In this document: one piece after another, positions 1-64,000 of the stretch | Layout of the letters: each line of letters begins with the position of its first letter | Position numbering within the stretch: the first letter of the stretch is position 1 | Assembly (NCBI GenBank): GCA_028285405.1 | Contig: JANQPH010000041.1 | Coordinates: forward strand, 62,001 to 126,000 | Direction: 5' to 3' | Source of the DNA: Thermoleophilia bacterium | Lineage (GTDB): Bacteria > Actinomycetota > Thermoleophilia > Miltoncostaeales > Miltoncostaeaceae | DNA: 64,000 nucleotides | Program-made: the position numbers and the translations under genes | The notes under the pieces: model-generated | What the model was told of the DNA's origin: nothing | What the model saw: the letters and a program-made list of their open reading frames with translations, nothing else | Database searches by the model: none

Positions 1-44
1 GGGCGGGTCGCGCCCGCGGCGTGGGCTCTCACGCAGATCCCGAT

Positions 45-1103
45 CTAGCGGATCTTCGTGCGGACCTGCCTCCGTGCCTCAGCCCTGAGGTTCTCCGGAA
101 GCGGGGCGAACTGCTGCTTGGCCAGGGCGCGCTGAGCCCTGTTGCCGAGGAAGTAGTTCAGCATCTTGATCACGTCGGCCCTCGAGCCACCCTTGCCGGC
201 CCGGGCGTAGTTGTTGTACGCCAGGATCCAGGTGGTGGTCGAGAGCGGGTATGCGCCCGGGGAGGCCGCGCCGGTCAGGTCGACGTTCAGGCTCTGACCG
301 CGCCGGATCCGGACGTTGCCCGCCTTCGAGGTGGAGCGCGTGCTCGGCGTCGTGAACTGGAGCTTGCGCTTGCCCTTGATGCGGGTGTTCTTGCCGACGG
401 CAGCCGACTTGCCGAGGAGACCCGCCGCGCGGGAGTCGGCGATGTCGACGTAGCCGATGGAGTTGCTGTTGGCGTTCACGCACGCGGCGACGCCGGGGTT
501 CTTGGGGCCCTTCTGCAGGTTCGCGGTGGGCCACTTCGGCGTCTGCGAGGCGCCGACCGTGCGGGCGAAGTTGCGGTCGAACTTCGAGAGCGCCTTCGAG
601 AAGGCGAAGCTCGTGCCGGATCCGTCGGCGCGGACGCACTTGGTGATCGTCTCGTTCGGCAGACGCTTTCCGCGGTTGTCGCGCCTGATGCGGGGGTCGT
701 TCCAGTTGACGATCTGGTCAGAGAAGATCTGGGCGATCGTCTTGCCGCGCAGCCGCAGGCGACCGTTCACGCCGTCGATGTTCGTCGGCACCGTGATGGC
801 GCCGATGAGCGTCGGGATGTAGACGACGTTGGCGCCGTTGCGGTTGGCCCGAAGCTGGGCCAGCTGGCTCGAGGTCAGCGGAGCGTCGGAGGCACCGAAG
901 TCGGTCGTGCCGGCGATGAAGTCACGGATGCCCCCGCTCGAGCCCTTCGACGTGTACGAGCAGAGTCCGGAGTCCTGGCACCACTGCTGGTAGGCCCGGT
1001 TGGGGAAGCTGGCGCCGGAACCGGTCGCGACGCCAAGTGCGGAAGCGGCGTAGGTCAGGCTGAGCCCGCCAATGGCGGTGGCGACCAGCACGCCGCGCAT
1101 CAT
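45..1103 (-). CDS. pstS: Phosphate ABC transporter substrate-binding protein (PstS family)
   Basis: Extracytoplasmic binding protein that would capture phosphate for a PstCAB importer. The N-terminus is a signal peptide: Met-Met-Arg, a hydrophobic run, then an Ala-rich cleavage zone. The mature part carries PstS phosphate-loop motifs: TGSGASFP just after the signal, SSGGIRDF, TDFGASDAPL and RADGSGTSF. About 352 residues, normal for the family. I start at the ATG at 1103 because GAAAGGA lies directly before a double ATG (1103 and 1100); an in-frame start at 1178 would add 25 residues ahead of the signal. No pstC, pstA or pstB is visible; any partner would lie beyond the left edge. Confidence 0.88.
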   Translation of the reverse strand: MMRGVLVATAIGGLSLTYAASALGVATGSGASFPNRAYQQWCQDSGLCSYTSKGSSGGIRDFIAGTTDFGASDAPLTSSQLAQLRANRNGANVVYIPTLIGAITVPTNIDGVNGRLRLRGKTIAQIFSDQIVNWNDPRIRRDNRGKRLPNETITKCVRADGSGTSFAFSKALSKFDRNFARTVGASQTPKWPTANLQKGPKNPGVAACVNANSNSIGYVDIADSRAAGLLGKSAAVGKNTRIKGKRKLQFTTPSTRSTSKAGNVRIRRGQSLNVDLTGAASPGAYPLSTTTWILAYNNYARAGKGGSRADVIKMLNYFLGNRAQRALAKQQFAPLPENLRAEARRQVRTKIR

Positions 1104-1473
1104 TCCTTTCAAGAGACACCTCGTGATCTCGACGTTGAAATGGCGTGACAAAGCCCGTGCCACGCCGCAACGCCTCACATGTATGAGGGCTCACACGAAC
1201 GGGCACGACTTGGGCGGCGAGGAAGCTAACACGGGCGTCGTGTCACCCTTTGACATCCGCATCGCGATGAGGAACAGGCCGAGTTACAGGGCGATGAACA
1301 CGGGCCGGCGGAGCACGTAAATTGCGGATAAACGTCCGCGGGCGCACGCTCCTCGACCGCGAGCAGGGCCCCGACGCGTTACGTGTGAATCGTGGCGTAC
1401 AGGCGGGCCCCGGGGCGCCGTCCGCGCGAGTGCGATAGGGCGGGCCCCGTGGGCGCGCTCCCGGTCGAGGTGA
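1104..1473. other. Non-coding gap between pstS and tRNA-Lys
   Basis: No supportable gene. It must hold the pstS promoter, read on the minus strand. A short inverted repeat (CCCGTGCC near 1155, GGGCACG near 1200) flanks a CTCA/TGAG dyad. I looked for Pho-box direct repeats and found none convincing. Confidence 0.4.
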
Positions 1474-1546
1474 TGGGCCGTGCAGGGCTCGAACCTGCGA
1501 CCTTGGGATTAAAAGTCCCCTGCTCTACCAGCTGAGCTAACGGCCC
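1474..1546 (-). tRNA. tRNA-Lys (anticodon TTT)
   Basis: A complete 73-base cloverleaf on the minus strand. The acceptor stem GGGCCGT pairs with ACGGCCC, followed by discriminator A. The D arm is GCTC/GAGC. The anticodon loop is CTTTTAA, giving anticodon TTT (Lys). The T arm contains GGTTCGAGCC. The outermost pair of the anticodon stem is a G/A mismatch. The 3' CCA is not encoded. Confidence 0.95.
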
Positions 1547-1602
1547 ACCGGTGAGGATAGACCGCTCGCTGTCGCCCGGCGCTGCCGGCTATCGTCGCTG
1601 TC

Positions 1603-1800
1603 GTGCCCGATGAGCAAGCAGGGGATGCCCGCCCCGCGGCCTTCGCCGACGAGCGCTGCGTCCATTGCGGCGAGCGGATCGTCTACCGCAGGGCGATGGG
1701 GATGTGGATGCACGCATCGTCGTCGGTCGCCGCCTGCGACCTCGACTCGGACCACGCGCCGGCACCGGTCAGGGAAGGAGCCGGCCCGCCAGGTCGATGA
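1603..1800 (+). CDS. Small putative zinc-ribbon protein
   Basis: A 65-residue product from a GTG start. It shows a C-x2-C pair (CVHC) early, then WMH, and later a Cys and a DH. This spacing recalls short actinobacterial zinc-ribbon proteins of unknown role (Cys-x2-Cys-Gly, Trp-x-His, Cys, His). Function is unknown. Its 3' end overlaps the end of the convergent amidase gene by 32 bases, which weakens the call. Confidence 0.45.
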   Translation: MPDEQAGDARPAAFADERCVHCGERIVYRRAMGMWMHASSSVAACDLDSDHAPAPVREGAGPPGR

Positions 1801-2947
1801 GCGCGAGCTCGGACCGGGGCGGGCCGAGCAGCGAGAGGGCGACGGGAGCGCCGTCGACCGATCCAGCGGGGACGGTGAGCTGCGGCAACCCGGCCAGGTG
1901 ACCCGGCACTGTCACGCACGAGACTCGGGCCCACCAGTCGAGCAGGTCGTCGTCGGTCGTCTCGACGGGCGGCGCGACCGTCGGACACGCGGGCAGCGAC
2001 ACGACGGTATCCGTGCCGACGATGTCGTGCATCCGCCGGCTCGCGACCTGGCGCGAGGCGTTCGCCCGTCGTGACTGCTCGGCGGTCGTGGTCCGGGCGC
2101 TCTCGAGGCGGCGACCGACGAGGACGCCGTGGGTGCGCGGCGCGGCCGACGCCCACTCGCCGTGTGTCTGCCAGGCCTCGAACGCCTGGCAGACACGGGT
2201 GTCGTCGACCCATGCGGGCAGGCCACCGGGGTCATCGGCGAGGTCCATCCGCTCGACTGGGAGGAGGTCGGCCAGGCGGGCGGCGGTCGGCGCAAGCGCG
2301 GCCGCGACCCGAGGGTCGGCGATCGACCAGGCGTCGTCGGGGCACACGATCCGGGTCCACGAGACCGGTGCGGGCGCGTCGTCGAGGAGCACCGAGTAGA
2401 CCGCGCGAAGGGTCTCGAGGTCCCGTGCGAAGGCGCCGAGGGTGTCGAGCGAGGGGGCAAGGGCCACCACGCCGTCGTTGGCGATCGCGCCGTGGGTCGG
2501 GCGCAGCCCGTAGACGCCGCAGAGGGCGGCCGGGACCCGGATCGATCCACCGGTGTCCGAGCCGAGCGCGAAGTCGACGAGTCCCGCCGCGACGGCCACG
2601 ACCGAGCCGCTCGACGACCCGCCGGGCAGCCGGCCCGGGGCCGCCGGGTTGACGGGCGTGCCGAAGAGCTCGTTCCGTCCCGTCCCGCTGTAGGTCAGCT
2701 CGGTCGTTCGCGTCATGCCGACGAGGGTCGCCCCGGCGTCGAGGAGCTTGCGAACCGCCGACGCGGTCGCCGACGCTGGTGCGTGGGTGGCGAGCCAGTC
2801 CGGGCTTCCGGCGCAGCATGTGTGCCCGGCGACATCGAAGATGTCCTTGGCCGCGAAGGTCCGCCCCGCCAGGGGTCCCTCGGGCGCTCCGGGAAGGGCC
2901 ACGTCGGCGTGCTCGCAGAAGGCCGCGTGGGGGTCAGCGGCGCGCAT
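1769..2947 (-). CDS. Amidase signature family hydrolase
   Basis: Hydrolyses an amide bond with the Ser-cisSer-Lys mechanism; the substrate cannot be read from the sequence. The catalytic Lys lies in FAAKDIF, the cis-Ser in GGSSSGS and the nucleophile Ser in SDTGGSIR, in the usual order and spacing. About 392 residues, shorter than the 450-500 typical of GatA-type amidases, so GatA is unlikely. I start at the ATG at 2947; longer in-frame versions would run into the divergent pterin-dehydratase gene. That neighbour starts 91 bases away, so the two share an upstream region. Confidence 0.85.
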   Translation of the reverse strand: MRAADPHAAFCEHADVALPGAPEGPLAGRTFAAKDIFDVAGHTCCAGSPDWLATHAPASATASAVRKLLDAGATLVGMTRTTELTYSGTGRNELFGTPVNPAAPGRLPGGSSSGSVVAVAAGLVDFALGSDTGGSIRVPAALCGVYGLRPTHGAIANDGVVALAPSLDTLGAFARDLETLRAVYSVLLDDAPAPVSWTRIVCPDDAWSIADPRVAAALAPTAARLADLLPVERMDLADDPGGLPAWVDDTRVCQAFEAWQTHGEWASAAPRTHGVLVGRRLESARTTTAEQSRRANASRQVASRRMHDIVGTDTVVSLPACPTVAPPVETTDDDLLDWWARVSCVTVPGHLAGLPQLTVPAGSVDGAPVALSLLGPPRSELALIDLAGRLLP

Positions 2948-3038
2948 CACGTCGCGACGGTAGCCGACGGTCCGCCGGGCGGTGGTCTGGGCCCGAGGGT
3001 CGCGTAGGCTCGGCGTGCACGACGAGGGAGGTGCACTG

Positions 3039-3320
3039 GTGGCGGTACTGACTGACGAGCAGGTCGACGCGGAGCTCAGCGCGCGGAGCGGCTGGGAGCG
3101 GCAGGGAGCGACGATCGTGAAGCGCTTTCCCGATCGGGGCGGCTTCGTCGGCTCCGTCGGGTTCGTCAATGCGATCCTGGAGCCGGCGGAGGAGATGGAT
3201 CACCATCCCGACCTCGCGATCAGCTGGGACACGGTGACGGTGACGCTCGCGACCCACAGCGAGGGCGGCGTGACCGAGAAGGACCTCGCGCTCGCGGACA
3301 TCATCGACACGCTCGCCTGA
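3039..3320 (+). CDS. 4a-hydroxytetrahydrobiopterin dehydratase (PCD/DCoH family)
   Basis: Dehydrates pterin-4a-carbinolamine to recycle pterin cofactor. The 93-residue length and the core EEMDHHPDL...W..V.V.L.TH...G.T.KD match the family, with the active-site His-His-Pro intact. The GTG at 3039 is chosen because GGGAGG lies 6-7 bases upstream; an ATG-type start further up would add a poorly conserved tail. No aromatic amino acid hydroxylase is nearby. The stop codon abuts the pyrD start, so the two genes form a transcription unit. Confidence 0.85.
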   Translation: MAVLTDEQVDAELSARSGWERQGATIVKRFPDRGGFVGSVGFVNAILEPAEEMDHHPDLAISWDTVTVTLATHSEGGVTEKDLALADIIDTLA

Positions 3321-4403
3321 GTGGACCCATATCGGCGACTCGTTCGGCCGGCGCTCTTTCGGCTCGACCCCGAGCGCACGCACGAGGCCGCGATCGCCCT
3401 CGCCGAGCGGGTTGGCCGCCGGCTCCCGCGAGCGCAGATCGACCCGGCGCTCGAGGTCACGGCGATGGGCCTTCGGTTCCCCTCGCCGATCGGGCTCGCG
3501 GCCGGCTTCGACAAGGGCGCGCGCGCGGTCGACGCGTGGGCGGCGGTCGGCTTCGGCTTCGCCGAGGTCGGGACGGTCACCCCGGAGCCGCAGGCGGGGA
3601 ATCCTCGCCCGAGGATGTTCCGTCTCGGAAGCGACCATGCCCTGATCAACCGGCTCGGCTTCAACAACCCGGGCTCGGTCGTCGTCGCGAGCCGCCTCGC
3701 GGCCGCTCGGGCCCGTGGCAGGGTGGCGATCCCGATCGGGGTCAACGTCGGCAAGAGCCGCGACACGCTCGCCGAGCGGGCCGTGCACGACTATGCCGCC
3801 GCGGTCGAGCGACTCTGGCCCTACGCGGACTACGTCGTCGTCAACGTGAGCTCGCCGAACACGCCGGGGCTGCGCGACCTGCAGGCGCGCTCCGCGCTCG
3901 GCGAGATCCTGACCGCCGTGCTCGACGTCGACGTGCGATCGGCCGAGTGGTCGGGTGAGCCGAGGCGGCCGGTGCTCGTGAAGCTCGCGCCGGACCTCTC
4001 CGACGAGCAGGTCGACGCCGTCACCGAGCTCGCGCTCGAGCTCGAGCTCGCCGGGGTCGTCGTCAGCAACACGACGCTGTCGCGGGCCGGGCTTCGGTCG
4101 CCCGCGGCGATGACGTCCGAGGAGGGCGGCCTGAGTGGAGCGCCCCTTCGGCTCCGCAGCACCGAGCTCGTCGGCCGAGTGGCCAGGAGGGCGGAGGGCG
4201 CACTGGCGGTGGTGGGCGTCGGGGGCGTGTCCTCGGCACGGGACGCTTGGGACAAGCTCGCGGCCGGGGCCTCACTGGTTCAGCTCTACACGGCGTTGGT
4301 CTACGAGGGGCCGTCGCTCGTGCGACGGATCAACCGGGAGCTCGCTCGGATGATGCGCGAGCGGGGGATCGAGCGCGTGGCCGACATCCGGTCGGCCGGC
4401 TGA
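3321..4403 (+). CDS. pyrD: Dihydroorotate dehydrogenase, class 2
   Basis: Membrane-associated flavoprotein that oxidises dihydroorotate to orotate, passing electrons to quinone (pyrimidine synthesis). 360 residues. The N-terminal helical extension (YRRLVRPALFRLDPERTHEAA) marks class 2. FMN and substrate motifs are GLAAGFDKG, GTVTPEPQ.GNP.PR, RLGFNNPG, NVSSPNTPGLR (catalytic Ser) and VGVGGV near the end. The GTG start follows the upstream TGA without a gap. No other pyr gene is adjacent. Confidence 0.95.
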   Translation: MDPYRRLVRPALFRLDPERTHEAAIALAERVGRRLPRAQIDPALEVTAMGLRFPSPIGLAAGFDKGARAVDAWAAVGFGFAEVGTVTPEPQAGNPRPRMFRLGSDHALINRLGFNNPGSVVVASRLAAARARGRVAIPIGVNVGKSRDTLAERAVHDYAAAVERLWPYADYVVVNVSSPNTPGLRDLQARSALGEILTAVLDVDVRSAEWSGEPRRPVLVKLAPDLSDEQVDAVTELALELELAGVVVSNTTLSRAGLRSPAAMTSEEGGLSGAPLRLRSTELVGRVARRAEGALAVVGVGGVSSARDAWDKLAAGASLVQLYTALVYEGPSLVRRINRELARMMRERGIERVADIRSAG

Positions 4404-4685
4404 CGCCGTACGCCCGCCGTTTCCGAGCGTTGCCGGTTGTCGGCTTTCCGGCCCGTTTACCGCGATCGGAGCTATCTTGGGCGGGCTCGACATCGCGAGT
4501 CGCATCGGTGGTGGACCCTCCTCGACCCCGACGTGCGACCGCAACCTTCGGGGGACGACGACATTGGCTGAGGGCGAGGCGCGGCTTCTCGGGATCGGGG
4601 GTGAACGGACGGTCGCCGTCGACGGTGGCGGGACGGTCGCCGTCGTCATCACCTGCCCATCGCGCGACGGGGTCGAGACATCCCC
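4404..4685. other. Region upstream of the PP2C phosphatase with a 41-codon ORF
   Basis: No firm gene. A short ORF with good codon bias starts at TTG 4564, 8 bases after a GGGGGA, and ends at TGA 4687-4689, overlapping the proposed CTG start of the phosphatase. It could be a tiny upstream gene, or the true N-terminus of the phosphatase if a -1 shift occurs in the C5 run at 4682-4686. An ATG at 4477 would lengthen it to 70 codons. Confidence 0.35.
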
Positions 4686-6392
4686 CTGACCCGCCGCTCG
4701 GGTCGTGGCGACCCCGAAGCGGAGGATGGCGCGCCGGGCACCGATGACGGGGCTGCCGGCTCGGGCCGCGGCTGGAGGGGTCGCCTCGACGTCAGGTCGT
4801 GGATCGCGTCGCTGCGCTCCACCGAGCGTCCGTCGCTGCGCGCCCTCCTCACCCGGCTCGTCGTCGCGCTCGCCGTCATCCTCGGAATCCTGATCGTCGT
4901 CGCGATCGTCGGGATCATCTTCACGGCTCAGGAGTATCGAGACGCCGGGCAGCAGGCCGTGACGCGGCAGCGGGCGGCGGACGTGGTGCTCGTCAGCCTC
5001 CTGAACGCGCAGACGACGAACCGCGGCTATGTCGTGACGGGCCGGGGTGACTTCCTCAACTCGTACACGACCGCTCGTGACGACTACCCCAACCAGCTCG
5101 CGCAGCTGCGACGGGTCGTCGGCGCCGACGAGGACCTGCAGGAGGTCGTGAACGAGTTCGACTCGGCCGCGATGGCGTACTTCGAGGAGGCGCGGACGCT
5201 GATCAGCCTCCGTCGCCAAGACCGGGTCGAGGCGGCCACCACCCGGGTCAACGAGGGCACCGACGAGATCGCGTTCAACCGGGTCCGCCAGGCCCAGCGC
5301 CGGCTCCAGAGCCAGATCGAGCAGACGCGTGTCGAGACCAACCGCGACCTCGACCGCCGAGCGGCGGCCACGCTCGCCGCGATCGTCCTGGCGGCGGTGC
5401 TCTGCCTGGTGATGGTCGCGTTTGCGAGCCGTCAGCTGTGGCGGCGCGTCGGCGGGCCGATCGGGCTCGTGACCGCCGGTGTGCGACGGGTCGCGGCGGG
5501 GGATCTGTCGCGTCCGGTGAAGACGAGCGAGACCGCCGTCCTCGAGGTCGCCGAGCTGTCGGACGGGTTCAACACGATGCAGAGCGAGGTCGTCGCGCAG
5601 CGACAGTCGGCGGCAGCCGCCGCCCGGCGGGAGGCCACCCAGCAGGCCGAGCGACGGCTGTGGGAGACGGTGCAGAGCGGCCTCCTGCCCGTGAGCCTGC
5701 CGAGCGTCCTCGGGCTGAACGTGGCCGTCCGCTACCAGCCCGCGGAGCGCGCACTCCTGGTCGGGGGCGACTTCTACGACGCCGAGCGGCTCCCGGACGG
5801 TCGGCTGGCGATCATGGTGGGCGACATCTCCGGCCACGGGGCCACCGCGGCCGCCCATGCCGCCGCGCTTCGGTTCGGCTGGCGCACGCTGGTCTCGGTC
5901 AATCCCAACCCCGCCGCGGTGATCGCCGCGCTGAACGCGCAGATGGCCTCACCGGACCTGCGCTCCCAGGGCATGTTCGCGTCGCTGATCTACGGGCTCG
6001 TCGAGCGCAACGGTCGGGTCAACTTCGTCCGTGCCGGCCACCCCGCGCCGTTCGTGTCGGCCCAGACCGGCTGCAGGCAGCTACAGCAAGAGGGGACCGG
6101 CCCGCTGCTCGGGGTCATGGACGAGGCCGAGTGGCCGGTGACGACCACCCGGATCCCGCCGGGCGGCACGATCTACCTGTTCACGGATGGCCTCATCGAG
6201 GCCCGCAAGGGCTCCGATGTCTTCGGCGTCGAGCGCGCGTGCGCCGTGCTGGAGTCGGAGTGGCACTCCGCGCTCGAGACGCGGCTGGAGCGCCTGGTCG
6301 AGCGGGCGCGGCTCCACGAGGACGAGTCGTTGCGCGACGACGTGGTGGTGCTCGCCGTGCAGCGGGGGCGACCCGTGCCGTTTCCGGCTTAG
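4686..6392 (+). CDS. CHASE3-HAMP-PP2C (SpoIIE-type) serine phosphatase
   Basis: Membrane phosphatase likely acting on a phosphorylated Ser/Thr regulator such as an anti-sigma antagonist. With a CTG start the layout is: TM1 about residues 58-79, a CHASE3-like sensor domain with RGYVVTG about 92-220, TM2 about 227-248, HAMP about 251-304, and a PP2C domain from about 325. Metal-binding Asp residues appear in GGDFYD, VGDISGHG, FTDGLIEA and LRDDVVVL. No ATG, GTG or TTG lies in frame between the stop at 4602 and 4959, and 4959 falls after TM1. I therefore propose CTG 4686, which forms CTGA with the stop of a short upstream ORF. No anti-sigma partner is adjacent. Confidence 0.82.
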   Translation: MTRRSGRGDPEAEDGAPGTDDGAAGSGRGWRGRLDVRSWIASLRSTERPSLRALLTRLVVALAVILGILIVVAIVGIIFTAQEYRDAGQQAVTRQRAADVVLVSLLNAQTTNRGYVVTGRGDFLNSYTTARDDYPNQLAQLRRVVGADEDLQEVVNEFDSAAMAYFEEARTLISLRRQDRVEAATTRVNEGTDEIAFNRVRQAQRRLQSQIEQTRVETNRDLDRRAAATLAAIVLAAVLCLVMVAFASRQLWRRVGGPIGLVTAGVRRVAAGDLSRPVKTSETAVLEVAELSDGFNTMQSEVVAQRQSAAAAARREATQQAERRLWETVQSGLLPVSLPSVLGLNVAVRYQPAERALLVGGDFYDAERLPDGRLAIMVGDISGHGATAAAHAAALRFGWRTLVSVNPNPAAVIAALNAQMASPDLRSQGMFASLIYGLVERNGRVNFVRAGHPAPFVSAQTGCRQLQQEGTGPLLGVMDEAEWPVTTTRIPPGGTIYLFTDGLIEARKGSDVFGVERACAVLESEWHSALETRLERLVERARLHEDESLRDDVVVLAVQRGRPVPFPA

Positions 6393-7429
6393 CCGGCCGC
6401 CCAGTCGAGGGGTTTGACGAAGGCCACCTCGTGGGCGCGAGCGTTCGCCTCACGAGCCTGCTCGCGCGTCAGCGCGCCCAGTCGCACGAGCCGAGCGTGC
6501 TCCTGGCGCAGCCTGGTCCCGATCATCTCGGGTCCGTCCGTCGCGACGACGATCTGCGCTCCCCCCGACTGGAGGTCGAAGACGACCTCCGCCAGCTGGG
6601 TCTCGTCGCGCACCGCGCCGGTGCGCAGGTTCGAGGTCGGGCACAGCTCCAGCACGATGCCCGCCTCGGCGACTCGAGCCAGCAGCCGCGCGTCGAGCGC
6701 CGCGATGATGCCGTGCCCGATCCGATCGACGCCGAGCTCGACCACCTGCTGCATCTCGTCCACGTACGGCGACGGATCGGCGACCCCGAGTCCCTCCTCA
6801 CCCGCGTGCAGCGTCACCCCGAGGCCGGCGGCGCGCGCGCGCTCGACCAGGGGACGAAGGTCGGAGTACCGATAGGGCGGCGCCGACCCGCGCGGGCGTG
6901 GCCCGCCGATGTCGATTCCCACCACCCCGCGGTTGCGAAAGCGGATCGCGCGCTCGACGATCGCCGCGTTCAGCTCCGGCGCGAACGCGCGGTCCATCAT
7001 CAGCACGATCCCCGCGCGAATCGGGTACTCCAGCACCGCCCGATCGACCGCGTGCGCGGCGGCGAGCACGATCGCGTCGAGGTCCCGCTCGCCGCCCCGG
7101 TTGCGCTTGGCGGGGTTGAAGCGCACCTCGTGGGTCGTGATGCGCTGCGAGCGATAGCCGCCCGCGAGCATCCCGTAGACGGATCGGAACACCGCCTCCG
7201 GGCTGCTCTGGATCAGCTCGGTCAGCTGGTAGACCGAGTCCAGTCCGGCGAGGCCGGCGGTGCCGCCGTGGACGTTGGTCGCGGCGGCGAAGTCCCAGTA
7301 GTCGTCGAACGGGACCTTGATGCCCTGCTCGTGGGCGAGCTCCCACATCGAGGCCGCGTCCACGCCGCCGCCGAGGTGCGCGTGCACCTCGGCGAGCTGG
7401 TCGCCGTCGTCGAAGACCGGGTTGGGCAC
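6389..7429 (-). CDS. Adenosine deaminase-like amidohydrolase
   Basis: Zinc amidohydrolase of the adenosine/AMP deaminase superfamily, 346 residues. Metal and catalytic motifs are HAHLGG near the N-terminus, HAGE, GHG, CPTSN and ATDGPEM. Classical adenosine deaminases have Asp-Asp in the last motif; here the zinc-binding Asp is kept but the second, substrate-contacting Asp is Gly, so specificity may differ. Start GTG 7429. The stop overlaps the convergent phosphatase gene by 4 bases. It lies 21 bases downstream of grx4 and is probably co-transcribed with bolA-grx4. Confidence 0.8.
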   Translation of the reverse strand: MPNPVFDDGDQLAEVHAHLGGGVDAASMWELAHEQGIKVPFDDYWDFAAATNVHGGTAGLAGLDSVYQLTELIQSSPEAVFRSVYGMLAGGYRSQRITTHEVRFNPAKRNRGGERDLDAIVLAAAHAVDRAVLEYPIRAGIVLMMDRAFAPELNAAIVERAIRFRNRGVVGIDIGGPRPRGSAPPYRYSDLRPLVERARAAGLGVTLHAGEEGLGVADPSPYVDEMQQVVELGVDRIGHGIIAALDARLLARVAEAGIVLELCPTSNLRTGAVRDETQLAEVVFDLQSGGAQIVVATDGPEMIGTRLRQEHARLVRLGALTREQAREANARAHEVAFVKPLDWAAG

Positions 7430-7450
7430 GAGCCGCGCCCCGGCCTCGGG

Positions 7451-7792
7451 TTACGCCTCGGCGCCCTTCAGGGTGGGCTCGAGCTCGCCCTCCTGGAACA
7501 TCTCGGTGACGATGTCGCACCCACCGACGAGCTTGCCGTCGACGAAGAGCTGCGGGATCGTCGGCCAGTCGGACCAACCCGAGAGGACCTCGCGGATCCG
7601 CGGGTCGACGAGGATGTCGCGCGCCTGGTACTCGGTGCTGAGGTGGTCGAGGATCATCACGACCTGGTTGCTGAACCCGCAGCGCGGCGCGTCGGGCGTG
7701 CCCTTCATGTAGAGGAAGACACGGTTCTCCGACGTCTCGCGCTGGATCTGCGCGAGGATCTCCTCGTCGGTCATCGTGAGCATGTCGGTCAT
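7451..7792 (-). CDS. Monothiol glutaredoxin, Grx4/GrxD family (CGFS)
   Basis: Small thioredoxin-fold protein that carries or delivers [2Fe-2S] clusters, typically with a BolA partner. 113 residues. The CGFS active site lies near residue 38-41, followed by WPTIPQLFVDG.LVGGCDI, which holds the cis-Pro and glutathione-contact segment. The ATG at 7792 overlaps the bolA stop as ATGA, so translation is coupled to its partner. The CGFS and cis-Pro motifs make other thioredoxin-like families unlikely. Confidence 0.93.
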   Translation of the reverse strand: MTDMLTMTDEEILAQIQRETSENRVFLYMKGTPDAPRCGFSNQVVMILDHLSTEYQARDILVDPRIREVLSGWSDWPTIPQLFVDGKLVGGCDIVTEMFQEGELEPTLKGAEA

Positions 7793-8025
7793 CAGGCCTC
7801 CGGCGCTTTCGTCTTGAGTGCGAGTGCGTGAATGCTGCCGTCGTCGAGCCGAGACTGGACGGCACCGTAGACGAGCTTGTGCTGCTCGATGCGGGTGAGT
7901 CCCTGGAACTGCGGCGCGACGACCTCGGCCGCGAGGTGGTCCCCACCGCCCTGGTCGACGACCTGCACTCGAGCGCCGGGCAGCGCCGTCGCGATCAGCC
8001 GCTCGATCTCCGTCAGGTCCGCCAC
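7792..8025 (-). CDS. BolA family protein
   Basis: 77-residue BolA/IbaG-type protein that pairs with monothiol glutaredoxins in iron-sulfur handling. It has the class-II KH-like pattern: an acidic helix, GARV.V.D.GGGDH...EVVA..F.GL.RI..HKLVY.A, and a short C-terminus. The conserved invariant His region (HKLVY) is present. It is the first gene of a bolA-grx4 pair, joined by an ATGA overlap. A hairpin just upstream separates it from the YCII gene. Confidence 0.9.
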   Translation of the reverse strand: MADLTEIERLIATALPGARVQVVDQGGGDHLAAEVVAPQFQGLTRIEQHKLVYGAVQSRLDDGSIHALALKTKAPEA

Positions 8026-8042
8026 TCGCCCAACTGTAGCGA

Positions 8043-8078
8043 GGCCGGCCGGCGCATCGGGTGCCGGCCGGCCGGCAC
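8043..8078 (-). terminator. Hairpin between YCII gene and bolA
   Basis: Arms GGCCGGCCGGC (8043-8053) and GCCGGCCGGCC (8063-8073) give an 11-bp stem with a 9-base loop. In addition 8061-8078 is a perfect 18-bp palindrome (GTGCCGGCC/GGCCGGCAC). There is no T-tract. It lies 42 bases after the YCII stop, as expected for an actinobacterial terminator, or it could be a protein-binding dyad upstream of bolA. Confidence 0.5.
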
Positions 8079-8120
8079 GATCTCGCCGAGGTCGTCGGCG
8101 TCGCCGGCGCCGCGGATCCC

Positions 8121-8483
8121 TCAGGCCAGGTCCGAGTGGCGGAACGGGCGCACCTCGATCGGCTTTCGAACCGCGTCGGTGACCTTCGCCGCCCAGGCGA
8201 GCGCGGCATCGAGGTCGGTGGCGTCGATGAGGTAGAAGCCGACGATGTGCTCCTTCGACTCGGCGTAGGGGCCGTCGGTCTTCAGAACCGTGCCGCTCTC
8301 GATCGCCACGACGGTCGTCTCGTCATGGCCGTGCAGGGCGCCGCCGAAGACGTATGCGCCGCTGTCGCGCATGTCGTCCTCGAGCGCGGTGACCCGCGAC
8401 ATCATCGCCTGCATGTCCTCGTCGGACATCGGGTCGGCCGGGCTGCTCGAGTCGGTGTGGACCGACAGCAGGTAGTGCGGCAC
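8121..8483 (-). CDS. YCII-related domain protein
   Basis: 120-residue protein of the YciI/DGPF superfamily, which has a ferredoxin-like fold. The hallmark segment DGPYAESKE...GFYLIDA matches the DGPF.E.KE..GG pattern. Relatives often sit beside ECF sigma factors, but none is present here. GTG 8483 is chosen because GAGGAGG lies about 5 bases upstream. Catalytic role unknown. It follows the YyaL gene after a 77-base gap that holds a hairpin. Confidence 0.85.
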   Translation of the reverse strand: MPHYLLSVHTDSSSPADPMSDEDMQAMMSRVTALEDDMRDSGAYVFGGALHGHDETTVVAIESGTVLKTDGPYAESKEHIVGFYLIDATDLDAALAWAAKVTDAVRKPIEVRPFRHSDLA

Positions 8484-8520
8484 GGTGTCCTCCTCGTTGG
8501 GGCGGGCGGTGCCCGCCGTC

Positions 8521-8545
8521 GTCCACGCGACGAACGCGCGTGGAC
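8521..8545 (-). terminator. Hairpin downstream of the YyaL-type gene
   Basis: GTCCACGCG (8521-8529) pairs with CGCGTGGAC (8537-8545), a 9-bp perfect stem with a 7-base loop, 16 bases past the stop of the upstream minus-strand gene. It has no T-tract. It is placed as a transcription terminator, by position and stem strength only. Confidence 0.5.
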
Positions 8546-8560
8546 GGAATCGACATCCGG

Positions 8561-10630
<2,070 letters not shown>

Positions 10631-10704
10631 GACAATGGCACGGACCGAACCCGGACGCACGCGGGAAGCGGACCACGGCCGGGCGACCTCGCTACGGTTG
10701 CTGC

Positions 10705-11802
10705 GTGGCCGACCCATTCCTCGCCGCCGCCGGACCCAGCCCCGCCCGTGGGACGGACGCCCGGTGGCGCCAGGTGGTCCTGCTGTCGGCCGCAACCGCG
10801 ATCAACGACGCCGAGGGTGCCCCGCTCGCGCTCGCGAGCGCGCTGCACGCGCTCGACCTGCCCCGCGAGGCCGGGGCGATCGCGGCTCGGGTCGACGACG
10901 CCGATCCGTGGGCGCATTGGTGGCGTGTGCTCGCCGCTGGTGCCGGACAGGGTGTCGCCGCGCTCGCGGACGCGCTTGCCGCCGCCCGTGAGATGGAGCT
11001 CGACGGGCCCGACGCGAGCGAGGTCGCGCGCCGGCTCGCCGACCTGGCGTCGGAGGTGTCGGCGCTCGAGCACGACGAGGACGGCGACGCGCGCTTCGCG
11101 CTCCTCGGAGTGGGCGAGGCATGGAGCGGCGACGGGCGACGGGCGCTCCTGGTCGGGCGGTCCTCGGCGTCATATCTCGTGGTGCCCCGCTGGGAGGGTG
11201 TCGCGCCGGTCCGGCTCGCGCCGAGCGACGGTCCGACCGCCGGCAATCGGGCCCACCTGCGCCTGTCGGAGGTCGTCGAGGCGATCTGTCGCGGGGAGAA
11301 CGGCTCCGGCCGGACGGTGCCCGCCGACCACCCCGAGACGCTCGGCGCCGACGACCTGGTCGGCGCGCTCCGGGCGGACCACTCGGAGCGTGACCAACGG
11401 TTGCTCGCGCTCGCCCAGGAGGTCCAGCGCGAGCGCGCCCACCTGGCGGAGGTCAAGGCGGAGCTCGAGGCCGAGCGCATCGCCCTGAACGCCGAGCGGC
11501 GAACGCGTCAGGCGCGCACGCCACCGGCGAACGGCGCACGAGCAGGCGAGATCCCGGCCCTCCCCCGCGACCGGGCCGCCGCGGCGGCCCTCCTCGGGGT
11601 GTCGGTCACGGCGTCCGCGGAGGAGGTCGAGCGGGCGTACCGGACCCAGGTCGGCAAGGCCCACCCCGACCGGGTCGAGGGCCTGCACCCGATCATCCGC
11701 GCACACGCCGAAGGGCTCACGGTCGCGCTGAACGCGGCCCGTGACCTGCTGCTCGGGAGGGCTGGGCGCCGGGCCGGGCGCGGGGCGGGCGCGACCGGCT
11801 GA
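10705..11802 (+). CDS. J-domain (DnaJ-like) protein
   Basis: 365 residues. The C-terminal 75 residues form a J domain: [19 protein letters not shown]...KAHPDRVEG, with the HPD tripeptide needed to stimulate DnaK. Before it is a charged coiled coil ([20 protein letters not shown]), and the N-terminal 220 residues match no family I recognise. No zinc-finger or Gly/Phe region is present, so this is a specialised co-chaperone and not DnaJ itself. Start GTG 10705. Confidence 0.82.
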
Positions 11803-11835
11803 CACGCCGCGGGGGAGAGCGATGCGACTCGGGCG

Positions 11836-12081
11836 CTAGTCCCAGTCGTCCTCGCCCGCCAGGTCCACGTACGCGCGCCACTCGCGCAGGACCAGCTTCA
11901 CGTCCTTCGCGGTGATCTCAGGATGGGTCGAGGCGAGCAGGTCGAGGGCGAGGCCCTCGGCGGCCGGGGCCGGAGGATCGCCGAGCTCCATCAGCACCGA
12001 CCAGACGTGCTCCTCCTCGAGGCTCGGGCGTTCGCCCTGGATGTAGGCGGCGGCCTCGGCCAGGTCCGGCTCTTCACCCAC
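11836..12081 (-). CDS. Small hypothetical protein coupled to the acyl-CoA ligase
   Basis: 81 residues from GTG 12081, acidic, mostly helical by composition, ending in GEDDWD. No family recognised. The start overlaps the end of the upstream ligase gene by 8 bases, which implies translational coupling and supports it as a real gene. The longer ORF to 12243 would lie inside the ligase gene and is not used. Confidence 0.6.
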   Translation of the reverse strand: MGEEPDLAEAAAYIQGERPSLEEEHVWSVLMELGDPPAPAAEGLALDLLASTHPEITAKDVKLVLREWRAYVDLAGEDDWD

Positions 12082-13687
12082 CCGATCGATCGTACGTGTC
12101 GGCCGTGATCCCGTGCTCGCGAAGCTCCACCTTGCGAACGCGCTCGGTGGGCGTCTTGGGCAGCGAGTCGACCACGCGCAGGAACCGCGGCACCGCGAAG
12201 TACGGCATCCGCTCGTCGAGCCAGGCCCACAGCTCCTGTGCATCCAGCTCGACCCCGTCGGCGAGCACCAGGCACACGAGGATCTCCTGCTCCGCCGAGG
12301 CGCCCTCGCTCGCCTGCACCCCGATCGCGGCGGCCTCGAGGATCCCCGGATACGAGGCGACGGTTCGCTCGACCTCCATCGACGAGACGTTCTCGCCGCG
12401 GCGCCGGATGTAGTCCTTCACCCGGTCCATGAAGTAGAGGTAGCCGTCCTCGTCCATGCGACCGAGATCGCCGGTGTGCAGCTTCAGGTTGCGGAAGTCC
12501 TCGGCGGTCTTCTCGGGCATCCCCGCGTAGGCGCGCATGACGATGTTGGGGAGCTTGGCGTCGACGACGATCTCGCCGGCCTGCCCGGCCGGCAGGGGGA
12601 GGTCGGTCCCCGGCTCGACCACCGTGACCTCGAACCCCGGCGTCGACACGCCACAGCTGCCCGGGCGCGGGCCCGCATTGGGGGGCACGTAAGTCACCAT
12701 CCCCGTCTCGGTCAGCCCGTAGCCCTCGTGGAAGCGGATTCCGAAGCGCTCCTCGAAGTCGTAATAGATGTCCTTCGGCGCCGGCATCGCCATGATCCGC
12801 CGGACGCGATGCGCTCGATCGAGCTCGCTCTCGGGCGTGTTCCAGATGAAGTAGTTGATCGCGCTCACGGTGTTGAAGACCGTCGCCTCGGCGTCGATCA
12901 CCTGACGCCAGAACCGGCTCGAGGAGTAGCGCTCGACGAACGCGAGGCGGGCGCCCGCGATCATCGCCGGGTACGTCGCCAGCACCTGGGCGTTCGAGTG
13001 GAAGAGCGGCAGGCACGAGAAGACCGTGTCCGACTCCTCGAGACCGACGACCTCGATGTAGGTGCGCCCCGAGAAGTAGTCCGAGGCGTGCTGCTTGATC
13101 GCCCCCTTGCTGCGGCCGGTGGTGCCGGACGTGAACATGATCCGCGCGTCGTCGACCCATGTCACGTCGACCTCGGGATCGATGGCCGGTGCCTCCAGCA
13201 GCGCGTCGAGCGGCTCGCTCCCGGGCGGGGCCGGCGGCGCGTCCTGGCCCGAGCGCCAGACGATCACGTGCTCCAGATGGGGCAGCTCGCCGCGCACGGC
13301 CTCCAGAAGCTCGATGTGCGTGTCGGCGATGACCAGGAAGCGGCTCCTCGGCAGGTTGATGACCCACGAGAGGAAGTCGCCGCGATAGGCGGTGTTGATC
13401 GGGCTCTGGACCCCGCCGGCGCGCTGGATCCCGAACCAGAGCGGAAAGTAGTCCGAGCAGTTCGGAAGCAGCGTCGAGACGGCTTCACCAGGCTGGAGCC
13501 CACGCTCGACGAGTGCGTTGGCGACACGCGACGTGCGCTCGTCGACGAGCCCGTAGCTCTGCCACTCCTCGTCACCGAAGCGGAGGAACTGGCGATCGGG
13601 GCTCGCCTCCGCGCGTGCGCGAAGCAACCTCGGGAGGACCCAGCCGGTCGGATCCTCGCGGGTGTACCAGTCGCTCCAGTCAGCCAT
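12074..13687 (-). CDS. AMP-dependent acyl-CoA synthetase/ligase (CaiC-like)
   Basis: Activates a carboxylic acid as acyl-AMP and transfers it to CoA. 537 residues. ANL-superfamily motifs are in order: MFTSGTTGRSKGAI (P-loop), YGLTETG, HTGDLGRMDEDGYLYF.DR.KD.I.RRGENVSS.EVE, and a C-terminal PKTPTERVRK with the catalytic Lys region. The overall pattern resembles crotonobetaine/carnitine or long-chain acyl-CoA ligases; the substrate is undetermined. ATG 13687 is chosen (MADWSDW). The upstream region is shared with the divergent sugar transporter. Confidence 0.9.
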   Translation of the reverse strand: MADWSDWYTREDPTGWVLPRLLRARAEASPDRQFLRFGDEEWQSYGLVDERTSRVANALVERGLQPGEAVSTLLPNCSDYFPLWFGIQRAGGVQSPINTAYRGDFLSWVINLPRSRFLVIADTHIELLEAVRGELPHLEHVIVWRSGQDAPPAPPGSEPLDALLEAPAIDPEVDVTWVDDARIMFTSGTTGRSKGAIKQHASDYFSGRTYIEVVGLEESDTVFSCLPLFHSNAQVLATYPAMIAGARLAFVERYSSSRFWRQVIDAEATVFNTVSAINYFIWNTPESELDRAHRVRRIMAMPAPKDIYYDFEERFGIRFHEGYGLTETGMVTYVPPNAGPRPGSCGVSTPGFEVTVVEPGTDLPLPAGQAGEIVVDAKLPNIVMRAYAGMPEKTAEDFRNLKLHTGDLGRMDEDGYLYFMDRVKDYIRRRGENVSSMEVERTVASYPGILEAAAIGVQASEGASAEQEILVCLVLADGVELDAQELWAWLDERMPYFAVPRFLRVVDSLPKTPTERVRKVELREHGITADTYDRSGG

Positions 13688-13758
13688 CCGGGCGGGTAGC
13701 CTACGCGGCACGGCTGCGACGAGCGCCCATCCGGGCGGCCTGCGGCCCGGGGGTGGCG

Positions 13759-15186
13759 ATGGCCGAGGGCGAGGAGCAGGCGGACACGGCAGCGGAGGCC
13801 ACCGCCCCGACCGAGCGACAGCGCTCGGGTGCGGTGACCCGCGTCGCCATCCTGGCGGCAATCGGGGGCCTGCTCTTCGGCTACGACACCGGGGTCATCA
13901 GCGGCGCCGCCGAGATGATCGAGGACAGGTTCGGCCTCAGCGACCTCGGCTTCGAGATCGTCGTCTCGGCGGTCCTCGTCGGTGCGACGATCGGCGCGGC
14001 AAGCGCGGGAGCGGTGGCGCGCAGGGTCGGGCGCCGGCCGACGATCCTCCTGGCCTCGGTCCTGTTCCTGCTCGGCGCGATCGGGTCCGCGTTCGCCCCC
14101 CACGTCTCGGTCCTGATCATCTCCCGCGTGATCGTGGGTCTCGGTGTCGGCCTCGTCTCGGTTGCCGTGATCATGTACATCTCGGAGACCGCGCCCCCGA
14201 GCCGACGCGGCGCCCTGGTCTCGCTCTACCAGTTCGCGATCACCGTGGGCATCTTCGTCGCGACGCTCGTCGACGAGGCCTTCGTCGACGTGACCGGAGG
14301 GTGGCGCTGGGAGCTCGGGATCGCGAGTGTCGCGGCGGTCGTGCTCTTCATCGGCATGGCGCAGGCACCGGAGAGCCCGCGCTACCTGATCGCCAAGGGC
14401 AAGTTGGCCGCCGGCCGGCGGGTGCTCTCGACCCTCATCCCTCCCGAGGAGGTCGACGAGACGATCGCCGACCTCCAGCGCCAGCTCGCACGCGCGAAGG
14501 AGGTGAACTGGCGCGAGATCTTCTCGCCGGCGGTGCGCGGCGTGCTGCTGATCGGTGCGGTGCTCGCCGCCGTGCAGCAGTTCACCGGGATCAACACGAT
14601 CATCTACTACGACGTGACGATCTTCGCGCGGGCCGGCTTCGACTCGAACGCCGACGCGGTCGCCGCCTCGATCATCGTGGGCTTCGTGAACATGGCCGCG
14701 ACCGTGATCGCCATCAGGTACGTCGACCGGCTCGGGCGCAAGCCGCTCCTGGTCGCCGGCCTGGTCGGCATGACGACCGGCCTCGTGATGCTCGGGATCG
14801 CCTTCTTCTTCGAGGGCACGGCCAGTGCCACCGTCAGCCTCATCGCGATGCTCGTCTACATCGCGAGCTTCGCGGCGAGTCTCGGTCCGGTCGTCTGGGT
14901 GCTGATCGGCGAGATCTACCCGCAGCGCGTCCGCGAGCCGGCGATGAGCTTCGCCGTGATGGTGAACTGGATCTCGAACTTCGTCGTCGCGCTGACCTTC
15001 CTCAGCCTGCTCGACGCGCTCGGATCCTCGGTCACGTTCTTCCTCTACGCGGCCATCGCGGTCCTCTCGATCATCTTCGTCGTCACGAAGGTCCCGGAGA
15101 CCAAGGGGCGCTCGCTGGAGGAGATCGCGGACGAGACCGGTGCCGCGCTGGAGGCGATGGAGTTCGAGGCCTCACCGCGCCGCTGA
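13759..15186 (+). CDS. MFS sugar transporter (sugar porter family)
   Basis: 475-residue membrane carrier with 12 predicted helices that probably imports a sugar or polyol with protons. Sugar-porter signatures are GGLLFGYDTGVISGA in helix 1, RRVGRRP, PESPRYL after helix 6, QQFTGINTIIYY in helix 7, DRLGRKPLL, and PETKGRSLEE at the end. ATG 13759 is used; GTG 13753 two codons earlier is an equal alternative. No sugar kinase or regulator is adjacent, so the substrate is open. Confidence 0.92.
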   Translation: MAEGEEQADTAAEATAPTERQRSGAVTRVAILAAIGGLLFGYDTGVISGAAEMIEDRFGLSDLGFEIVVSAVLVGATIGAASAGAVARRVGRRPTILLASVLFLLGAIGSAFAPHVSVLIISRVIVGLGVGLVSVAVIMYISETAPPSRRGALVSLYQFAITVGIFVATLVDEAFVDVTGGWRWELGIASVAAVVLFIGMAQAPESPRYLIAKGKLAAGRRVLSTLIPPEEVDETIADLQRQLARAKEVNWREIFSPAVRGVLLIGAVLAAVQQFTGINTIIYYDVTIFARAGFDSNADAVAASIIVGFVNMAATVIAIRYVDRLGRKPLLVAGLVGMTTGLVMLGIAFFFEGTASATVSLIAMLVYIASFAASLGPVVWVLIGEIYPQRVREPAMSFAVMVNWISNFVVALTFLSLLDALGSSVTFFLYAAIAVLSIIFVVTKVPETKGRSLEEIADETGAALEAMEFEASPRR

Positions 15187-15198
15187 TCGGAACGTGAG

Positions 15199-15244
15199 GG
15201 GCCTCAGATCGCCCGCCGTGTGGGGGCGAGGCCCTGTGGTACCC
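15199..15244 (+). terminator. Possible terminator after the sugar porter
   Basis: GGGCCTC (15199-15205) pairs with GAGGCCC (15238-15244) around a 32-base loop that itself has GCCC/GGGC pairing. It lies 13 bases after the stop and has no T-tract. This is a position-based call only. Confidence 0.3.
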
Positions 15245-15279
15245 TCGGCTCGCCGTCGTGCCAGGCGCGGCGGAGCTCC

Positions 15280-15313
15280 CCGAGTCGGCCCTTCTGGCGA
15301 GGCTCCGACTCGG
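15280..15313 (+). promoter_or_regulatory. Leader hairpin before tRNA-Trp
   Basis: CCGAGTCGG (15280-15288) and CCGACTCGG (15305-15313) form a 9-bp perfect stem with a 16-base loop, ending 10 bases before the tRNA-Trp 5' end. It could be a processing signal or attenuator for the tRNA-Trp-secE-nusG transcript. Confidence 0.4.
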
Positions 15314-15323
15314 CGAACAGCGA

Positions 15324-15396
15324 AGGGCCGTAGCTCAATTGGTAGAGCACCGGTCTCCAAAACCGGGGGTTGGGGGTTCGAGTCCCTCCGGCCCTG
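15324..15396 (+). tRNA. tRNA-Trp (anticodon CCA)
   Basis: A 73-base cloverleaf. Acceptor AGGGCCG pairs with CGGCCCT, followed by discriminator G, which is correct for Trp. The D arm is GCTC/GAGC. The anticodon stem CCGGT/ACCGG holds loop CTCCAAA (anticodon CCA). The T arm has GGGTTCGAGTCCC. No encoded CCA. It sits 18 bases before secE, the common trnW-secE-nusG arrangement. Confidence 0.96.
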
Positions 15397-15414
15397 TCAC
15401 GATCGGAATCGACG

Positions 15415-15789
15415 ATGGCACGGGCGCGAGCCGCCAAAGGCGAGGGAGGGGACTCCGGCGACGGCAAGTCCGGCGGCAGCAAGTCGACCCCTGCTCGCGC
15501 GAGCGCGGGGGCGCGAAGCCGCAAGCGTCGCCAGAGCGGCCCGCCTTCACCGCGGCCACAGCAGAAGCGCCGAGTCGAGAAGTCCGGAACCGTCACCAAG
15601 GACGTCCAGCGCAACAAGACCTCCCGCTTCATCCAGGAAGTCATCGCGGAGCTTCGGAAGGTCAGCTGGCCCGATCGACAGACCCTGCTGCAGTCGACTG
15701 CTGTCGTGCTCGTCGTCGTTGCGATCGTGTCGGCCTACCTGGCCGTGCTCGACAACATCTTCGAGCGAGCCGTCGACGCGATCTTCTAG
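15415..15789 (+). CDS. secE: Protein translocase subunit SecE with long basic N-terminus
   Basis: Essential small subunit of the SecYEG channel, 124 residues. The last 60 match SecE: FIQEVIAELRKVSWPDRQTLLQST followed by one membrane helix (VVLVVVAIVSAYLAVLD). The first ~65 residues are a Lys/Arg/Ser/Gly/Pro-rich low-complexity extension, much longer than in minimal single-helix SecE proteins. ATG 15415 is the only start after the tRNA that keeps the tRNA outside the gene. It is followed by nusG after 43 bases. Confidence 0.9.
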   Translation: MARARAAKGEGGDSGDGKSGGSKSTPARASAGARSRKRRQSGPPSPRPQQKRRVEKSGTVTKDVQRNKTSRFIQEVIAELRKVSWPDRQTLLQSTAVVLVVVAIVSAYLAVLDNIFERAVDAIF

Positions 15790-15832
15790 CCAGACCCTGG
15801 ACCCCGAGGGACGACGAGGACGGTACTGACGC

Positions 15833-16363
15833 GTGTTCCGCTGGTATGTGATCAACACCTACTCTGGCCACGAGAAGAAGGTGAAGGCCAACCTCGAGCA
15901 TCGGCTCGAGTCGATGGGTCAGGCTGACCGCGTGCGCGAGGTCGTGATCCCGACCGAGCAGGTCGTCGAGACCAAGGACGGCCAGAAGGTGCCGACCGAG
16001 AAGCGCACCCTTCCCGGCTACGTGCTGGTCAACATGGACATGACCCCCGACGCGCTCTACCTGGTGCGCAACACCCCGGGCGTGACGGGCTTCGTGGGGG
16101 GCAGCCGCGACAGCGACCCCGTGCCGCTCAGCCAGCCCGAGGTGGATCGCCTGATGAAGAAGGCGACTGAGGCCCGTCCGCGGGTGCGCGCCGAGTTCAG
16201 CCCCGGCGAGCAGGTCAAGGTCATCTCCGGACCGCTGTCGGACTTCACGGGCGAGATCGCCGAGATCAACGCCGAGGCCGGCCGCCTCAAGGTGCTCGTC
16301 AGCATCTTCGGCCGCGAGACCCCGGCCGAGCTCTCCTTCGACCAGGTCAAGAAGCTGTCCTAG
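15833..16363 (+). CDS. nusG: Transcription termination/antitermination factor NusG
   Basis: Binds RNA polymerase and couples transcription to Rho or to ribosomes. 176 residues from GTG 15833. The NGN domain starts WYVINTYSGHEKKVKANLE and contains LPGYVLV and NTPGVTGFVGG. The C-terminal KOW domain has FSPGEQVKVISGPLSDFTGEI, typical of the family. The TAG stop overlaps the first base of repeat module C, so the repeat element starts exactly at the gene end. Confidence 0.96.
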   Translation: MFRWYVINTYSGHEKKVKANLEHRLESMGQADRVREVVIPTEQVVETKDGQKVPTEKRTLPGYVLVNMDMTPDALYLVRNTPGVTGFVGGSRDSDPVPLSQPEVDRLMKKATEARPRVRAEFSPGEQVKVISGPLSDFTGEIAEINAEAGRLKVLVSIFGRETPAELSFDQVKKLS

Positions 16364-16539
16364 GCAAGGAGTCGCTGATCCGGCCCTTCGGGTGCACGAG
16401 CGCAGCTCGTGACACCTCTTGTTCCGGATCTGTCGCCCAACCGGACGGTCGGGGTCATCCGGACCCCGCTGCGTCCTCTCGCCGAACACCTGCGACCGAG
16501 CCATGCAGGGCATCGCTCGTTCTCGGGCTCGGCTCACAG
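16363..16539 (+). repeat. Mosaic intergenic repeat locus I (modules C-A)
   Basis: Module C (16363-16431) starts GGCAAGGAG. Its closing stem is GATCCGG (16377-16383) with CCGGATC (16424-16430), and it holds an inner hairpin CACGAGC (16395-16401)/GCTCGTG (16405-16411). Module A (16435-16539) has hairpin CGGGGTC (16450-16456)/GACCCCG (16462-16468) and a shorter ATGC-AGG-GCAT hairpin. Module A matches the copy at 24711-24815 at all but about six of 105 positions. The rest of the nusG-rplK gap (16540-16616) probably carries the rplK promoter; only a TATCTT box near 16569 was noted. Confidence 0.85.
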
Positions 16540-16616
16540 GGAATTCTGCAGTGACTTGCGCGATGAGCTATCTTCCGCGGTCGCGCCAAATTCCGACCGC
16601 ATGGTGATTCGCTCGT

Positions 16617-17042
16617 ATGGCCAAGCAAGTTCTTCAGCTCGTCAAGCTCCAGATCCCGGCCGGGCAGGCATCGCCCGCGCCGCCCGTCGGCCCTGCGCTG
16701 GGTGGCGTCGGGATCAACATCATGGAGTTCTGCAAGGCCTTCAACGCGCAGACCCAGGCGGGCGCCGGCGTCGTCACGCCGGTCGTCGTCACGGTCTACG
16801 AGGACCGCACGTTCGACTTCGTCACCAAGACCCCGCCCGCGGCGGTGCTCATCCGGCAGGCGCTCGGGATCGACAAGGGCTCGGCTGAGCCCCACAAGGA
16901 GAAGGTCGCCGAGCTGACCAAGGCGCAGCTGCGCCAGATCGCCGAGACCAAGCTTCCCGACCTGAACGCGAACGACGTCGACTCGGCGATGAAGGTGATC
17001 GCGGGCACGGCGCGCAGCATGGGCGTCACGGTGGAGGCCTGA
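16617..17042 (+). CDS. rplK: 50S ribosomal protein L11
   Basis: 141-residue L11, part of the GTPase-associated centre with L10/L12. The N-terminal domain has [18 protein letters not shown]; the C-terminal rRNA-binding domain has F.TKTPPA..L. ATG 16617. It follows a repeat element and a 77-base gap, not a direct nusG junction. One base separates its stop from the rplA start. Confidence 0.97.
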
Positions 17043-17043
17043 G

Positions 17044-17763
17044 GTGGGCAAGCGCGGCAAGCGATACGAGGCGGCCAAGGCCGCGATCGACCCGGAGCGG
17101 GCGTACCACCCCGCGGACGCGGTCCGGATGGTCATCGAGCCCGAGCTGTCGAAGTTCGACGCGACGATCGAGCTGCACATGCGTCTGGGCGTGAACGTCC
17201 GTCACGCCGATCAGCAGCTGCGCGGCACGATCAGCCTTCCCCACGGCACCGGCGGCAGCGTCACGGTCGCGGTCTTCGCCCAGGGCGAGAAGGCTCGCGA
17301 GGCGGAGGAGGCCGGGGCCGAGGCCGTTGGAGCGGACGACCTGGCCAAGCGCGTCGAGGAGGGGTGGACCGACTTCGACGTCGCCATCGCGACCCCCGAC
17401 ATGATGGCGACCGTCGGTCGCCTCGGGCGGATCCTCGGGCCCGCGGGCAAGATGCCGAACCCCAAGAGCGGGACGGTCACGATGGATGTCGCCAGGGCCG
17501 TCGAGGACATCAAGTCCGGAAAGATCGAGTACCGCACCGACCGCGCGGGGATCATCCACATCGCGATCGGGAAGCGCTCGTTCGAGGCGGACCAGCTGCT
17601 CGACAACTACGCGGCGGTCCTCGAGGAGATCGTTCGCGCCAAGCCGGCGGCGGCGAAGGGCAAGTACCTTCGCTCGATCACCGTGGCCCAGACCCAGGGG
17701 CCCGGCGTTCCGATCGACACCGCGGTGATGGCAGAGCAGATCAGGGAGGCTGCGGCCGCCTAG
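17044..17763 (+). CDS. rplA: 50S ribosomal protein L1
   Basis: 239-residue L1, which forms the mobile stalk at the E site and in many bacteria represses its own operon. Family segments seen are KRGKRYEAA, RLGVNVRHADQQLRGT, LPHGTG, GRLGRILGPAGKMPNPKSGTV and IEYRTDRAGI.H..IG. GTG 17044, one base after the rplK stop. Confidence 0.97.
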   Translation: MGKRGKRYEAAKAAIDPERAYHPADAVRMVIEPELSKFDATIELHMRLGVNVRHADQQLRGTISLPHGTGGSVTVAVFAQGEKAREAEEAGAEAVGADDLAKRVEEGWTDFDVAIATPDMMATVGRLGRILGPAGKMPNPKSGTVTMDVARAVEDIKSGKIEYRTDRAGIIHIAIGKRSFEADQLLDNYAAVLEEIVRAKPAAAKGKYLRSITVAQTQGPGVPIDTAVMAEQIREAAAA

Positions 17764-17932
17764 CGACCGACCCACTCGACCGACCGAAGACTCACGGGGG
17801 CGACGTCCGTCGCCCGAAACGGCCCAGGGGCCACCCGTGTGAGGTTGGGCAAGGACGGATCGCGCATCTTCGATGCGTGCGACGTGCCGCCCACCTCGAA
17901 CCGGGCAGGCACCGCGCATTGGAGGTGAAACG
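17764..17932 (+). promoter_or_regulatory. rplJ leader with hairpins (candidate L10 leader)
   Basis: The 169-base gap between rplA and rplJ is where an L10-binding autoregulatory leader is expected. Visible stems: GGGCGAC (17798-17804)/GTCGCCC (17809-17815); GGCC/GGCC at 17821-17832; and an 8-bp stem at 17861-17879 with loop TTC and one G-T pair. A GGAGG at 17921-17925 is the rplJ ribosome binding site. I infer the regulatory role from position and structure; a covariance-model match was not tested. Confidence 0.55.
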
Positions 17933-18490
17933 CTGAAGCAGGACGAGAAAGCCAAAGTCGTCGCCGAGCTCGCGGAGCGAATCGGCGCGACCGACACCCT
18001 GATCGCCGCCGACTACCGCGGCCTCACGGTGAAGGAGATGGCAGACCTGCGCGCCTCCGTGCGCGAGCACGCCCGCGTCACGGTCGTGAAGAACACGCTT
18101 GCGCGACGGGCGGCCGACGAGGCCGGGCGGGAGGAGCTGTTGCCCCTCCTGGACGGCCCGACCGCGCTCGTCTGGATCGAGGGAGACCCGGCGCTCGCCG
18201 CCAAGGCCCTGACGTCCTTCGCCGGCGAGCACGACGAGCGACCCGCGCTGAAGGGCGGGCTGCTCGAGGGCGAGGCCCTTCCCCCCGCCAAGATCGTGGA
18301 GCTCACCAAGCTCCCGTCGCGCGATGTGCTCGTCGGCAAGCTCGTCGGCGCCATCGCGTCGCCGATCCACGGTCTCGCCGGCGTCGGCGCACCGCTCCAG
18401 CAGTTCGCGAGCGCGATGGGCAACCTCAACTCCGGCCTTGCCCGGTCGCTCGAGGCCTACCGCCAGCAGCGCGTGGCGGCGGGCGAGTAA
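17933..18490 (+). CDS. rplJ: 50S ribosomal protein L10, probable CTG start
   Basis: 185-residue L10, anchoring L7/L12 dimers to the ribosome. The sequence begins [16 protein letters not shown] and contains DYRGLTV..M..LR..VRE and [10 protein letters not shown], which are family features. The frame has no ATG, GTG or TTG near the expected N-terminus. CTG 17933 lies 7 bases after a perfect GGAGG and gives a normal-length protein. An in-frame ATG at 17873 would place 20 unlikely residues over the leader hairpin at 17861-17879. CTG is therefore preferred. Confidence 0.9.
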
Positions 18491-18536
18491 CACGACTTCG
18501 CTTCAACCCGGACCAACACAGGAGGAACGAACCCAA

Positions 18537-18935
18537 ATGGCGATGACGACGGAAGAGTGGATCGAGGAGCTGCAGTCCGTTTCGGTGCTCGAGCTCTCGG
18601 ACCGCATCAAGGCCCTCGAGGAGGCGTTTGGTGTCACGGCTGCGGCCGCCGCCCCGGTGGCTGCCGTCGCGGCAGCGCCCGGCGCGGCTCCGGCCGACGG
18701 TGGTGCCTCAGCCGAGGAGGAGCAGACCGAGTTCACGGTCAAGCTCGAGTCCGCGGGTGACAAGAAGATCCAGGTGATCAAGGTCGTCCGTTCGGTGACC
18801 GGTCTCGGCCTCAAGGAGGCCAAGGAGCTGGTCGACGGCGCCCCCAGCGACGTCAAGGAGGGTGTCGCCAAGGAGGAGGCCGAGCAGATCAAGACCCAGC
18901 TGGAGGAGGCTGGGGGCGAGGTCTCGCTGGCGTAG
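18537..18935 (+). CDS. rplL: 50S ribosomal protein L7/L12
   Basis: 132-residue stalk protein that recruits translational GTPases. The N-terminal dimerisation helix contains [18 protein letters not shown]-like sequence. An Ala/Pro-rich hinge follows, then the C-terminal domain with [17 protein letters not shown]...[18 protein letters not shown] 18537 has AGGAGG 7 bases upstream. A strong hairpin follows, then a repeat locus; rpoB is not downstream. Confidence 0.97.
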
Positions 18936-18949
18936 TGAGCTGACCCCGA

Positions 18950-18978
18950 GGGCGACGGATGCCTTGCATCCGTCGCCC
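18950..18978 (+). terminator. Terminator hairpin after rplL
   Basis: GGGCGACGGATGC (18950-18962), loop CTT, GCATCCGTCGCCC (18966-18978): a perfect 13-bp stem starting 14 bases after the stop. There is no T-tract, as is common in high-GC actinobacteria. It fits the end of the rplJL transcript. Confidence 0.75.
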
Positions 18979-18989
18979 GCAGGTGGTCA

Positions 18990-19310
18990 GCAAGGAGGGC
19001 ACAGAGCCCCGGCCCTGTGCCGCCGACGACCCCTGGTCGTCGCCTCAGTCTCTCCGGGGCTGGTTGGCCGACGCGCAGGCCGCAGCGCTTCGCCCTTGGG
19101 GCACTCGGTTCGCCGCATCGAGGGGATGAGCCTCGATGCTCACCGTCGGGGTGCCCCGAGGGGGAACCCGACCGGACGGTCCGGGTCATCCAGACCCGGC
19201 ATGCGTCCTCTCGCCGAACACCTGCGACCGACCGATGCGGGGCATCGCTCGTTCTCGGGTTCGCCTCACAGAGTGACCGGCCGAAGTTGGGGCAAGTAGG
19301 CCCAGCTCTG
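18990..19310 (+). repeat. Mosaic intergenic repeat locus II (modules C-B-A plus tail)
   Basis: Module C (18990-19063) has outer stem AGCCCCGG (19005-19012)/CCGGGGCT (19054-19061) and inner stem CGACGAC (19024-19030)/GTCGTCG (19036-19042). Module B (19064-19165) has CCCTTGGGGCA (19093-19103)/TGCCCCGAGGG (19152-19162) with inner GCATCGAGG (19115-19123)/CCTCGATGC (19131-19139). Module A (19166-19271) has CCGGGTC (19181-19187)/GACCCGG (19193-19199). The tail reads TGACCGGCCGAAG...GGGGCAAG. It fills almost all of the 397-base gap between rplL and the convergent methyltransferase gene. Confidence 0.85.
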
Positions 19311-19332
19311 CCCGGGTCCACGGTGAAGGCGG

Positions 19333-20730
19333 TCAGCTTCCCTTCGTGAACCGGGCAACCGCCTCGATGTGGGGCGTCTGAGGGAACATGTCGACGGGGC
19401 GCACCCACTCCAGGGTGTAGCCCCCGGCAACGAAGCGGGCGGCGTTCTCGGCGAGCGTCGCCGGCTGACACGAGACGTACGCGACGACCGGCGGCGCGAG
19501 CTCGAGAATGCGCCGGACCGCTCGACCCGACAGGCCCGCGCGCGGCGGATCGACGATCACGGCGTCGGGCGCCGGCAGCTGGCCTCGGAGCTGGCGCAGC
19601 GCCCGGCCGACGTCGCCGCAGATGGACAGGTGGTTCTCGACGCCGTTTCGGCGGGCGTTCTGCTCGGCATCACGAGCGGCGTCCGGAGACAGCTCGATGG
19701 CGATCACCCGCCCCACGCGGCCCGCCAGGGCCACGCCGATCGCCCCGGCCCCCGAATACAGGTCGTAGAGGGTCTGGCCACCGTCCAGCCCGGCCGCCTC
19801 GGCGGCGCGCCGGTAGAGGGTCGGCGTCATTCCCGTGTTGGTCTGGAAGAACGCGTCGGCGGACAGGTGCAGGGTCACGTCGCCGACCCGCTCGCGGAAC
19901 CAGTCGCGGCCGCGAACGAGCTCGGTCGGGAGGCCCTGCGTGGTCTCGGCGACGCCGTCGGTCACCGCCGATCGGAGCCCGACCATCCCCCGGTGGGTCG
20001 CCCACAGACGGTCGGCGAGGTCGTCGAGCCGGTCCGACACGCCGCCGCTGGTCACGACGGTCACCATCAGCTCCCCCGTCGCCGCACCCTCGCGCACCAC
20101 GACGTTGCGAAGGACGCCCGGCTGTCCGGCCTGGCCCTCCGGTGCGTCCCGATTCAGGCCGCGCCGGTCGTAGCCGGCAACGCCCGCCTCGTCCGCCCAC
20201 CGCCGGACCGTCTCGCGCACGGCGTCGATCTCGGGGCGCGCGATGAGACACCGCTCGATGTCCACCACGCGATCCCACCTGCCGGCGGCGTGCAGCCCGA
20301 GCGCGATCGTCTCCCCCACGCCCGCCGAGTACTCCATCTTGTTGCGGTAGCCCGTCGGCTCGATCGCGGGGTCGGCCTCGAGCAACGGCGGCGACTCGAT
20401 GCCCCCGATCCGGCGCAGGTGCTCGGCGACCTGCCGCGTCTTCGCGTCGAGCACAGCGCCGTCGTCGACGTGCTGGAGCCGACAGCCCCCGCACTCGGGA
20501 ACGTACGGGCACGGCGGCTCGACCCGGTCGGGGCCGGGCGTGAGCACCTCGAGCACATCCGCCTCGGCGAACCGCCGGCGCGCCTTGCGCACACGCACGC
20601 GCACCCGATCGCCGGGAGCGGTGTGGGGCACGAACACGACGAAGCTCTCGTGGCGGGCGACGCCGGCACCGCCGAAGGCGAGGTCGTCGACCGAGAGCTC
20701 GAGCTCCTGGCCGCGCGCGGGTCGGCTCAC
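19333..20730 (-). CDS. 23S rRNA (uracil-5-)-methyltransferase, TrmA/RlmC/RlmD family
   Basis: SAM-dependent RNA m5U methyltransferase, 465 residues. The N-terminal TRAM-like part has LAFGGAGVARHE.FVVFVP.T.PGD. A [4Fe-4S] site follows as C-x5-C-x2-C (CPYVPECGGC). The catalytic domain has DLYSGAGAIG, a SAM-binding motif, then VDPPRAGL and the nucleophile segment YVSCQPATLAEN. rRNA rather than tRNA as target is inferred from the cluster and TRAM. GTG 20730 overlaps the upstream small gene's stop as GTGA. Confidence 0.9.
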   Translation of the reverse strand: MSRPARGQELELSVDDLAFGGAGVARHESFVVFVPHTAPGDRVRVRVRKARRRFAEADVLEVLTPGPDRVEPPCPYVPECGGCRLQHVDDGAVLDAKTRQVAEHLRRIGGIESPPLLEADPAIEPTGYRNKMEYSAGVGETIALGLHAAGRWDRVVDIERCLIARPEIDAVRETVRRWADEAGVAGYDRRGLNRDAPEGQAGQPGVLRNVVVREGAATGELMVTVVTSGGVSDRLDDLADRLWATHRGMVGLRSAVTDGVAETTQGLPTELVRGRDWFRERVGDVTLHLSADAFFQTNTGMTPTLYRRAAEAAGLDGGQTLYDLYSGAGAIGVALAGRVGRVIAIELSPDAARDAEQNARRNGVENHLSICGDVGRALRQLRGQLPAPDAVIVDPPRAGLSGRAVRRILELAPPVVAYVSCQPATLAENAARFVAGGYTLEWVRPVDMFPQTPHIEAVARFTKGS

Positions 20731-21035
20731 GCGTCGGCGCCCCGTGAGCGCCGGCGATGCCCCGCCCGCGAGAGCCGGGATCGGATGAACGACGCAATGT
20801 GCGGCTGGACCCGCGACGACCCCAGGATGAGCCGTCCCGCCGGAGACCTCACGCCGGAGCCGAGCTCGGCCAGCGTGCGCCCACCCTGATCCTGGATCAC
20901 CATCCGCAGCCCGGCGCGCTCGAGCGCGACCGCAAGCCACTTGGCGTGCGCTCCCTTGACCCGCGGGCCCCTGCCCTCGGTGCGAAAGACGATCGTTCGC
21001 GGCCCGCCTGGCGAGCCACGGCGGGCAGCCGTCAT
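20727..21035 (-). CDS. Hypothetical basic protein in the methyltransferase operon
   Basis: 102 residues, very basic at both ends (Arg-rich C-terminus), with a middle segment VKGAHAKWLAVALERAGLRMVIQDQGGRTLAELGSG. No family recognised. It starts at ATG 21035, four bases after the upstream methyltransferase stop. Its stop overlaps the start of the RNA methyltransferase by 4 bases. These junctions support it as a real gene in a three-gene operon. Confidence 0.65.
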   Translation of the reverse strand: MTAARRGSPGGPRTIVFRTEGRGPRVKGAHAKWLAVALERAGLRMVIQDQGGRTLAELGSGVRSPAGRLILGSSRVQPHIASFIRSRLSRAGHRRRSRGADA

Positions 21036-21039
21036 GGGC

Positions 21040-21855
21040 TCAGTCGAGCGGCTTTCGCGCGATCGCGAAGAGCTTCGTGAACGTGTAGTCGATCATCCCC
21101 TTGGGCCCGACCTCTCGGCGCATCCCCTCCTCGAACCGCTCGGCCAGCGCCTCTCGCTGGTCCTCGGGCACGTCCGAGAACACGTGGCTCGCGACGACCC
21201 GGTTGCGCTCGAGCAATGCCTCCAGCGGAGTTCGCCGCTTGCGCTGCTCGATCCACACGTCGACCACCTCGAGCCCGGCCTCTCGGATGTAGGCCTCCAT
21301 CTCGGGACCGTCGCGCTGGACGAGCGTGTAGAGGCCGAGGTAGTGCGGCGGGACTGGTGGCTCGATGCGCGAGATCATCTGCTGGACCTCGTACTCGCCG
21401 CGCCCGGAGGCGAGGATCGCCAGCACCCCGCCCGGCCGCAGCGCCTCGGCCATCGCCGCCATCGCCTTGCGCTTCTCGGGGAACCAGTGAAACGCCATGG
21501 TCGAGATCACGACGTCGTGGGTTGCGGGCTCGACGCCCATACCGAGGACGTCCGCCTCGATCAGCTTGGCCTCGACCTCGGGAACCGCACCGAGCTTGGC
21601 GGCGAACTGCTCCAGCATGCCCGCCGAGGGATCCGCGCCGGTGATCTTCGTGATGCCGAAACGCTCGTGCATCGCGAGGGACGCGAAGCCGGTCCCGCAG
21701 CCGACGTCGAGCAGGCTGGAGTACTCGCCGGCCGGAAGGCTCGCGACCAAGCGCTGGGCGCCTTCGATGTTGTATCGGAGGACGTCGTCGTAGTCGCCGG
21801 CCGTGGACGTGAATCCCGCGGCGACCGTACCGGGAGCGGACAGATCCGTTGCCAT
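21040..21855 (-). CDS. SAM-dependent methyltransferase (class I)
   Basis: 271 residues. The Rossmann-type SAM site reads LLDVGCGTGFASLAMHERF, with an acidic residue ending strand 2 (GADPSAGML) and LIEADVL. Then come STMAFHWFPEKRKA and LRPGGVLAI, the UbiE/COQ5-like small-molecule methyltransferase pattern. The substrate cannot be inferred. First gene of the operon with the basic small protein and the RNA methyltransferase. Confidence 0.85.
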   Translation of the reverse strand: MATDLSAPGTVAAGFTSTAGDYDDVLRYNIEGAQRLVASLPAGEYSSLLDVGCGTGFASLAMHERFGITKITGADPSAGMLEQFAAKLGAVPEVEAKLIEADVLGMGVEPATHDVVISTMAFHWFPEKRKAMAAMAEALRPGGVLAILASGRGEYEVQQMISRIEPPVPPHYLGLYTLVQRDGPEMEAYIREAGLEVVDVWIEQRKRRTPLEALLERNRVVASHVFSDVPEDQREALAERFEEGMRREVGPKGMIDYTFTKLFAIARKPLD

Positions 21856-21865
21856 CTGCAGAAAT

Positions 21866-22234
21866 CTAGCTGTCTCGCGCCGCTCTCTCTCCCGGGGCGT
21901 GGTCCGACAACAGCCGACGGAGCACCTCGGCGTGCGAGATCTCGACGGCCGCCGTCGCGGTGACGATCACGAGCCCGGGGTCCATGGCCAGGGCACGCAG
22001 CCGTCGCAGCGCCCCCTCGCGCTCCGGGTCCTCGAGCTCGGCCATGTACCTGTCGCGGAACGTGTCGAACCGCTCGGGGTCGTGGTCGAACCACTTGCGC
22101 AGCTCGGCGCTCGGCGCGACCGCCCGCTCCCAGGAGTGCAGATCCAGGTCGGCCTTGCGCACGCCCCGGGGCCACAGCCCGTCCACCAGCACGCGCGCGG
22201 CAGCGCCCGTCGTCTGGGACTCGTACGCCCGCAT
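21866..22234 (-). CDS. DUF488 family protein
   Basis: 122 residues. It has RVLVDGLWPRGVRKADLDL...W...VAPS.ELRKWF.HDPERFD.F..RY..EL, the signature of this family of unknown function. ATG 22234 (or GTG 22237) has GGGAG about 8 bases upstream; GTG 22273 would add 13 residues and restore the usual strand before RVLVD, so the start is uncertain. Ten bases separate its stop from the start of the methyltransferase gene, suggesting co-transcription. Confidence 0.85.
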   Translation of the reverse strand: MRAYESQTTGAAARVLVDGLWPRGVRKADLDLHSWERAVAPSAELRKWFDHDPERFDTFRDRYMAELEDPEREGALRRLRALAMDPGLVIVTATAAVEISHAEVLRRLLSDHAPGERAARDS

Positions 22235-22354
22235 CACGATCGGTGCTCCCGGCGTGGCGTGATCCGCCGTCACCGGGACAGTGTGGCGGCTGGTGCGGCT
22301 CGAGGACGTCCGCAGCGCTACCATCCGGTTCGTTGAGCGTCGTAGGGGAGCAGC

Positions 22355-22588
22355 ATGAACGCTGACGTGATGAGCCGAGTCGAGGACGTCCTGGAGACGA
22401 TCCGGCCCGCGCTGCACGCCGATGGTGGGGACGTGGAGCTCGTCGAGGTCGACGACGAGGGGTTCGTCCACCTCGAGATGATGGGCGCCTGCGGTGGCTG
22501 CCCGATGTCGACCGCCACCCTCACGCTCGGGATCGAGAACGAGCTTCGCCGCCACGTCCCCGAGGTCGAGGGCGTCATCACCGTCTGA
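22355..22588 (+). CDS. NifU C-terminal (Nfu-type) iron-sulfur scaffold protein
   Basis: 77-residue Nfu domain that carries an Fe-S cluster for delivery to targets. It shows RPALHADGGDVELVEVD, the CGGCPMS cluster ligands (Cys-x2-Cys) and LTLGIENELRR. ATG 22355 has GGGGAG 6 bases upstream. It stands alone between a divergent DUF488 gene and tRNA-Pro. It may share work with the BolA-Grx4 pair elsewhere in the window. Confidence 0.93.
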   Translation: MNADVMSRVEDVLETIRPALHADGGDVELVEVDDEGFVHLEMMGACGGCPMSTATLTLGIENELRRHVPEVEGVITV

Positions 22589-22630
22589 GCGGTGCCGGGC
22601 GCCGGTGTCACGGCGCCTCGAGGAGAGACA

Positions 22631-22704
22631 TCGGGCTGCCCGGATTTGAACCGGGGACCTCTCCGACCCGAACGGAGCGCGCTACCAAGCTGCGCCACAG
22701 CCCG
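22631..22704 (-). tRNA. tRNA-Pro (anticodon CGG)
   Basis: A 74-base cloverleaf on the minus strand. Acceptor CGGGCTG pairs with CAGCCCG, followed by discriminator A. The D arm is GCGC/GCGC. The anticodon stem CTCCG/CGGAG holds TTCGGGT (anticodon CGG). The T arm has CCGGTTCAAATCCGG. No encoded CCA. Confidence 0.96.
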
Positions 22705-22963
22705 CTGAGCCGAGGATGGTAGCCGAGATGCGTGGCCGCGGCCGTGGGCACGAGGGGTGCGGAGCTGCAGAACCCGGGTCAGCGAGAACGTCCGGTAGGA
22801 GCGACTACGCTCGTTGACATCCGACGCCCCGCCCACAATATGTCCTGCACGGACGGTTGGGCCGCGGGCCCGACTCCGCGGTGGGCCGTCCCGGCACCCG
22901 CCCGCGCGCCGCGGCGACATCCCGCCGAGGCACCGGGGAGACTCGACGCCGAAGGAGGCCTCG

Positions 22964-23170
22964 ATGCCGGTTCACCTGACTCCCGAGCAGCTCGCCGAGG
23001 AGATCGGCCTGCAGACGCACCAGATCCTGCGCCTGTGCATGCGCCACGACGTCCCCGTGTACCAGGGGCGGATCGACAAGACGCTGTTCGTGCAGTCGGT
23101 GACCGCGGGTGGCAAGCGCCTGCCCGAGACGGCCAACGACCTCCTGGCGGTCGCACAGCAGGGGAGCTGA
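22964..23170 (+). CDS. Small helix-turn-helix-like protein
   Basis: 68 residues. The segment LTPEQLAEEIGLQTHQILRLCMRHDVPVYQGRID looks like a winged/MerR-type helix-turn-helix with a short wing, so DNA binding is plausible but not shown. AAGGAGG lies about 5 bases before ATG 22964, a strong start. Its TGA stop overlaps the proposed CTG start of the carboxypeptidase (CTGA), giving a two-gene operon. Confidence 0.75.
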   Translation: MPVHLTPEQLAEEIGLQTHQILRLCMRHDVPVYQGRIDKTLFVQSVTAGGKRLPETANDLLAVAQQGS

Positions 23171-24495
23171 CGCCCGCACGCGCGGGCGCCCGCGTCTGCG
23201 CGGTCGCGCTGGCGCTCACGCTCGGTGCAGCCGGAGCACTCGCGCAGAGCGCCGAGGCGCAGGGGCGGGTGCAGCGCGTGGTCACCGCCTGGGGAGACGG
23301 TCACCCCGGAACGTCCGTCGCCGTGTGGCGCATCGACGGCGCGCGCCCGGTGGTGGTCGCTCAGTATCAGCCAGAGCGGCCGACGATCCCCGCCTCGACG
23401 ATGAAGCTCGTGACCGCCGCCGGAGCGCTGCTCGAGCTCGGCCCGCGGCACCGGTACGAGACGGTCCTCTACGGGGGGCCGACGACCCGTCGCAACGGCC
23501 GGGTCCTGACGGGGCCGCTCTATCTGCGGGGAAGCGGCGACCCCGTGCTCTCGACCCGGGCCTATGCGAACGCGCACCTCGACGGGCTGGGTGGGCACCT
23601 TCCCCGCCTCGCGCGCCATCTGCGCAGCGTCGGCATCCGCCAAGTCCGTGGCCCAATCGTCGCCGACGGGACCATCTTCGACCTGCGACGGACCGGGCCG
23701 AAGTGGCGCCCGCACTACTGGCGGTTCGCGGCCCCGCTGTCCGGGCTCACCTCGAACCAGAGCCACGTCGGCGACGGGCAGTCTGCGCAGTCGAGCACGC
23801 CCGAACGTCGCACGGGGACGCGCCTTCGGAGCGCCCTGCGTGGCGCCGGCATCGGCCATCGGGGTCGCGTGGTGACCGGCCGGACGCCCGAGGGTGGCAG
23901 AGACCCTGGGTACACGGCGCTCGGGCGCACCACCTCGCCGCCCCTCTCGCGGATCCTCGAGCGGATGAACCACTCGAGCGACAACCACATCGCCGAGACC
24001 GTGCTGAAGGGTCTCGCGGCCGGTGAGCGGCCGGCCACGAGCACCGCCGCCGCCGCGAAGGTCGAGCGACGGCTACGGGAGTCGCGCGTGCTCGGGGCCC
24101 GCGACCGGGTCGTCGACGGGTCCGGTCTCTCGCGCGCCAACACGCTCAGCGCCGCCTCGCTCGCGCGGCTCATCACCGCCGCCGACCGCGACTCGGGGTG
24201 GGGCTCGGCCCTGATCGCCTCCCTGCCACGCGGGGGCGAGGGCACCCTCGTGCGCCGCTTCCGCTCGCCCAAGGTCAAGAACCGAGTGCGCGCCAAGACC
24301 GGGTTCCTGACGGGGGTCACGAGCCTGGCGGGCCGGGTCGTGAGCCGCGGCGGACACCGTTACGCCTTCGCGATCCTGATCGAGGCCGACAACACCTCCG
24401 GCGGGCGGCGGCTTCAGGACGGAGTGGTCAACCTGCTGGCGCGAGGTGTCGAGGATCCTGGCAAGGAGGCACAGAGCACCGGCCCTCGGGGCTAG
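23167..24495 (+). CDS. dacB: D-alanyl-D-alanine carboxypeptidase, PBP4/DacB type (S13)
   Basis: Exported penicillin-binding protein that trims peptidoglycan peptides, 442 residues. Motifs: S-T-M-K in PASTMKLVTAAG (nucleophile), S-D-N in MNHSSDNHIAE, K-T-G in RAKTGFLTG, and DGSGLSRAN. A typical signal peptide (basic residues, ALALTLGAAGALAQ, SAEAQ) is encoded only if translation starts at CTG 23167; the next standard in-frame start, GTG 23269, lies after it. The last ~12 codons and the stop lie inside repeat module C, so the C-terminus was supplied by the repeat. Confidence 0.88.
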   Translation: MTPARAGARVCAVALALTLGAAGALAQSAEAQGRVQRVVTAWGDGHPGTSVAVWRIDGARPVVVAQYQPERPTIPASTMKLVTAAGALLELGPRHRYETVLYGGPTTRRNGRVLTGPLYLRGSGDPVLSTRAYANAHLDGLGGHLPRLARHLRSVGIRQVRGPIVADGTIFDLRRTGPKWRPHYWRFAAPLSGLTSNQSHVGDGQSAQSSTPERRTGTRLRSALRGAGIGHRGRVVTGRTPEGGRDPGYTALGRTTSPPLSRILERMNHSSDNHIAETVLKGLAAGERPATSTAAAAKVERRLRESRVLGARDRVVDGSGLSRANTLSAASLARLITAADRDSGWGSALIASLPRGGEGTLVRRFRSPKVKNRVRAKTGFLTGVTSLAGRVVSRGGHRYAFAILIEADNTSGGRRLQDGVVNLLARGVEDPGKEAQSTGPRG

Positions 24496-24930
24496 CGAGC
24501 GAAACTCGCCGGAACACTGTGTCCGGTGCTGGTTGCCGACGCGCAGGCCGCAGCGCTTCGCCCTGAGGGCAATCTGTCCGCTTGGTGATGCCCCCTGGGC
24601 GTGCCCTCAGGGTGGAGTGACCGGCCGGAGCTTGGGGCAAGGAGGCACAGAGCACCGGCCCTCGGGGCTAGCGAGCGAAGCTCGCCGGAACACTGTGTCC
24701 GGTGCTGGTTGCCCAACCGGACGGTCGGGGTCGTCCAGACCCCGCTGCGCCCTCTCGCCGAACACCTGCGACCGACCGATGCAGGGCATCGCTCGTTCTC
24801 GGGTTCGGCTCACAGCCGACGCGCAGGCCGCAGCGCTTTGCCCTGAGGGCAATCTGTCCGCTTGATGATGCCCCTTGGGCGTGTCCTCAGGGTGAAGTGA
24901 CCGGCCGGAGCTTGGGGCAAGGAGGCACAG
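24460..24930 (+). repeat. Mosaic intergenic repeat locus III (modules C-B-C-A-B)
   Basis: C1 24460-24531: stem AGCACCGG (24475-24482)/CCGGTGCT (24523-24530), inner GCGAG/CTCGC. B2 24532-24615: CCCTGAGGGCA (24561-24571)/TGCCCTCAGGG (24602-24612). Tail 24616-24635. C2 24636-24710: same outer stem at 24651-24658/24699-24706. A3 24711-24815: CGGGGTC (24726-24732)/GACCCCG (24738-24744) and CGATGC-AGG-GCATCG (24777-24791). B3 24816-24895: stem 24841-24851/24882-24892 with one G-T pair, then the tail. It fills the whole gap between dacB and the next, convergent gene; no other gene is seen in 24496-24946. Confidence 0.87.
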
Positions 24931-24946
24931 GGGCCTGCACTGAGCC

Positions 24947-25771
24947 CTACCAGCGGTTTCGCGCGACCGAGATCGCCATCAGCACGAGCCCGGCTCCGCC
25001 GATCAGGACCGGCACGATCAGCTGCAGCGAGGCGATCTCCTTCGCGAGCACGCCGGCGAGGTCCTCGTTCGTGGTCCCCCTGGCGGCGCTCTCGACGAAC
25101 GGCTGAGCGGCGTAGGAGATGACGACGGGGACGGCCGCGACCAGGACGAGCCCGAATCCGATCAGCCGGGCTGCGCGCACCCGGTCCCACGACAGCAGGA
25201 TCGACAGCCCGAGGGTGGCGACGGCGCCGATCAGCAGGCCGGCCAGGAGCCCTGGGCGGCCAGCCCACCAGGCGGCCTGCCCGACGGCCTCGACGCCGGG
25301 GCCGGAGGCGATCTCGACGGACCCGAGATCGTCCGGCACGAACTGCGCCGCGTCCGGGCTCACCTGGGAGATCCCGTCGACGACCGGCTCGCGCACGGGG
25401 TTCAGGTTCACGGTCAGGGTGTCCGAGGGGCTCTCGGCGACGACCTGCTCGTGGAGCTGCTCGGCGGAGGTCGTGAGCGCGTCGAGCGCCGCCGGGTCGT
25501 CGAGCGCCTCCTCCACGCCGGCCGCGGCCGCGGGCTCGACCGCACTCGCCGGTAGCCCGCTGGCCGCCACCACCTGCGCGGTGACCTCGTCGGTGATCGC
25601 CTGCTGCCCGGCGCTGGTCTCGAGCGCCGCGACGACCGAGTCGGCGAACTCCTCGGAGTCGGTCAGGTTCTCGCCCGGCGACACCAGGAGCGCCGCCAGG
25701 AGCGCGGCGACGAGCCCGACCAGACCCAGCAGCCCCGCCAGCGCGGACAGCCCGCCGTTTCGGGTCCTCAT
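24947..25771 (-). CDS. Hypothetical membrane protein
   Basis: 274 residues. One N-terminal helix (LSALAGLLGLVGLVAALLAALL) is followed by a ~135-residue acidic, Ala-rich extracytoplasmic segment and three C-terminal helices (LLAGLLIGAVATLGLSILL; LIGFGLVLVAAVPVVISYA; LIVPVLIGGAGLVLMAI). No family recognised. Its ATG overlaps the ligA stop as ATGA, so it is the last gene of the surE-HAD-ligA operon. Confidence 0.8.
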   Translation of the reverse strand: MRTRNGGLSALAGLLGLVGLVAALLAALLVSPGENLTDSEEFADSVVAALETSAGQQAITDEVTAQVVAASGLPASAVEPAAAAGVEEALDDPAALDALTTSAEQLHEQVVAESPSDTLTVNLNPVREPVVDGISQVSPDAAQFVPDDLGSVEIASGPGVEAVGQAAWWAGRPGLLAGLLIGAVATLGLSILLSWDRVRAARLIGFGLVLVAAVPVVISYAAQPFVESAARGTTNEDLAGVLAKEIASLQLIVPVLIGGAGLVLMAISVARNRW

Positions 25772-27819
25772 CGCTCCGGCACCTCACACTCGCCCGAGAG
25801 GATCGCGAGGAAGTCCGACTCGTCGAGGATCGGCACCTCGAGCGACTCGGCCTTGTCCAGCTTCGAGCCGGGGTCCGCGCCGGCGACGAGAAAGCTCGTC
25901 GACCTGCTGACCGAGGACGTCGCCTTTCCACCCGCGCGAACGATCCGCTGCTTGGCCTCTTCGCGGGTGAGGCCCTCGAGCGCGCCGGTGACGACGACGC
26001 TCCGCCCGATCAGTGGTCCTTCGGCCACCGCGCGGGCAGCCCCCACCACCGTGAGGCCGGCCTCGCGCAGCCGCTCGAGCGTCGCCCGGTTGGCGTCCGA
26101 CGAGAGGTAGTCCCTGATCGAGCCGGCGACCACCGGCCCGACACCTTCGGCCGCCGCCAGGTCCTCCTCGGAGGCGTCGAGCAGCGCGTCGAGCGAGGGC
26201 GCGACCAGCGCGACGGCCTCCGCCGTGACCGCGCCGACGTGGCGGATCCCGAGGGCGAAGAGCACCCGCTCCCACGGGCGCTCCTTGGAGCGCTCGATCG
26301 CCGCGAGCAGGTTGTCGACCGACGTCTCCTGGAAGCCCTCGAGCGCGATGAGCTCGTCGCGATGCCCGGCGAGCGCGTAGATGTCGGCCTGGTCCGCGAT
26401 CAGGCCCTCGTCGTAGAGCTTCCAGACCGTCTTCTCGCCGAGCCCGTCGATGTCCATCGCCCCGCGCGAGACGAAGTGGCCGAGGCTCTGGAGCAGCTGC
26501 GCGGGACACGAGGAGACGTTCGGGCATCGGATCTGGACCTCGCCCTCGGGCTGCACCAGGGGAGTCCCGCAGGCGGGACACCGCTCGGGCATGACGAAGG
26601 CGCGCTCGGTTCCGTCCCGGTCCTGGGGAAGCGGGGCGACCACCTGCGGGATCACGTCCCCAGCGCGCTGCACGACGACGCGGTCACCGATGCGGAGGTC
26701 CTTGCGGGCGATGTCCTCCTGGTTGTGGAGGGTCGCCAGCTTCACGGTCGCGCCGCCGACCGACACCGGCTCGAGCACGGCGAACGGCACGAGGGCCCCG
26801 GTACGGCCGACGTTCACCTGGATGTCGTTGAGCGTCGTCACCTCGGTCGTCGGCGCGAACTTGAAGGCCACCGCCCAGCGTGGCGCGCGCCCGACCACGC
26901 CCAGTCGCGAGCGCATGTGGAGGTCGTCGAACTTGACGACCGCTCCGTCGATGTCGAAGTCGAGCTCAGCTCGGCGCGCCTCCCAGCGCTCGCTTTCTGC
27001 GGCGACGTCCTCGATGTCGGTCCAGGAGGTGACCCCCGGGCTGGTCGGAAAGCCACGCGCGCGCAGCCACTCGAGCGACTCGAGGTGGCTCTCGAGCTCG
27101 AGCCCCTCGCTGACGCCGATCGCGTAGACCCAGATCGCGAGCGGGCGCTCGGCGGCGATCCGGGGGTCCTGCTGGCGCAGCGAGCCCGCGGCCGAGTTGC
27201 GGGGGTTGGCGAACGTCGGAAGCCCTTCCTCGGCCCGGGACGCGTTCAGCTCGGCGAACGCCTCGAGCGGCAGGTAGACCTCGCCCCGCACCTCGACGAG
27301 CGGCGGCGGCTCCTCGTCGTCGGCGCCGGCGAGCCGCAACGGGATCGAGCGAATCGTGCGCAGGTTCTGCGTGACGTCCTCGCCGACGACGCCGTCACCG
27401 CGCGTCGAGCCGACCGTGAACACGCCGTGCTCGTAGATCAGCGAGATCGCCAGCCCGTCGATCTTCGGCTCGACGATCAGCGTCGGCTCCACGTCCGCCA
27501 GGCCCTCGACGGCCAGCACGTCCCGCGCGCGCCGATACCAGTCCAGCAGCTCGTCCCGGTCGCGAGCGTTCGAGAGGCTCAGCATCGGCTCGCGGTGCTC
27601 CACCGTGGCGAAGCCCTCGACCGGCGCGCCGCCGACACGCTGGGTGGGGCTGGCGAGCGAGACGAGCTCGGGATGGTCCGCCTCGAGGCGCTCGAGCTCG
27701 CGCATCCAGTCGTCGTAGACCGCGTCCGACACCTCCGGGGCGTCGAGGACGTAGTACTGGAGGTTCGCCGCCTCGATCTTGCGCCGCAGCTCGTCGACGC
27801 GACCGGCTGGAGCGCTCAC
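25768..27819 (-). CDS. ligA: NAD-dependent DNA ligase LigA
   Basis: Seals nicks during replication and repair using NAD. 683 residues with all domains: Ia (YYVLDAPEVSDAVYDDW), adenylation with catalytic Lys about residue 119 (EPKIDGLAISL), OB fold, a four-Cys zinc finger (CPACGTP...CPNVSSC), helix-hairpin-helix repeats, and a C-terminal BRCT domain (GRSVVVTGALEGLTREEAK). GTG 27819 overlaps the HAD stop as GTGA, and the stop overlaps the next gene as ATGA. Full length and apparently intact. Confidence 0.97.
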   Translation of the reverse strand: MSAPAGRVDELRRKIEAANLQYYVLDAPEVSDAVYDDWMRELERLEADHPELVSLASPTQRVGGAPVEGFATVEHREPMLSLSNARDRDELLDWYRRARDVLAVEGLADVEPTLIVEPKIDGLAISLIYEHGVFTVGSTRGDGVVGEDVTQNLRTIRSIPLRLAGADDEEPPPLVEVRGEVYLPLEAFAELNASRAEEGLPTFANPRNSAAGSLRQQDPRIAAERPLAIWVYAIGVSEGLELESHLESLEWLRARGFPTSPGVTSWTDIEDVAAESERWEARRAELDFDIDGAVVKFDDLHMRSRLGVVGRAPRWAVAFKFAPTTEVTTLNDIQVNVGRTGALVPFAVLEPVSVGGATVKLATLHNQEDIARKDLRIGDRVVVQRAGDVIPQVVAPLPQDRDGTERAFVMPERCPACGTPLVQPEGEVQIRCPNVSSCPAQLLQSLGHFVSRGAMDIDGLGEKTVWKLYDEGLIADQADIYALAGHRDELIALEGFQETSVDNLLAAIERSKERPWERVLFALGIRHVGAVTAEAVALVAPSLDALLDASEEDLAAAEGVGPVVAGSIRDYLSSDANRATLERLREAGLTVVGAARAVAEGPLIGRSVVVTGALEGLTREEAKQRIVRAGGKATSSVSRSTSFLVAGADPGSKLDKAESLEVPILDESDFLAILSGECEVPER

Positions 27820-28454
27820 AGGAGCACCTCGGCCAGCTGCGCGGGCGTGTCGACGACAACCGCGGGCTGCTCGGCCGCCAGCTCCTCGCGCCCGAAGAAG
27901 CCCCACGTGACCGCAACGGCACGGACCCCGGCCGCGTGGGCCGCTCGCAGATCGAAGGGAGCGTCTCCGACGAACGTCGCGTCCTCGGCACCGACCCCGA
28001 GGCGCTCGAGCGCCAGCAGGACCGGGGCCGGGTGCGGCTTGTGCTCGGTCGTGTCGTCGGCGGTCACGATCGTCTCGAAGTACTGGCGCAGCGGCAGCTC
28101 CGCCCACGCCAGGTCGACGGTCACCTCCCGCTTGGACGTGACGATCCCGAGTGGCCGTCCGGCCTCCTGCAGGCGCCCGAGCAGGTCGGCGATCCCGTCG
28201 TACTCACGGATCAGCGAGGCCGTGTTGGCCCAGTTCCACCGCTGGTACGCCTCGAGCAGCGCCGGCACCTGCTCGGGGTCGAACGCCGCCATCTGCTCGG
28301 GGAGGGGCTTTCCCACCCCGGCGACGAGCACCTCGTCCGGAAGGTCGCGGCCGAGCACGTTCGTCACGGCGTGCCGATGGGACTCGCGGATCAGCTCGAC
28401 GGTGTCGACGACCGTCCCGTCGAGGTCGAAGAGGACTGCGCCCCGGGAACTCAC
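27816..28454 (-). CDS. HAD-family phosphatase (Gph/PpaX-like)
   Basis: 212 residues. HAD motifs: nucleophile DLDGTVVDT near residue 10, VTSKR (motif II), HKPHPAP (motif III Lys) and VGDAPFD (motif IV). A helical cap lies between motifs I and II, as in phosphoglycolate phosphatase and pyrophosphatase PpaX. The substrate is unproved; phosphoglycolate produced in DNA repair would suit its position beside ligA. Four-base overlaps with surE and ligA on either side. Confidence 0.88.
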   Translation of the reverse strand: MSSRGAVLFDLDGTVVDTVELIRESHRHAVTNVLGRDLPDEVLVAGVGKPLPEQMAAFDPEQVPALLEAYQRWNWANTASLIREYDGIADLLGRLQEAGRPLGIVTSKREVTVDLAWAELPLRQYFETIVTADDTTEHKPHPAPVLLALERLGVGAEDATFVGDAPFDLRAAHAAGVRAVAVTWGFFGREELAAEQPAVVVDTPAQLAEVLL

Positions 28455-29263
28455 CGATCCACGGGCGCGACCTCTGCTCCGAGGAGGTCGTTCAGCTGCA
28501 GTCGCTCCAGACGGTCCATCTCGGCGATGTCGGTCAGGTCGAAGTGGATCGGGGTGACCGACAGCTCGTTCGCCTCGAGCGCCGCGAAGTCGGTTCCGTC
28601 CTCACGGTGGTGCGACGGGTTGACGCCGTAGATGGAGTACCGCCGGCGCCCGTTCCGCTCCTCCTCGAGGATGAGCTCGTCGTCGTAGATCCGCCGGCCG
28701 AGCCGCGTGAGGCGCGCACCGCGGATGTCCTCGGGGGCCCGCCCCGGCGCGTTCACGCTGAGGGCGACCCGCCGCGGGAAGTCGATGTCGCTGGCCATCG
28801 GCACGAGCCGTGCGACGAAGTCGGCGGTGGCCCGAAAGTCCCACACGGCGCCCGCGGGGCCGCGCGCGATCGGCGCCTGGGACGCGGCGATCGACGGCAC
28901 CCCGAGCAACACCCCCTCGAGCGCCGCCGCGACCGTGCCCGAGTACGTGACGTCGTCGCCCAGGTTCAGGCCCAGGTTGACGCCGCTCACCACGACGTCG
29001 GGCGGCTCGCCGAAGAGGCCGAGGGCCGCAAAGCGAACGCAGTCGACCGGGGTTCCGTCGGTCGCGAGCGCCGGCCTCCCGTCGACCATACGAGTCTCCT
29101 CGACGTGCAGGGGCCCGTTGAGCGTGATGCCGCGACCGATACCGCTGCGATTGCGATCCGGCGCGATGACCGACAGCCGCCCGAGCGGATCGAGCGCCGC
29201 GGCGAGTGCCGCCAAGCCCGGGGAGTCGACCCCGTCGTCGTTTGTCAGGAGGATGTGTCTCAT
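28451..29263 (-). CDS. surE: 5'/3'-nucleotidase SurE
   Basis: Metal-dependent nucleotidase/exopolyphosphatase, 270 residues. It has the SurE start MRHILLTNDDG with metal-binding Asp-Asp, then APDRNRSG, GTPVDCVRFA, and VVSGVNLGLNLGDDVTYSGTV. First gene of the surE-HAD-ligA-membrane protein operon. The 118-base gap upstream (29264-29381) should hold its promoter. It also contains one arm pair of a 10-bp inverted repeat (CGGCCGAGCC 29271-29280, GGCTCGGCCG 29360-29369). Confidence 0.95.
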   Translation of the reverse strand: MRHILLTNDDGVDSPGLAALAAALDPLGRLSVIAPDRNRSGIGRGITLNGPLHVEETRMVDGRPALATDGTPVDCVRFAALGLFGEPPDVVVSGVNLGLNLGDDVTYSGTVAAALEGVLLGVPSIAASQAPIARGPAGAVWDFRATADFVARLVPMASDIDFPRRVALSVNAPGRAPEDIRGARLTRLGRRIYDDELILEEERNGRRRYSIYGVNPSHHREDGTDFAALEANELSVTPIHFDLTDIAEMDRLERLQLNDLLGAEVAPVDR

Positions 29264-29381
29264 GGGGCGCCGGCCGAGCCCACGGTCGCCCGGTCTCGGC
29301 CTCGTTCACAGCGTAGCGGCCGCGCAGGCGCGCCCGGCTGTCACGGTGTCGCACACGTCGGCTCGGCCGCGACGGCGCCGC

Positions 29382-30791
29382 TCAGGCCGGGGGGCTCTCG
29401 CCGAGGAGCTCCTCGATCGCGGCCTCGCGATCGCTGCCGAACCGGGCGATCTCGCGTGCGCCGCGATCGTCCCGTCCGGTCGAGAACGCGACGACGAAGC
29501 GCGATCTGCGCTTGATGGGGACGGTGGCGTCGAGCCCGAGCTTTGCGCCTACGCCCTCGTCGGTCGACGGGTCGATCGGGGATCCCAGTGTGTTCGAGGC
29601 CACGACGAGGTCCCGGTCCGCCTGGAATCGGGTCGTCACGGCCCAGTGGACCTCCTCCTCGTCGTCGATGTCGACGTCGTCGTCGACCACCACGGCCTGC
29701 TTGATGTCGTTGTGCAGGCCGAGCAGGGTGAGCAGGCAGTTCTTGGCGGCGCCGGGATGGTGTGGACCGATCTTGGCGATGGCCAGATACCGGCAGCTCC
29801 CACCAAGCGGCAGGCGCAGGTCGAGCGCCTCGGGAAACACCACCTTCAGACGCTGGAGCAGGGTGGACTCGCGCATGACCCCGCCGAGGAGCAGGTGCTC
29901 GGCGCTGTAGGAGAGGATCGTCCGGTAGAGCGGGTTGCGGCGGGTCGTGACCGCGTCGACCTCGATGTACGGCCGCAGTGCCCGTGGCTGGTAGTAGCGG
30001 CTGAACTCGCCGAAGGGCCCCTCGAGCGCCCGCCGATAGGGCCGGATCCGTCCCTCGATGGTGATCTCGCAGTTGGCTGGAACGCGAACGTCACTCGTGA
30101 TCGCCTTGACCACCTCGAGCGGACGTCCGTGGAGCGCGCCGGCGATCTCGAGCTCCTGCTGACCCCGCCCGGCGACGGCCTGCGAGGACAGCTCCGTGAG
30201 GGGGTCGGCTCCGATCGAGATCGTGACCGGCAGCTCGCGCCCCTGGGACTCCGCCCGAGAGAAGATCGCGGCGAGGTCGCGCGGCAGCATCAGGATCCCG
30301 AGGCGGTTCCTCGAGAAGAGCTGGAGCCGCTGGATGGAGAGGTTCTGCGTTCCGGTGTCGAGGTCGATCGCTCCGACCAGGCCGGAGTCGATGAACGGCC
30401 CGGCATCTCGCTCGGAGCGGGTCGGCACCGGCAGGGTCGTCAAGTCGACGTCCGGGCCCTCGATCACCACCTCCCGGGTCGGGGCCGATCCAGTGTCCAC
30501 CTCGTGCCACGGGATCGGCGCCTCGATCGTCTCGGCGACCCTGGCGAGGAGCTCGTGGGGCTCGACACCGGCCGCTTCGGCGATCCAACGGCGGTTCCCG
30601 AGCACCCCGGCGACCATCGGGACGTCGAAGCCGGCCGGCTTGGGGAAGATCACCGCATGATCGCCCTGAAATGCCGACACGACCTCGCCGACCTCGAACT
30701 TCGGCGACACGCCGTCCTGCAGCACCATCAGCCGCCGGGTCTCGTGGAGGTGGCGAAGCCACGCCCTGAGCGATTCGACGTGTGCGAGCAC
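29382..30791 (-). CDS. UbiD family (prenylated-FMN) decarboxylase
   Basis: 469 residues. UbiD signatures include LPVPTRSERDAGPFID, RLQLFSRNRLGILM, EGPFGEFSRYYQP with active-site Glu, and HPGAAKN near the C-terminus. It would decarboxylate or carboxylate an aromatic or unsaturated acid with prenylated FMN; no ubiX is seen here. GTG 30791 lies 8 bases after the stop of the upstream small gene, without a clear ribosome-binding site. Last gene after the ThDP decarboxylase and the NHLP-like gene. Confidence 0.85.
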   Translation of the reverse strand: MLAHVESLRAWLRHLHETRRLMVLQDGVSPKFEVGEVVSAFQGDHAVIFPKPAGFDVPMVAGVLGNRRWIAEAAGVEPHELLARVAETIEAPIPWHEVDTGSAPTREVVIEGPDVDLTTLPVPTRSERDAGPFIDSGLVGAIDLDTGTQNLSIQRLQLFSRNRLGILMLPRDLAAIFSRAESQGRELPVTISIGADPLTELSSQAVAGRGQQELEIAGALHGRPLEVVKAITSDVRVPANCEITIEGRIRPYRRALEGPFGEFSRYYQPRALRPYIEVDAVTTRRNPLYRTILSYSAEHLLLGGVMRESTLLQRLKVVFPEALDLRLPLGGSCRYLAIAKIGPHHPGAAKNCLLTLLGLHNDIKQAVVVDDDVDIDDEEEVHWAVTTRFQADRDLVVASNTLGSPIDPSTDEGVGAKLGLDATVPIKRRSRFVVAFSTGRDDRGAREIARFGSDREAAIEELLGESPPA

Positions 30792-30799
30792 GAGCCCGG

Positions 30800-31078
30800 C
30801 TAGGCGCAGTCCGCGTGGTGCGGGCGGTCTCCGGACAGGGCGGGCGGCTCGACATCGGTCGCAGAGGCCGGATCGATCGGGATCCCGATGAAGATCTTTC
30901 CGTCGGGCCCCACGTCGACCTCGATCTCGCCCTCCTCGGTGAGCGGCACCCCCGCCGCGACGAGTTGCGCGCGCGGATCCGCGTCGAACGCATCCCGCAT
31001 CGCCGGATCCCCCTCGATGACGGCGAGCGCGCGCATCAGCGCGTCGCGGATCTCCTCGATCGGCACGGCGGTCGCCAC
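30800..31078 (-). CDS. NHLP-like small protein between ThDP enzyme and UbiD
   Basis: 92 residues from GTG 31078, acidic. The middle (DPAMRDAFDADPRAQLVAAG, then PLTEEGEIEV, then DGKIFIGIP) closely resembles the nitrile-hydratase-leader-peptide fold (NHLP), in which two DPxxR-type helices precede a short beta pair. NHLP domains occur as RiPP leaders and as nitrile hydratase subunit parts. No RiPP modification enzyme is near, and the C-terminal 20 residues hold one Cys. It may be an accessory subunit. Coupled closely to both neighbours (3 and 8 bases). Confidence 0.7.
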   Translation of the reverse strand: MATAVPIEEIRDALMRALAVIEGDPAMRDAFDADPRAQLVAAGVPLTEEGEIEVDVGPDGKIFIGIPIDPASATDVEPPALSGDRPHHADCA

Positions 31079-31081
31079 GCG

Positions 31082-32731
31082 TCAGTCCTTTGCCTTCATC
31101 AGCTCGGCGAGGCCCTTGCCGAGCTCGCGCAGCGGACGCGGGTAGTCGTGGACGTCGAGCGTCATCGAGATGATCCAGGCCCGATCCGGCTCGGCCCTGG
31201 CCGCCTCGAGCGCGGCGACGAGGCCCGCCCTCGTGTCGACGCTGGCACCCGACGCGCCGACCACGTCGCCGACGGCCGCGTAGTTCCACTCGGCGATGTC
31301 GTTGAACGGACCGTCCTGGATCGCGCGCTCGGTCGTGTAACCGCCGTTGTCGAGCACCAGCACGATCGGGGCCAGCCCGTACCGAATGGCGGTGGACAGG
31401 TCGAAGCCGGTCATCTGGAACGAGCCATCGCCGACGAGCACGACCGGCCGGCCGGTGCCCCGGGCGAGGCCCGCTCCGGCCGCCGCCGGGACGGCGAATC
31501 CCATGCCCACGTAGTACCGCGCGATGTGCATCTGACCGGGCGCGGCCAGACGCACGTCCATCATGAGGTGGGCGGCGGCGCCGACGTCCACCGACACGAT
31601 GTCGGTCGGCTCGAGATGGTCGTCGAGGACGGCCGCGATCTGATCCGTCGTGAGCGGTCCCGAGTCCCCCGGATCGGTGGCGTCCCAGCAGTGGGGGAGG
31701 TTCTCCGGGCGCGGACGCTGGTGCAGCTCGGCCGAGGCGAGCCCGCCGAACGCGGCATCGAAGGACACGCCCTCGTAGGTGCGATGCCCCACGCGGAGCT
31801 CGTGCGTGTCGACGCTGACGATGCGCTCGGGCGGGATGTGCACCGAGAACGCGCCGAGGTTGATGTCGTTCTGCGCGACGTCGAGGGCGATCAGGCAGTC
31901 GGCGTCCTCGACGAGCGCCTTCAGCCGCTGGTCGCTGGTCGTGAGCCCCGAGTAGACGCCCATCACGAGGTCGTGCGTCTCGGGGACCGACCCCTTGCCC
32001 ATCACGCTCTCGACGATGGGTGCCCCGATCCGCTCGGCCAGCTCGACGACCGCCTCGCCAGCCCGCCGCCTGAGCACCCCGACCCCGCTCCAGATCACCG
32101 GGCGTTCGGCCGAGTCGATCGTCGCGACGAGGTCCGAGATGGCGGCTGCCTCGCGGTCCGCGTGTCCGGGGGCCCGCTGGCCGTGCTCGTGGTGCCGCCA
32201 GACCTCCTCGGGCCGCACGTCGAACTGATCCCGCGGGACCTCGATGAAGACCGGGCGCAGCGACCGCTGACAGAGATCGAGGGCCGCGTCGATCCGCTCG
32301 AACGCCTCTTCGGGATCATCCAGCAGCACGGTCTGCGCGGTGATCTGCGCCGCCATCTGACGGGGGGTGCCCATGTCCTCGGTCGGCATGTGGTGGATCT
32401 GGCGGCCGTCCCGCTCGCCGAGCCCCGGGCCCCCACCGATCAGGACGACGGGGACGTGCTCCGCGTTGGCCCCGCCGAGCGCGGCCAGCGGCGCGAGCGT
32501 GCCCACCCCGAAGGTGACCGCCGCGACCCCGAGGCCCTGCTCGCGCGCGTACCCGTCGGCCGCGTAGGTCGCCGTCTCCTCGCGCGTGCTGTTCACCATC
32601 GTCATCCCTCGCCCCGCGGCGATCTGGAAGAAGCGGAGGATGAAGTCGCCGGGAACGCCGAAGACGTGACGCACGCCCCGGTCCTTCAGCGCATCGACCA
32701 GGTACTCACCGATGCTCGGGTTCTCGCTCAC
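31082..32731 (-). CDS. ThDP-dependent 2-oxoacid decarboxylase (PDC/IPDC-like)
   Basis: 549 residues. Glu about 51 (TREETATYAADGYAR) activates thiamine diphosphate. His113-His114 in QIHHMPTED are the paired His of pyruvate/indolepyruvate/phenylpyruvate decarboxylases. The Mg-ThDP motif is GDGSFQMTGFD...LDNGGYTTER. Its product would be an aldehyde. The exact keto acid is unknown; co-transcription with a UbiD decarboxylase suggests aromatic acid metabolism, which is inference. GTG 32731, 33 bases after truA. Confidence 0.87.
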   Translation of the reverse strand: MSENPSIGEYLVDALKDRGVRHVFGVPGDFILRFFQIAAGRGMTMVNSTREETATYAADGYAREQGLGVAAVTFGVGTLAPLAALGGANAEHVPVVLIGGGPGLGERDGRQIHHMPTEDMGTPRQMAAQITAQTVLLDDPEEAFERIDAALDLCQRSLRPVFIEVPRDQFDVRPEEVWRHHEHGQRAPGHADREAAAISDLVATIDSAERPVIWSGVGVLRRRAGEAVVELAERIGAPIVESVMGKGSVPETHDLVMGVYSGLTTSDQRLKALVEDADCLIALDVAQNDINLGAFSVHIPPERIVSVDTHELRVGHRTYEGVSFDAAFGGLASAELHQRPRPENLPHCWDATDPGDSGPLTTDQIAAVLDDHLEPTDIVSVDVGAAAHLMMDVRLAAPGQMHIARYYVGMGFAVPAAAGAGLARGTGRPVVLVGDGSFQMTGFDLSTAIRYGLAPIVLVLDNGGYTTERAIQDGPFNDIAEWNYAAVGDVVGASGASVDTRAGLVAALEAARAEPDRAWIISMTLDVHDYPRPLRELGKGLAELMKAKD

Positions 32732-32764
32732 GTCCGGCCCCCTGCTCGTGGGTCTGAGCGGAGC

Positions 32765-33496
32765 CTAGTAGCGAACCCTGACCAGGGTCAGCGGCCACGC
32801 GGGCGCCGTGGGCCCCGCCTGCCCGCGCTCGGCCCCTCCGAGCAGCTCCACGAACCGCTCGAGTGGCCAGGTGCCTCGGCCGACCAGGAGCATCGAGCCG
32901 ACCAGCACCCGGACCATGTGGCGCAGGAACGCATTCGCCTCGATGAGGAGCACCAGCTCGTCGCCGCGATCGCGCCACTCGCACTCGAGCACGGTGCGAT
33001 CGAAGAAGACGTGCTCGGTCCGGGTCGGCGTGAAGGCGCGAAAGTCGTGCGTGCCCACGCAGGCGCCCGCCGCCTCCCCCATCGCCGCGACATCGAGATC
33101 GCCGGCGATGCGGAGCGTGCGATCACGGCGGAGCGGCGCCGGCGCCCCGAGCAGCAGCCGGTACTCGTACGCCCGCGAGCGCGCGTCGACCCGCGCGTCG
33201 AACCCCGGCGCCGTCTCGGCGACGGCCCTCGCCGCGACGTCCGCCGGCAGGAGACCGGCGAGCGCCCGCGCGAGCCTGCCGGCCGGCACCTCGCTCGAGG
33301 TGGAGACGCTGACGACCTGGCCCGTCGCGTGCACGCCGGCATCCGTGCGCCCGGCAACGCGCAGCTCCGGGTCCTCGCGCAGCACGACGCCGAGCGCTCG
33401 TCTCAGCTCACCCTCGACGGTGCGCTGGCCGGGCTGCGCCGCCCAGCCGGCGAACGCGGACCCGTCGTATTCCAGATCGAGGCGGAGCGTCCGCAT
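32765..33496 (-). CDS. truA: tRNA pseudouridine(38-40) synthase TruA
   Basis: 243 residues. The catalytic Asp lies in VAGRTDAGVHATGQV. Other family blocks are LEYDGSAFAGWAAQPG, ARSRAYEYRLL, and FLRHMVRVLVG near the end. It follows rplQ by 26 bases, the standard end of the alpha operon. It is followed after 33 bases by the ThDP enzyme, so readthrough from the ribosomal operon is possible. Confidence 0.96.
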   Translation of the reverse strand: MRTLRLDLEYDGSAFAGWAAQPGQRTVEGELRRALGVVLREDPELRVAGRTDAGVHATGQVVSVSTSSEVPAGRLARALAGLLPADVAARAVAETAPGFDARVDARSRAYEYRLLLGAPAPLRRDRTLRIAGDLDVAAMGEAAGACVGTHDFRAFTPTRTEHVFFDRTVLECEWRDRGDELVLLIEANAFLRHMVRVLVGSMLLVGRGTWPLERFVELLGGAERGQAGPTAPAWPLTLVRVRY

Positions 33497-33522
33497 CGAC
33501 CAGGGGGAGCGCCCGGAGCGGG

Positions 33523-33903
33523 CTACTCCTCCTCGTCGCCGAGGTCGATCTCGCGCGAGAGCTCGAGCAGGACCATCGGGGCGCCGTCACCCGGGCGCTG
33601 CCCGAGCTTCAGGACCCGCGTGTAGCCACCCGAGACGTCGGCGAACGCCGGCCCGATCGTGTCGAACAGCCGGTACGTGACCTCTTTGTCCTGGAGCAGG
33701 GCGATGGCCTGCCGACGGGCGTGGAGGTCGTTGCGCTTGGCCAGCGTGATCGCCTTCTCGGCGACCTTGCGACCCGCGCGGGCCTTGGCCTCGGTGGTCT
33801 GGATGCGCCCGTGCGTCAGGAGCGCCGTCGCGATGTTGGCGGCGGTCGCCTTGCGGTGCGCGGGCGAGCGCCCGAGCTTTGGTCCTTGGCGGCGGTGACG
33901 CAC
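33523..33903 (-). CDS. rplQ: 50S ribosomal protein L17
   Basis: 126 residues. Family start MRHRRQGPKLGRSPAHRKA, then GRIQTTEAKA and a YTRV.KLGQR.GD.APM..LEL end. GTG 33903. 28 bases separate it from rpoA. A short acidic tail (REIDLGDEEE) ends the protein. Confidence 0.96.
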   Translation of the reverse strand: MRHRRQGPKLGRSPAHRKATAANIATALLTHGRIQTTEAKARAGRKVAEKAITLAKRNDLHARRQAIALLQDKEVTYRLFDTIGPAFADVSGGYTRVLKLGQRPGDGAPMVLLELSREIDLGDEEE

Positions 33904-33931
33904 GGGTCTCTCCTTCAGCGGCCGTGGAGGC

Positions 33932-34867
33932 CTAGTCGTCCTCGCGCAGGCTCAGCCCGTGCGCGGCCAGGTTCTCCTTGACCTCTTCGATGCTCTTCTT
34001 GCCGAAGTTCGGGATCGCCGAGAGCTCGCCCTCGGTCTTGCTGATGAGGTCGCCGATCGTCTCGACTCCGACCCGCTTGAGGCAATTGTACGACCGCACG
34101 CCGAGCTCGAGCTCCTCGATCATGATGTCGTGCATGCCCCCACCGGGAGCCGGCTCCTCGGGGGGCTCCTGGCCGAGGAGGCGGGTCGCCTCGGGATCGG
34201 CGAACAGCGCGAGGCGCTCGATCAGGATCCCAGCGCCCTCGGACAGGGCACCGCGGGGATCGACGCTTCCATCGGTCTCGACCTCGAGCGTCAGCTTGTC
34301 GTAGTCGGTGCGCTGCCCGACTCGAGCGGCGGTGACGTCGTACCGGACCTTCTTGATCGGCGAGAAGTTCGCGTCGACCGGGATGACGCCGATGGTCGCG
34401 GTGCCCTTGCTGGCCTCGGCCGTGACGTAGCCGCGGCCGCGGGCGATCGTCAGCACCATGTCGAGCCGCGCCCCCGAGAGCAGGTTGGCGATCTCGAGCT
34501 CGGGGTTGAGGATCTCGAGGTCAGCCGGGGCGGAGATGTCCCCAGCCGTGACGGCCCCGGGGCCGGCCTTGGACAGCTCGACCTCGATCTCGCCGAGCTC
34601 GCCCTCGAGGCGGCAGATCAGCTCGCGCAGGCGCAGGATGACGTCGGTCACGTCCTCCTTCACGCCCTTGATCGTCGAGAACTCGTGCTGCACTCCCTCG
34701 ATCCGAACCGAGGTGACCGCAGCGCCCTCGAGGGAGCTCAGGAGCACCCGCCGAAGGCTGTTGCCGAAGGTGTGGCCAAAGCCACGGTCGAGCGGCTCGA
34801 CCTCGAACACGCCGAGCGTGTCCGAGTCGGGCTCGTAGGTCATGCGGGGAGACTGGATGTCCAGCAC
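33932..34867 (-). CDS. rpoA: DNA-directed RNA polymerase subunit alpha
   Basis: 311 residues with both domains. The N-terminal assembly domain has PLDRGFGHTFGNSLRRVLLSS and VRIEGVQHEFSTI. The C-terminal DNA/activator-binding domain has ELGVRSYNCLKRVGVETIGDLI and NFGKKSIEEVKE. GTG 34867 is preceded by AGGAAGGA; the in-frame upstream ATG at 34933 would add 22 non-conserved residues. Confidence 0.97.
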   Translation of the reverse strand: MLDIQSPRMTYEPDSDTLGVFEVEPLDRGFGHTFGNSLRRVLLSSLEGAAVTSVRIEGVQHEFSTIKGVKEDVTDVILRLRELICRLEGELGEIEVELSKAGPGAVTAGDISAPADLEILNPELEIANLLSGARLDMVLTIARGRGYVTAEASKGTATIGVIPVDANFSPIKKVRYDVTAARVGQRTDYDKLTLEVETDGSVDPRGALSEGAGILIERLALFADPEATRLLGQEPPEEPAPGGGMHDIMIEELELGVRSYNCLKRVGVETIGDLISKTEGELSAIPNFGKKSIEEVKENLAAHGLSLREDD

Positions 34868-34881
34868 TGTGTTTCCTTCCT

Positions 34882-34926
34882 GTCCGGCGTCGGAGGCCGG
34901 AGAGGCGCGCCGACGCGAGGCGGGAC
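34882..34926 (-). promoter_or_regulatory. Hairpin in the rpsD-rpoA gap
   Basis: GTCC (34882-34885)/GGAC (34923-34926) encloses GCGTCGG (34887-34893)/CCGACGC (34910-34916), in the 124-base gap between rpsD and rpoA. It may act as an attenuator, a processing site or a weak terminator. No clear promoter was identified within the gap. Confidence 0.35.
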
Positions 34927-34991
34927 ACTGCATCTGCTGCCGACCGTCGCGTCACGGCCGACCGCCATCGCGTGTGCCCTGCCGGTGTTCC

Positions 34992-35594
34992 CTACTTCGA
35001 ATACAACTCCACGATCAGCTGCTCCTGCACCGGAGCGTCGACCTCGGACCGATCCGGCGGCCGCAGCACCTTGCCGTTGAGCGCGTCGTGGTCGGCCTGC
35101 AGCCAGGGGGCGACGACCGCGACCAGCTCTGTCGCGGCTCGGATCGCCGGCTCGGCGTTCGAGCCCGGCTTGACGGTGATCACGTCGTCCGCCCGCACCT
35201 GGTAGCTCGGGATGTCGACGCGCTTGCCGTTCACCTGGAAGTGGCCGTGGTTCACGAACTGGCGGGCCTGACGCCTGGTCGAGGCGAAACCCAGCCGGAA
35301 GACGACGTTGTCGAGCCGCAGCTCGAGCAGGCGGAGAAGGTTCTCGCCCGTGATGCCCGGTTGCCTGCTGGCCCGGTCGTAGTACCGGCGGAACTGCTTC
35401 TCGAGCACCCCGTAGTACCGGCGGGTCTTCTGCTTCTCGCGCAGCTGCAGCAGGTACTCGCTCTGGCGAATCCGGCCGCGGCCGTGCTGGCCGGGCGGAT
35501 AGGAGCGCCGCTCGAGGTACTTGGCGCACTTGGTCGTCAGCGGCTCGCCCTCACGGCGGGAGAGCTTGACCTGCGGTCCGGTGTAGCGGGCCAC
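34992..35594 (-). CDS. rpsD: 30S ribosomal protein S4
   Basis: 200 residues, an early-assembly protein. The N-terminus is MARYTGPQVKLSRREGE. It has QHGRGR.R.SEY...L.EKQK.R..YG, and the S4 RNA-binding domain RLDNVVFRLGFASTRRQARQFVNHGH. GTG 35594 shares its last base with the rpsK stop. One Cys is kept in LTTKCAKY, so the four-Cys zinc form is absent. Confidence 0.97.
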   Translation of the reverse strand: MARYTGPQVKLSRREGEPLTTKCAKYLERRSYPPGQHGRGRIRQSEYLLQLREKQKTRRYYGVLEKQFRRYYDRASRQPGITGENLLRLLELRLDNVVFRLGFASTRRQARQFVNHGHFQVNGKRVDIPSYQVRADDVITVKPGSNAEPAIRAATELVAVVAPWLQADHDALNGKVLRPPDRSEVDAPVQEQLIVELYSK

Positions 35595-35989
35595 TAGACG
35601 CGCCTGCGCTTTCTCGGCCGACAGCCGTTGTGGGGAACCGGGGTGACGTCGGTGACGGAGCTGACCTCGAGGCCAGCAGCCTGCAGCGAGCGAATCGCGG
35701 TCTCCCGGCCCGAGCCCGGGCCCTTCACGTAGACGTCGACCTTCTGGAGCCCCTGCTCCATGCCCTTTCGGGCCGCCGAGTCGGCGGTGACCTGCGCGGC
35801 GTAGGGCGTGCTCTTGCGCGAGCCCTTGAAGCCCGCCGAGCCGGCGGTCTCCCACGCGATCACGTTCCCCTGCTTGTCGGTCAGGGTCACGATCGTGTTG
35901 TTGAACGACGTCTTGATGTGCGCGTGGCCGACGGCGATGTTCTTGCGTGCCTTGCGCCGAGTCCGGCCGCGTGTGGTCTGACGTGCCAT
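35594..35989 (-). CDS. rpsK: 30S ribosomal protein S11
   Basis: 131 residues. Contains [45 protein letters not shown], and the tail [19 protein letters not shown] 35989. It lies between rpsM and rpsD in the normal alpha-operon order. Confidence 0.97.
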
Positions 35990-35998
35990 GCGCCTCCG

Positions 35999-36367
35999 CT
36001 ACTTCTTCTTCTTGCCGACGGTCTTCTTCGCGCCCTTGCGGGTTCGCGCGTTGGTCTTCGTGCGCTGACCCCGCAGGGGAAGCCCCCGGCGGTGGCGCAG
36101 GCCGCGGTAACAGCCGATCTCCTGCAAGCGCTTGATGTCGTTGCTGCGCTCGCGCTTGAGGTCACCCTCGACGGTCAGCCGCTTCTCGATCACGTCGCGG
36201 AGCTGGCCGACCTCGTCCTCGGTGAGGTCGCGCACGTAGGTGTCGGGGCGGATCCCCGTCTGCTCCAGCACCTTGTTGGCCGTGGAGCGACCGATGCCGT
36301 AGATGTAGGTCAGTCCGATCTCGACGCGCTTCTCGCGCGGGACGTTGACGCCAGCGATTCGTGCCAT
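35999..36367 (-). CDS. rpsM: 30S ribosomal protein S13
   Basis: 122 residues. [22 protein letters not shown], then [13 protein letters not shown] and [18 protein letters not shown], with a Lys-rich end. ATG 36367, 14 bases after rpmJ. The longer ORF toward 36526 covers rpmJ and is not used. Confidence 0.97.
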
Positions 36368-36381
36368 AGCGGTCGGCGAAC

Positions 36382-36495
36382 CTACCCTTGAACCTGCTTG
36401 TGGCGAGGAATCGGGCAGATCACGAGGATCTTCCCGCGCCGCTTGACGACGCGACACTTCTCGCACATGGGCTTGACTGACGGACGGACCTTCAC
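36382..36495 (-). CDS. rpmJ: 50S ribosomal protein L36
   Basis: 37 residues, [14 protein letters not shown]...[14 protein letters not shown], with the zinc ligands C-x2-C...C...H of the C+ form. GTG 36495 has AGGAG 4 bases upstream. It is the first gene of the rpmJ-rpsM-rpsK-rpsD-rpoA-rplQ unit. infA, the usual upstream neighbour, is absent here. Confidence 0.95.
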
Positions 36496-36563
36496 GGGGC
36501 TCCTCTGTGAGCCGGGGCATGACCACGTTCGGGCAGGCTGAGCGGCCCGAGGCGCGACGAGGG

Positions 36564-36592
36564 ATAGTAACAAAGATCGGCCGTCGACTCGA
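36564..36592 (-). promoter_or_regulatory. Candidate promoter of the rpmJ (alpha) operon
   Basis: On the minus strand an extended -10 TGTTACTAT (36564-36572) lies 17 bases from a weak -35 TCGAGT (36587-36592). It is 69 bases upstream of the rpmJ start, in the only sizeable gap between the map side and the alpha operon. It directly follows the nudix stop. Confidence 0.5.
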
Positions 36593-37045
36593 TCACTGGA
36601 CGCGCCCGCGGAACGCGACCACGAGCTGCTCGTAGACGCCCCGCCGGAACGGGGTCGTGATCCTGGCCAGCTCGGTCAGCGACATCCAGTCCCACGCGCG
36701 CAGCTCGCGGTCGTCCACCCGAATCCGGCCCGGCTCGGACTCGAGGGCGAGCAGGGACCATCGCTGGGTCTGCCCCATCCCGAGCTTCGGTCGCGTGCGC
36801 GACTCGGGCGGGAGCTCGTAGCTGAGCCAGCACCGGGTCTGCGCCGCCAGCTCGACGTCGCCGCGGCCGAGCCCGATCTCCTCCTCGAGCTCACGCCACA
36901 GCGCGTGCTCGGGGTCCTCCCCCGTCTTGATCCCGCCTTGGGGGAGCTGCCACGCACCCGGCGTGCCCATTCGCTCGACCGCGACCACGCGTCCGTCGCC
37001 GCCGACGACCACAGCCCCCACGGAGGCACGAAAGTGCGCTCCCAT
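36593..37045 (-). CDS. NUDIX hydrolase (RppH/Ap4A-hydrolase-like)
   Basis: 150 residues. Contains [29 protein letters not shown], a complete Nudix box (G-x5-E-x7-REUxEExGU). The PQGG and the preceding Trp-Gln match RNA pyrophosphohydrolase and Ap4A hydrolases. It could decap mRNA 5' ends or clear dinucleoside polyphosphates. ATG 37045; it follows osmC by 11 bases and replaces infA in this operon. Confidence 0.88.
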
Positions 37046-37056
37046 CGCGGCGAGGT

Positions 37057-37488
37057 CTACTCGACGAACGTGATGGCGTCGGCGAACACCACGCCACCCG
37101 CGAGCGTCTTGTGCACGGGGCAGCGGGTCGCGACGTGAGCCAGGCGCGTGCGCTCGGCATCTGTGAACGTCCCCTGGACGCGCACGTCGACCGAGATGCG
37201 GTCGATCATGCCGACGGCGTCGTCCTCGCACTCCTTGCAGTCGTCGGCGTGGACGCGGTTGAACTCGAGCCCGGCCTCGACGCGGCGAAGCGGGATCTGC
37301 TTGTGCTCGGCGTACATGGCGAGGGTCACGCAGGTGCATGCCGCGAGCGCCCCCAAGAGCTGCTCGTAGGGATCGGGGGCCGAGTCGGAGCCGCCGAGAC
37401 TGCTCGGCTCGTCCGCGAACCAGGTGTGCCTGCCGTCGGTGACCCGGACCCGCCGGCCCGTCTCGAGTGCCGCGCTGATTCGGGCCAC
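37057..37488 (-). CDS. OsmC/YhfA family protein
   Basis: 143 residues. The OsmC fold is indicated by DPYEQLLGALAACTCVTL (first reactive Cys) and ATRCPVHKTLA (second Cys). It is probably a thiol-dependent peroxidase reducing organic or inorganic hydroperoxides. There is also an extra Cys pair (DDCKECEDD) in the middle, as in YhfA-like members. GTG 37488, 11 bases downstream of map. Confidence 0.88.
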   Translation of the reverse strand: MARISAALETGRRVRVTDGRHTWFADEPSSLGGSDSAPDPYEQLLGALAACTCVTLAMYAEHKQIPLRRVEAGLEFNRVHADDCKECEDDAVGMIDRISVDVRVQGTFTDAERTRLAHVATRCPVHKTLAGGVVFADAITFVE

Positions 37489-37499
37489 GCGCCGACCGC

Positions 37500-38285
37500 C
37501 TAGCGGGCGGCCGCTGCGGTCAGGATCCGCGGCCCGTCCTCGGTCACGGCGACCGTGTGCTCCCAGTGGGCCGAGCGGGCCCCGTCCTTCGTCCGCACGG
37601 TCCAGCGATCGTCGTCGAGCTGGATCGCGTTGCCGCCGGCGTTCACCATCGGCTCGATCGCGATCACGAGACCCGGGACGAGCTTCGGCCCCGTTCCCGC
37701 GACGCCGAAGTTCGGAACCTGCGGCTCCTCGTGCATCGAGCGCCCGACGCCGTGCCCGACGAGGCTCCTGATCACCGAGAAGCCGGCGCCTTCGACGACC
37801 GGCTGGATCGCCGCGCCGATGTCGCCCACGGTGCCGCCCGGTCGGCACGCGGCGATACCGGCATCGAGCGCCTCGGAGGTGACCCGCGAGAGCCGAGCGG
37901 ACTCGGGATCGACCTCGCCGATCCCATGGGTGCGGGCACCGTCGCTCACCCACCCGTCGAGGATCACGCCGACGTCGATGGCGATCAGATCCCCGTCCTC
38001 GAGCGCATAGGGTCCGGGGATCCCGTGCACCACCTCGTCGTTGACCGACGCGCAGATCGAGCCGGGAAACGCCGGCGCCCCCGGGGGGCCCGGGTAGCCG
38101 AGGAACGCGGGGGTGCCACCGGCCTCACGGATCATCGTCTCGGCCACCTCGTCCAGCGCGGCGGTCGTCACGCCCGGCTCGACGACGCGCTCGAGCGCGT
38201 CGTGCACGGCGGCGAGGATCGCGCCCGAGGCGGCGATCGCATCGACCTCATCCGGGGTCTTGGGAACCGGACCGGTCCGATGCAC
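37500..38285 (-). CDS. map: Methionine aminopeptidase type I
   Basis: Removes N-terminal Met from new proteins. 261 residues. Metal ligands are in IAIDVGVILDGWVSDGARTH (two Asp), GHGVGRSMHEEPQVPNFG (His), and IEPMVNAG and WEHTVAV (two Glu). GTG 38285 has AGGGG just upstream. Lies 37 bases after adk, the usual secY-adk-map order. Confidence 0.95.
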   Translation of the reverse strand: MHRTGPVPKTPDEVDAIAASGAILAAVHDALERVVEPGVTTAALDEVAETMIREAGGTPAFLGYPGPPGAPAFPGSICASVNDEVVHGIPGPYALEDGDLIAIDVGVILDGWVSDGARTHGIGEVDPESARLSRVTSEALDAGIAACRPGGTVGDIGAAIQPVVEGAGFSVIRSLVGHGVGRSMHEEPQVPNFGVAGTGPKLVPGLVIAIEPMVNAGGNAIQLDDDRWTVRTKDGARSAHWEHTVAVTEDGPRILTAAAAR

Positions 38286-38322
38286 CGGCCCCTGCGCTCC
38301 GACGGGCGCGGCCCGGCGGCGC

Positions 38323-38877
38323 CTAGCAGGCTTTGCTGACTGCCGCCTCGATCTCACCGAACACCTCGTCGACCGACTGCTCGCCGTTGATTCGCGCGAG
38401 CAATCCGCGTGCCTCGTAGTAGCCGATGAGCGGCTCGGTCTGCTCCAGATAGACGTCGAGTCGCTTGGCGACGGTCTCGGGGGTGTCGTCGGCGCGCCCC
38501 CGCGCGAGCAGCCGCTCGATCAGCTCGTCGCGACCGACGTCGAGCAGCAGCACGACGCACAGCGCCGAGTCGAGCGAGTCGAGGAGCTCGTCGAGCGCTT
38601 GTGCTTGAGGCACCGAGCGCGGGAACCCGTCGAGGAGGAACCCCCCGTCGTGGCTCTCCAGCCGCTCGCGGATCATCCCGATCACGACCTCGTCCGGGAC
38701 CAGCTCGCCGGCGTCCATGTAGCGCTTCGCCTCGACGCCGAGCGCGGTTCCGTCCGCCACGGCCGCCCGCAGGAGGTCGCCCGTCGACAGATGCGCGTCG
38801 CCGGTCGCGGCCACGAGTCGCTCGGCCTGCGTGCCCTTGCCGGCACCAGGCGGGCCCAGGAAGACCAAGCGGGCTAT
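38323..38877 (-). CDS. adk: Adenylate kinase, probable ATA start
   Basis: Interconverts ATP, ADP and AMP. 184 residues if started at ATA 38877. P-loop GPPGAGKGTQAERL near the N-terminus, STGDLLRAAV, GFLLDGFPRS and LLARGRADDT. It has the short (lid-less) form typical of actinobacteria. ATA gives the family-like MARLVFLGPPG, sits 8 bases after AAGGG, and overlaps the secY stop (ATAG). A TTG at 38868 is the only standard start and gives MVFLGPPG but is 17 bases from the Shine-Dalgarno. Confidence 0.9.
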   Translation of the reverse strand: MARLVFLGPPGAGKGTQAERLVAATGDAHLSTGDLLRAAVADGTALGVEAKRYMDAGELVPDEVVIGMIRERLESHDGGFLLDGFPRSVPQAQALDELLDSLDSALCVVLLLDVGRDELIERLLARGRADDTPETVAKRLDVYLEQTEPLIGYYEARGLLARINGEQSVDEVFGEIEAAVSKAC

Positions 38878-40136
38878 CGCAGGAACCCTTCGTAGTTGCG
38901 CATGAGGAGCTGAGCCTCCATCTGGCGCATGGTATCGAGCGCGACGCCGACGACGATGAGGATCGACGTCCCGCCGAGCACTCCGAAGAACGCACTCGAC
39001 TCGGGCAGATAGCGAAACGCGATGTTCGGGAACTCCGCCACGGCCGCAAGATAGATGGCACCGGGCAGCGTGAGCCGGGTCAGCACGCGGTCGAGATAGA
39101 CGGCGGTCGGTCGACCCGGTCTGACGCCCGGGATGAAGCCACCGTGCTTCTTGAGGTTGTCCGCCTGGTCGACGGGGTTGAACTGGACCGCGGTGTAGAA
39201 GTACGTGAACCCGATGATGAGCAGGCCCTCGAAGATGATGTAGTACCAGGAGCCCGGCGCGAGGAAGTCGGAGACCTGCTGGAAGAAGGATCCCCGGCCC
39301 GCCAGCTCGGCGAACGTGGCCGGCAGGATCACCACCGACGTCGCGAAGATGACCGGAATCACCCCGGCCATGTTCACGCGCAGGGGCATGTACGTCGTTC
39401 CGCCCGAGGTCATGCGGCGTCCGACGACGCGTTTCGCGTACTGGATCGGGATTCGGCGCTGGCCCTCGTTGACAAACACGACTCCGACGACCACGGCCAG
39501 GGCGACGAGCCCGATGATCACCTGCGAGACCGGCTCGAGCCCCCACCAGCCTTGGAGGGCCGTCGGCACGGCGGCCACGATGCTCGCGAAGATCAGCAGT
39601 GAGATCCCGTTGCCCACACCGCGCTGCGTGATCAGCTCACCCAGCCACATCACCAGCGTCGTGCCCGCCGTGAGCGAGACGACGATCAGGTAGAAGCGCG
39701 CCATGTTCAGGTCCGGCAGCGCGTCCTGCGACTGGAAGTAGAGGACGTACGCGAAGGACTGGAAGAACGCCAGCGCGACCGTGAGGTAGCGGGTGTACTG
39801 GGTGATCTTCTGCTGGCCGCTCTCACCCTCCTTCTGGAGCTTCTCGAGGGTCGGGATGACCACCGTCATCAGCTGCAAGATGATGCTCGCGGTGATGTAC
39901 GGCATGATCCCGAGCGCGAAGACCGCGAAGCGGGTCAGCGCGCCTCCGGCGAAGAGGTTCAGGAAGTCCAGCAGCGTGCTGCCGCGATTCTGGATCGCCG
40001 CTTCCAGCGCGGCCGTGTCCACGCCGGGTACCGGCACGAACGAGCCGAATCGGAAGATCGCCAGGATGAATGCGGTGAAGAGGAGCTTCTTTCGGAGATC
40101 CGCGGAGCGGAGCGCCGTGAGAATCGTCTTCAGCAT
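38874..40136 (-). CDS. secY: Protein translocase subunit SecY
   Basis: Central pore of the Sec translocon. 420 residues with ten predicted helices. Family blocks: LRKKLLFTAFILAIFRFGSFVPVPGVD, FALGIMPYITASIILQLM, GNGISLLIFASIV, and DNLKKHGGFIPGVRPGRPTAVYLD. ATG 40136 overlaps the rplO stop as ATGA. secE is far away next to tRNA-Trp. Confidence 0.97.
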   Translation of the reverse strand: MLKTILTALRSADLRKKLLFTAFILAIFRFGSFVPVPGVDTAALEAAIQNRGSTLLDFLNLFAGGALTRFAVFALGIMPYITASIILQLMTVVIPTLEKLQKEGESGQQKITQYTRYLTVALAFFQSFAYVLYFQSQDALPDLNMARFYLIVVSLTAGTTLVMWLGELITQRGVGNGISLLIFASIVAAVPTALQGWWGLEPVSQVIIGLVALAVVVGVVFVNEGQRRIPIQYAKRVVGRRMTSGGTTYMPLRVNMAGVIPVIFATSVVILPATFAELAGRGSFFQQVSDFLAPGSWYYIIFEGLLIIGFTYFYTAVQFNPVDQADNLKKHGGFIPGVRPGRPTAVYLDRVLTRLTLPGAIYLAAVAEFPNIAFRYLPESSAFFGVLGGTSILIVVGVALDTMRQMEAQLLMRNYEGFLR

Positions 40137-40816
40137 CAGCCGGCCTCGTCGACCCCCGCGTCAGCCGCGTCGTCTGCGGCCGGCCCGGTTGGCGACTCGG
40201 CCTCGCCCGGCGGCGTCTCGTCGAGCGTGGGCTCGACTTCTGCGGCCGCCTGTGGCGCATTCTGCTGCGGTACCTCTGGCTGGGACTCCTCCGCCGGGCT
40301 CAGGACCTCGACCGTCCCTCCGGCGGCTTCGATCTTCTGCCGAGCCGAGGCGCTGAACGCGTCGGCCCGAACCGTCAGGGCCACCTCGAGCTCGCCGTCA
40401 CCGAGGATCTTGATCGGCCAACCGCGGTTGGCGTTGTTCTTCACGATCCCCCGCTCGACCAGCGCGGCCTCGTCGACGACCGCTCCCGCCGGGAAGGCGG
40501 CGAGGCTGCCGACGTTCACGGGCACGCTGTGGGTGCGGAACGGCCCCATCGGCATCGACATCTTCTTGTTCGAGCCGCGGAGCTTGCCCTGCTGCATGTA
40601 CAGCGGCATCTGCCCGCCGGTGAAGCCGGGACGCACGCCACCGCCACTGCGCGCACCGAGCCCCTTGGTACCCCGGCCGGAGGTCTTGCCGTGACCCGAG
40701 CCCTCGCCGCGGCCGACGCGCTTGCGCGCCTTGCGGCTGCCGGGGTTGGGCGCCAGCTTCTCGAGCCGGACGTCCTCCGGGTCGACGGTCTCCACTTCGG
40801 TCTCGCGCTCAGCCAC
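40136..40816 (-). CDS. rplO: 50S ribosomal protein L15 with C-terminal acidic tail
   Basis: 226 residues; the usual length is about 145-160. The core has KRVGRGEGSGHGKTSGRGTKG and RPGFTGGQMPLY.. and runs to about residue 173. The last ~53 residues are Glu/Pro/Ala-rich and acidic (QPEVPQQNAPQAAAEVEP then acidic). The N-terminus also has about 17 extra acidic residues. GTG 40816 overlaps rpmD by 8 bases. Confidence 0.95.
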   Translation of the reverse strand: MAERETEVETVDPEDVRLEKLAPNPGSRKARKRVGRGEGSGHGKTSGRGTKGLGARSGGGVRPGFTGGQMPLYMQQGKLRGSNKKMSMPMGPFRTHSVPVNVGSLAAFPAGAVVDEAALVERGIVKNNANRGWPIKILGDGELEVALTVRADAFSASARQKIEAAGGTVEVLSPAEESQPEVPQQNAPQAAAEVEPTLDETPPGEAESPTGPAADDAADAGVDEAG

Positions 40817-41024
40817 CTGCGGCCTCCTCGACCCGTACGAGGCGACTCACCAGGCGCAGCTGACCCTGGAGCTGGGGCGAGTCCTCCCGCTCGACAGTGT
40901 TGCCGATCGTGCCCAACCCCAAGGAGCGCAGCGTTCCCCGATGACGGGCCTGGGTGCCGATGGCCGAACGCACCTGCGTGACCCGCAGCACGGGCGTGCC
41001 GGACTTCTTCGTGGACGGCGTCAT
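40809..41024 (-). CDS. rpmD: 50S ribosomal protein L30
   Basis: 71 residues. [36 protein letters not shown], then a short extra tail, is typical of L30. ATG 41024 overlaps rpsE as ATGA and it overlaps rplO by 8 bases. Confidence 0.93.
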
Positions 41025-41635
41025 GACGCCTCGCTGGCCACCGCCGCGCCGGCATCGGCCGAGGCGCTCGGGGCCTCGTCGCCGGAGTCCTCGCGCGGGG
41101 ACGGAGCGCTCTCGTCGATCCCGAGCACGTGCTTGACCGAGAGACCTCGGAGCTCGGCGATCTCCTGCGGCGTGCGCAGCTGCTTCAGGCCGTCGACCGT
41201 GGCGGCGACGATGTTGACCGGGTTCGGCGAGCCGAGGGACTTGCTGAGGATGTCGCGAATCCCCGCCAGCTCGAGCACCGCGCGCACCCCGCCGCCGGCG
41301 ATGACACCGGTACCGGGCGCGGCCGGCTTCAGGAGCACGCGGCCGGCGCCGGCGCGGCCGAGGACCTGGTGGGTGATCGTCGTGCCGTGCAGGGGAACGC
41401 GGAACAGGTTCTTGCGGCCGTCCTCGATGGCCTTCTGGATCGCGAGCGGAACCTCGTTGGCCTTGCCGTAGCCCACGCCGACGATGTCCTTCTCGTCACC
41501 CACGACCACGAGCGCCGTGAACGAGAACCGGCGGCCGCCCTTCACGACCTTGGCGACGCGGTTGATCTCGACCACCCGCTCGTTGAGCTCGATGCCCTGC
41601 GGATTGATCTTTGCTCGACGGTCGTTGGTGCTCAT
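41021..41635 (-). CDS. rpsE: 30S ribosomal protein S5
   Basis: 204 residues. [56 protein letters not shown]. The last ~35 residues ([21 protein letters not shown]...) are a disordered acidic tail. ATG 41635 overlaps the rplR stop as ATGA. Confidence 0.96.
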
Positions 41636-41985
41636 CAGAACTCGAGTCCTCCCTCACGCGCGGCTTCGGCGAGACGCGCAACGCGGCCGTGGTACCGGTA
41701 TCCGGCTCGATCGAAGACGACCCGCGTGACCCCTGCCTCGCGACCCCGCTCGGCGACACGGGTGCCGACGGCATTCGCAGCGTCGGCCTTCGACAGCCCG
41801 CGCAGATCGGCCTCGTGTGAGCCGGCGGCGGCAAGCGTGCGCCCGGTGGAGTCGTCGATCAGCTGTGCGTAGATGCGCTTGTTCGAGCGCGCGACGCTGA
41901 GCCGGGGCCGCTCGGAGCTGCCCACGACCCTGCCGCGAATCCGCCGGTGCCGGCGGGAGCGTGCGTCTGTTCCTGTGATTGCCAT
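41635..41985 (-). CDS. rplR: 50S ribosomal protein L18
   Basis: 116 residues. [41 protein letters not shown], then [19 protein letters not shown], binding 5S rRNA. ATG 41985, three bases from the rplF stop. Normal length and position in the spc order. Confidence 0.96.
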
Positions 41986-41988
41986 GCG

Positions 41989-42522
41989 CTAGGCCCTCTT
42001 CCCGACCTTGCGGCGAACGTCCTCGCCGGCGTACCGAATCCCCTTGCCCTTGTAGGGCTCGGGCGGGCGGACCTTGCGAACCTCGGCCGCGACCTGCCCG
42101 ACGGCCTGCTTGTCGATCCCGCTCACCACCACGCGGGTCGGCTCCGGGGTCTCGAAGCTGATGCCCTCGGGCGGCTCCATCGTGACCGGGTGCGAGTAGC
42201 CGACCGACAGCTCGAGGTTCTTCCCCTTGACCTGGGCGCGGTACCCCACGCCGACGATCTCGAGCTCGCGGGTGAAGCCCTCGGTCACGCCGGTCACCAT
42301 GTTGGCGATGAGGCTCCGGGTCAGCCCGTGCAGCGCGCGGTGAGGAGCCCGGTCGGTCGGTCGAACGACCCGCAGCTCGTCGTCGGCGTGCTGGACCTCG
42401 ATCGGCGCCGACACGGCGACGTCGAGCTCGCCCTTCGGCCCTTTCACGGCAACACGCTGGCCGTCGAGGGTGACCTCGACGCCAGACGGAACGGGAATGG
42501 GCGCTCGACCGATTCGACTCAC
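41989..42522 (-). CDS. rplF: 50S ribosomal protein L6
   Basis: 177 residues. [51 protein letters not shown], and [14 protein letters not shown] near the C-terminus. GTG 42522 has AGGAG 6 bases upstream. The longer ATG form to 42570 would run into rpsH. Confidence 0.96.
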
Positions 42523-42535
42523 GACAGCTCCTCGC

Positions 42536-42931
42536 CTACCAGACCGCGCACATGACCTCGCCGCCGACACCGCGGCGACGGGCCTCGTGGCCGGTGATCA
42601 CGCCCTGCGAGGTCGAGACGATCGCGATACCCATCCCGCCGAGGATGCGGGGAATCGAGGTTTGGTCGGCGTACACGCGCCGGCCGGGCTTGGACACGCG
42701 CTCGAGTCCGGAGATGACGCGCCGGCGACGCTCGTCGTACTTGAGCGTGATGCGCAGCACGGAGCCGACGGGGGCCTCGACCTCCTCGACGCCCTCGATG
42801 TAGCCCTCCTCCTGGAGCACGCGCGCGATCTCGCGCTTGAGCTTCGACGTGGGCACGTCGCAGGTCTCGTGCAGCGCCAGGTTGGCGTTGCGCACGCGAG
42901 TGAGCATGTCGGCGACCGGGTCGTTCAGCAT
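42536..42931 (-). CDS. rpsH: 30S ribosomal protein S8
   Basis: 131 residues. [17 protein letters not shown], then [41 protein letters not shown] with the conserved Ser-Thr-Ser-x-Gly region. ATG 42931 directly abuts the rpsN stop. In E. coli S8 represses the spc operon; whether that holds here is unknown. Confidence 0.97.
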
Positions 42932-43117
42932 CTACCAGCTCGACTTGGTCATGCCGGGGATCGAGCCCTCGTGGGCCAGCTCCCGCAGGCAGATGCGGCA
43001 GACGCCGAAACGGCGGTAGACCGAGCGGGACCGCCCGCAGCGCCAGCAGCGCGTGTACTCGCGTGTCTTGTACTTCTGAGGCCGGTTGGCCTTCACCCTG
43101 AGGCTGGTCTTCGCCAC
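42932..43117 (-). CDS. rpsN: 30S ribosomal protein S14, zinc-binding type Z
   Basis: 61 residues. [24 protein letters not shown], then the zinc site [25 protein letters not shown] (two C-x2-C pairs), ending GMTKSSW. GTG 43117. This short zinc form is typical of Gram-positive bacteria and sits in its usual place between rplE and rpsH. Confidence 0.96.
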
Positions 43118-43130
43118 GTTCCTCCGCTCT

Positions 43131-43778
43131 CTATTTCCGCCGACCGACCGCGCGCGAGCGACGCATCTTGCGCCGCAGCTTGGCCGCGCGCTCCTCGGCC
43201 GACGCTCCATCTTGGCGGAAGGGCATTCCGAGCGCCCTCAGCAGCTCGCGCCCCTCCTCGTCGGTCTGTGCCGTCGTGCTGATCGTGACGTTGAGACCCC
43301 GGACCCGGTCGATCGCGTCGTAGTCGATCTCGGGGAAGATCGTCTGCTCGGCGAGCCCAAGGTTGTAGTTCCCACGGCCGTCGAAGCCGTCCGGGCTGAT
43401 GCCTCGAAAGTCGCGGATTCGCGGCAGGGCCACCGCCTCGAGCCGGTCCAGGAACTCCCACATGCGGGCGCGCCGCAGTGTGACCTTGGCCCCGATCGGC
43501 ATTCCCTCGCGCAGCTTGAACTGGGCGATCGACTTGCGCGCGCGAGTCACCGCGGGCTTCTGGCCCGAGATCTGCGCCAGCTGGGACATGGCCTCATCCA
43601 GCGCCCGGCTGTTGGTCTTGGCCTCGCCGACACCCATGCTGAGGACGATCTTGTCGAGCTGGGGGATCTGCATCGGCGACTTGTAGCCGAAGCGCTCCGC
43701 AAGGGCAGCACGGATCTCGCCCTCGTAGAGCTGCTGGAGGCGCGGCGTGCCGTTCGTGGTGTTCGTCTCGGTCGTCAT
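43131..43778 (-). CDS. rplE: 50S ribosomal protein L5
   Basis: 215 residues, 5S rRNA binding. [48 protein letters not shown], and [19 protein letters not shown]. The C-terminal ~35 residues ([22 protein letters not shown]) form a basic extension beyond the usual ~180. ATG 43778 overlaps rplX as ATGA. Confidence 0.96.
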
Positions 43779-44095
43779 GTCTGGTCGATGTGCTCCCCGG
43801 AGCGCACGGCGACGCGGATCTTCTTGCCGTCGATCACCTCGGTCCTGACCCGTGTCGCCCGCTTGTCGATCGGGTCGATCAACGCGACGTTCGACAGATG
43901 GATCGGGCCCGGGAACTCGATGATCCCGCCCGGGTCCTCCGGCGGCCGGGGGCGCGTGTGACGCTTGCGGATGTTGACGCCTTCGACGACGACACGCCCT
44001 TCCTTCGGGCGCACCTCCATCACCTCACCGGTCTTGCCGCGCTCCTTGCCCGAGATGACGATCACCTCGTCGCCCTTTCGAATGCGGGCACCCAT
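43775..44095 (-). CDS. rplX: 50S ribosomal protein L24
   Basis: 106 residues with a KOW motif: [24 protein letters not shown], then [11 protein letters not shown] and [18 protein letters not shown] 44095 shares a base with the rplN stop. Normal length. Confidence 0.96.
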
Positions 44096-44463
44096 CAGAG
44101 CACCTCCGGAGCGAGGGAGATGATCTTCATGAAGTTCTTCTCGCGTAGCTCACGAGCGACCGGACCGAAGATGCGCGTCCCGCGCGGGTTGCGGGCGTTG
44201 TCGATGATCACCGCGGCGTTGTCGTCGAACGCGATGTAGGTGCCGTCGTCGCGGCCGTGCTCCTTCTTGGTCCGCACGACGACCGCCTTGACGACGTCGC
44301 CCTTCTTGATCGCGCCATTCGGGATCGCCTGCTTGACGGTGCCGACGATCACGTCGCCCACCCCGGCGTACCGGCGCCGGCTTCCACCCATGACCCGAAT
44401 GCACAGGATCTCCCGCGCACCGGTGTTGTCGGCGACCCGCAGTCGCGTCTCGTTCTGGACCAT
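44095..44463 (-). CDS. rplN: 50S ribosomal protein L14
   Basis: 122 residues. [58 protein letters not shown], and [22 protein letters not shown] 44463, 12 bases after rpsQ. Full length, standard spc position. Confidence 0.97.
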
Positions 44464-44475
44464 CGCGAAGGCTCC

Positions 44476-44751
44476 CTAGCGCGCTTTCTCGACGATCTCG
44501 TCCAAGCGCCAGCGCTTCAGGCGCGACAGCGGACGGCACTCGACCACGCGCACGAGGTCCCCGACCGACGCCGAGTTCTCCTCGTCGTGGACGTGGAGCT
44601 TCGTCGAGCGGCGCACGGTCTTCTTGTAGACCGGGTGCGAGCGCGACCCGTCGATCCGCACGGTGATGGTCTTGTCTCGGGCGTCGCTCACGACGACCCC
44701 GGTCCGGACCTTGCGATTGGCGGTCACGGACGGCGTGGCGGCATCAGCCAT
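44476..44751 (-). CDS. rpsQ: 30S ribosomal protein S17
   Basis: 91 residues. RTGVVVSDARDKTITVRID...HPVYKKTVRRSTKLHVHDEENSASVGDLVRVVECRPLS. ATG 44751 overlaps the rpmC 3' end by 8 bases. Confidence 0.95.
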   Translation of the reverse strand: MADAATPSVTANRKVRTGVVVSDARDKTITVRIDGSRSHPVYKKTVRRSTKLHVHDEENSASVGDLVRVVECRPLSRLKRWRLDEIVEKAR

Positions 44752-44944
44752 TCGACAGCTCCCGCTCCCTCGCGATGGTCAGAAGACGCGCGACCTCGCG
44801 GCGACGGCCGCCGAGCTCGCTGGTGCGCTCGAGCGCTCCGGACGCGTGCTGGACGCGCAGGTTGAAGTACGCCTCGCGGGCGTCCTCGAGGGCCTTCGCC
44901 AGCTCCTCGTCGGTCAACGCGTGGATCTCCTCGGCGGCGCTCAC
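44744..44944 (-). CDS. rpmC: 50S ribosomal protein L29
   Basis: 66 residues, helical. [48 protein letters not shown] is the L29 pattern. GTG 44944 overlaps the rplP stop as GTGA, and its end overlaps rpsQ. Confidence 0.94.
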
Positions 44945-45357
44945 AGCTCACCGTCCCGCGTGACGACCTTGCACTTGATCGGGAGCTTCTGGGCGGCGAG
45001 GTGCATGGCCTCCTTGGCGAGCGGCTCGGACACGCCGGCCAGCTCGAACATCACCTTGCCCGGCTTGACCACCGCGACCCAGCCCTCGGGCGAGCCCTTG
45101 CCGGAGCCCATGCGGGTCTCGGCCGGCTTCTTCGTATAGGGCTTGTCGGGGAAGACGTTGATCCAGATCTTGCCGCCACGCTTGATGTGGCGGTTCATGG
45201 CGATACGAGCAGCCTCGATCTGCCGGTTGGTGATCCAGGCCGGCTCGAGCGCCTTCAGGCCGTACTCGCCGAACTGCACCTGCGTGTGGCCAGCCGACAG
45301 TCCCCGGCGGCGGCCGCGATGAGCCTTGCGGTACTTGGTGCGCTTGGGCATCAGCAT
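44941..45357 (-). CDS. rplP: 50S ribosomal protein L16
   Basis: 138 residues. [85 protein letters not shown] 45357 overlaps the rpsC stop (ATGA); the second ATG at 45351 would match the usual MPKRTK start, so either may be used. Confidence 0.96.
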
Positions 45358-46133
45358 CAGCTGCCGCCCCCACCCTCGGCAGGGCCTCCGCCGCCGCCGT
45401 TGCCGCCACCACCGCCGCCACCGCGGCGCCCGCGACCTCGACGTCGGCGCTGCATCGGCTGCGGACCGCCTTCCTCGTCGGTGCGCCCACGCGCGTCGAC
45501 GACACCTTCCGGCATGACCTCGCCCTTGTTGATCCAGACCTTCACGCCGATGCGGCCGAAGGTCGTCCGGGCCTCGCAGAAGCCGTAGTCGATGTCCGCG
45601 CGAAGCGTGTGCAGCGGCACGCGGCCGTCCGAGTAGTGCTCGGTCCGCGACATCTCCGTCCCGCCGAGGCGACCGCCGCACTGGACGCGGACGCCCTGCG
45701 CCCCGGACCGCATCGCCGACGTGAGCGCCCGCTTCATCGCCCGCCGGAAGGCGACCCGGTTCTCGAGCTGCTCGGCGATCGACTGGGCGACCAGGTTCGC
45801 GTCGAGCTCGGGCCGCTTGATCTCGTTGATGTTGACCTGGATCTGCTTCGACGTGCGCTTCGAGAGCTCACGACGGAGCGCGTCCACCTCGGAGCCGTTC
45901 TTGCCGATGACGATCCCGGGGCGCGCGGTGTAGATGTCAACTGTGAGCTTCTGGGCGTCCTTGCGCAGCAGGATGCGCGACAGGCCGGCGTGCCGAAGCC
46001 GCTGCTGGATGTAGTTGCGGACGACCTCGTCCTCCTGGAGGTACTCGCGCGCCTCCCGCTCGGAGAACCAGTTGCTCCGCCAGCGCCCGATGACGCCAAG
46101 ACGAAATCCGGTCGGATGAACCTTCTGACCCAT
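45357..46133 (-). CDS. rpsC: 30S ribosomal protein S3
   Basis: 258 residues. [21 protein letters not shown], a KH domain with [19 protein letters not shown], and [19 protein letters not shown]. The last ~40 residues are a Gly/Arg-rich tail ([15 protein letters not shown]). ATG 46133, two bases after rplV. Confidence 0.97.
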
Positions 46134-46135
46134 CG

Positions 46136-46489
46136 CTACTCCACGCTCGCGAGGCCGACGGTGATGTGACAGGTGCGCTTGTTGATCCGCGTCGCGCGAC
46201 CCTGGGCACGCGGGCGGTACCGACGGATCGTCGGCCCCTCGTCAACGCTCACGCGAGCGACGACGAGGTCGGACGCGTCGAGACCGCTGTTGTGGTCGGC
46301 GTTCGCGGTCGCAGACTGCAGCGCCTTGCGCATCGGCACCGACGCCGCGCGCGGGCTGTAGGCCAGGATCGCCTGTGCGTCGGCAACCGGCAGGCCCCGG
46401 ATCTGATCGGCGATCAGCCGGGCCTTGCGCGCCGAGCAGCGCACGTACTTGGCGGTCGCGACCGCCTCGATGTCGATGGTCTGCGTCAT
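46136..46489 (-). CDS. rplV: 50S ribosomal protein L22
   Basis: 117 residues. [34 protein letters not shown], then the exit-tunnel loop region [26 protein letters not shown] 46489. Standard S10 order between rpsS and rpsC. Confidence 0.97.
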
Positions 46490-46498
46490 CCGCTCCAG

Positions 46499-46783
46499 CT
46501 ACTTCCGCATCTGGGTCGTGCGATCGGATCCGGCGTGGCCGCGGTAGGTCCGGGTCGGGGCGAACTCGCCCAGCTTGTGGCCGACCATCGTCTCCGAGAT
46601 GAACACGGGAACGTGCTTGCGGCCGTCATGGACCGCGATCGTGTGGCCGACCATCTCCGGGAAGATCGTGGAGGTGCGCGACCAGGTCCTGATCATCTTC
46701 TTCTCGTTGGCCTCGTTCATGTCGGTGATCCGCTTCATCAGCTTCTCCTCGACGAACGGGCCCTTCTTGAGGCTGCGTCCCAT
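46499..46783 (-). CDS. rpsS: 30S ribosomal protein S19
   Basis: 94 residues. [68 protein letters not shown] 46783, three bases from the rplB stop. Confidence 0.97.
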
Positions 46784-46786
46784 CGA

Positions 46787-47635
<849 letters not shown>

Positions 47636-47639
47636 CTCG

Positions 47640-47942
47640 CTAGACCCCCTCGAACAGCTCGATGCGGTCGCCGGGCGCGAGCTCGACGATCGCCTTCTTC
47701 CACCCCGGACGCCGGCCCCGCGTGTAGCCGCGGCGCTTGGGCTTGCCCGGCACGCTCACGGTCCGGACATCGGTGACCGTGACGTCGAACATCTCCTCGA
47801 TGGCCTGGCGGATCACGGTCTTGTGGGCGTCCTCACGGACGCGGAACGTGTACTGGTTGTGGAGCTCGACCAGCTGGAAGGCCTTCTCCGAGATCACCGG
47901 CCGCACGATGAGCGACCGAGGGTCCTGTCGCAGCTCGCTCAC
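47640..47942 (-). CDS. rplW: 50S ribosomal protein L23
   Basis: 100 residues at the tunnel exit, the docking site for trigger factor and [30 protein letters not shown], then the loop [26 protein letters not shown] 47942 overlaps the rplD stop as GTGA. Confidence 0.96.
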
Positions 47943-49117
47943 GAGGACTCCTTCTCGTCATCGGCCTCGGCGTTGGCCTCGCCGGCCAGCTCGTCGACCT
48001 CGTCCTCGCCGGCAGCGGCGAGCGCCTCGGCCTCGAGCTCCTCGTCCGAGATCTCAGCCGCGGCGTCCTCGTCGTCCGACTGGTCCTCGACCGTCGCCTC
48101 GGGCTCCGGCTCATCGTCGGCGTCCGGCGACTCGTCGGAGTCGGTCTCGGTCGCGTCGACGTCGTCGTCCGCGTCCGTGTCCGTGTCCGTGTCGCTCTCG
48201 AGATCGTCGGCAACGGCGTCCTCAGCGGCAGGCTCGTCTGCCTCCGCCTCGAGCTCGTCGTCGGCATTCGGCTCGGTCCCCGCAGCGGCGGCGGCCAATG
48301 CCGCGGCAGCAGCGGCGGCGGCAGCAGCCTGCTCCTCTTCCTCGGTCCGCTCGGCCCTCCGCTTCTCGGCGTACTCGGCCTGCTCCTTCGCACGCGCCTC
48401 GCGCTCCTTGGCGCCCGCCTCCCAGCCCGCGTCGGCAGCCTCGCCGGCGGACGGGCTGGAGTCCTTCGCCGTCGTGCGCTTGCTCGCTCCGAGCTCCCCG
48501 GCCATCCGCTCCCACGACGCGCGCTCGACGATGACCGCCCGATACGCCAGGAGATCCGCCGTCTCGAGCCCGGCCGCAGGCAGGACGTCGACGCCGTCCA
48601 GGTTGCGGAACGACCGACCGTCGACGCCGTCGACGTCCTCGAGACAGATGAGCAGCGGTCGCTCGCCCAGCCGCTCGGGGGCGGCCCGCAGGTACTCGTC
48701 GGCGCGCTTGGTCGACGGCTCGTCCCAGCCGGTGGGCTCCATGACCGCGAGCGTGTGCCGCTCGACGTGCGCGCGCAGGGCTCCGAGGAACGCCTGGCGG
48801 CGCACCTTTCGGTTCACCTTGCCGCCGTACGAGCGCGGCGTCGGCCCGAAGACGATCCCGCCGCCGGTCCAGATCGGCGAGCGGGTCGAGCCCGCGCGGG
48901 CGCGCCCCGTTCCCTTCTGGCGCCACGGCTTGCTGCCGCCGCCGCGAACCTGCCCGCGCGTGCGCGTCGAGTGGGTTCCCGCCCGGCGTGCCGCGAGCTC
49001 GGCCACCACGGTCTCGTGGATGAGGTGGGACTTGATCTCCTGACCGGCGAGCTCCTGCGCCACGTCCGCCTTGGCGGTCGCCTTGCCGGCCTTGTTGAGG
49101 ATGAGGACCTGGGTCAT
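47939..49117 (-). CDS. rplD: 50S ribosomal protein L4 with a 185-residue acidic C-terminal extension
   Basis: 392 residues versus about 205-220 in typical L4. Residues 1-207 are normal L4: the tunnel loop [29 protein letters not shown] and the core through [25 protein letters not shown]. From about 208 comes a charged helical stretch, an Ala run (263-279) and then a very acidic Asp/Glu/Thr region (280-392) with [10 protein letters not shown]. The frame is open, GTGA-coupled to rplW, and free of stops, so this is not an obvious frameshift. Function of the tail unknown. Confidence 0.95.
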
Positions 49118-49734
49118 TCCGGCCTCACCACCACGATGGAGTTCGTGGCGCCCGGAACGGCGCCGCGGATCAGCAGCAGGTTGCGCTCGGGCCGCTTCTC
49201 GACGATCTCGAGGCCGCGCTGGGTGACCTGCTTGCCTCCCAGCCGTCCGCTCATCCGCTGGCCCTTGAAGACCCTGGCGGGGTACGCCGCCGCGCCGATC
49301 GAGCCGGGCGCGCGGATGTTGCGGGAGCCGTGCGTCATCGGCCCGCGAGAGAAGTTGTGGCGCTTGATCGTTCCGGCGTAGCCCTTGCCCTTCGAGGTGC
49401 CCGTGACCTTCACGCGCTGGCCGGGCTCGAAGTCCTCGACGGTCACCGTGTCGCCGGGCGCGATCTCCTCGCGGACCTCGGCGGGCGGGAACTCGTGCAG
49501 GTGCCGAACCGGGGGGGCGCCGGACGTGCTCAGGTGCCCGAGCTCACCCTTGGACAGGTTCTTCGGCTTGATCGTGCCGAAGCCGAGCTGGACGGCTGCG
49601 TAGCCGTCACGCTCCTCGGTCTTGACCTGGGTGACGTGGCAGGGGCCGGCCTCGATCACCGTGACCGGCACCACGGTTCCGTCGTCGTCGAAGCGCTGGG
49701 TCATGCCCAGCTTGCGGCCAATGATCGCGGGCAT
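49114..49734 (-). CDS. rplC: 50S ribosomal protein L3
   Basis: 206 residues. MPAIIGRKLGMTQRFDDDGTVVPVTVIEAGPC, then KGKGYAGTIKRHNFSRGPMTHGS and the central-extension RVFKGQRMSGRLGGKQVT with the methylatable Gln. ATG 49734, overlaps rplD by 4 bases. Confidence 0.97.
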   Translation of the reverse strand: MPAIIGRKLGMTQRFDDDGTVVPVTVIEAGPCHVTQVKTEERDGYAAVQLGFGTIKPKNLSKGELGHLSTSGAPPVRHLHEFPPAEVREEIAPGDTVTVEDFEPGQRVKVTGTSKGKGYAGTIKRHNFSRGPMTHGSRNIRAPGSIGAAAYPARVFKGQRMSGRLGGKQVTQRGLEIVEKRPERNLLLIRGAVPGATNSIVVVRPE

Positions 49735-49740
49735 CCGTGA

Positions 49741-50049
49741 TCAGGCTTTGATCTCGATGTCGACCCCGGCGGGCAGATCCAGCCGCATCAGGGAGTCGAC
49801 GGTCTTGGGCGTCGGGGAGTAGATGTCGATCAGCCGCTTGTGCGTGCGGATCTCGAAGTGCTCCCGCGAGTCCTTGTCCTTGAAGGGGCCCTTGATGACC
49901 GTGTAGACGTTCTTCTCGGTCGGCAAGGGCACCGGACCGGAGATCGTCGCGCCGGACCGCTGCGCGGTCTCGACGATCTGAGCCGCCGAGCGGTCCACCT
50001 GCTCATGGTCGTAGGCCTTGAGCCGAATGCGGATCTTGTTCTGCTGCAT
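49741..50049 (-). CDS. rpsJ: 30S ribosomal protein S10
   Basis: 102 residues. [45 protein letters not shown], then [21 protein letters not shown] 50049. It starts the S10 gene order but lies 52 bases downstream of tuf, with an intervening hairpin. Confidence 0.97.
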
Positions 50050-50075
50050 CGAGCTCAAGTCCCCCGAGCGAAGCG

Positions 50076-50094
50076 GGCGCGCCGACGGCGCGCC
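50076..50094 (-). terminator. Hairpin between tuf and rpsJ
   Basis: GGCGCGCC (50076-50083), loop GAC, GGCGCGCC (50087-50094): an 8-bp stem 8 bases after the tuf stop. No T-tract. It may partially terminate or stabilise the tuf end, uncoupling tuf and S10 levels. Confidence 0.45.
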
Positions 50095-50101
50095 GCCTCG
50101 A

Positions 50102-51292
<1,191 letters not shown>

Positions 51293-51370
51293 CGCGTTCG
51301 CTCCTCCAGGCACCGCTCAACGCAACCCGAACCGGCTGCGCATCCGCCAAGGACAGAAAAAGGGTCCAGG

Positions 51371-51407
51371 CACAAAACGCGCGGCTCGCCGGTGGCGTCA
51401 GCCGCGC
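51371..51407 (-). promoter_or_regulatory. Terminator-like hairpin in the tuf leader
   Basis: On the minus strand GCGCGGCT (51400-51407) pairs with AGCCGCGC (51379-51386) and CGCC pairs with GGCG inside, with loop ACC. The T-rich GTTTTGTG (51371-51378) follows at once. No minus-strand gene lies upstream to need termination, and a candidate promoter sits 32 bases upstream. It therefore looks like an attenuator in the tuf-S10 leader. Confidence 0.55.
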
Positions 51408-51438
51408 AGAAGTACCGGATGCTCCGCAGAGCCCGAGT

Positions 51439-51466
51439 AATGTAGCAAACGGACACTGCCCCGCAA
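51439..51466 (-). promoter_or_regulatory. Candidate tuf promoter
   Basis: TTGCGG (51461-51466) as -35, a 16-base spacer, and TACATT (51439-51444) as -10 on the minus strand. This predicts a start near 51432 and a leader of about 140 bases holding the terminator-like hairpin. The remaining gap to the divergent flavoprotein gene is small. Confidence 0.5.
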
Positions 51467-51525
51467 GGCATCGGGATCGCGGTCCTGGACCCCGATCGCG
51501 CGCGCCCGTCTCTACGCTAGTCGCA

Positions 51526-54222
51526 GTGGACCCGGAGTCGCTCATCCTGCTGCTCGAACGGTCGGCGGCCGGCGAGGCCCGGGCCGATCCCGCCACGCGC
51601 GAGCTGTATGCCGCCGATGCGAGCCTGTACCGGCGCCTTCCCGTCGCGGCGCTCCAGGCCGGCGCGGCATCCGATTTGACCGCGGCGGTCGATGCCTGTC
51701 GCCGCTCCGGCGTGCCCCTGACGATGCGCGGCGCCGGAACCAGCCTGGCCGGACAAGCGGTCGGGACCGGACTGATCGTCGACACGACGGCGCTCGCCGG
51801 TGTCGAGATCGACCCGGATGCCGCACAGGCGCGGGTCGGGCCCGGCGCCACGCTCGCCGCGCTGAACGGAGCCGCGAGGGCGCACGGACTGACGTTCGGA
51901 CCGGACGTCGCCACCGAGAGCCGCGCCACGCTCGGCGGGATGATCGCGAACAACTCCGCCGGCGCGCGCTCGGTCGCCTACGGACTCACCGCCGACTCGG
52001 TGCGCGCGCTCGACGTGACGTTCGCAGACGGAACCGAAGCCACCCTGCGCCGAGGGGACGCGGCGCCAGACCAGCTCGACGCAGCGCGTCCTCTGGCTCG
52101 GGACTTCGTCGCGCCGACCCTGCTGCGACGCGTGTCCGGCTACAACCTCGACGCGCTCGCCGGCGACGAGCCCGACTGGCCACGGGTCGTGTGCGGGTCC
52201 GAGGGGACGCTCTGCCGGGTCAGGGCGGCCGAGCTCGAGCTCGCGCCGCTGCCTGCGACCCGGGGGCTCGCGCTCCTGCCATTCGGATCCGTGCACGACG
52301 CGCTGTCGTCGGTCGTCGACCTGCTCGCGCTCTCGCCGAGCGCCATCGAGCTCCTCGACGAGTCGCTGCTCGACCCGGCCAACCGGCCGCCGGAGGTCCG
52401 GGCGCTGCTGGGCTCGGCGGCGCGGGCGCCGGCGACGCTGATGGTCGAGTTCTCGGGCGACCCGGACTCGGTCGCCGAACGGCTGGGCCTCCACGCAGGC
52501 GCGACGCTCCTGGTCGGCGAGCGCGAGCAGTCGGCCATGTGGGAGGTGCGGCGGTCGAGCATCGCGCGTGCGCTTCGGATCGGAGAGGCGGCGCCCGGGG
52601 TCGACCCACGCCCACTCCCGTTCGTCGAGGACCCCGCCGTCCCGCCCGAGCGGGTCGCCGACTTCGCGGCCGACGCTCGCCGGCTCCTCGACTCGGAGGG
52701 CGTACCGGCGGTCTGGTACGGGCATGCGAGCGTCGGCTGCCTGCACATTCGCCCCATGATCGACCTGCGTCAGGCGGGCGCGCCGGCGATGGTGCGCCGG
52801 ATCGCCGAGTCGATGGCAGAGCTCGTCGCGGCGCACGGCGGATCCCTCTCGGGCGAGCACGGCGACGGGCGCGCCCGATCGGAGCTCCTGCCGCGGATGT
52901 ATCCGCCACAGACGATCGCGGCCTTTCGCCGGCTCAAGGAGCTGGTCGACCCCGAGCGGCTCCTGAACCCTGGGGTGCTCGTCGACCCCGACCCGCTGGA
53001 CTCGGGGTTCCGCACCCTCGCCTCCCCACCTCGCCGGGCGAGGCGGACGGCGATCTCGTTCGCGCGGGAGGGTGGCCTGTCCCGAGCCGGAGAGGCGTGC
53101 AACGGCAACGGCGCGTGCAGATCGGCGAGCGGGGTGATGTGCCCGAGCTACCAGGCGCTGAAGGACGAGCGGCATTCCACGCGAGGCCGGGCCGTGCTGC
53201 TCCGAGCGGCGCTCGAGGGCAAGCTCGAGGGTGGACTCTCGGATCCCGGCCTGCACGAGGCCCTCGACCTCTGCCTGTCGTGCAAGGCCTGCGCCACGTC
53301 GTGTCCGGCCGAGGTCGACGTTGCCCGGCTCAAGGCCGAGGCGCTCGCCGAGCGGCGGCGGACCACCGGACTGCCGGCGCGCGCGCACCTGGTCGGGCGG
53401 ACCCGCCTTGGCCTGTCCCTGGGGAGCCGCGCACCGGCGATCTCGGGGGCCCTCGCCAGGCTGACCTCCCGCATGCTCGGTCGCGAGCTGCCCCGGCCGC
53501 GGGCGCGGTGGCGGCCGCGCGGGCGAGCCGGCACCGGGCCGGCCCACGCCGTGCTCGCCGACACCTTCACGACCCATCTCGAGCCCGAGCTCGGCGACGC
53601 CGCGGTCGCAGCGCTCGGCGCCGCCGGCGCCGCCGTGGAGATCGCGGCGGCCGGCTGCTGCGGTCGGCCCGCGCTCTCGGCCGGACTGGTCCCGGAGGCG
53701 CGGCGGGCGGCCAGCCGGATGCTCGAGCGACTCGCGCCGCTCGCGATCGCCGGCGCGCGGATCGTCGTCCTCGAGCCCTCGTGCTGGTCGATGCTCGTCG
53801 ACGACGCACCGAAGCTGCTGCCGGCCGACCCGAGAGCGGCATGGGTGGCCGACGCGACGGTGACCTTCGAGCGCGCGATGCTCGAGCTCGGCCCCGATCC
53901 ACGATCGACCGGCGGCGCTCCGGTCGTGCGGCACGCCCACTGCCACACCCGTGCCCTCGGCGGTGGCGAGGACCTCAGCACGCTGCTGGAGGCGCTCGGC
54001 GTCGACTCGATCGACACCGGGGCGGGCTGCTGCGGGATGGCGGGGGCCTTCGGCTACCTGCACCCCGACGTCTCGCGTGCGGTCGCGGCCGACCGGTTCC
54101 TGCCGGCGCTCGGCGAACGGACGCTCGTCGCCTCGGGAACGTCGTGCCGGGCCCAGGCGCGCGAGCTCGCGGGCGTCAGCGCGATCCACCCGGCCCAGCT
54201 GGCGGCGGAGCGGCTCGCGTGA
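51526..54222 (+). CDS. FAD-linked oxidase / 4Fe-4S dehydrogenase (YdiJ/D-2-hydroxyacid dehydrogenase-like)
   Basis: 898-residue fusion. Residues ~30-200 form a FAD_binding_4 domain (PLTMRGAGTSLAGQAVGTGLIVDT, TLGGMIANNSAGARSV). The FAD-oxidase C-terminal domain ends GEHGDGRARSELLPRMY...LNPGVLVDP. Two iron-sulfur motifs follow, CNGNGACRSASGVMCPSY and CLSCKACATSCP, and then CCG repeats (GCCGRP; AGCCGMAGAFG). It probably oxidises a D-2-hydroxy acid and passes electrons to a carrier; substrate unproved. GTG 51526; its stop overlaps the next gene as GTGA. Confidence 0.88.
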   Translation: MDPESLILLLERSAAGEARADPATRELYAADASLYRRLPVAALQAGAASDLTAAVDACRRSGVPLTMRGAGTSLAGQAVGTGLIVDTTALAGVEIDPDAAQARVGPGATLAALNGAARAHGLTFGPDVATESRATLGGMIANNSAGARSVAYGLTADSVRALDVTFADGTEATLRRGDAAPDQLDAARPLARDFVAPTLLRRVSGYNLDALAGDEPDWPRVVCGSEGTLCRVRAAELELAPLPATRGLALLPFGSVHDALSSVVDLLALSPSAIELLDESLLDPANRPPEVRALLGSAARAPATLMVEFSGDPDSVAERLGLHAGATLLVGEREQSAMWEVRRSSIARALRIGEAAPGVDPRPLPFVEDPAVPPERVADFAADARRLLDSEGVPAVWYGHASVGCLHIRPMIDLRQAGAPAMVRRIAESMAELVAAHGGSLSGEHGDGRARSELLPRMYPPQTIAAFRRLKELVDPERLLNPGVLVDPDPLDSGFRTLASPPRRARRTAISFAREGGLSRAGEACNGNGACRSASGVMCPSYQALKDERHSTRGRAVLLRAALEGKLEGGLSDPGLHEALDLCLSCKACATSCPAEVDVARLKAEALAERRRTTGLPARAHLVGRTRLGLSLGSRAPAISGALARLTSRMLGRELPRPRARWRPRGRAGTGPAHAVLADTFTTHLEPELGDAAVAALGAAGAAVEIAAAGCCGRPALSAGLVPEARRAASRMLERLAPLAIAGARIVVLEPSCWSMLVDDAPKLLPADPRAAWVADATVTFERAMLELGPDPRSTGGAPVVRHAHCHTRALGGGEDLSTLLEALGVDSIDTGAGCCGMAGAFGYLHPDVSRAVAADRFLPALGERTLVASGTSCRAQARELAGVSAIHPAQLAAERLA

Positions 54223-54683
54223 TCACGCGCCGCAGAGGACGAGGCGTGCCGGCCAGGGCGCTCAACCCCATGATGACCCTCCTCGTCGGGCGCATCGGAC
54301 TCCCCATCCCGGGGATTCGCCTCCTCAGGGTGCACGGGCGCCGGAGCGGTCGGCTCCACACGGTGCCCGTGACCATCACCGTGGCCGACGGAACGAGCTA
54401 CGTCGTCTCGGTCCGCGGCGCGACCGACTGGTCGGCGAACCTCGACGCCGCGGGCTGGTGCGAGCTCGTTCGCGGCCGTCACATCGAGCGCGTCCGGGCG
54501 GGTCGCGTGCGGGGTGTCGGCGCGCAGGACGCGCTGGAGCGACATGTCGCCAGACACGGCTGGGCGACGCGGAGGCTGCTCGGCGTCAGCCGCCGTCCCA
54601 CGGGCGAGGAGCTCGCCGCGCTGGCGGATCGGACGCCGGTCTTCGAGCTGGTGCCCTGGGACGAGCCGACGAGCGGCAATTGA
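54219..54683 (+). CDS. Deazaflavin-dependent nitroreductase family protein (DUF385)
   Basis: 154 residues. The HGRRSGRLHTVPVTI segment matches the GRxSGxxRxxPL core of the Ddn/F420-binding split-barrel family, followed by ATDWSANLDAAGW. It could use F420 or flavin to reduce an unsaturated substrate; the cofactor is not proved here. GTG 54219 is coupled (GTGA) to the flavoprotein gene upstream, suggesting a joint redox role. Confidence 0.8.
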   Translation: MITRRRGRGVPARALNPMMTLLVGRIGLPIPGIRLLRVHGRRSGRLHTVPVTITVADGTSYVVSVRGATDWSANLDAAGWCELVRGRHIERVRAGRVRGVGAQDALERHVARHGWATRRLLGVSRRPTGEELAALADRTPVFELVPWDEPTSGN

Positions 54684-54721
54684 TGCTCAAGGTTTGCGGC
54701 GCGGCGCCCGAACTCCAGTGA

Positions 54722-57715
54722 GTGAAGCGCCCTTCCTTCTCGCTCTCGCTCCGAACCCGGCTGCTCGGACTCCTGCTCGTGCCGCTGCTCGGCATGGTCG
54801 TGTTCGCGAGCCTCTGGGCGGCGACCCGGGTCCAGGCCGCGCGTGACGCCGATGCGGCGCTCGAGCGCACCGAGGCCATCGCCGGCCTGACCAACCTGCA
54901 GCTCGACATGCAGGTGCACGGACGGCTCCTGGCCGTCCGGTCGGAGCCGGACCTGTTCGGACCGGTCACGCCGGTCCTCCAGGGTCGGGAGCAAGAGCTC
55001 GCAGCCGAGATCGACGAGCTGCTGGTGGACCTGGAGGCCTCGCGCGAGACGATCGCCGAGCTGGCCGGCACGACCCCCGCGCGGGTCCAGCAGCTCCTGA
55101 CCAGCGTGTCCGAGCTACGCGAGCGCATCATCAGCGCGACGCAGCTACCGACCGCCGCCGCCCGGCGGGCCGAGATCGACAGGACGTTCGACGACTACGA
55201 CACCACCGCGGAGCAGATGGAGGACCTGCTCGTGGCGATCGCGGGGCGCCGCGGCGGCGAGCTCGAGGCACCGGCGCTGATCTCGCTGACCGCGCTCAAC
55301 GGCTCCGTCGTGACCGACAGCGAGCTGCTGACGATCGCCTACCGCGAAGGGAAGATCGATGCCCCCACCGCGGCCCGACTGCGAGAGCTCGAGACCGAGC
55401 AGACCGTGCTCCTTCGCGTCATCGAGGCCATCGGGCTGGAGCAGGCCACCGCGGGCCTCTCGCGGTTCCAGAACTCCAGCGCCACCGGGACCTGGGACGA
55501 GCTGCGAGCGACCGCCATCGCGGCCGGCGTCGACGCCCCCCGGGGCGGGTCGGTCCCGCTCGACAGCGGCGGGCTCCTGGAGGGGGCCCTCGCCGCGAAC
55601 ACTCGCGCAACGTCGCTGTCGGACCTCCGTTCCGAGGTCGCCGACTCGCTCCTCGCTCAGTCCGAGAACGCGGCGCGCAGCGCGCGGACCGACCTCATCA
55701 TCGCCACGCTCCTGACCAGCGCGCTCATCATCGCGACGTTCATCCTCGGGCTGGTGACGGTCCGCAGGGTCTCGGCGCGGCTGGGCGCCCTCACCTCGCG
55801 GGCGCACCAGATCGGACGGGGCGACCTCGACGTCCAGCCGCTCGACGCTCGCGGGAACGACGAGATCACCGTGCTGGCGAGGTCGTTCGACGAGATGGCG
55901 GCGACGCTGGCGGGGGTCAGCCGGCAGGCGGACTCGATCGCCGAGGGTCGCACCGACGATCCGGCGCTCGCCGAGGAGCTGCCCGGTCAGATCGGGCGCA
56001 GCCTCCAAGGCTCCGTGGCCCGGCTGCGCAAGATCACCGCGCGCCTGCGAGCCGGTGAGGCCCTCGCGCGGTCCGTGGTCGAGAACGCCGCCGAGGCGAT
56101 CTGGCTCCTCGACGGAAACGGGCAGGTCGTCTGGACCAACGACGCCGCGGCGACGCTGCTCGGCCGTCCGGCCGACGAGCAGACCGGCATGACGCTCGAC
56201 CAGATCGTCGACATCTCGGGGCTCGGCCCGGACGAGGCCGCCACCGACCTGACCAGCCTCGACACCGAGGCGCTCTGCGAGGACGGCCGGCGCGTCCCGG
56301 TGCTCGTCTCGAGTCGGAGCGTCATCGGCGAGCGCGGCGAGACGCTCACCACCGTCCTGGCGCGGGACATCTCCGAGCGCAAGCAGTTCGAGGTCGAGCT
56401 GGTGCGGGCGGCGAGCCACGACGGTCTCACCGGACTCCCCAACCGCACGACCTTCGAGTCCAAGGTCGCCCGGGCAAGCGGACGCGCCCGCGAGACGGGC
56501 ACCCACTACGGCCTGCTCTTCCTCGACCTCGACCGCTTCAAGCGAGTGAACGACGCGAGGGGCCACCGGGTCGGAGACGGGCTTCTCACCGCCGTCGCAA
56601 AGCGGCTCCGCCGCGCGATCCGCGAGGAGGACGTCGTCGCTCGCATCGGGGGCGACGAGTTCGTGATCCTCGTCGAGGACGTCCCCGACCCCGACGTCCT
56701 CACCTCCCAGGCGGAACGGCTGCTCGCGGCGTTCGACACGCCCTTCGTGGTCGAGGGAGAAGAGGTCAACGTCACCGCGAGCATCGGGATCGCGGTCGGA
56801 GACGGCGCGCTGAGCGACCCGGCAGATCTGCTGCGGGGTGCGGACATCGCCATGTACCAGGCCAAGGAGGCGGGTCGCGGCCGGCTCGCTCGCTTCGACA
56901 GCGCAATCCGCGACTGGGCCGAGACGCGGCGTGACCTCGAGGAGAGCCTGCGCGAGGCCCTGCGGGATGGCGACATCGATGTCGCCTACCAGCCGATCGT
57001 CCGTGTGTCGGATCGCGAGCTCTGGGGCGCCGAGCTGCTGGCGCGATGGACCCTCGACGGCTCGCCGGTGCCACCGTCCATCTTCATCCCCATCGCCGAG
57101 GCGACCGGCCTGGTCGCGGACATCGGCAGCCGACTGCTCGAGCGCGCGTGCGATCGACTCGGCGAGTGGCGGGACGATCCAGCGCTCGGCGACCTGCGCC
57201 TCACGGTCAACGTCTCGGGCATGCAGCTGTCCCGCGGCGACCTCGCAGACGAGGTCGTCGGGTACCTGCAGCGCTCCGGCGCAGATGGCAGCCGCCTCGG
57301 CCTCGAGCTCACCGAGAGCTACCTGCTCGCCGAGCCCGAGGAGGCACGCACGCCACTCGAACGGCTCCGGGCCGAGGGCGTCGGCGTGGCGATCGACGAC
57401 TTCGGCACCGGCTACGCCTCGCTCAGCTACCTCCGGACGCTTCCGGTCGACTCGGTCAAGATCGACCGCAGCTTCCTCGCGGGCATCGGACACGAGTCGG
57501 TCGATCGCGCGATCGTCGAGATGATCACCTCGGTCGCGCATTCGACGGACCTCGAGGTCGTGGCCGAGGGGGTCGAGACGGACGAGCAGTTCTCGGCGGT
57601 CGCGGCGGCCGGCTGCGACCTGGCGCAGGGTTTCCACTTCGCCAGGCCGATGCCGCTCGAGGAGTTCCTCGACTGGGCGCGGGCGGGCTCGGGCGCGTGG
57701 CTGCTCAGGCCGTAG
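54722..57715 (+). CDS. Membrane GGDEF-EAL cyclic-di-GMP protein with HAMP and PAS
   Basis: 997 residues. TM1 is near residue 12-35, then ~275 extracytoplasmic residues (nitrate/nitrite-sensor-like helical domain), TM2 near 320-342 (LIIATLLTSALIIATFILGL), HAMP, PAS (about 450-560), GGDEF and EAL. The cyclase site is RIGGDEF, with an RxxD inhibitory site (REED) just before. In the EAL domain the first motif reads ELLAR (ExLxR kept), with LTES, DDFGTGYASLSYL, VKID, EGVET and the final Gln present, so it is probably active. GTG 54722. Confidence 0.9.
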   Translation: MKRPSFSLSLRTRLLGLLLVPLLGMVVFASLWAATRVQAARDADAALERTEAIAGLTNLQLDMQVHGRLLAVRSEPDLFGPVTPVLQGREQELAAEIDELLVDLEASRETIAELAGTTPARVQQLLTSVSELRERIISATQLPTAAARRAEIDRTFDDYDTTAEQMEDLLVAIAGRRGGELEAPALISLTALNGSVVTDSELLTIAYREGKIDAPTAARLRELETEQTVLLRVIEAIGLEQATAGLSRFQNSSATGTWDELRATAIAAGVDAPRGGSVPLDSGGLLEGALAANTRATSLSDLRSEVADSLLAQSENAARSARTDLIIATLLTSALIIATFILGLVTVRRVSARLGALTSRAHQIGRGDLDVQPLDARGNDEITVLARSFDEMAATLAGVSRQADSIAEGRTDDPALAEELPGQIGRSLQGSVARLRKITARLRAGEALARSVVENAAEAIWLLDGNGQVVWTNDAAATLLGRPADEQTGMTLDQIVDISGLGPDEAATDLTSLDTEALCEDGRRVPVLVSSRSVIGERGETLTTVLARDISERKQFEVELVRAASHDGLTGLPNRTTFESKVARASGRARETGTHYGLLFLDLDRFKRVNDARGHRVGDGLLTAVAKRLRRAIREEDVVARIGGDEFVILVEDVPDPDVLTSQAERLLAAFDTPFVVEGEEVNVTASIGIAVGDGALSDPADLLRGADIAMYQAKEAGRGRLARFDSAIRDWAETRRDLEESLREALRDGDIDVAYQPIVRVSDRELWGAELLARWTLDGSPVPPSIFIPIAEATGLVADIGSRLLERACDRLGEWRDDPALGDLRLTVNVSGMQLSRGDLADEVVGYLQRSGADGSRLGLELTESYLLAEPEEARTPLERLRAEGVGVAIDDFGTGYASLSYLRTLPVDSVKIDRSFLAGIGHESVDRAIVEMITSVAHSTDLEVVAEGVETDEQFSAVAAAGCDLAQGFHFARPMPLEEFLDWARAGSGAWLLRP

Positions 57716-58193
57716 CTCGCGGCACCCGCCGCTCCGCGGCCGCGACATAGGCGATCTGGAGGAAGTCCGCGAGGCCGTGGACGGCCAGGATCGTCGCGAC
57801 GAATCGCGTCCGCCGTGGCGCGAGGGCATGCGAGATCACGAAGCCGGCGCCGATCCACTCGCCGATGCAGAAGGGGCACACCAGCAGCTGGCCGATGGCC
57901 CGGCGCATACCGCGCCCGACCACCACGCTCTCCTCCTCGCCCGGCTGGCCCTTGCCCTGGTAGCTCGAGAACGGCGCGCGGATCCACGCCGTGACTTTGT
58001 CGTGCGTGATGTCGCGGGCGAGCTTCTGCGTCGCGAGCGAGATCAGCGCCAGGTCCTGCCAGTCGATCTTCTCGGGCAGTCGCCGACGACGCTCGATCGC
58101 CGCGGCAGCCGCGGCGATCCCCGCGACATGAGCCCCCGTGAGCACCGCGTAGGCGCCCAGCGGACGCTCGGAGGCTTCCCTCGGGCTCGGCAC
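57705..58193 (-). CDS. DUF1360 family membrane protein
   Basis: 162 residues. LISLATQKLARDITHDKVTAWIRAPF and LVCPFCIGEWIGAGF carry the family's KLxxxITxDxVTxxxRxPF and CPFCxGxW signatures. At least two hydrophobic helices near the C-terminus. Function unknown. GTG 58193; the stop lies 11 bases inside the end of the convergent GGDEF-EAL gene. The upstream gap is shared with the divergent secreted protein gene. Confidence 0.8.
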   Translation of the reverse strand: MPSPREASERPLGAYAVLTGAHVAGIAAAAAAIERRRRLPEKIDWQDLALISLATQKLARDITHDKVTAWIRAPFSSYQGKGQPGEEESVVVGRGMRRAIGQLLVCPFCIGEWIGAGFVISHALAPRRTRFVATILAVHGLADFLQIAYVAAAERRVPRATA

Positions 58194-58244
58194 CCGGCCA
58201 AGGCTACTCGCCCCCGGTGCGACGGGGGCAATAGGATTCGGTCC

Positions 58245-59570
58245 ATGCGGCTGGGCCTGATCGGGGGCGTCGCGGTCGTCGCCACGATGGCGGTGGGGAC
58301 CGGGCTGTCCCACGGCGCATCGTGGACGCCGGCCACGCCGCTGCCGAAGGTTCCGACGAAGGCCACGCCGGCGATCACGCTCGCCCCCAACGGCTCCGCC
58401 TCGGCGATCGTCGTCCGTCTCGGTCCCCGCCCCCGCGTTCTCGAGGTCGCCCGCCGCAACCGGGGAAGCCGCCTCTGGCGGGCGAGGGCATCGGTCCGAT
58501 CGGTCCCCAAGAACCGCCTCGAGACACCCGAGGTCGAGGTCGACCGGCGCGGCCGGGCGATCGCCGCCTGGGCGGATCGGCGTGGGATCTGGACCTCCGT
58601 CAGGCGATCTCCACTGGGCCGCTGGACCCCGCCACTTCTCGTGTCCGGAGCCGACCGGCCCACGCCGGGATGGGGCTGGGACATCGAGGGCTCGCTGCGG
58701 GGAACCGTGCTGGTGACGTGGCACACGGATGCCGGAGTGCGGGGCGCGATCGGATCGACCACGGGGACCTTCGAGGAGCCCGTCTCGATCGGCGGTCCGG
58801 GCTTCCGGAAGGCGCCACCGTCCGCGGCCGTGGCGGCCGACGGCAGCCTGGTCGTCGTCTGGACCGGCGAGCGGCGGGAGACCTTCCTGACGGCCCGCCG
58901 GCCCGCCGAGGGGGACGCCTTCGCCGAGGTCCCGTCGATCGACGTCACGGACCCGGGGCGACCACGGCTGGCGGTGGGCAGGGACGGAGCCGCCGGCCTG
59001 ATCTACTCGGTGTTCCGTGACTTCGTGAACATCGAGGACCTGGATTTCTCCGAGTACAAGGTCCTCTTTCATCGCCTCGGCCCCGATGATCAGCGCTGGT
59101 CACCTGCACGGACCATCGTGGCCGGCGACGAGTCGCAGCTCGAGGACGCGCAAACCGGTGGTCTCGTCATGGACGGCTCGGGTCGCGCAATCGCGCTCGT
59201 CCAGACCGTCGACGTGACGGTGCCGGGAAACCCAGAGGACATCGACGTCACGATCATTCAACGGGGCGGCACCGGACGGATCTGGAGCAACCCGGTCGGT
59301 TTCCAGTTTCCGCCCGGCGCCCAGATCGTCCCGACGCGCCGGGGAGCCGCGATCGGCTGGTACGAGCAGGGTGAGCCGGGGATCACCAAGGTGCCCCGCC
59401 TGCGCGAGACGTACGTCGTGACGACGCGGCCGGGACGGAACACGCCGACCAAGCGGCGGCAGCTCGGCGGAAAGCGGTCCGAGCTCCGTGGCCTCTACGG
59501 CGGACCGGGTGGAGCCGCCGCGCTCCTCCGTGAGCCGCGGCGCTGGGTGGTCTCCCTCTACCGAGGGTGA
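58245..59570 (+). CDS. Secreted hypothetical protein, probable beta-propeller-like repeats
   Basis: 441 residues. The signal peptide MRLGLIGGVAVVATMAVGTGLSHG is followed by repeats of pattern VDRRGRAIAAW, VAADGSLVVVWTGE, VGRDGAAGLIYSV, VMDGSGRAIALVQ. These recur about every 50-60 residues and fit blades of a propeller. No catalytic motif recognised. It ends 15 bases from the convergent fusA gene's stop. ATG 58245. Confidence 0.7.
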   Translation: MRLGLIGGVAVVATMAVGTGLSHGASWTPATPLPKVPTKATPAITLAPNGSASAIVVRLGPRPRVLEVARRNRGSRLWRARASVRSVPKNRLETPEVEVDRRGRAIAAWADRRGIWTSVRRSPLGRWTPPLLVSGADRPTPGWGWDIEGSLRGTVLVTWHTDAGVRGAIGSTTGTFEEPVSIGGPGFRKAPPSAAVAADGSLVVVWTGERRETFLTARRPAEGDAFAEVPSIDVTDPGRPRLAVGRDGAAGLIYSVFRDFVNIEDLDFSEYKVLFHRLGPDDQRWSPARTIVAGDESQLEDAQTGGLVMDGSGRAIALVQTVDVTVPGNPEDIDVTIIQRGGTGRIWSNPVGFQFPPGAQIVPTRRGAAIGWYEQGEPGITKVPRLRETYVVTTRPGRNTPTKRRQLGGKRSELRGLYGGPGGAAALLREPRRWVVSLYRG

Positions 59571-59585
59571 CCCGACGGGCGGTCG

Positions 59586-61685
<2,100 letters not shown>

Positions 61686-61768
61686 CGGACCGTCTCCTTG
61701 CGCGCTGTTCCTGCCCGGACCCGGCCGGACACCGTCCTCGATTCAGCCGCGGCTGCGCGGCCCCGATC

Positions 61769-62239
61769 TCACCAGCGGTAGTGCGCGAACGCCTTGTTCG
61801 CCTGGGCCATCCGGTAGAGGTCGTCCTTGCGCTTGTAGGCCCCACCCTGGGACCCGAGCGCGTCGAGCAGCTCGTTGGCGAGGCGCTCGCTCATCTCCTT
61901 CTCGCGCCGGTCACGCGCGTGCTGCACGAGCCACCGGATGGCCAGCGTGCGACCGCGCCGTGGCGGTACCTCGATGGGCACCTGGTAGGTGGCCCCGCCG
62001 ACCCGCCGGGACTTGACCTCGAGCACCGGGGTCAGGTTGCGGACGGCCTCTTCTGCGACCTCGACCGGCTCGCGACCGGTGCGGTCGCGGATCCGCTCGA
62101 GCGCGCCGTAGACGACCCGCTCGGCCACCGAGCGCTTGCCGTCGCGAAGAACCCGGTTGACCATCTGGGTGACCAGTGCGCTGCCGTAGACGGGGTCGGC
62201 GTCGAGCGTCCGGCGCGGCGGTGTTGAGCGACGCGGCAT
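61769..62239 (-). CDS. rpsG: 30S ribosomal protein S7
   Basis: 156 residues. [66 protein letters not shown], and [27 protein letters not shown] 62239, two bases after rpsL. Confidence 0.97.
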
Positions 62240-62241
62240 GG

Positions 62242-62613
62242 CTAGCGCGGCGCCTTGGCGCCGTACTTCGAGCGCGCCTTGCGACGCTCGTCGACGCCGG
62301 CGGCGTCGAGCGCGCCCCGGATCACCTTGTAGCGCACGCCCGGCAGATCCTTGACGCGGCCTCCGCGGACGAGCACGACCGAGTGCTCCTGCAGGTTGTG
62401 CCCCTCGCCCGGGATGTAGCTCGTGACCTCCATCTGGTTCGTGAGGCGGACGCGAGCCACCTTGCGCAGGGCCGAGTTCGGCTTCTTCGGGGTGGTCGTA
62501 TAGACGCGGGTGCAGACACCGCGCTTCTGCGACGCGCCACGAAGGGCCGGGGTCGACATCTTCTGGGCTTTGGGCTTGCGGCCCTTTCGGACCATCTGGT
62601 TGATCGTCGGCAA
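62242..62613 (-). CDS. rpsL: 30S ribosomal protein S12
   Basis: 123 residues from TTG 62613, which gives the canonical [11 protein letters not shown] start. Decoding-site segments [17 protein letters not shown] and [19 protein letters not shown] keep the lysines that mutate in streptomycin resistance. An in-frame upstream ATG at 62715 would add 34 non-conserved residues. The upstream gap (62614-62736) has a -10-like TACCGT at 62684-62689 but no convincing -35. Confidence 0.96.
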
Positions 62614-62736
62614 GAGCTGCTTTCGTTCGGTGTACGCGACGGAGCAGAGGCCAGGGGCTCCCGGCCGCCTGGTCAGCCAGCGGACGGTAGCAGAGAATGC
62701 CCGCCCGGTCGCCAACGCGCGACCGGTTTCGACCGC

Positions 62737-63525
62737 TCAGCGCTCTGGAATCGCTGGCGCGAGATCCACCAGGTCGAGGGTCGTGCGCGTCGTCAGCTGG
62801 GCGACCCCCTCGACGTCCATCTCGAGGCGCCAGCGGATCGGAATCGCCCGCTCGGACGACCACCACACGGTCTCGGACCTCGTGCCCGGATGGGCGCCGC
62901 CGGTCGTGCTGTCGACCCGGATCACGACGACCGGGACCGACTCGCCCCCGACGGTGAGCTCGTCGCGCCGCACGATCCGCGAGCGTGCCTCGACGGGCAG
63001 CGAGCCGGCGCGGTACTCGTCGCTCCAGGCCCGGCCGACCTCGGGCACGATCGGCACGCGGCGTGGCGGCGGCACGAGATCGCGCCGGTCGTCGCGGCCG
63101 ATGCCGACGAGCGTCACGTCGGTGCGCCGCCACTCCTCACGGATCCACCCGTCCTCGACGCCGTACCGGACGCCTTCGATGTGCTCGCCGCTCAGGAACG
63201 CGGTGGCCTCGTAGCCGCTCCGGGAGACCGACCCAACCGCGATCCGAGCGGCATCGGGAAGGTCACGCCGCACCGCGAGCGGGCCCGCTCCGACGCGCTC
63301 CCACCCGTCCTGCGCGTACGTGTAGACGCCGGGAGCCGGGACGCCGGCCGAGGGCGACTCCGCCGCGCTCGGGTCGATCTGCTCGAGCGCCCGCTCCTCG
63401 GTGACCTCGCTCGACTGGCGACCAGCCGTGAGCGCCCACATGCCGACGCCCACGAGCGCAACGGCCACGGCGGTCGCGACGACGATCGCCGCGCGCCACC
63501 TGCCTCGAAGACGACGCCACCACAT
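62737..63525 (-). CDS. Hypothetical membrane-anchored extracytoplasmic protein
   Basis: 262 residues. A basic N-terminus and one helix ([24 protein letters not shown]) anchor a soluble domain of about 225 residues outside the cell. The domain has alternating beta-like segments ([32 protein letters not shown]). No family recognised; the layout resembles lipoprotein/sorting-like proteins but I claim no function. 123 bases upstream of rpsL on the same strand. Confidence 0.65.
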
Positions 63526-63566
63526 CGGTGCATGGTCGCACGCGCTCCATCACTACCCTGCGGTGC

Positions 63567-63851
63567 ATGGGGTCGAGCGCACTCATCGGACTGGTCGGTC
63601 TCACGGCGGTGGACGACCCGACGCTCTCGCAGCTGTCGACCGCCGGCGTGATCTTCGTCATCCTGCTCTTCGTCGGGCTCACCGCCGCGGTCGCGATCCC
63701 GATCTGGCGGAGAAACGCGCGCCGTCGCAGGAACGAGGATCGGCTCCGCCGGGCCGGTCACCTCGGCGCGCCGGGGCCGGTCGGTGGCACTCGAGAGCAG
63801 ACCGGGTCCCGAGCGGACGGACCCCCGCCGCCGGGTGATCCGAGCCCCTGA
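63567..63851 (+). CDS. Small single-pass membrane protein
   Basis: 94 residues from ATG 63567. A central hydrophobic helix (STAGVIFVILLFVGLTAAVAIPIW) is followed by a strongly basic stretch (RRNARRRRNEDRLRRAG), which predicts a cytoplasmic Pro/Gly-rich tail. No family recognised. Divergent from the membrane-anchored protein gene 41 bases away. Confidence 0.6.
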   Translation: MGSSALIGLVGLTAVDDPTLSQLSTAGVIFVILLFVGLTAAVAIPIWRRNARRRRNEDRLRRAGHLGAPGPVGGTREQTGSRADGPPPPGDPSP

Positions 63852-63936
63852 GTCGGGGCGGGGCCGTTGTGCGAGGAGGGTGAGATCGCGCGACATCACA
63901 GGCCCCACCGGCCACCTCGTCGAGAGGCCGAGAATG

Positions 63937-63966
63937 CCGAAGCCCCGCACGTCGGCGGGGCTTCGG
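63937..63966. terminator. Strong hairpin near the right edge
   Basis: CCGAAGCCCCGC (63937-63948), loop ACGTCG, GCGGGGCTTCGG (63955-63966): a perfect 12-bp stem 86 bases after the small membrane protein gene. Likely a terminator for that gene, for a gene beyond the right edge, or for both. No other feature is seen from 63852 to 64000. Confidence 0.65.
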
Positions 63967-64000
63967 GTCACGCTCGTGGTGCGCCCCATACGGGCGCCGC

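Follow-up and report, generated by a model that had tools for sequence, protein, structure and literature searches.

A Small Protein of the Nitrile Hydratase Leader Peptide Clan Encoded beside an HmfF-Like UbiD Decarboxylase in Miltoncostaeaceae

RESULTS

The window, by which we mean the whole stretch of 64,000 nucleotides analyzed here, consists mostly of ribosomal-protein operons. Between its truA and surE genes lie three closely packed genes, for a thiamine diphosphate (ThDP)-dependent decarboxylase, a small protein related to nitrile hydratase leader peptides (NHLP) and a UbiD-family decarboxylase (Table 1). Only 3 nt separate the stop codon of the ThDP gene from the NHLP gene, which is followed after 8 nt by the GTG codon of the UbiD gene. 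The GC content of this cassette is 0.706 versus 0.708 for the window, so that composition gives no sign of a recent foreign origin.

Table 1. Features of the NHLP-UbiD locus and the evidence for each
Feature	Position in window	Strand	Evidence
UbiD-family decarboxylase, HmfF branch, E-R-E triad, LPRD for LPRH	29382..30791	minus	Pfam/NCBIfam; 6h6v HmfF, E 5.7e-108; alignment
C-terminal tail (residues 74-92), conserved, TDVEPPALSGDRPHHADCA; disorder predicted; Gly-Gly absent	30803..30859	minus	Ortholog alignment; pLDDT about 46-52
NHLP-clan small protein, 92 aa, GTG start, TAG stop	30800..31078	minus	ORF; ortholog L034:1531-1860; NCBIfam; hhalign
NHLP-like folded domain, residues 7-66, predicted three helices and beta hairpin	30881..31060	minus	AF2 pLDDT mostly 73-88; Foldseek and VIA-align to 8tb1, 9cjx
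ThDP-dependent 2-keto acid decarboxylase, phenylpyruvate/indolepyruvate type	31082..32731	minus	Pfam/NCBIfam; alignment; adjacency in this genome only

The gene for the small protein is confirmed as a real gene and not a chance ORF. Its translation contains all three of the segments on which a first-pass annotation had based an NHLP assignment (DPAMRDAF, DPRAQLV and GVPLTEEGEIEV), and its codon-position bias is of the coding type (GC3 minus GC2 = 0.42). A single ortholog was found, in frame and in another genus, in the Miltoncostaeaceae MAG CSMAG_691 (contig JAUVQP010000121.1), which is 73% complete and is referred to below as G002, the window genome being G000. The two proteins share 49% identity, with 44 residues identical over 92 aligned codons, and conservation is higher at the first two codon positions (0.64 and 0.65) than at the third (0.52). 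A search of plasmids for homologues of the small protein returned none at E 1, and a contig search of other genomes with the same query gave no match.

Resemblance to the NHLP family, suspected from the motifs, was upheld by more sensitive comparisons. The window protein alone yields suggestive, sub-threshold matches to NCBIfam models (NF038399, E 0.033; TIGR03793, E 0.13), and the ortholog matches TIGR03793 at E 2e-7 over profile positions 9-71 of 77 and NF038399 at E 1.2e-4. As the pair scores below the curated TIGR03793 cut-off of 50.9 bits, membership is in the NHLP clan and not in the curated family. When the class was scanned with a profile built from the two sequences, the next-best matches after the pair itself were genuine NHLP precursors, which score 60-75 bits against TIGR03793 and several of which end in ELxxVxGG; hhalign aligned the pair to such precursors with 97.5% probability over 79 columns. 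The DP-x-x-x-L-x-x-x-G motif spacing is also shared with TIGR03793 leaders. An AF2 model (pLDDT 73) predicts three helices and two strands forming a beta hairpin, followed by a disordered tail, which is the arrangement of NHLP leader domains such as MprE7 (8tb1) and DprE2 (9cjx). Indeed, the structural comparison put these two proteusin leaders on top: Foldseek ranked 8tb1 first (probability 0.90 but E 0.44), and VIA-align placed 8tb1 (Z 6.1) and 9cjx (Z 5.1) ahead of the borosin precursor SonA (Z 3.4). These moderate Z values carry weight in that the two leading chains are both NHLP-type leaders, in agreement with the sequence evidence; nitrile hydratase alpha is missing from the VIA-align list, which excludes nothing. 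Judged from profiles and the predicted model together, the similarity is beyond chance and the small protein is a clan member.

The class contains further proteins of this kind. The window genome encodes a 101-aa NHLP-clan protein without a Gly-Gly motif (G000:C32:63957-64139, minus strand; L096:1423-1728; TIGR03793, E 1.2e-11), the gene for which lies between a VOC/glyoxalase gene and argB, and an 87-aa Os1348/Frankia_peptide-like protein (G000:C37:200686-200766, minus strand; L097:1339-1602; E 1.7e-7) the gene for which immediately follows a glycosyltransferase-like gene. Elsewhere in the class, one genome (L006; G042:C256) has three clustered NHLP precursor genes that score above the family cut-off.

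Haft and colleagues characterize NHLP precursors by a Gly-Gly motif for cleavage, by a core that is hypervariable and by linkage to export or modification genes (PMC2887384). The pair described here differs from such leaders in each respect. Neither ortholog has a Gly-Gly leader-cleavage motif where the domain ends. The ortholog tail, TDVELPGEPNERPHHLDCG, aligns with that of the window protein, TDVEPPALSGDRPHHADCA, in the common pattern TDVE-P...(D/E)RPHHxDC, and the final residues are conserved, not hypervariable. The earlier remark that no RiPP enzyme lies nearby also stood, in that no YcaO, LanM, radical SAM, peptidase or peptide transporter gene was recognized in the window gene calls, the far flanks being judged by gene-call starts and not by a full domain scan. 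Nor were RiPP modification or export genes recognized beside the ortholog, the neighbors of which are, as we read their sequences, a TMEM175-like and a glutamine-synthetase-like gene. The absence of Gly-Gly, the conserved tail end and the lack of recognized RiPP genes therefore make this a case of clan homology, read from sequence, rather than of a proven RiPP precursor.

The UbiD protein is full length, and its catalytic triad is intact (R155, E257 and E262 are invariant in the alignment). Its closest solved structure is 6h6v, HmfF of Pelotomaculum, identified as PtHmfF (PMC8988006), with AnInD next at E 5.8e-53. By sequence the protein belongs to the HmfF (furan-2,5-dicarboxylate decarboxylase) branch. 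It shares with HmfF an EHLLLGG..RE segment but departs from it in having LPRD for LPRH, PTR for PTH and a different C-terminal end. The same holds for both NHLP-linked UbiDs when they are compared with four other HmfF-type relatives: LPRD replaces LPRH, PTRSE replaces PT(H/L)xE or PVHHE, IDSG replaces I(T/S)AG, and the C-terminal end differs. The histidine of LPRH, His191 in Fdc1, presumably coordinates the prFMN metal. A ubiX gene is present elsewhere in the window genome, near a second UbiD gene and cytochrome-like genes, so prFMN could be made for the enzyme.

The association between the NHLP and UbiD genes is not confined to the window. The ortholog also lies directly upstream of a UbiD gene (L034:1873-3288; 65% identity to the window UbiD), so that both of the NHLP orthologs precede ubiD and the gene pair is conserved in two genera of Miltoncostaeaceae. 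In the class as sampled here (399 genomes), orthologs of the UbiD (E up to 1e-70) and of the NHLP protein were confined to these two genomes, which were also the only carriers of the UbiD among all 42 genomes sampled from the family. A contig search of other genomes with the UbiD pair recovered the G002 ortholog and an Alicyclobacillus UbiD without a small gene, and nothing more; at the phylum level, a search for the UbiD with a strict cut-off (E 1e-110) matched the window alone. No such small gene adjoins the HmfF-type loci of Alicyclobacillus, Dinoroseobacter, Paraburkholderia or Bosea. In the last three, ubiX, aldehyde dehydrogenase or molybdoenzyme genes are present and there is no annotated NHLP gene.

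The third gene is linked less firmly. Its product, with three TPP domains (Pfam), an HH motif and a GDG...N ThDP site, aligns to 2nxw and 2vbf with HH and is, on sequence criteria, a PDC/IPDC-type decarboxylase. Orthologs in relatives do not lie beside an NHLP gene (64% identity in G013; 53-58% in family genus g9, where ABC-exporter-like and MFS-like genes flank them and an NHLP ORF is lacking), and no match to the ThDP enzyme was found in G002, at 73% completeness. Hence, of the first-pass proposal that the small protein is coupled to two decarboxylases, the UbiD link is kept in G002 and the ThDP link is limited to the window genome; the survey for the three-gene set in other genomes did not recover the trio, and a fixed ThDP-NHLP-UbiD set was rejected. 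The truA and surE genes are directly adjacent in three relatives (L075, L079 and L085), and the relatives carry nothing or other genes at the site occupied by the three genes in the window genome. As surE directly follows truA in relatives, it appears that the three genes were inserted at the junction in the window lineage, perhaps together; this site may have received insertions more than once. One relative (G008; L077:708-1501) has there two small genes resembling a DUF1778-type antitoxin and a GNAT toxin.

DISCUSSION

Our results suggest a role for the 92-residue protein beside the UbiD enzyme. By analogy with other UbiD systems, we attach about an even chance to its being an accessory subunit, that is, an allosteric activator or cofactor-loading helper, of the adjoining HmfF-like UbiD. 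This interpretation stems from gene order and precedent, from which we infer the physical contact, the activation of UbiD and the role of the tail. We envisage the NHLP domain docked on the surface of UbiD, with the flexible, conserved tail (TDVE-P...RPHHxDC) extending in the direction of the active site or of its metal/prFMN site. The ThDP enzyme would probably act at a different step of this local pathway, and would do so in the window genome alone.

The precedent is that UbiD enzymes use small partners without mutual sequence similarity, namely VdcD, PpcGamma and LpdD (PMC8379154, PMC10865409), which makes activation by a small protein plausible. VdcD, a zinc ribbon, forms an integral part of its enzyme and activates it allosterically, with a proline-rich tail lying at the interface close to the active site; however, deletion of this tail causes little loss of activity (PMC8379154), so that a role for the tail of the NHLP protein is not to be assumed. 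Like VdcD/ShdD, the small subunit of the UbiD-type vanillate decarboxylase VdcC, the small protein is encoded beside UbiD, and it also has a conserved tail, as does the VdcCD interface near the active site. VdcD itself has two CxxC motifs and no sequence similarity to the small protein, and a VdcD-like identity was ruled out: the small protein has a single Cys and no CxxC motifs, and its tails cannot be aligned with VdcD tails (one of the VdcD queries, that of B. subtilis, was an approximate sequence serving as a search seed only). A read-through fusion model of the ortholog and its UbiD, with TAG read as Q, had a pLDDT of 39.8 and was unusable. Against an accessory role, the NHLP proteins described to date are components of nitrile hydratase or precursors of RiPPs; moreover, there are two examples only, from one family, and the HmfF-type loci inspected in other bacteria have no small partner gene. 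Shared descent is able to explain a linkage seen in two cases from one family, which limits its weight.

Since small proteins of the NHLP clan are mostly RiPP precursors (PMC2887384), the chief alternative is that the protein might instead be a peptide substrate, a precursor or scaffold with an RPHHxDC tail modified by adjoining or distant enzymes. A structured leader followed by a disordered tail, as predicted by AF2 and matched by Foldseek, is the typical proteusin layout, and NHLP-Burk precursors likewise are without Gly-Gly and may have a terminal Cys (PMC2887384). The missing Gly-Gly motif in both orthologs, the conservation of the tail end and the lack of maturation or export genes recognized in the window gene calls nevertheless make this explanation unlikely. 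Should the tail be modified by UbiD itself, the leader-like domain would deliver RPHHxDC to the prFMN-dependent decarboxylase, which would represent new RiPP or peptide-scaffold chemistry; this we consider very improbable. No action of UbiD or PDC-type enzymes on peptides is known, and a literature search for such activity found none.

It is also conceivable, at a low probability, that the protein stays outside the active complex and presents a small-molecule substrate or prFMN to UbiD as a carrier or cofactor chaperone. LpdD, which is likewise linked with the UbiD system, binds reduced prFMN (prFMNH2) and as a chaperone assists UbiD activation (PMC10865409), and the HHxDC tail could bind metal. 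However, LpdD is a dimeric Pba3/4-like beta-sandwich, a fold unrelated to that of NHLP, its gene in L. plantarum lies with a UbiX homolog and not beside a UbiD homolog, and no flavin-binding features were seen in the small protein. We regard an accidental neighborhood as comparably improbable. The two further NHLP-clan small proteins of this genome, which have neither recognized RiPP genes nor UbiD alongside, may have functions of their own, and just two NHLP-UbiD cases are known; yet the tight pair is kept in two genera despite different surrounding genes, and both genes are missing from all other genomes of the class that were sampled.

An accessory subunit of UbiD thus remains our preferred reading. 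The components are already known, and a full-text search of open papers did not find the NHLP-UbiD pairing; what would be new is a candidate small UbiD accessory protein built on the NHLP fold. UbiD enzymes are sought-after catalysts of decarboxylation and carboxylation, some of which resist isolation as active enzymes. VdcD and LpdD, the accessory proteins characterized so far, are unrelated in fold, and an NHLP-fold partner would add another solution. If the interpretation is correct, the nitrile hydratase leader fold would be used beyond nitrile hydratase and RiPP leaders, and NHLP matches in genome mining would hence not always represent RiPP precursors.
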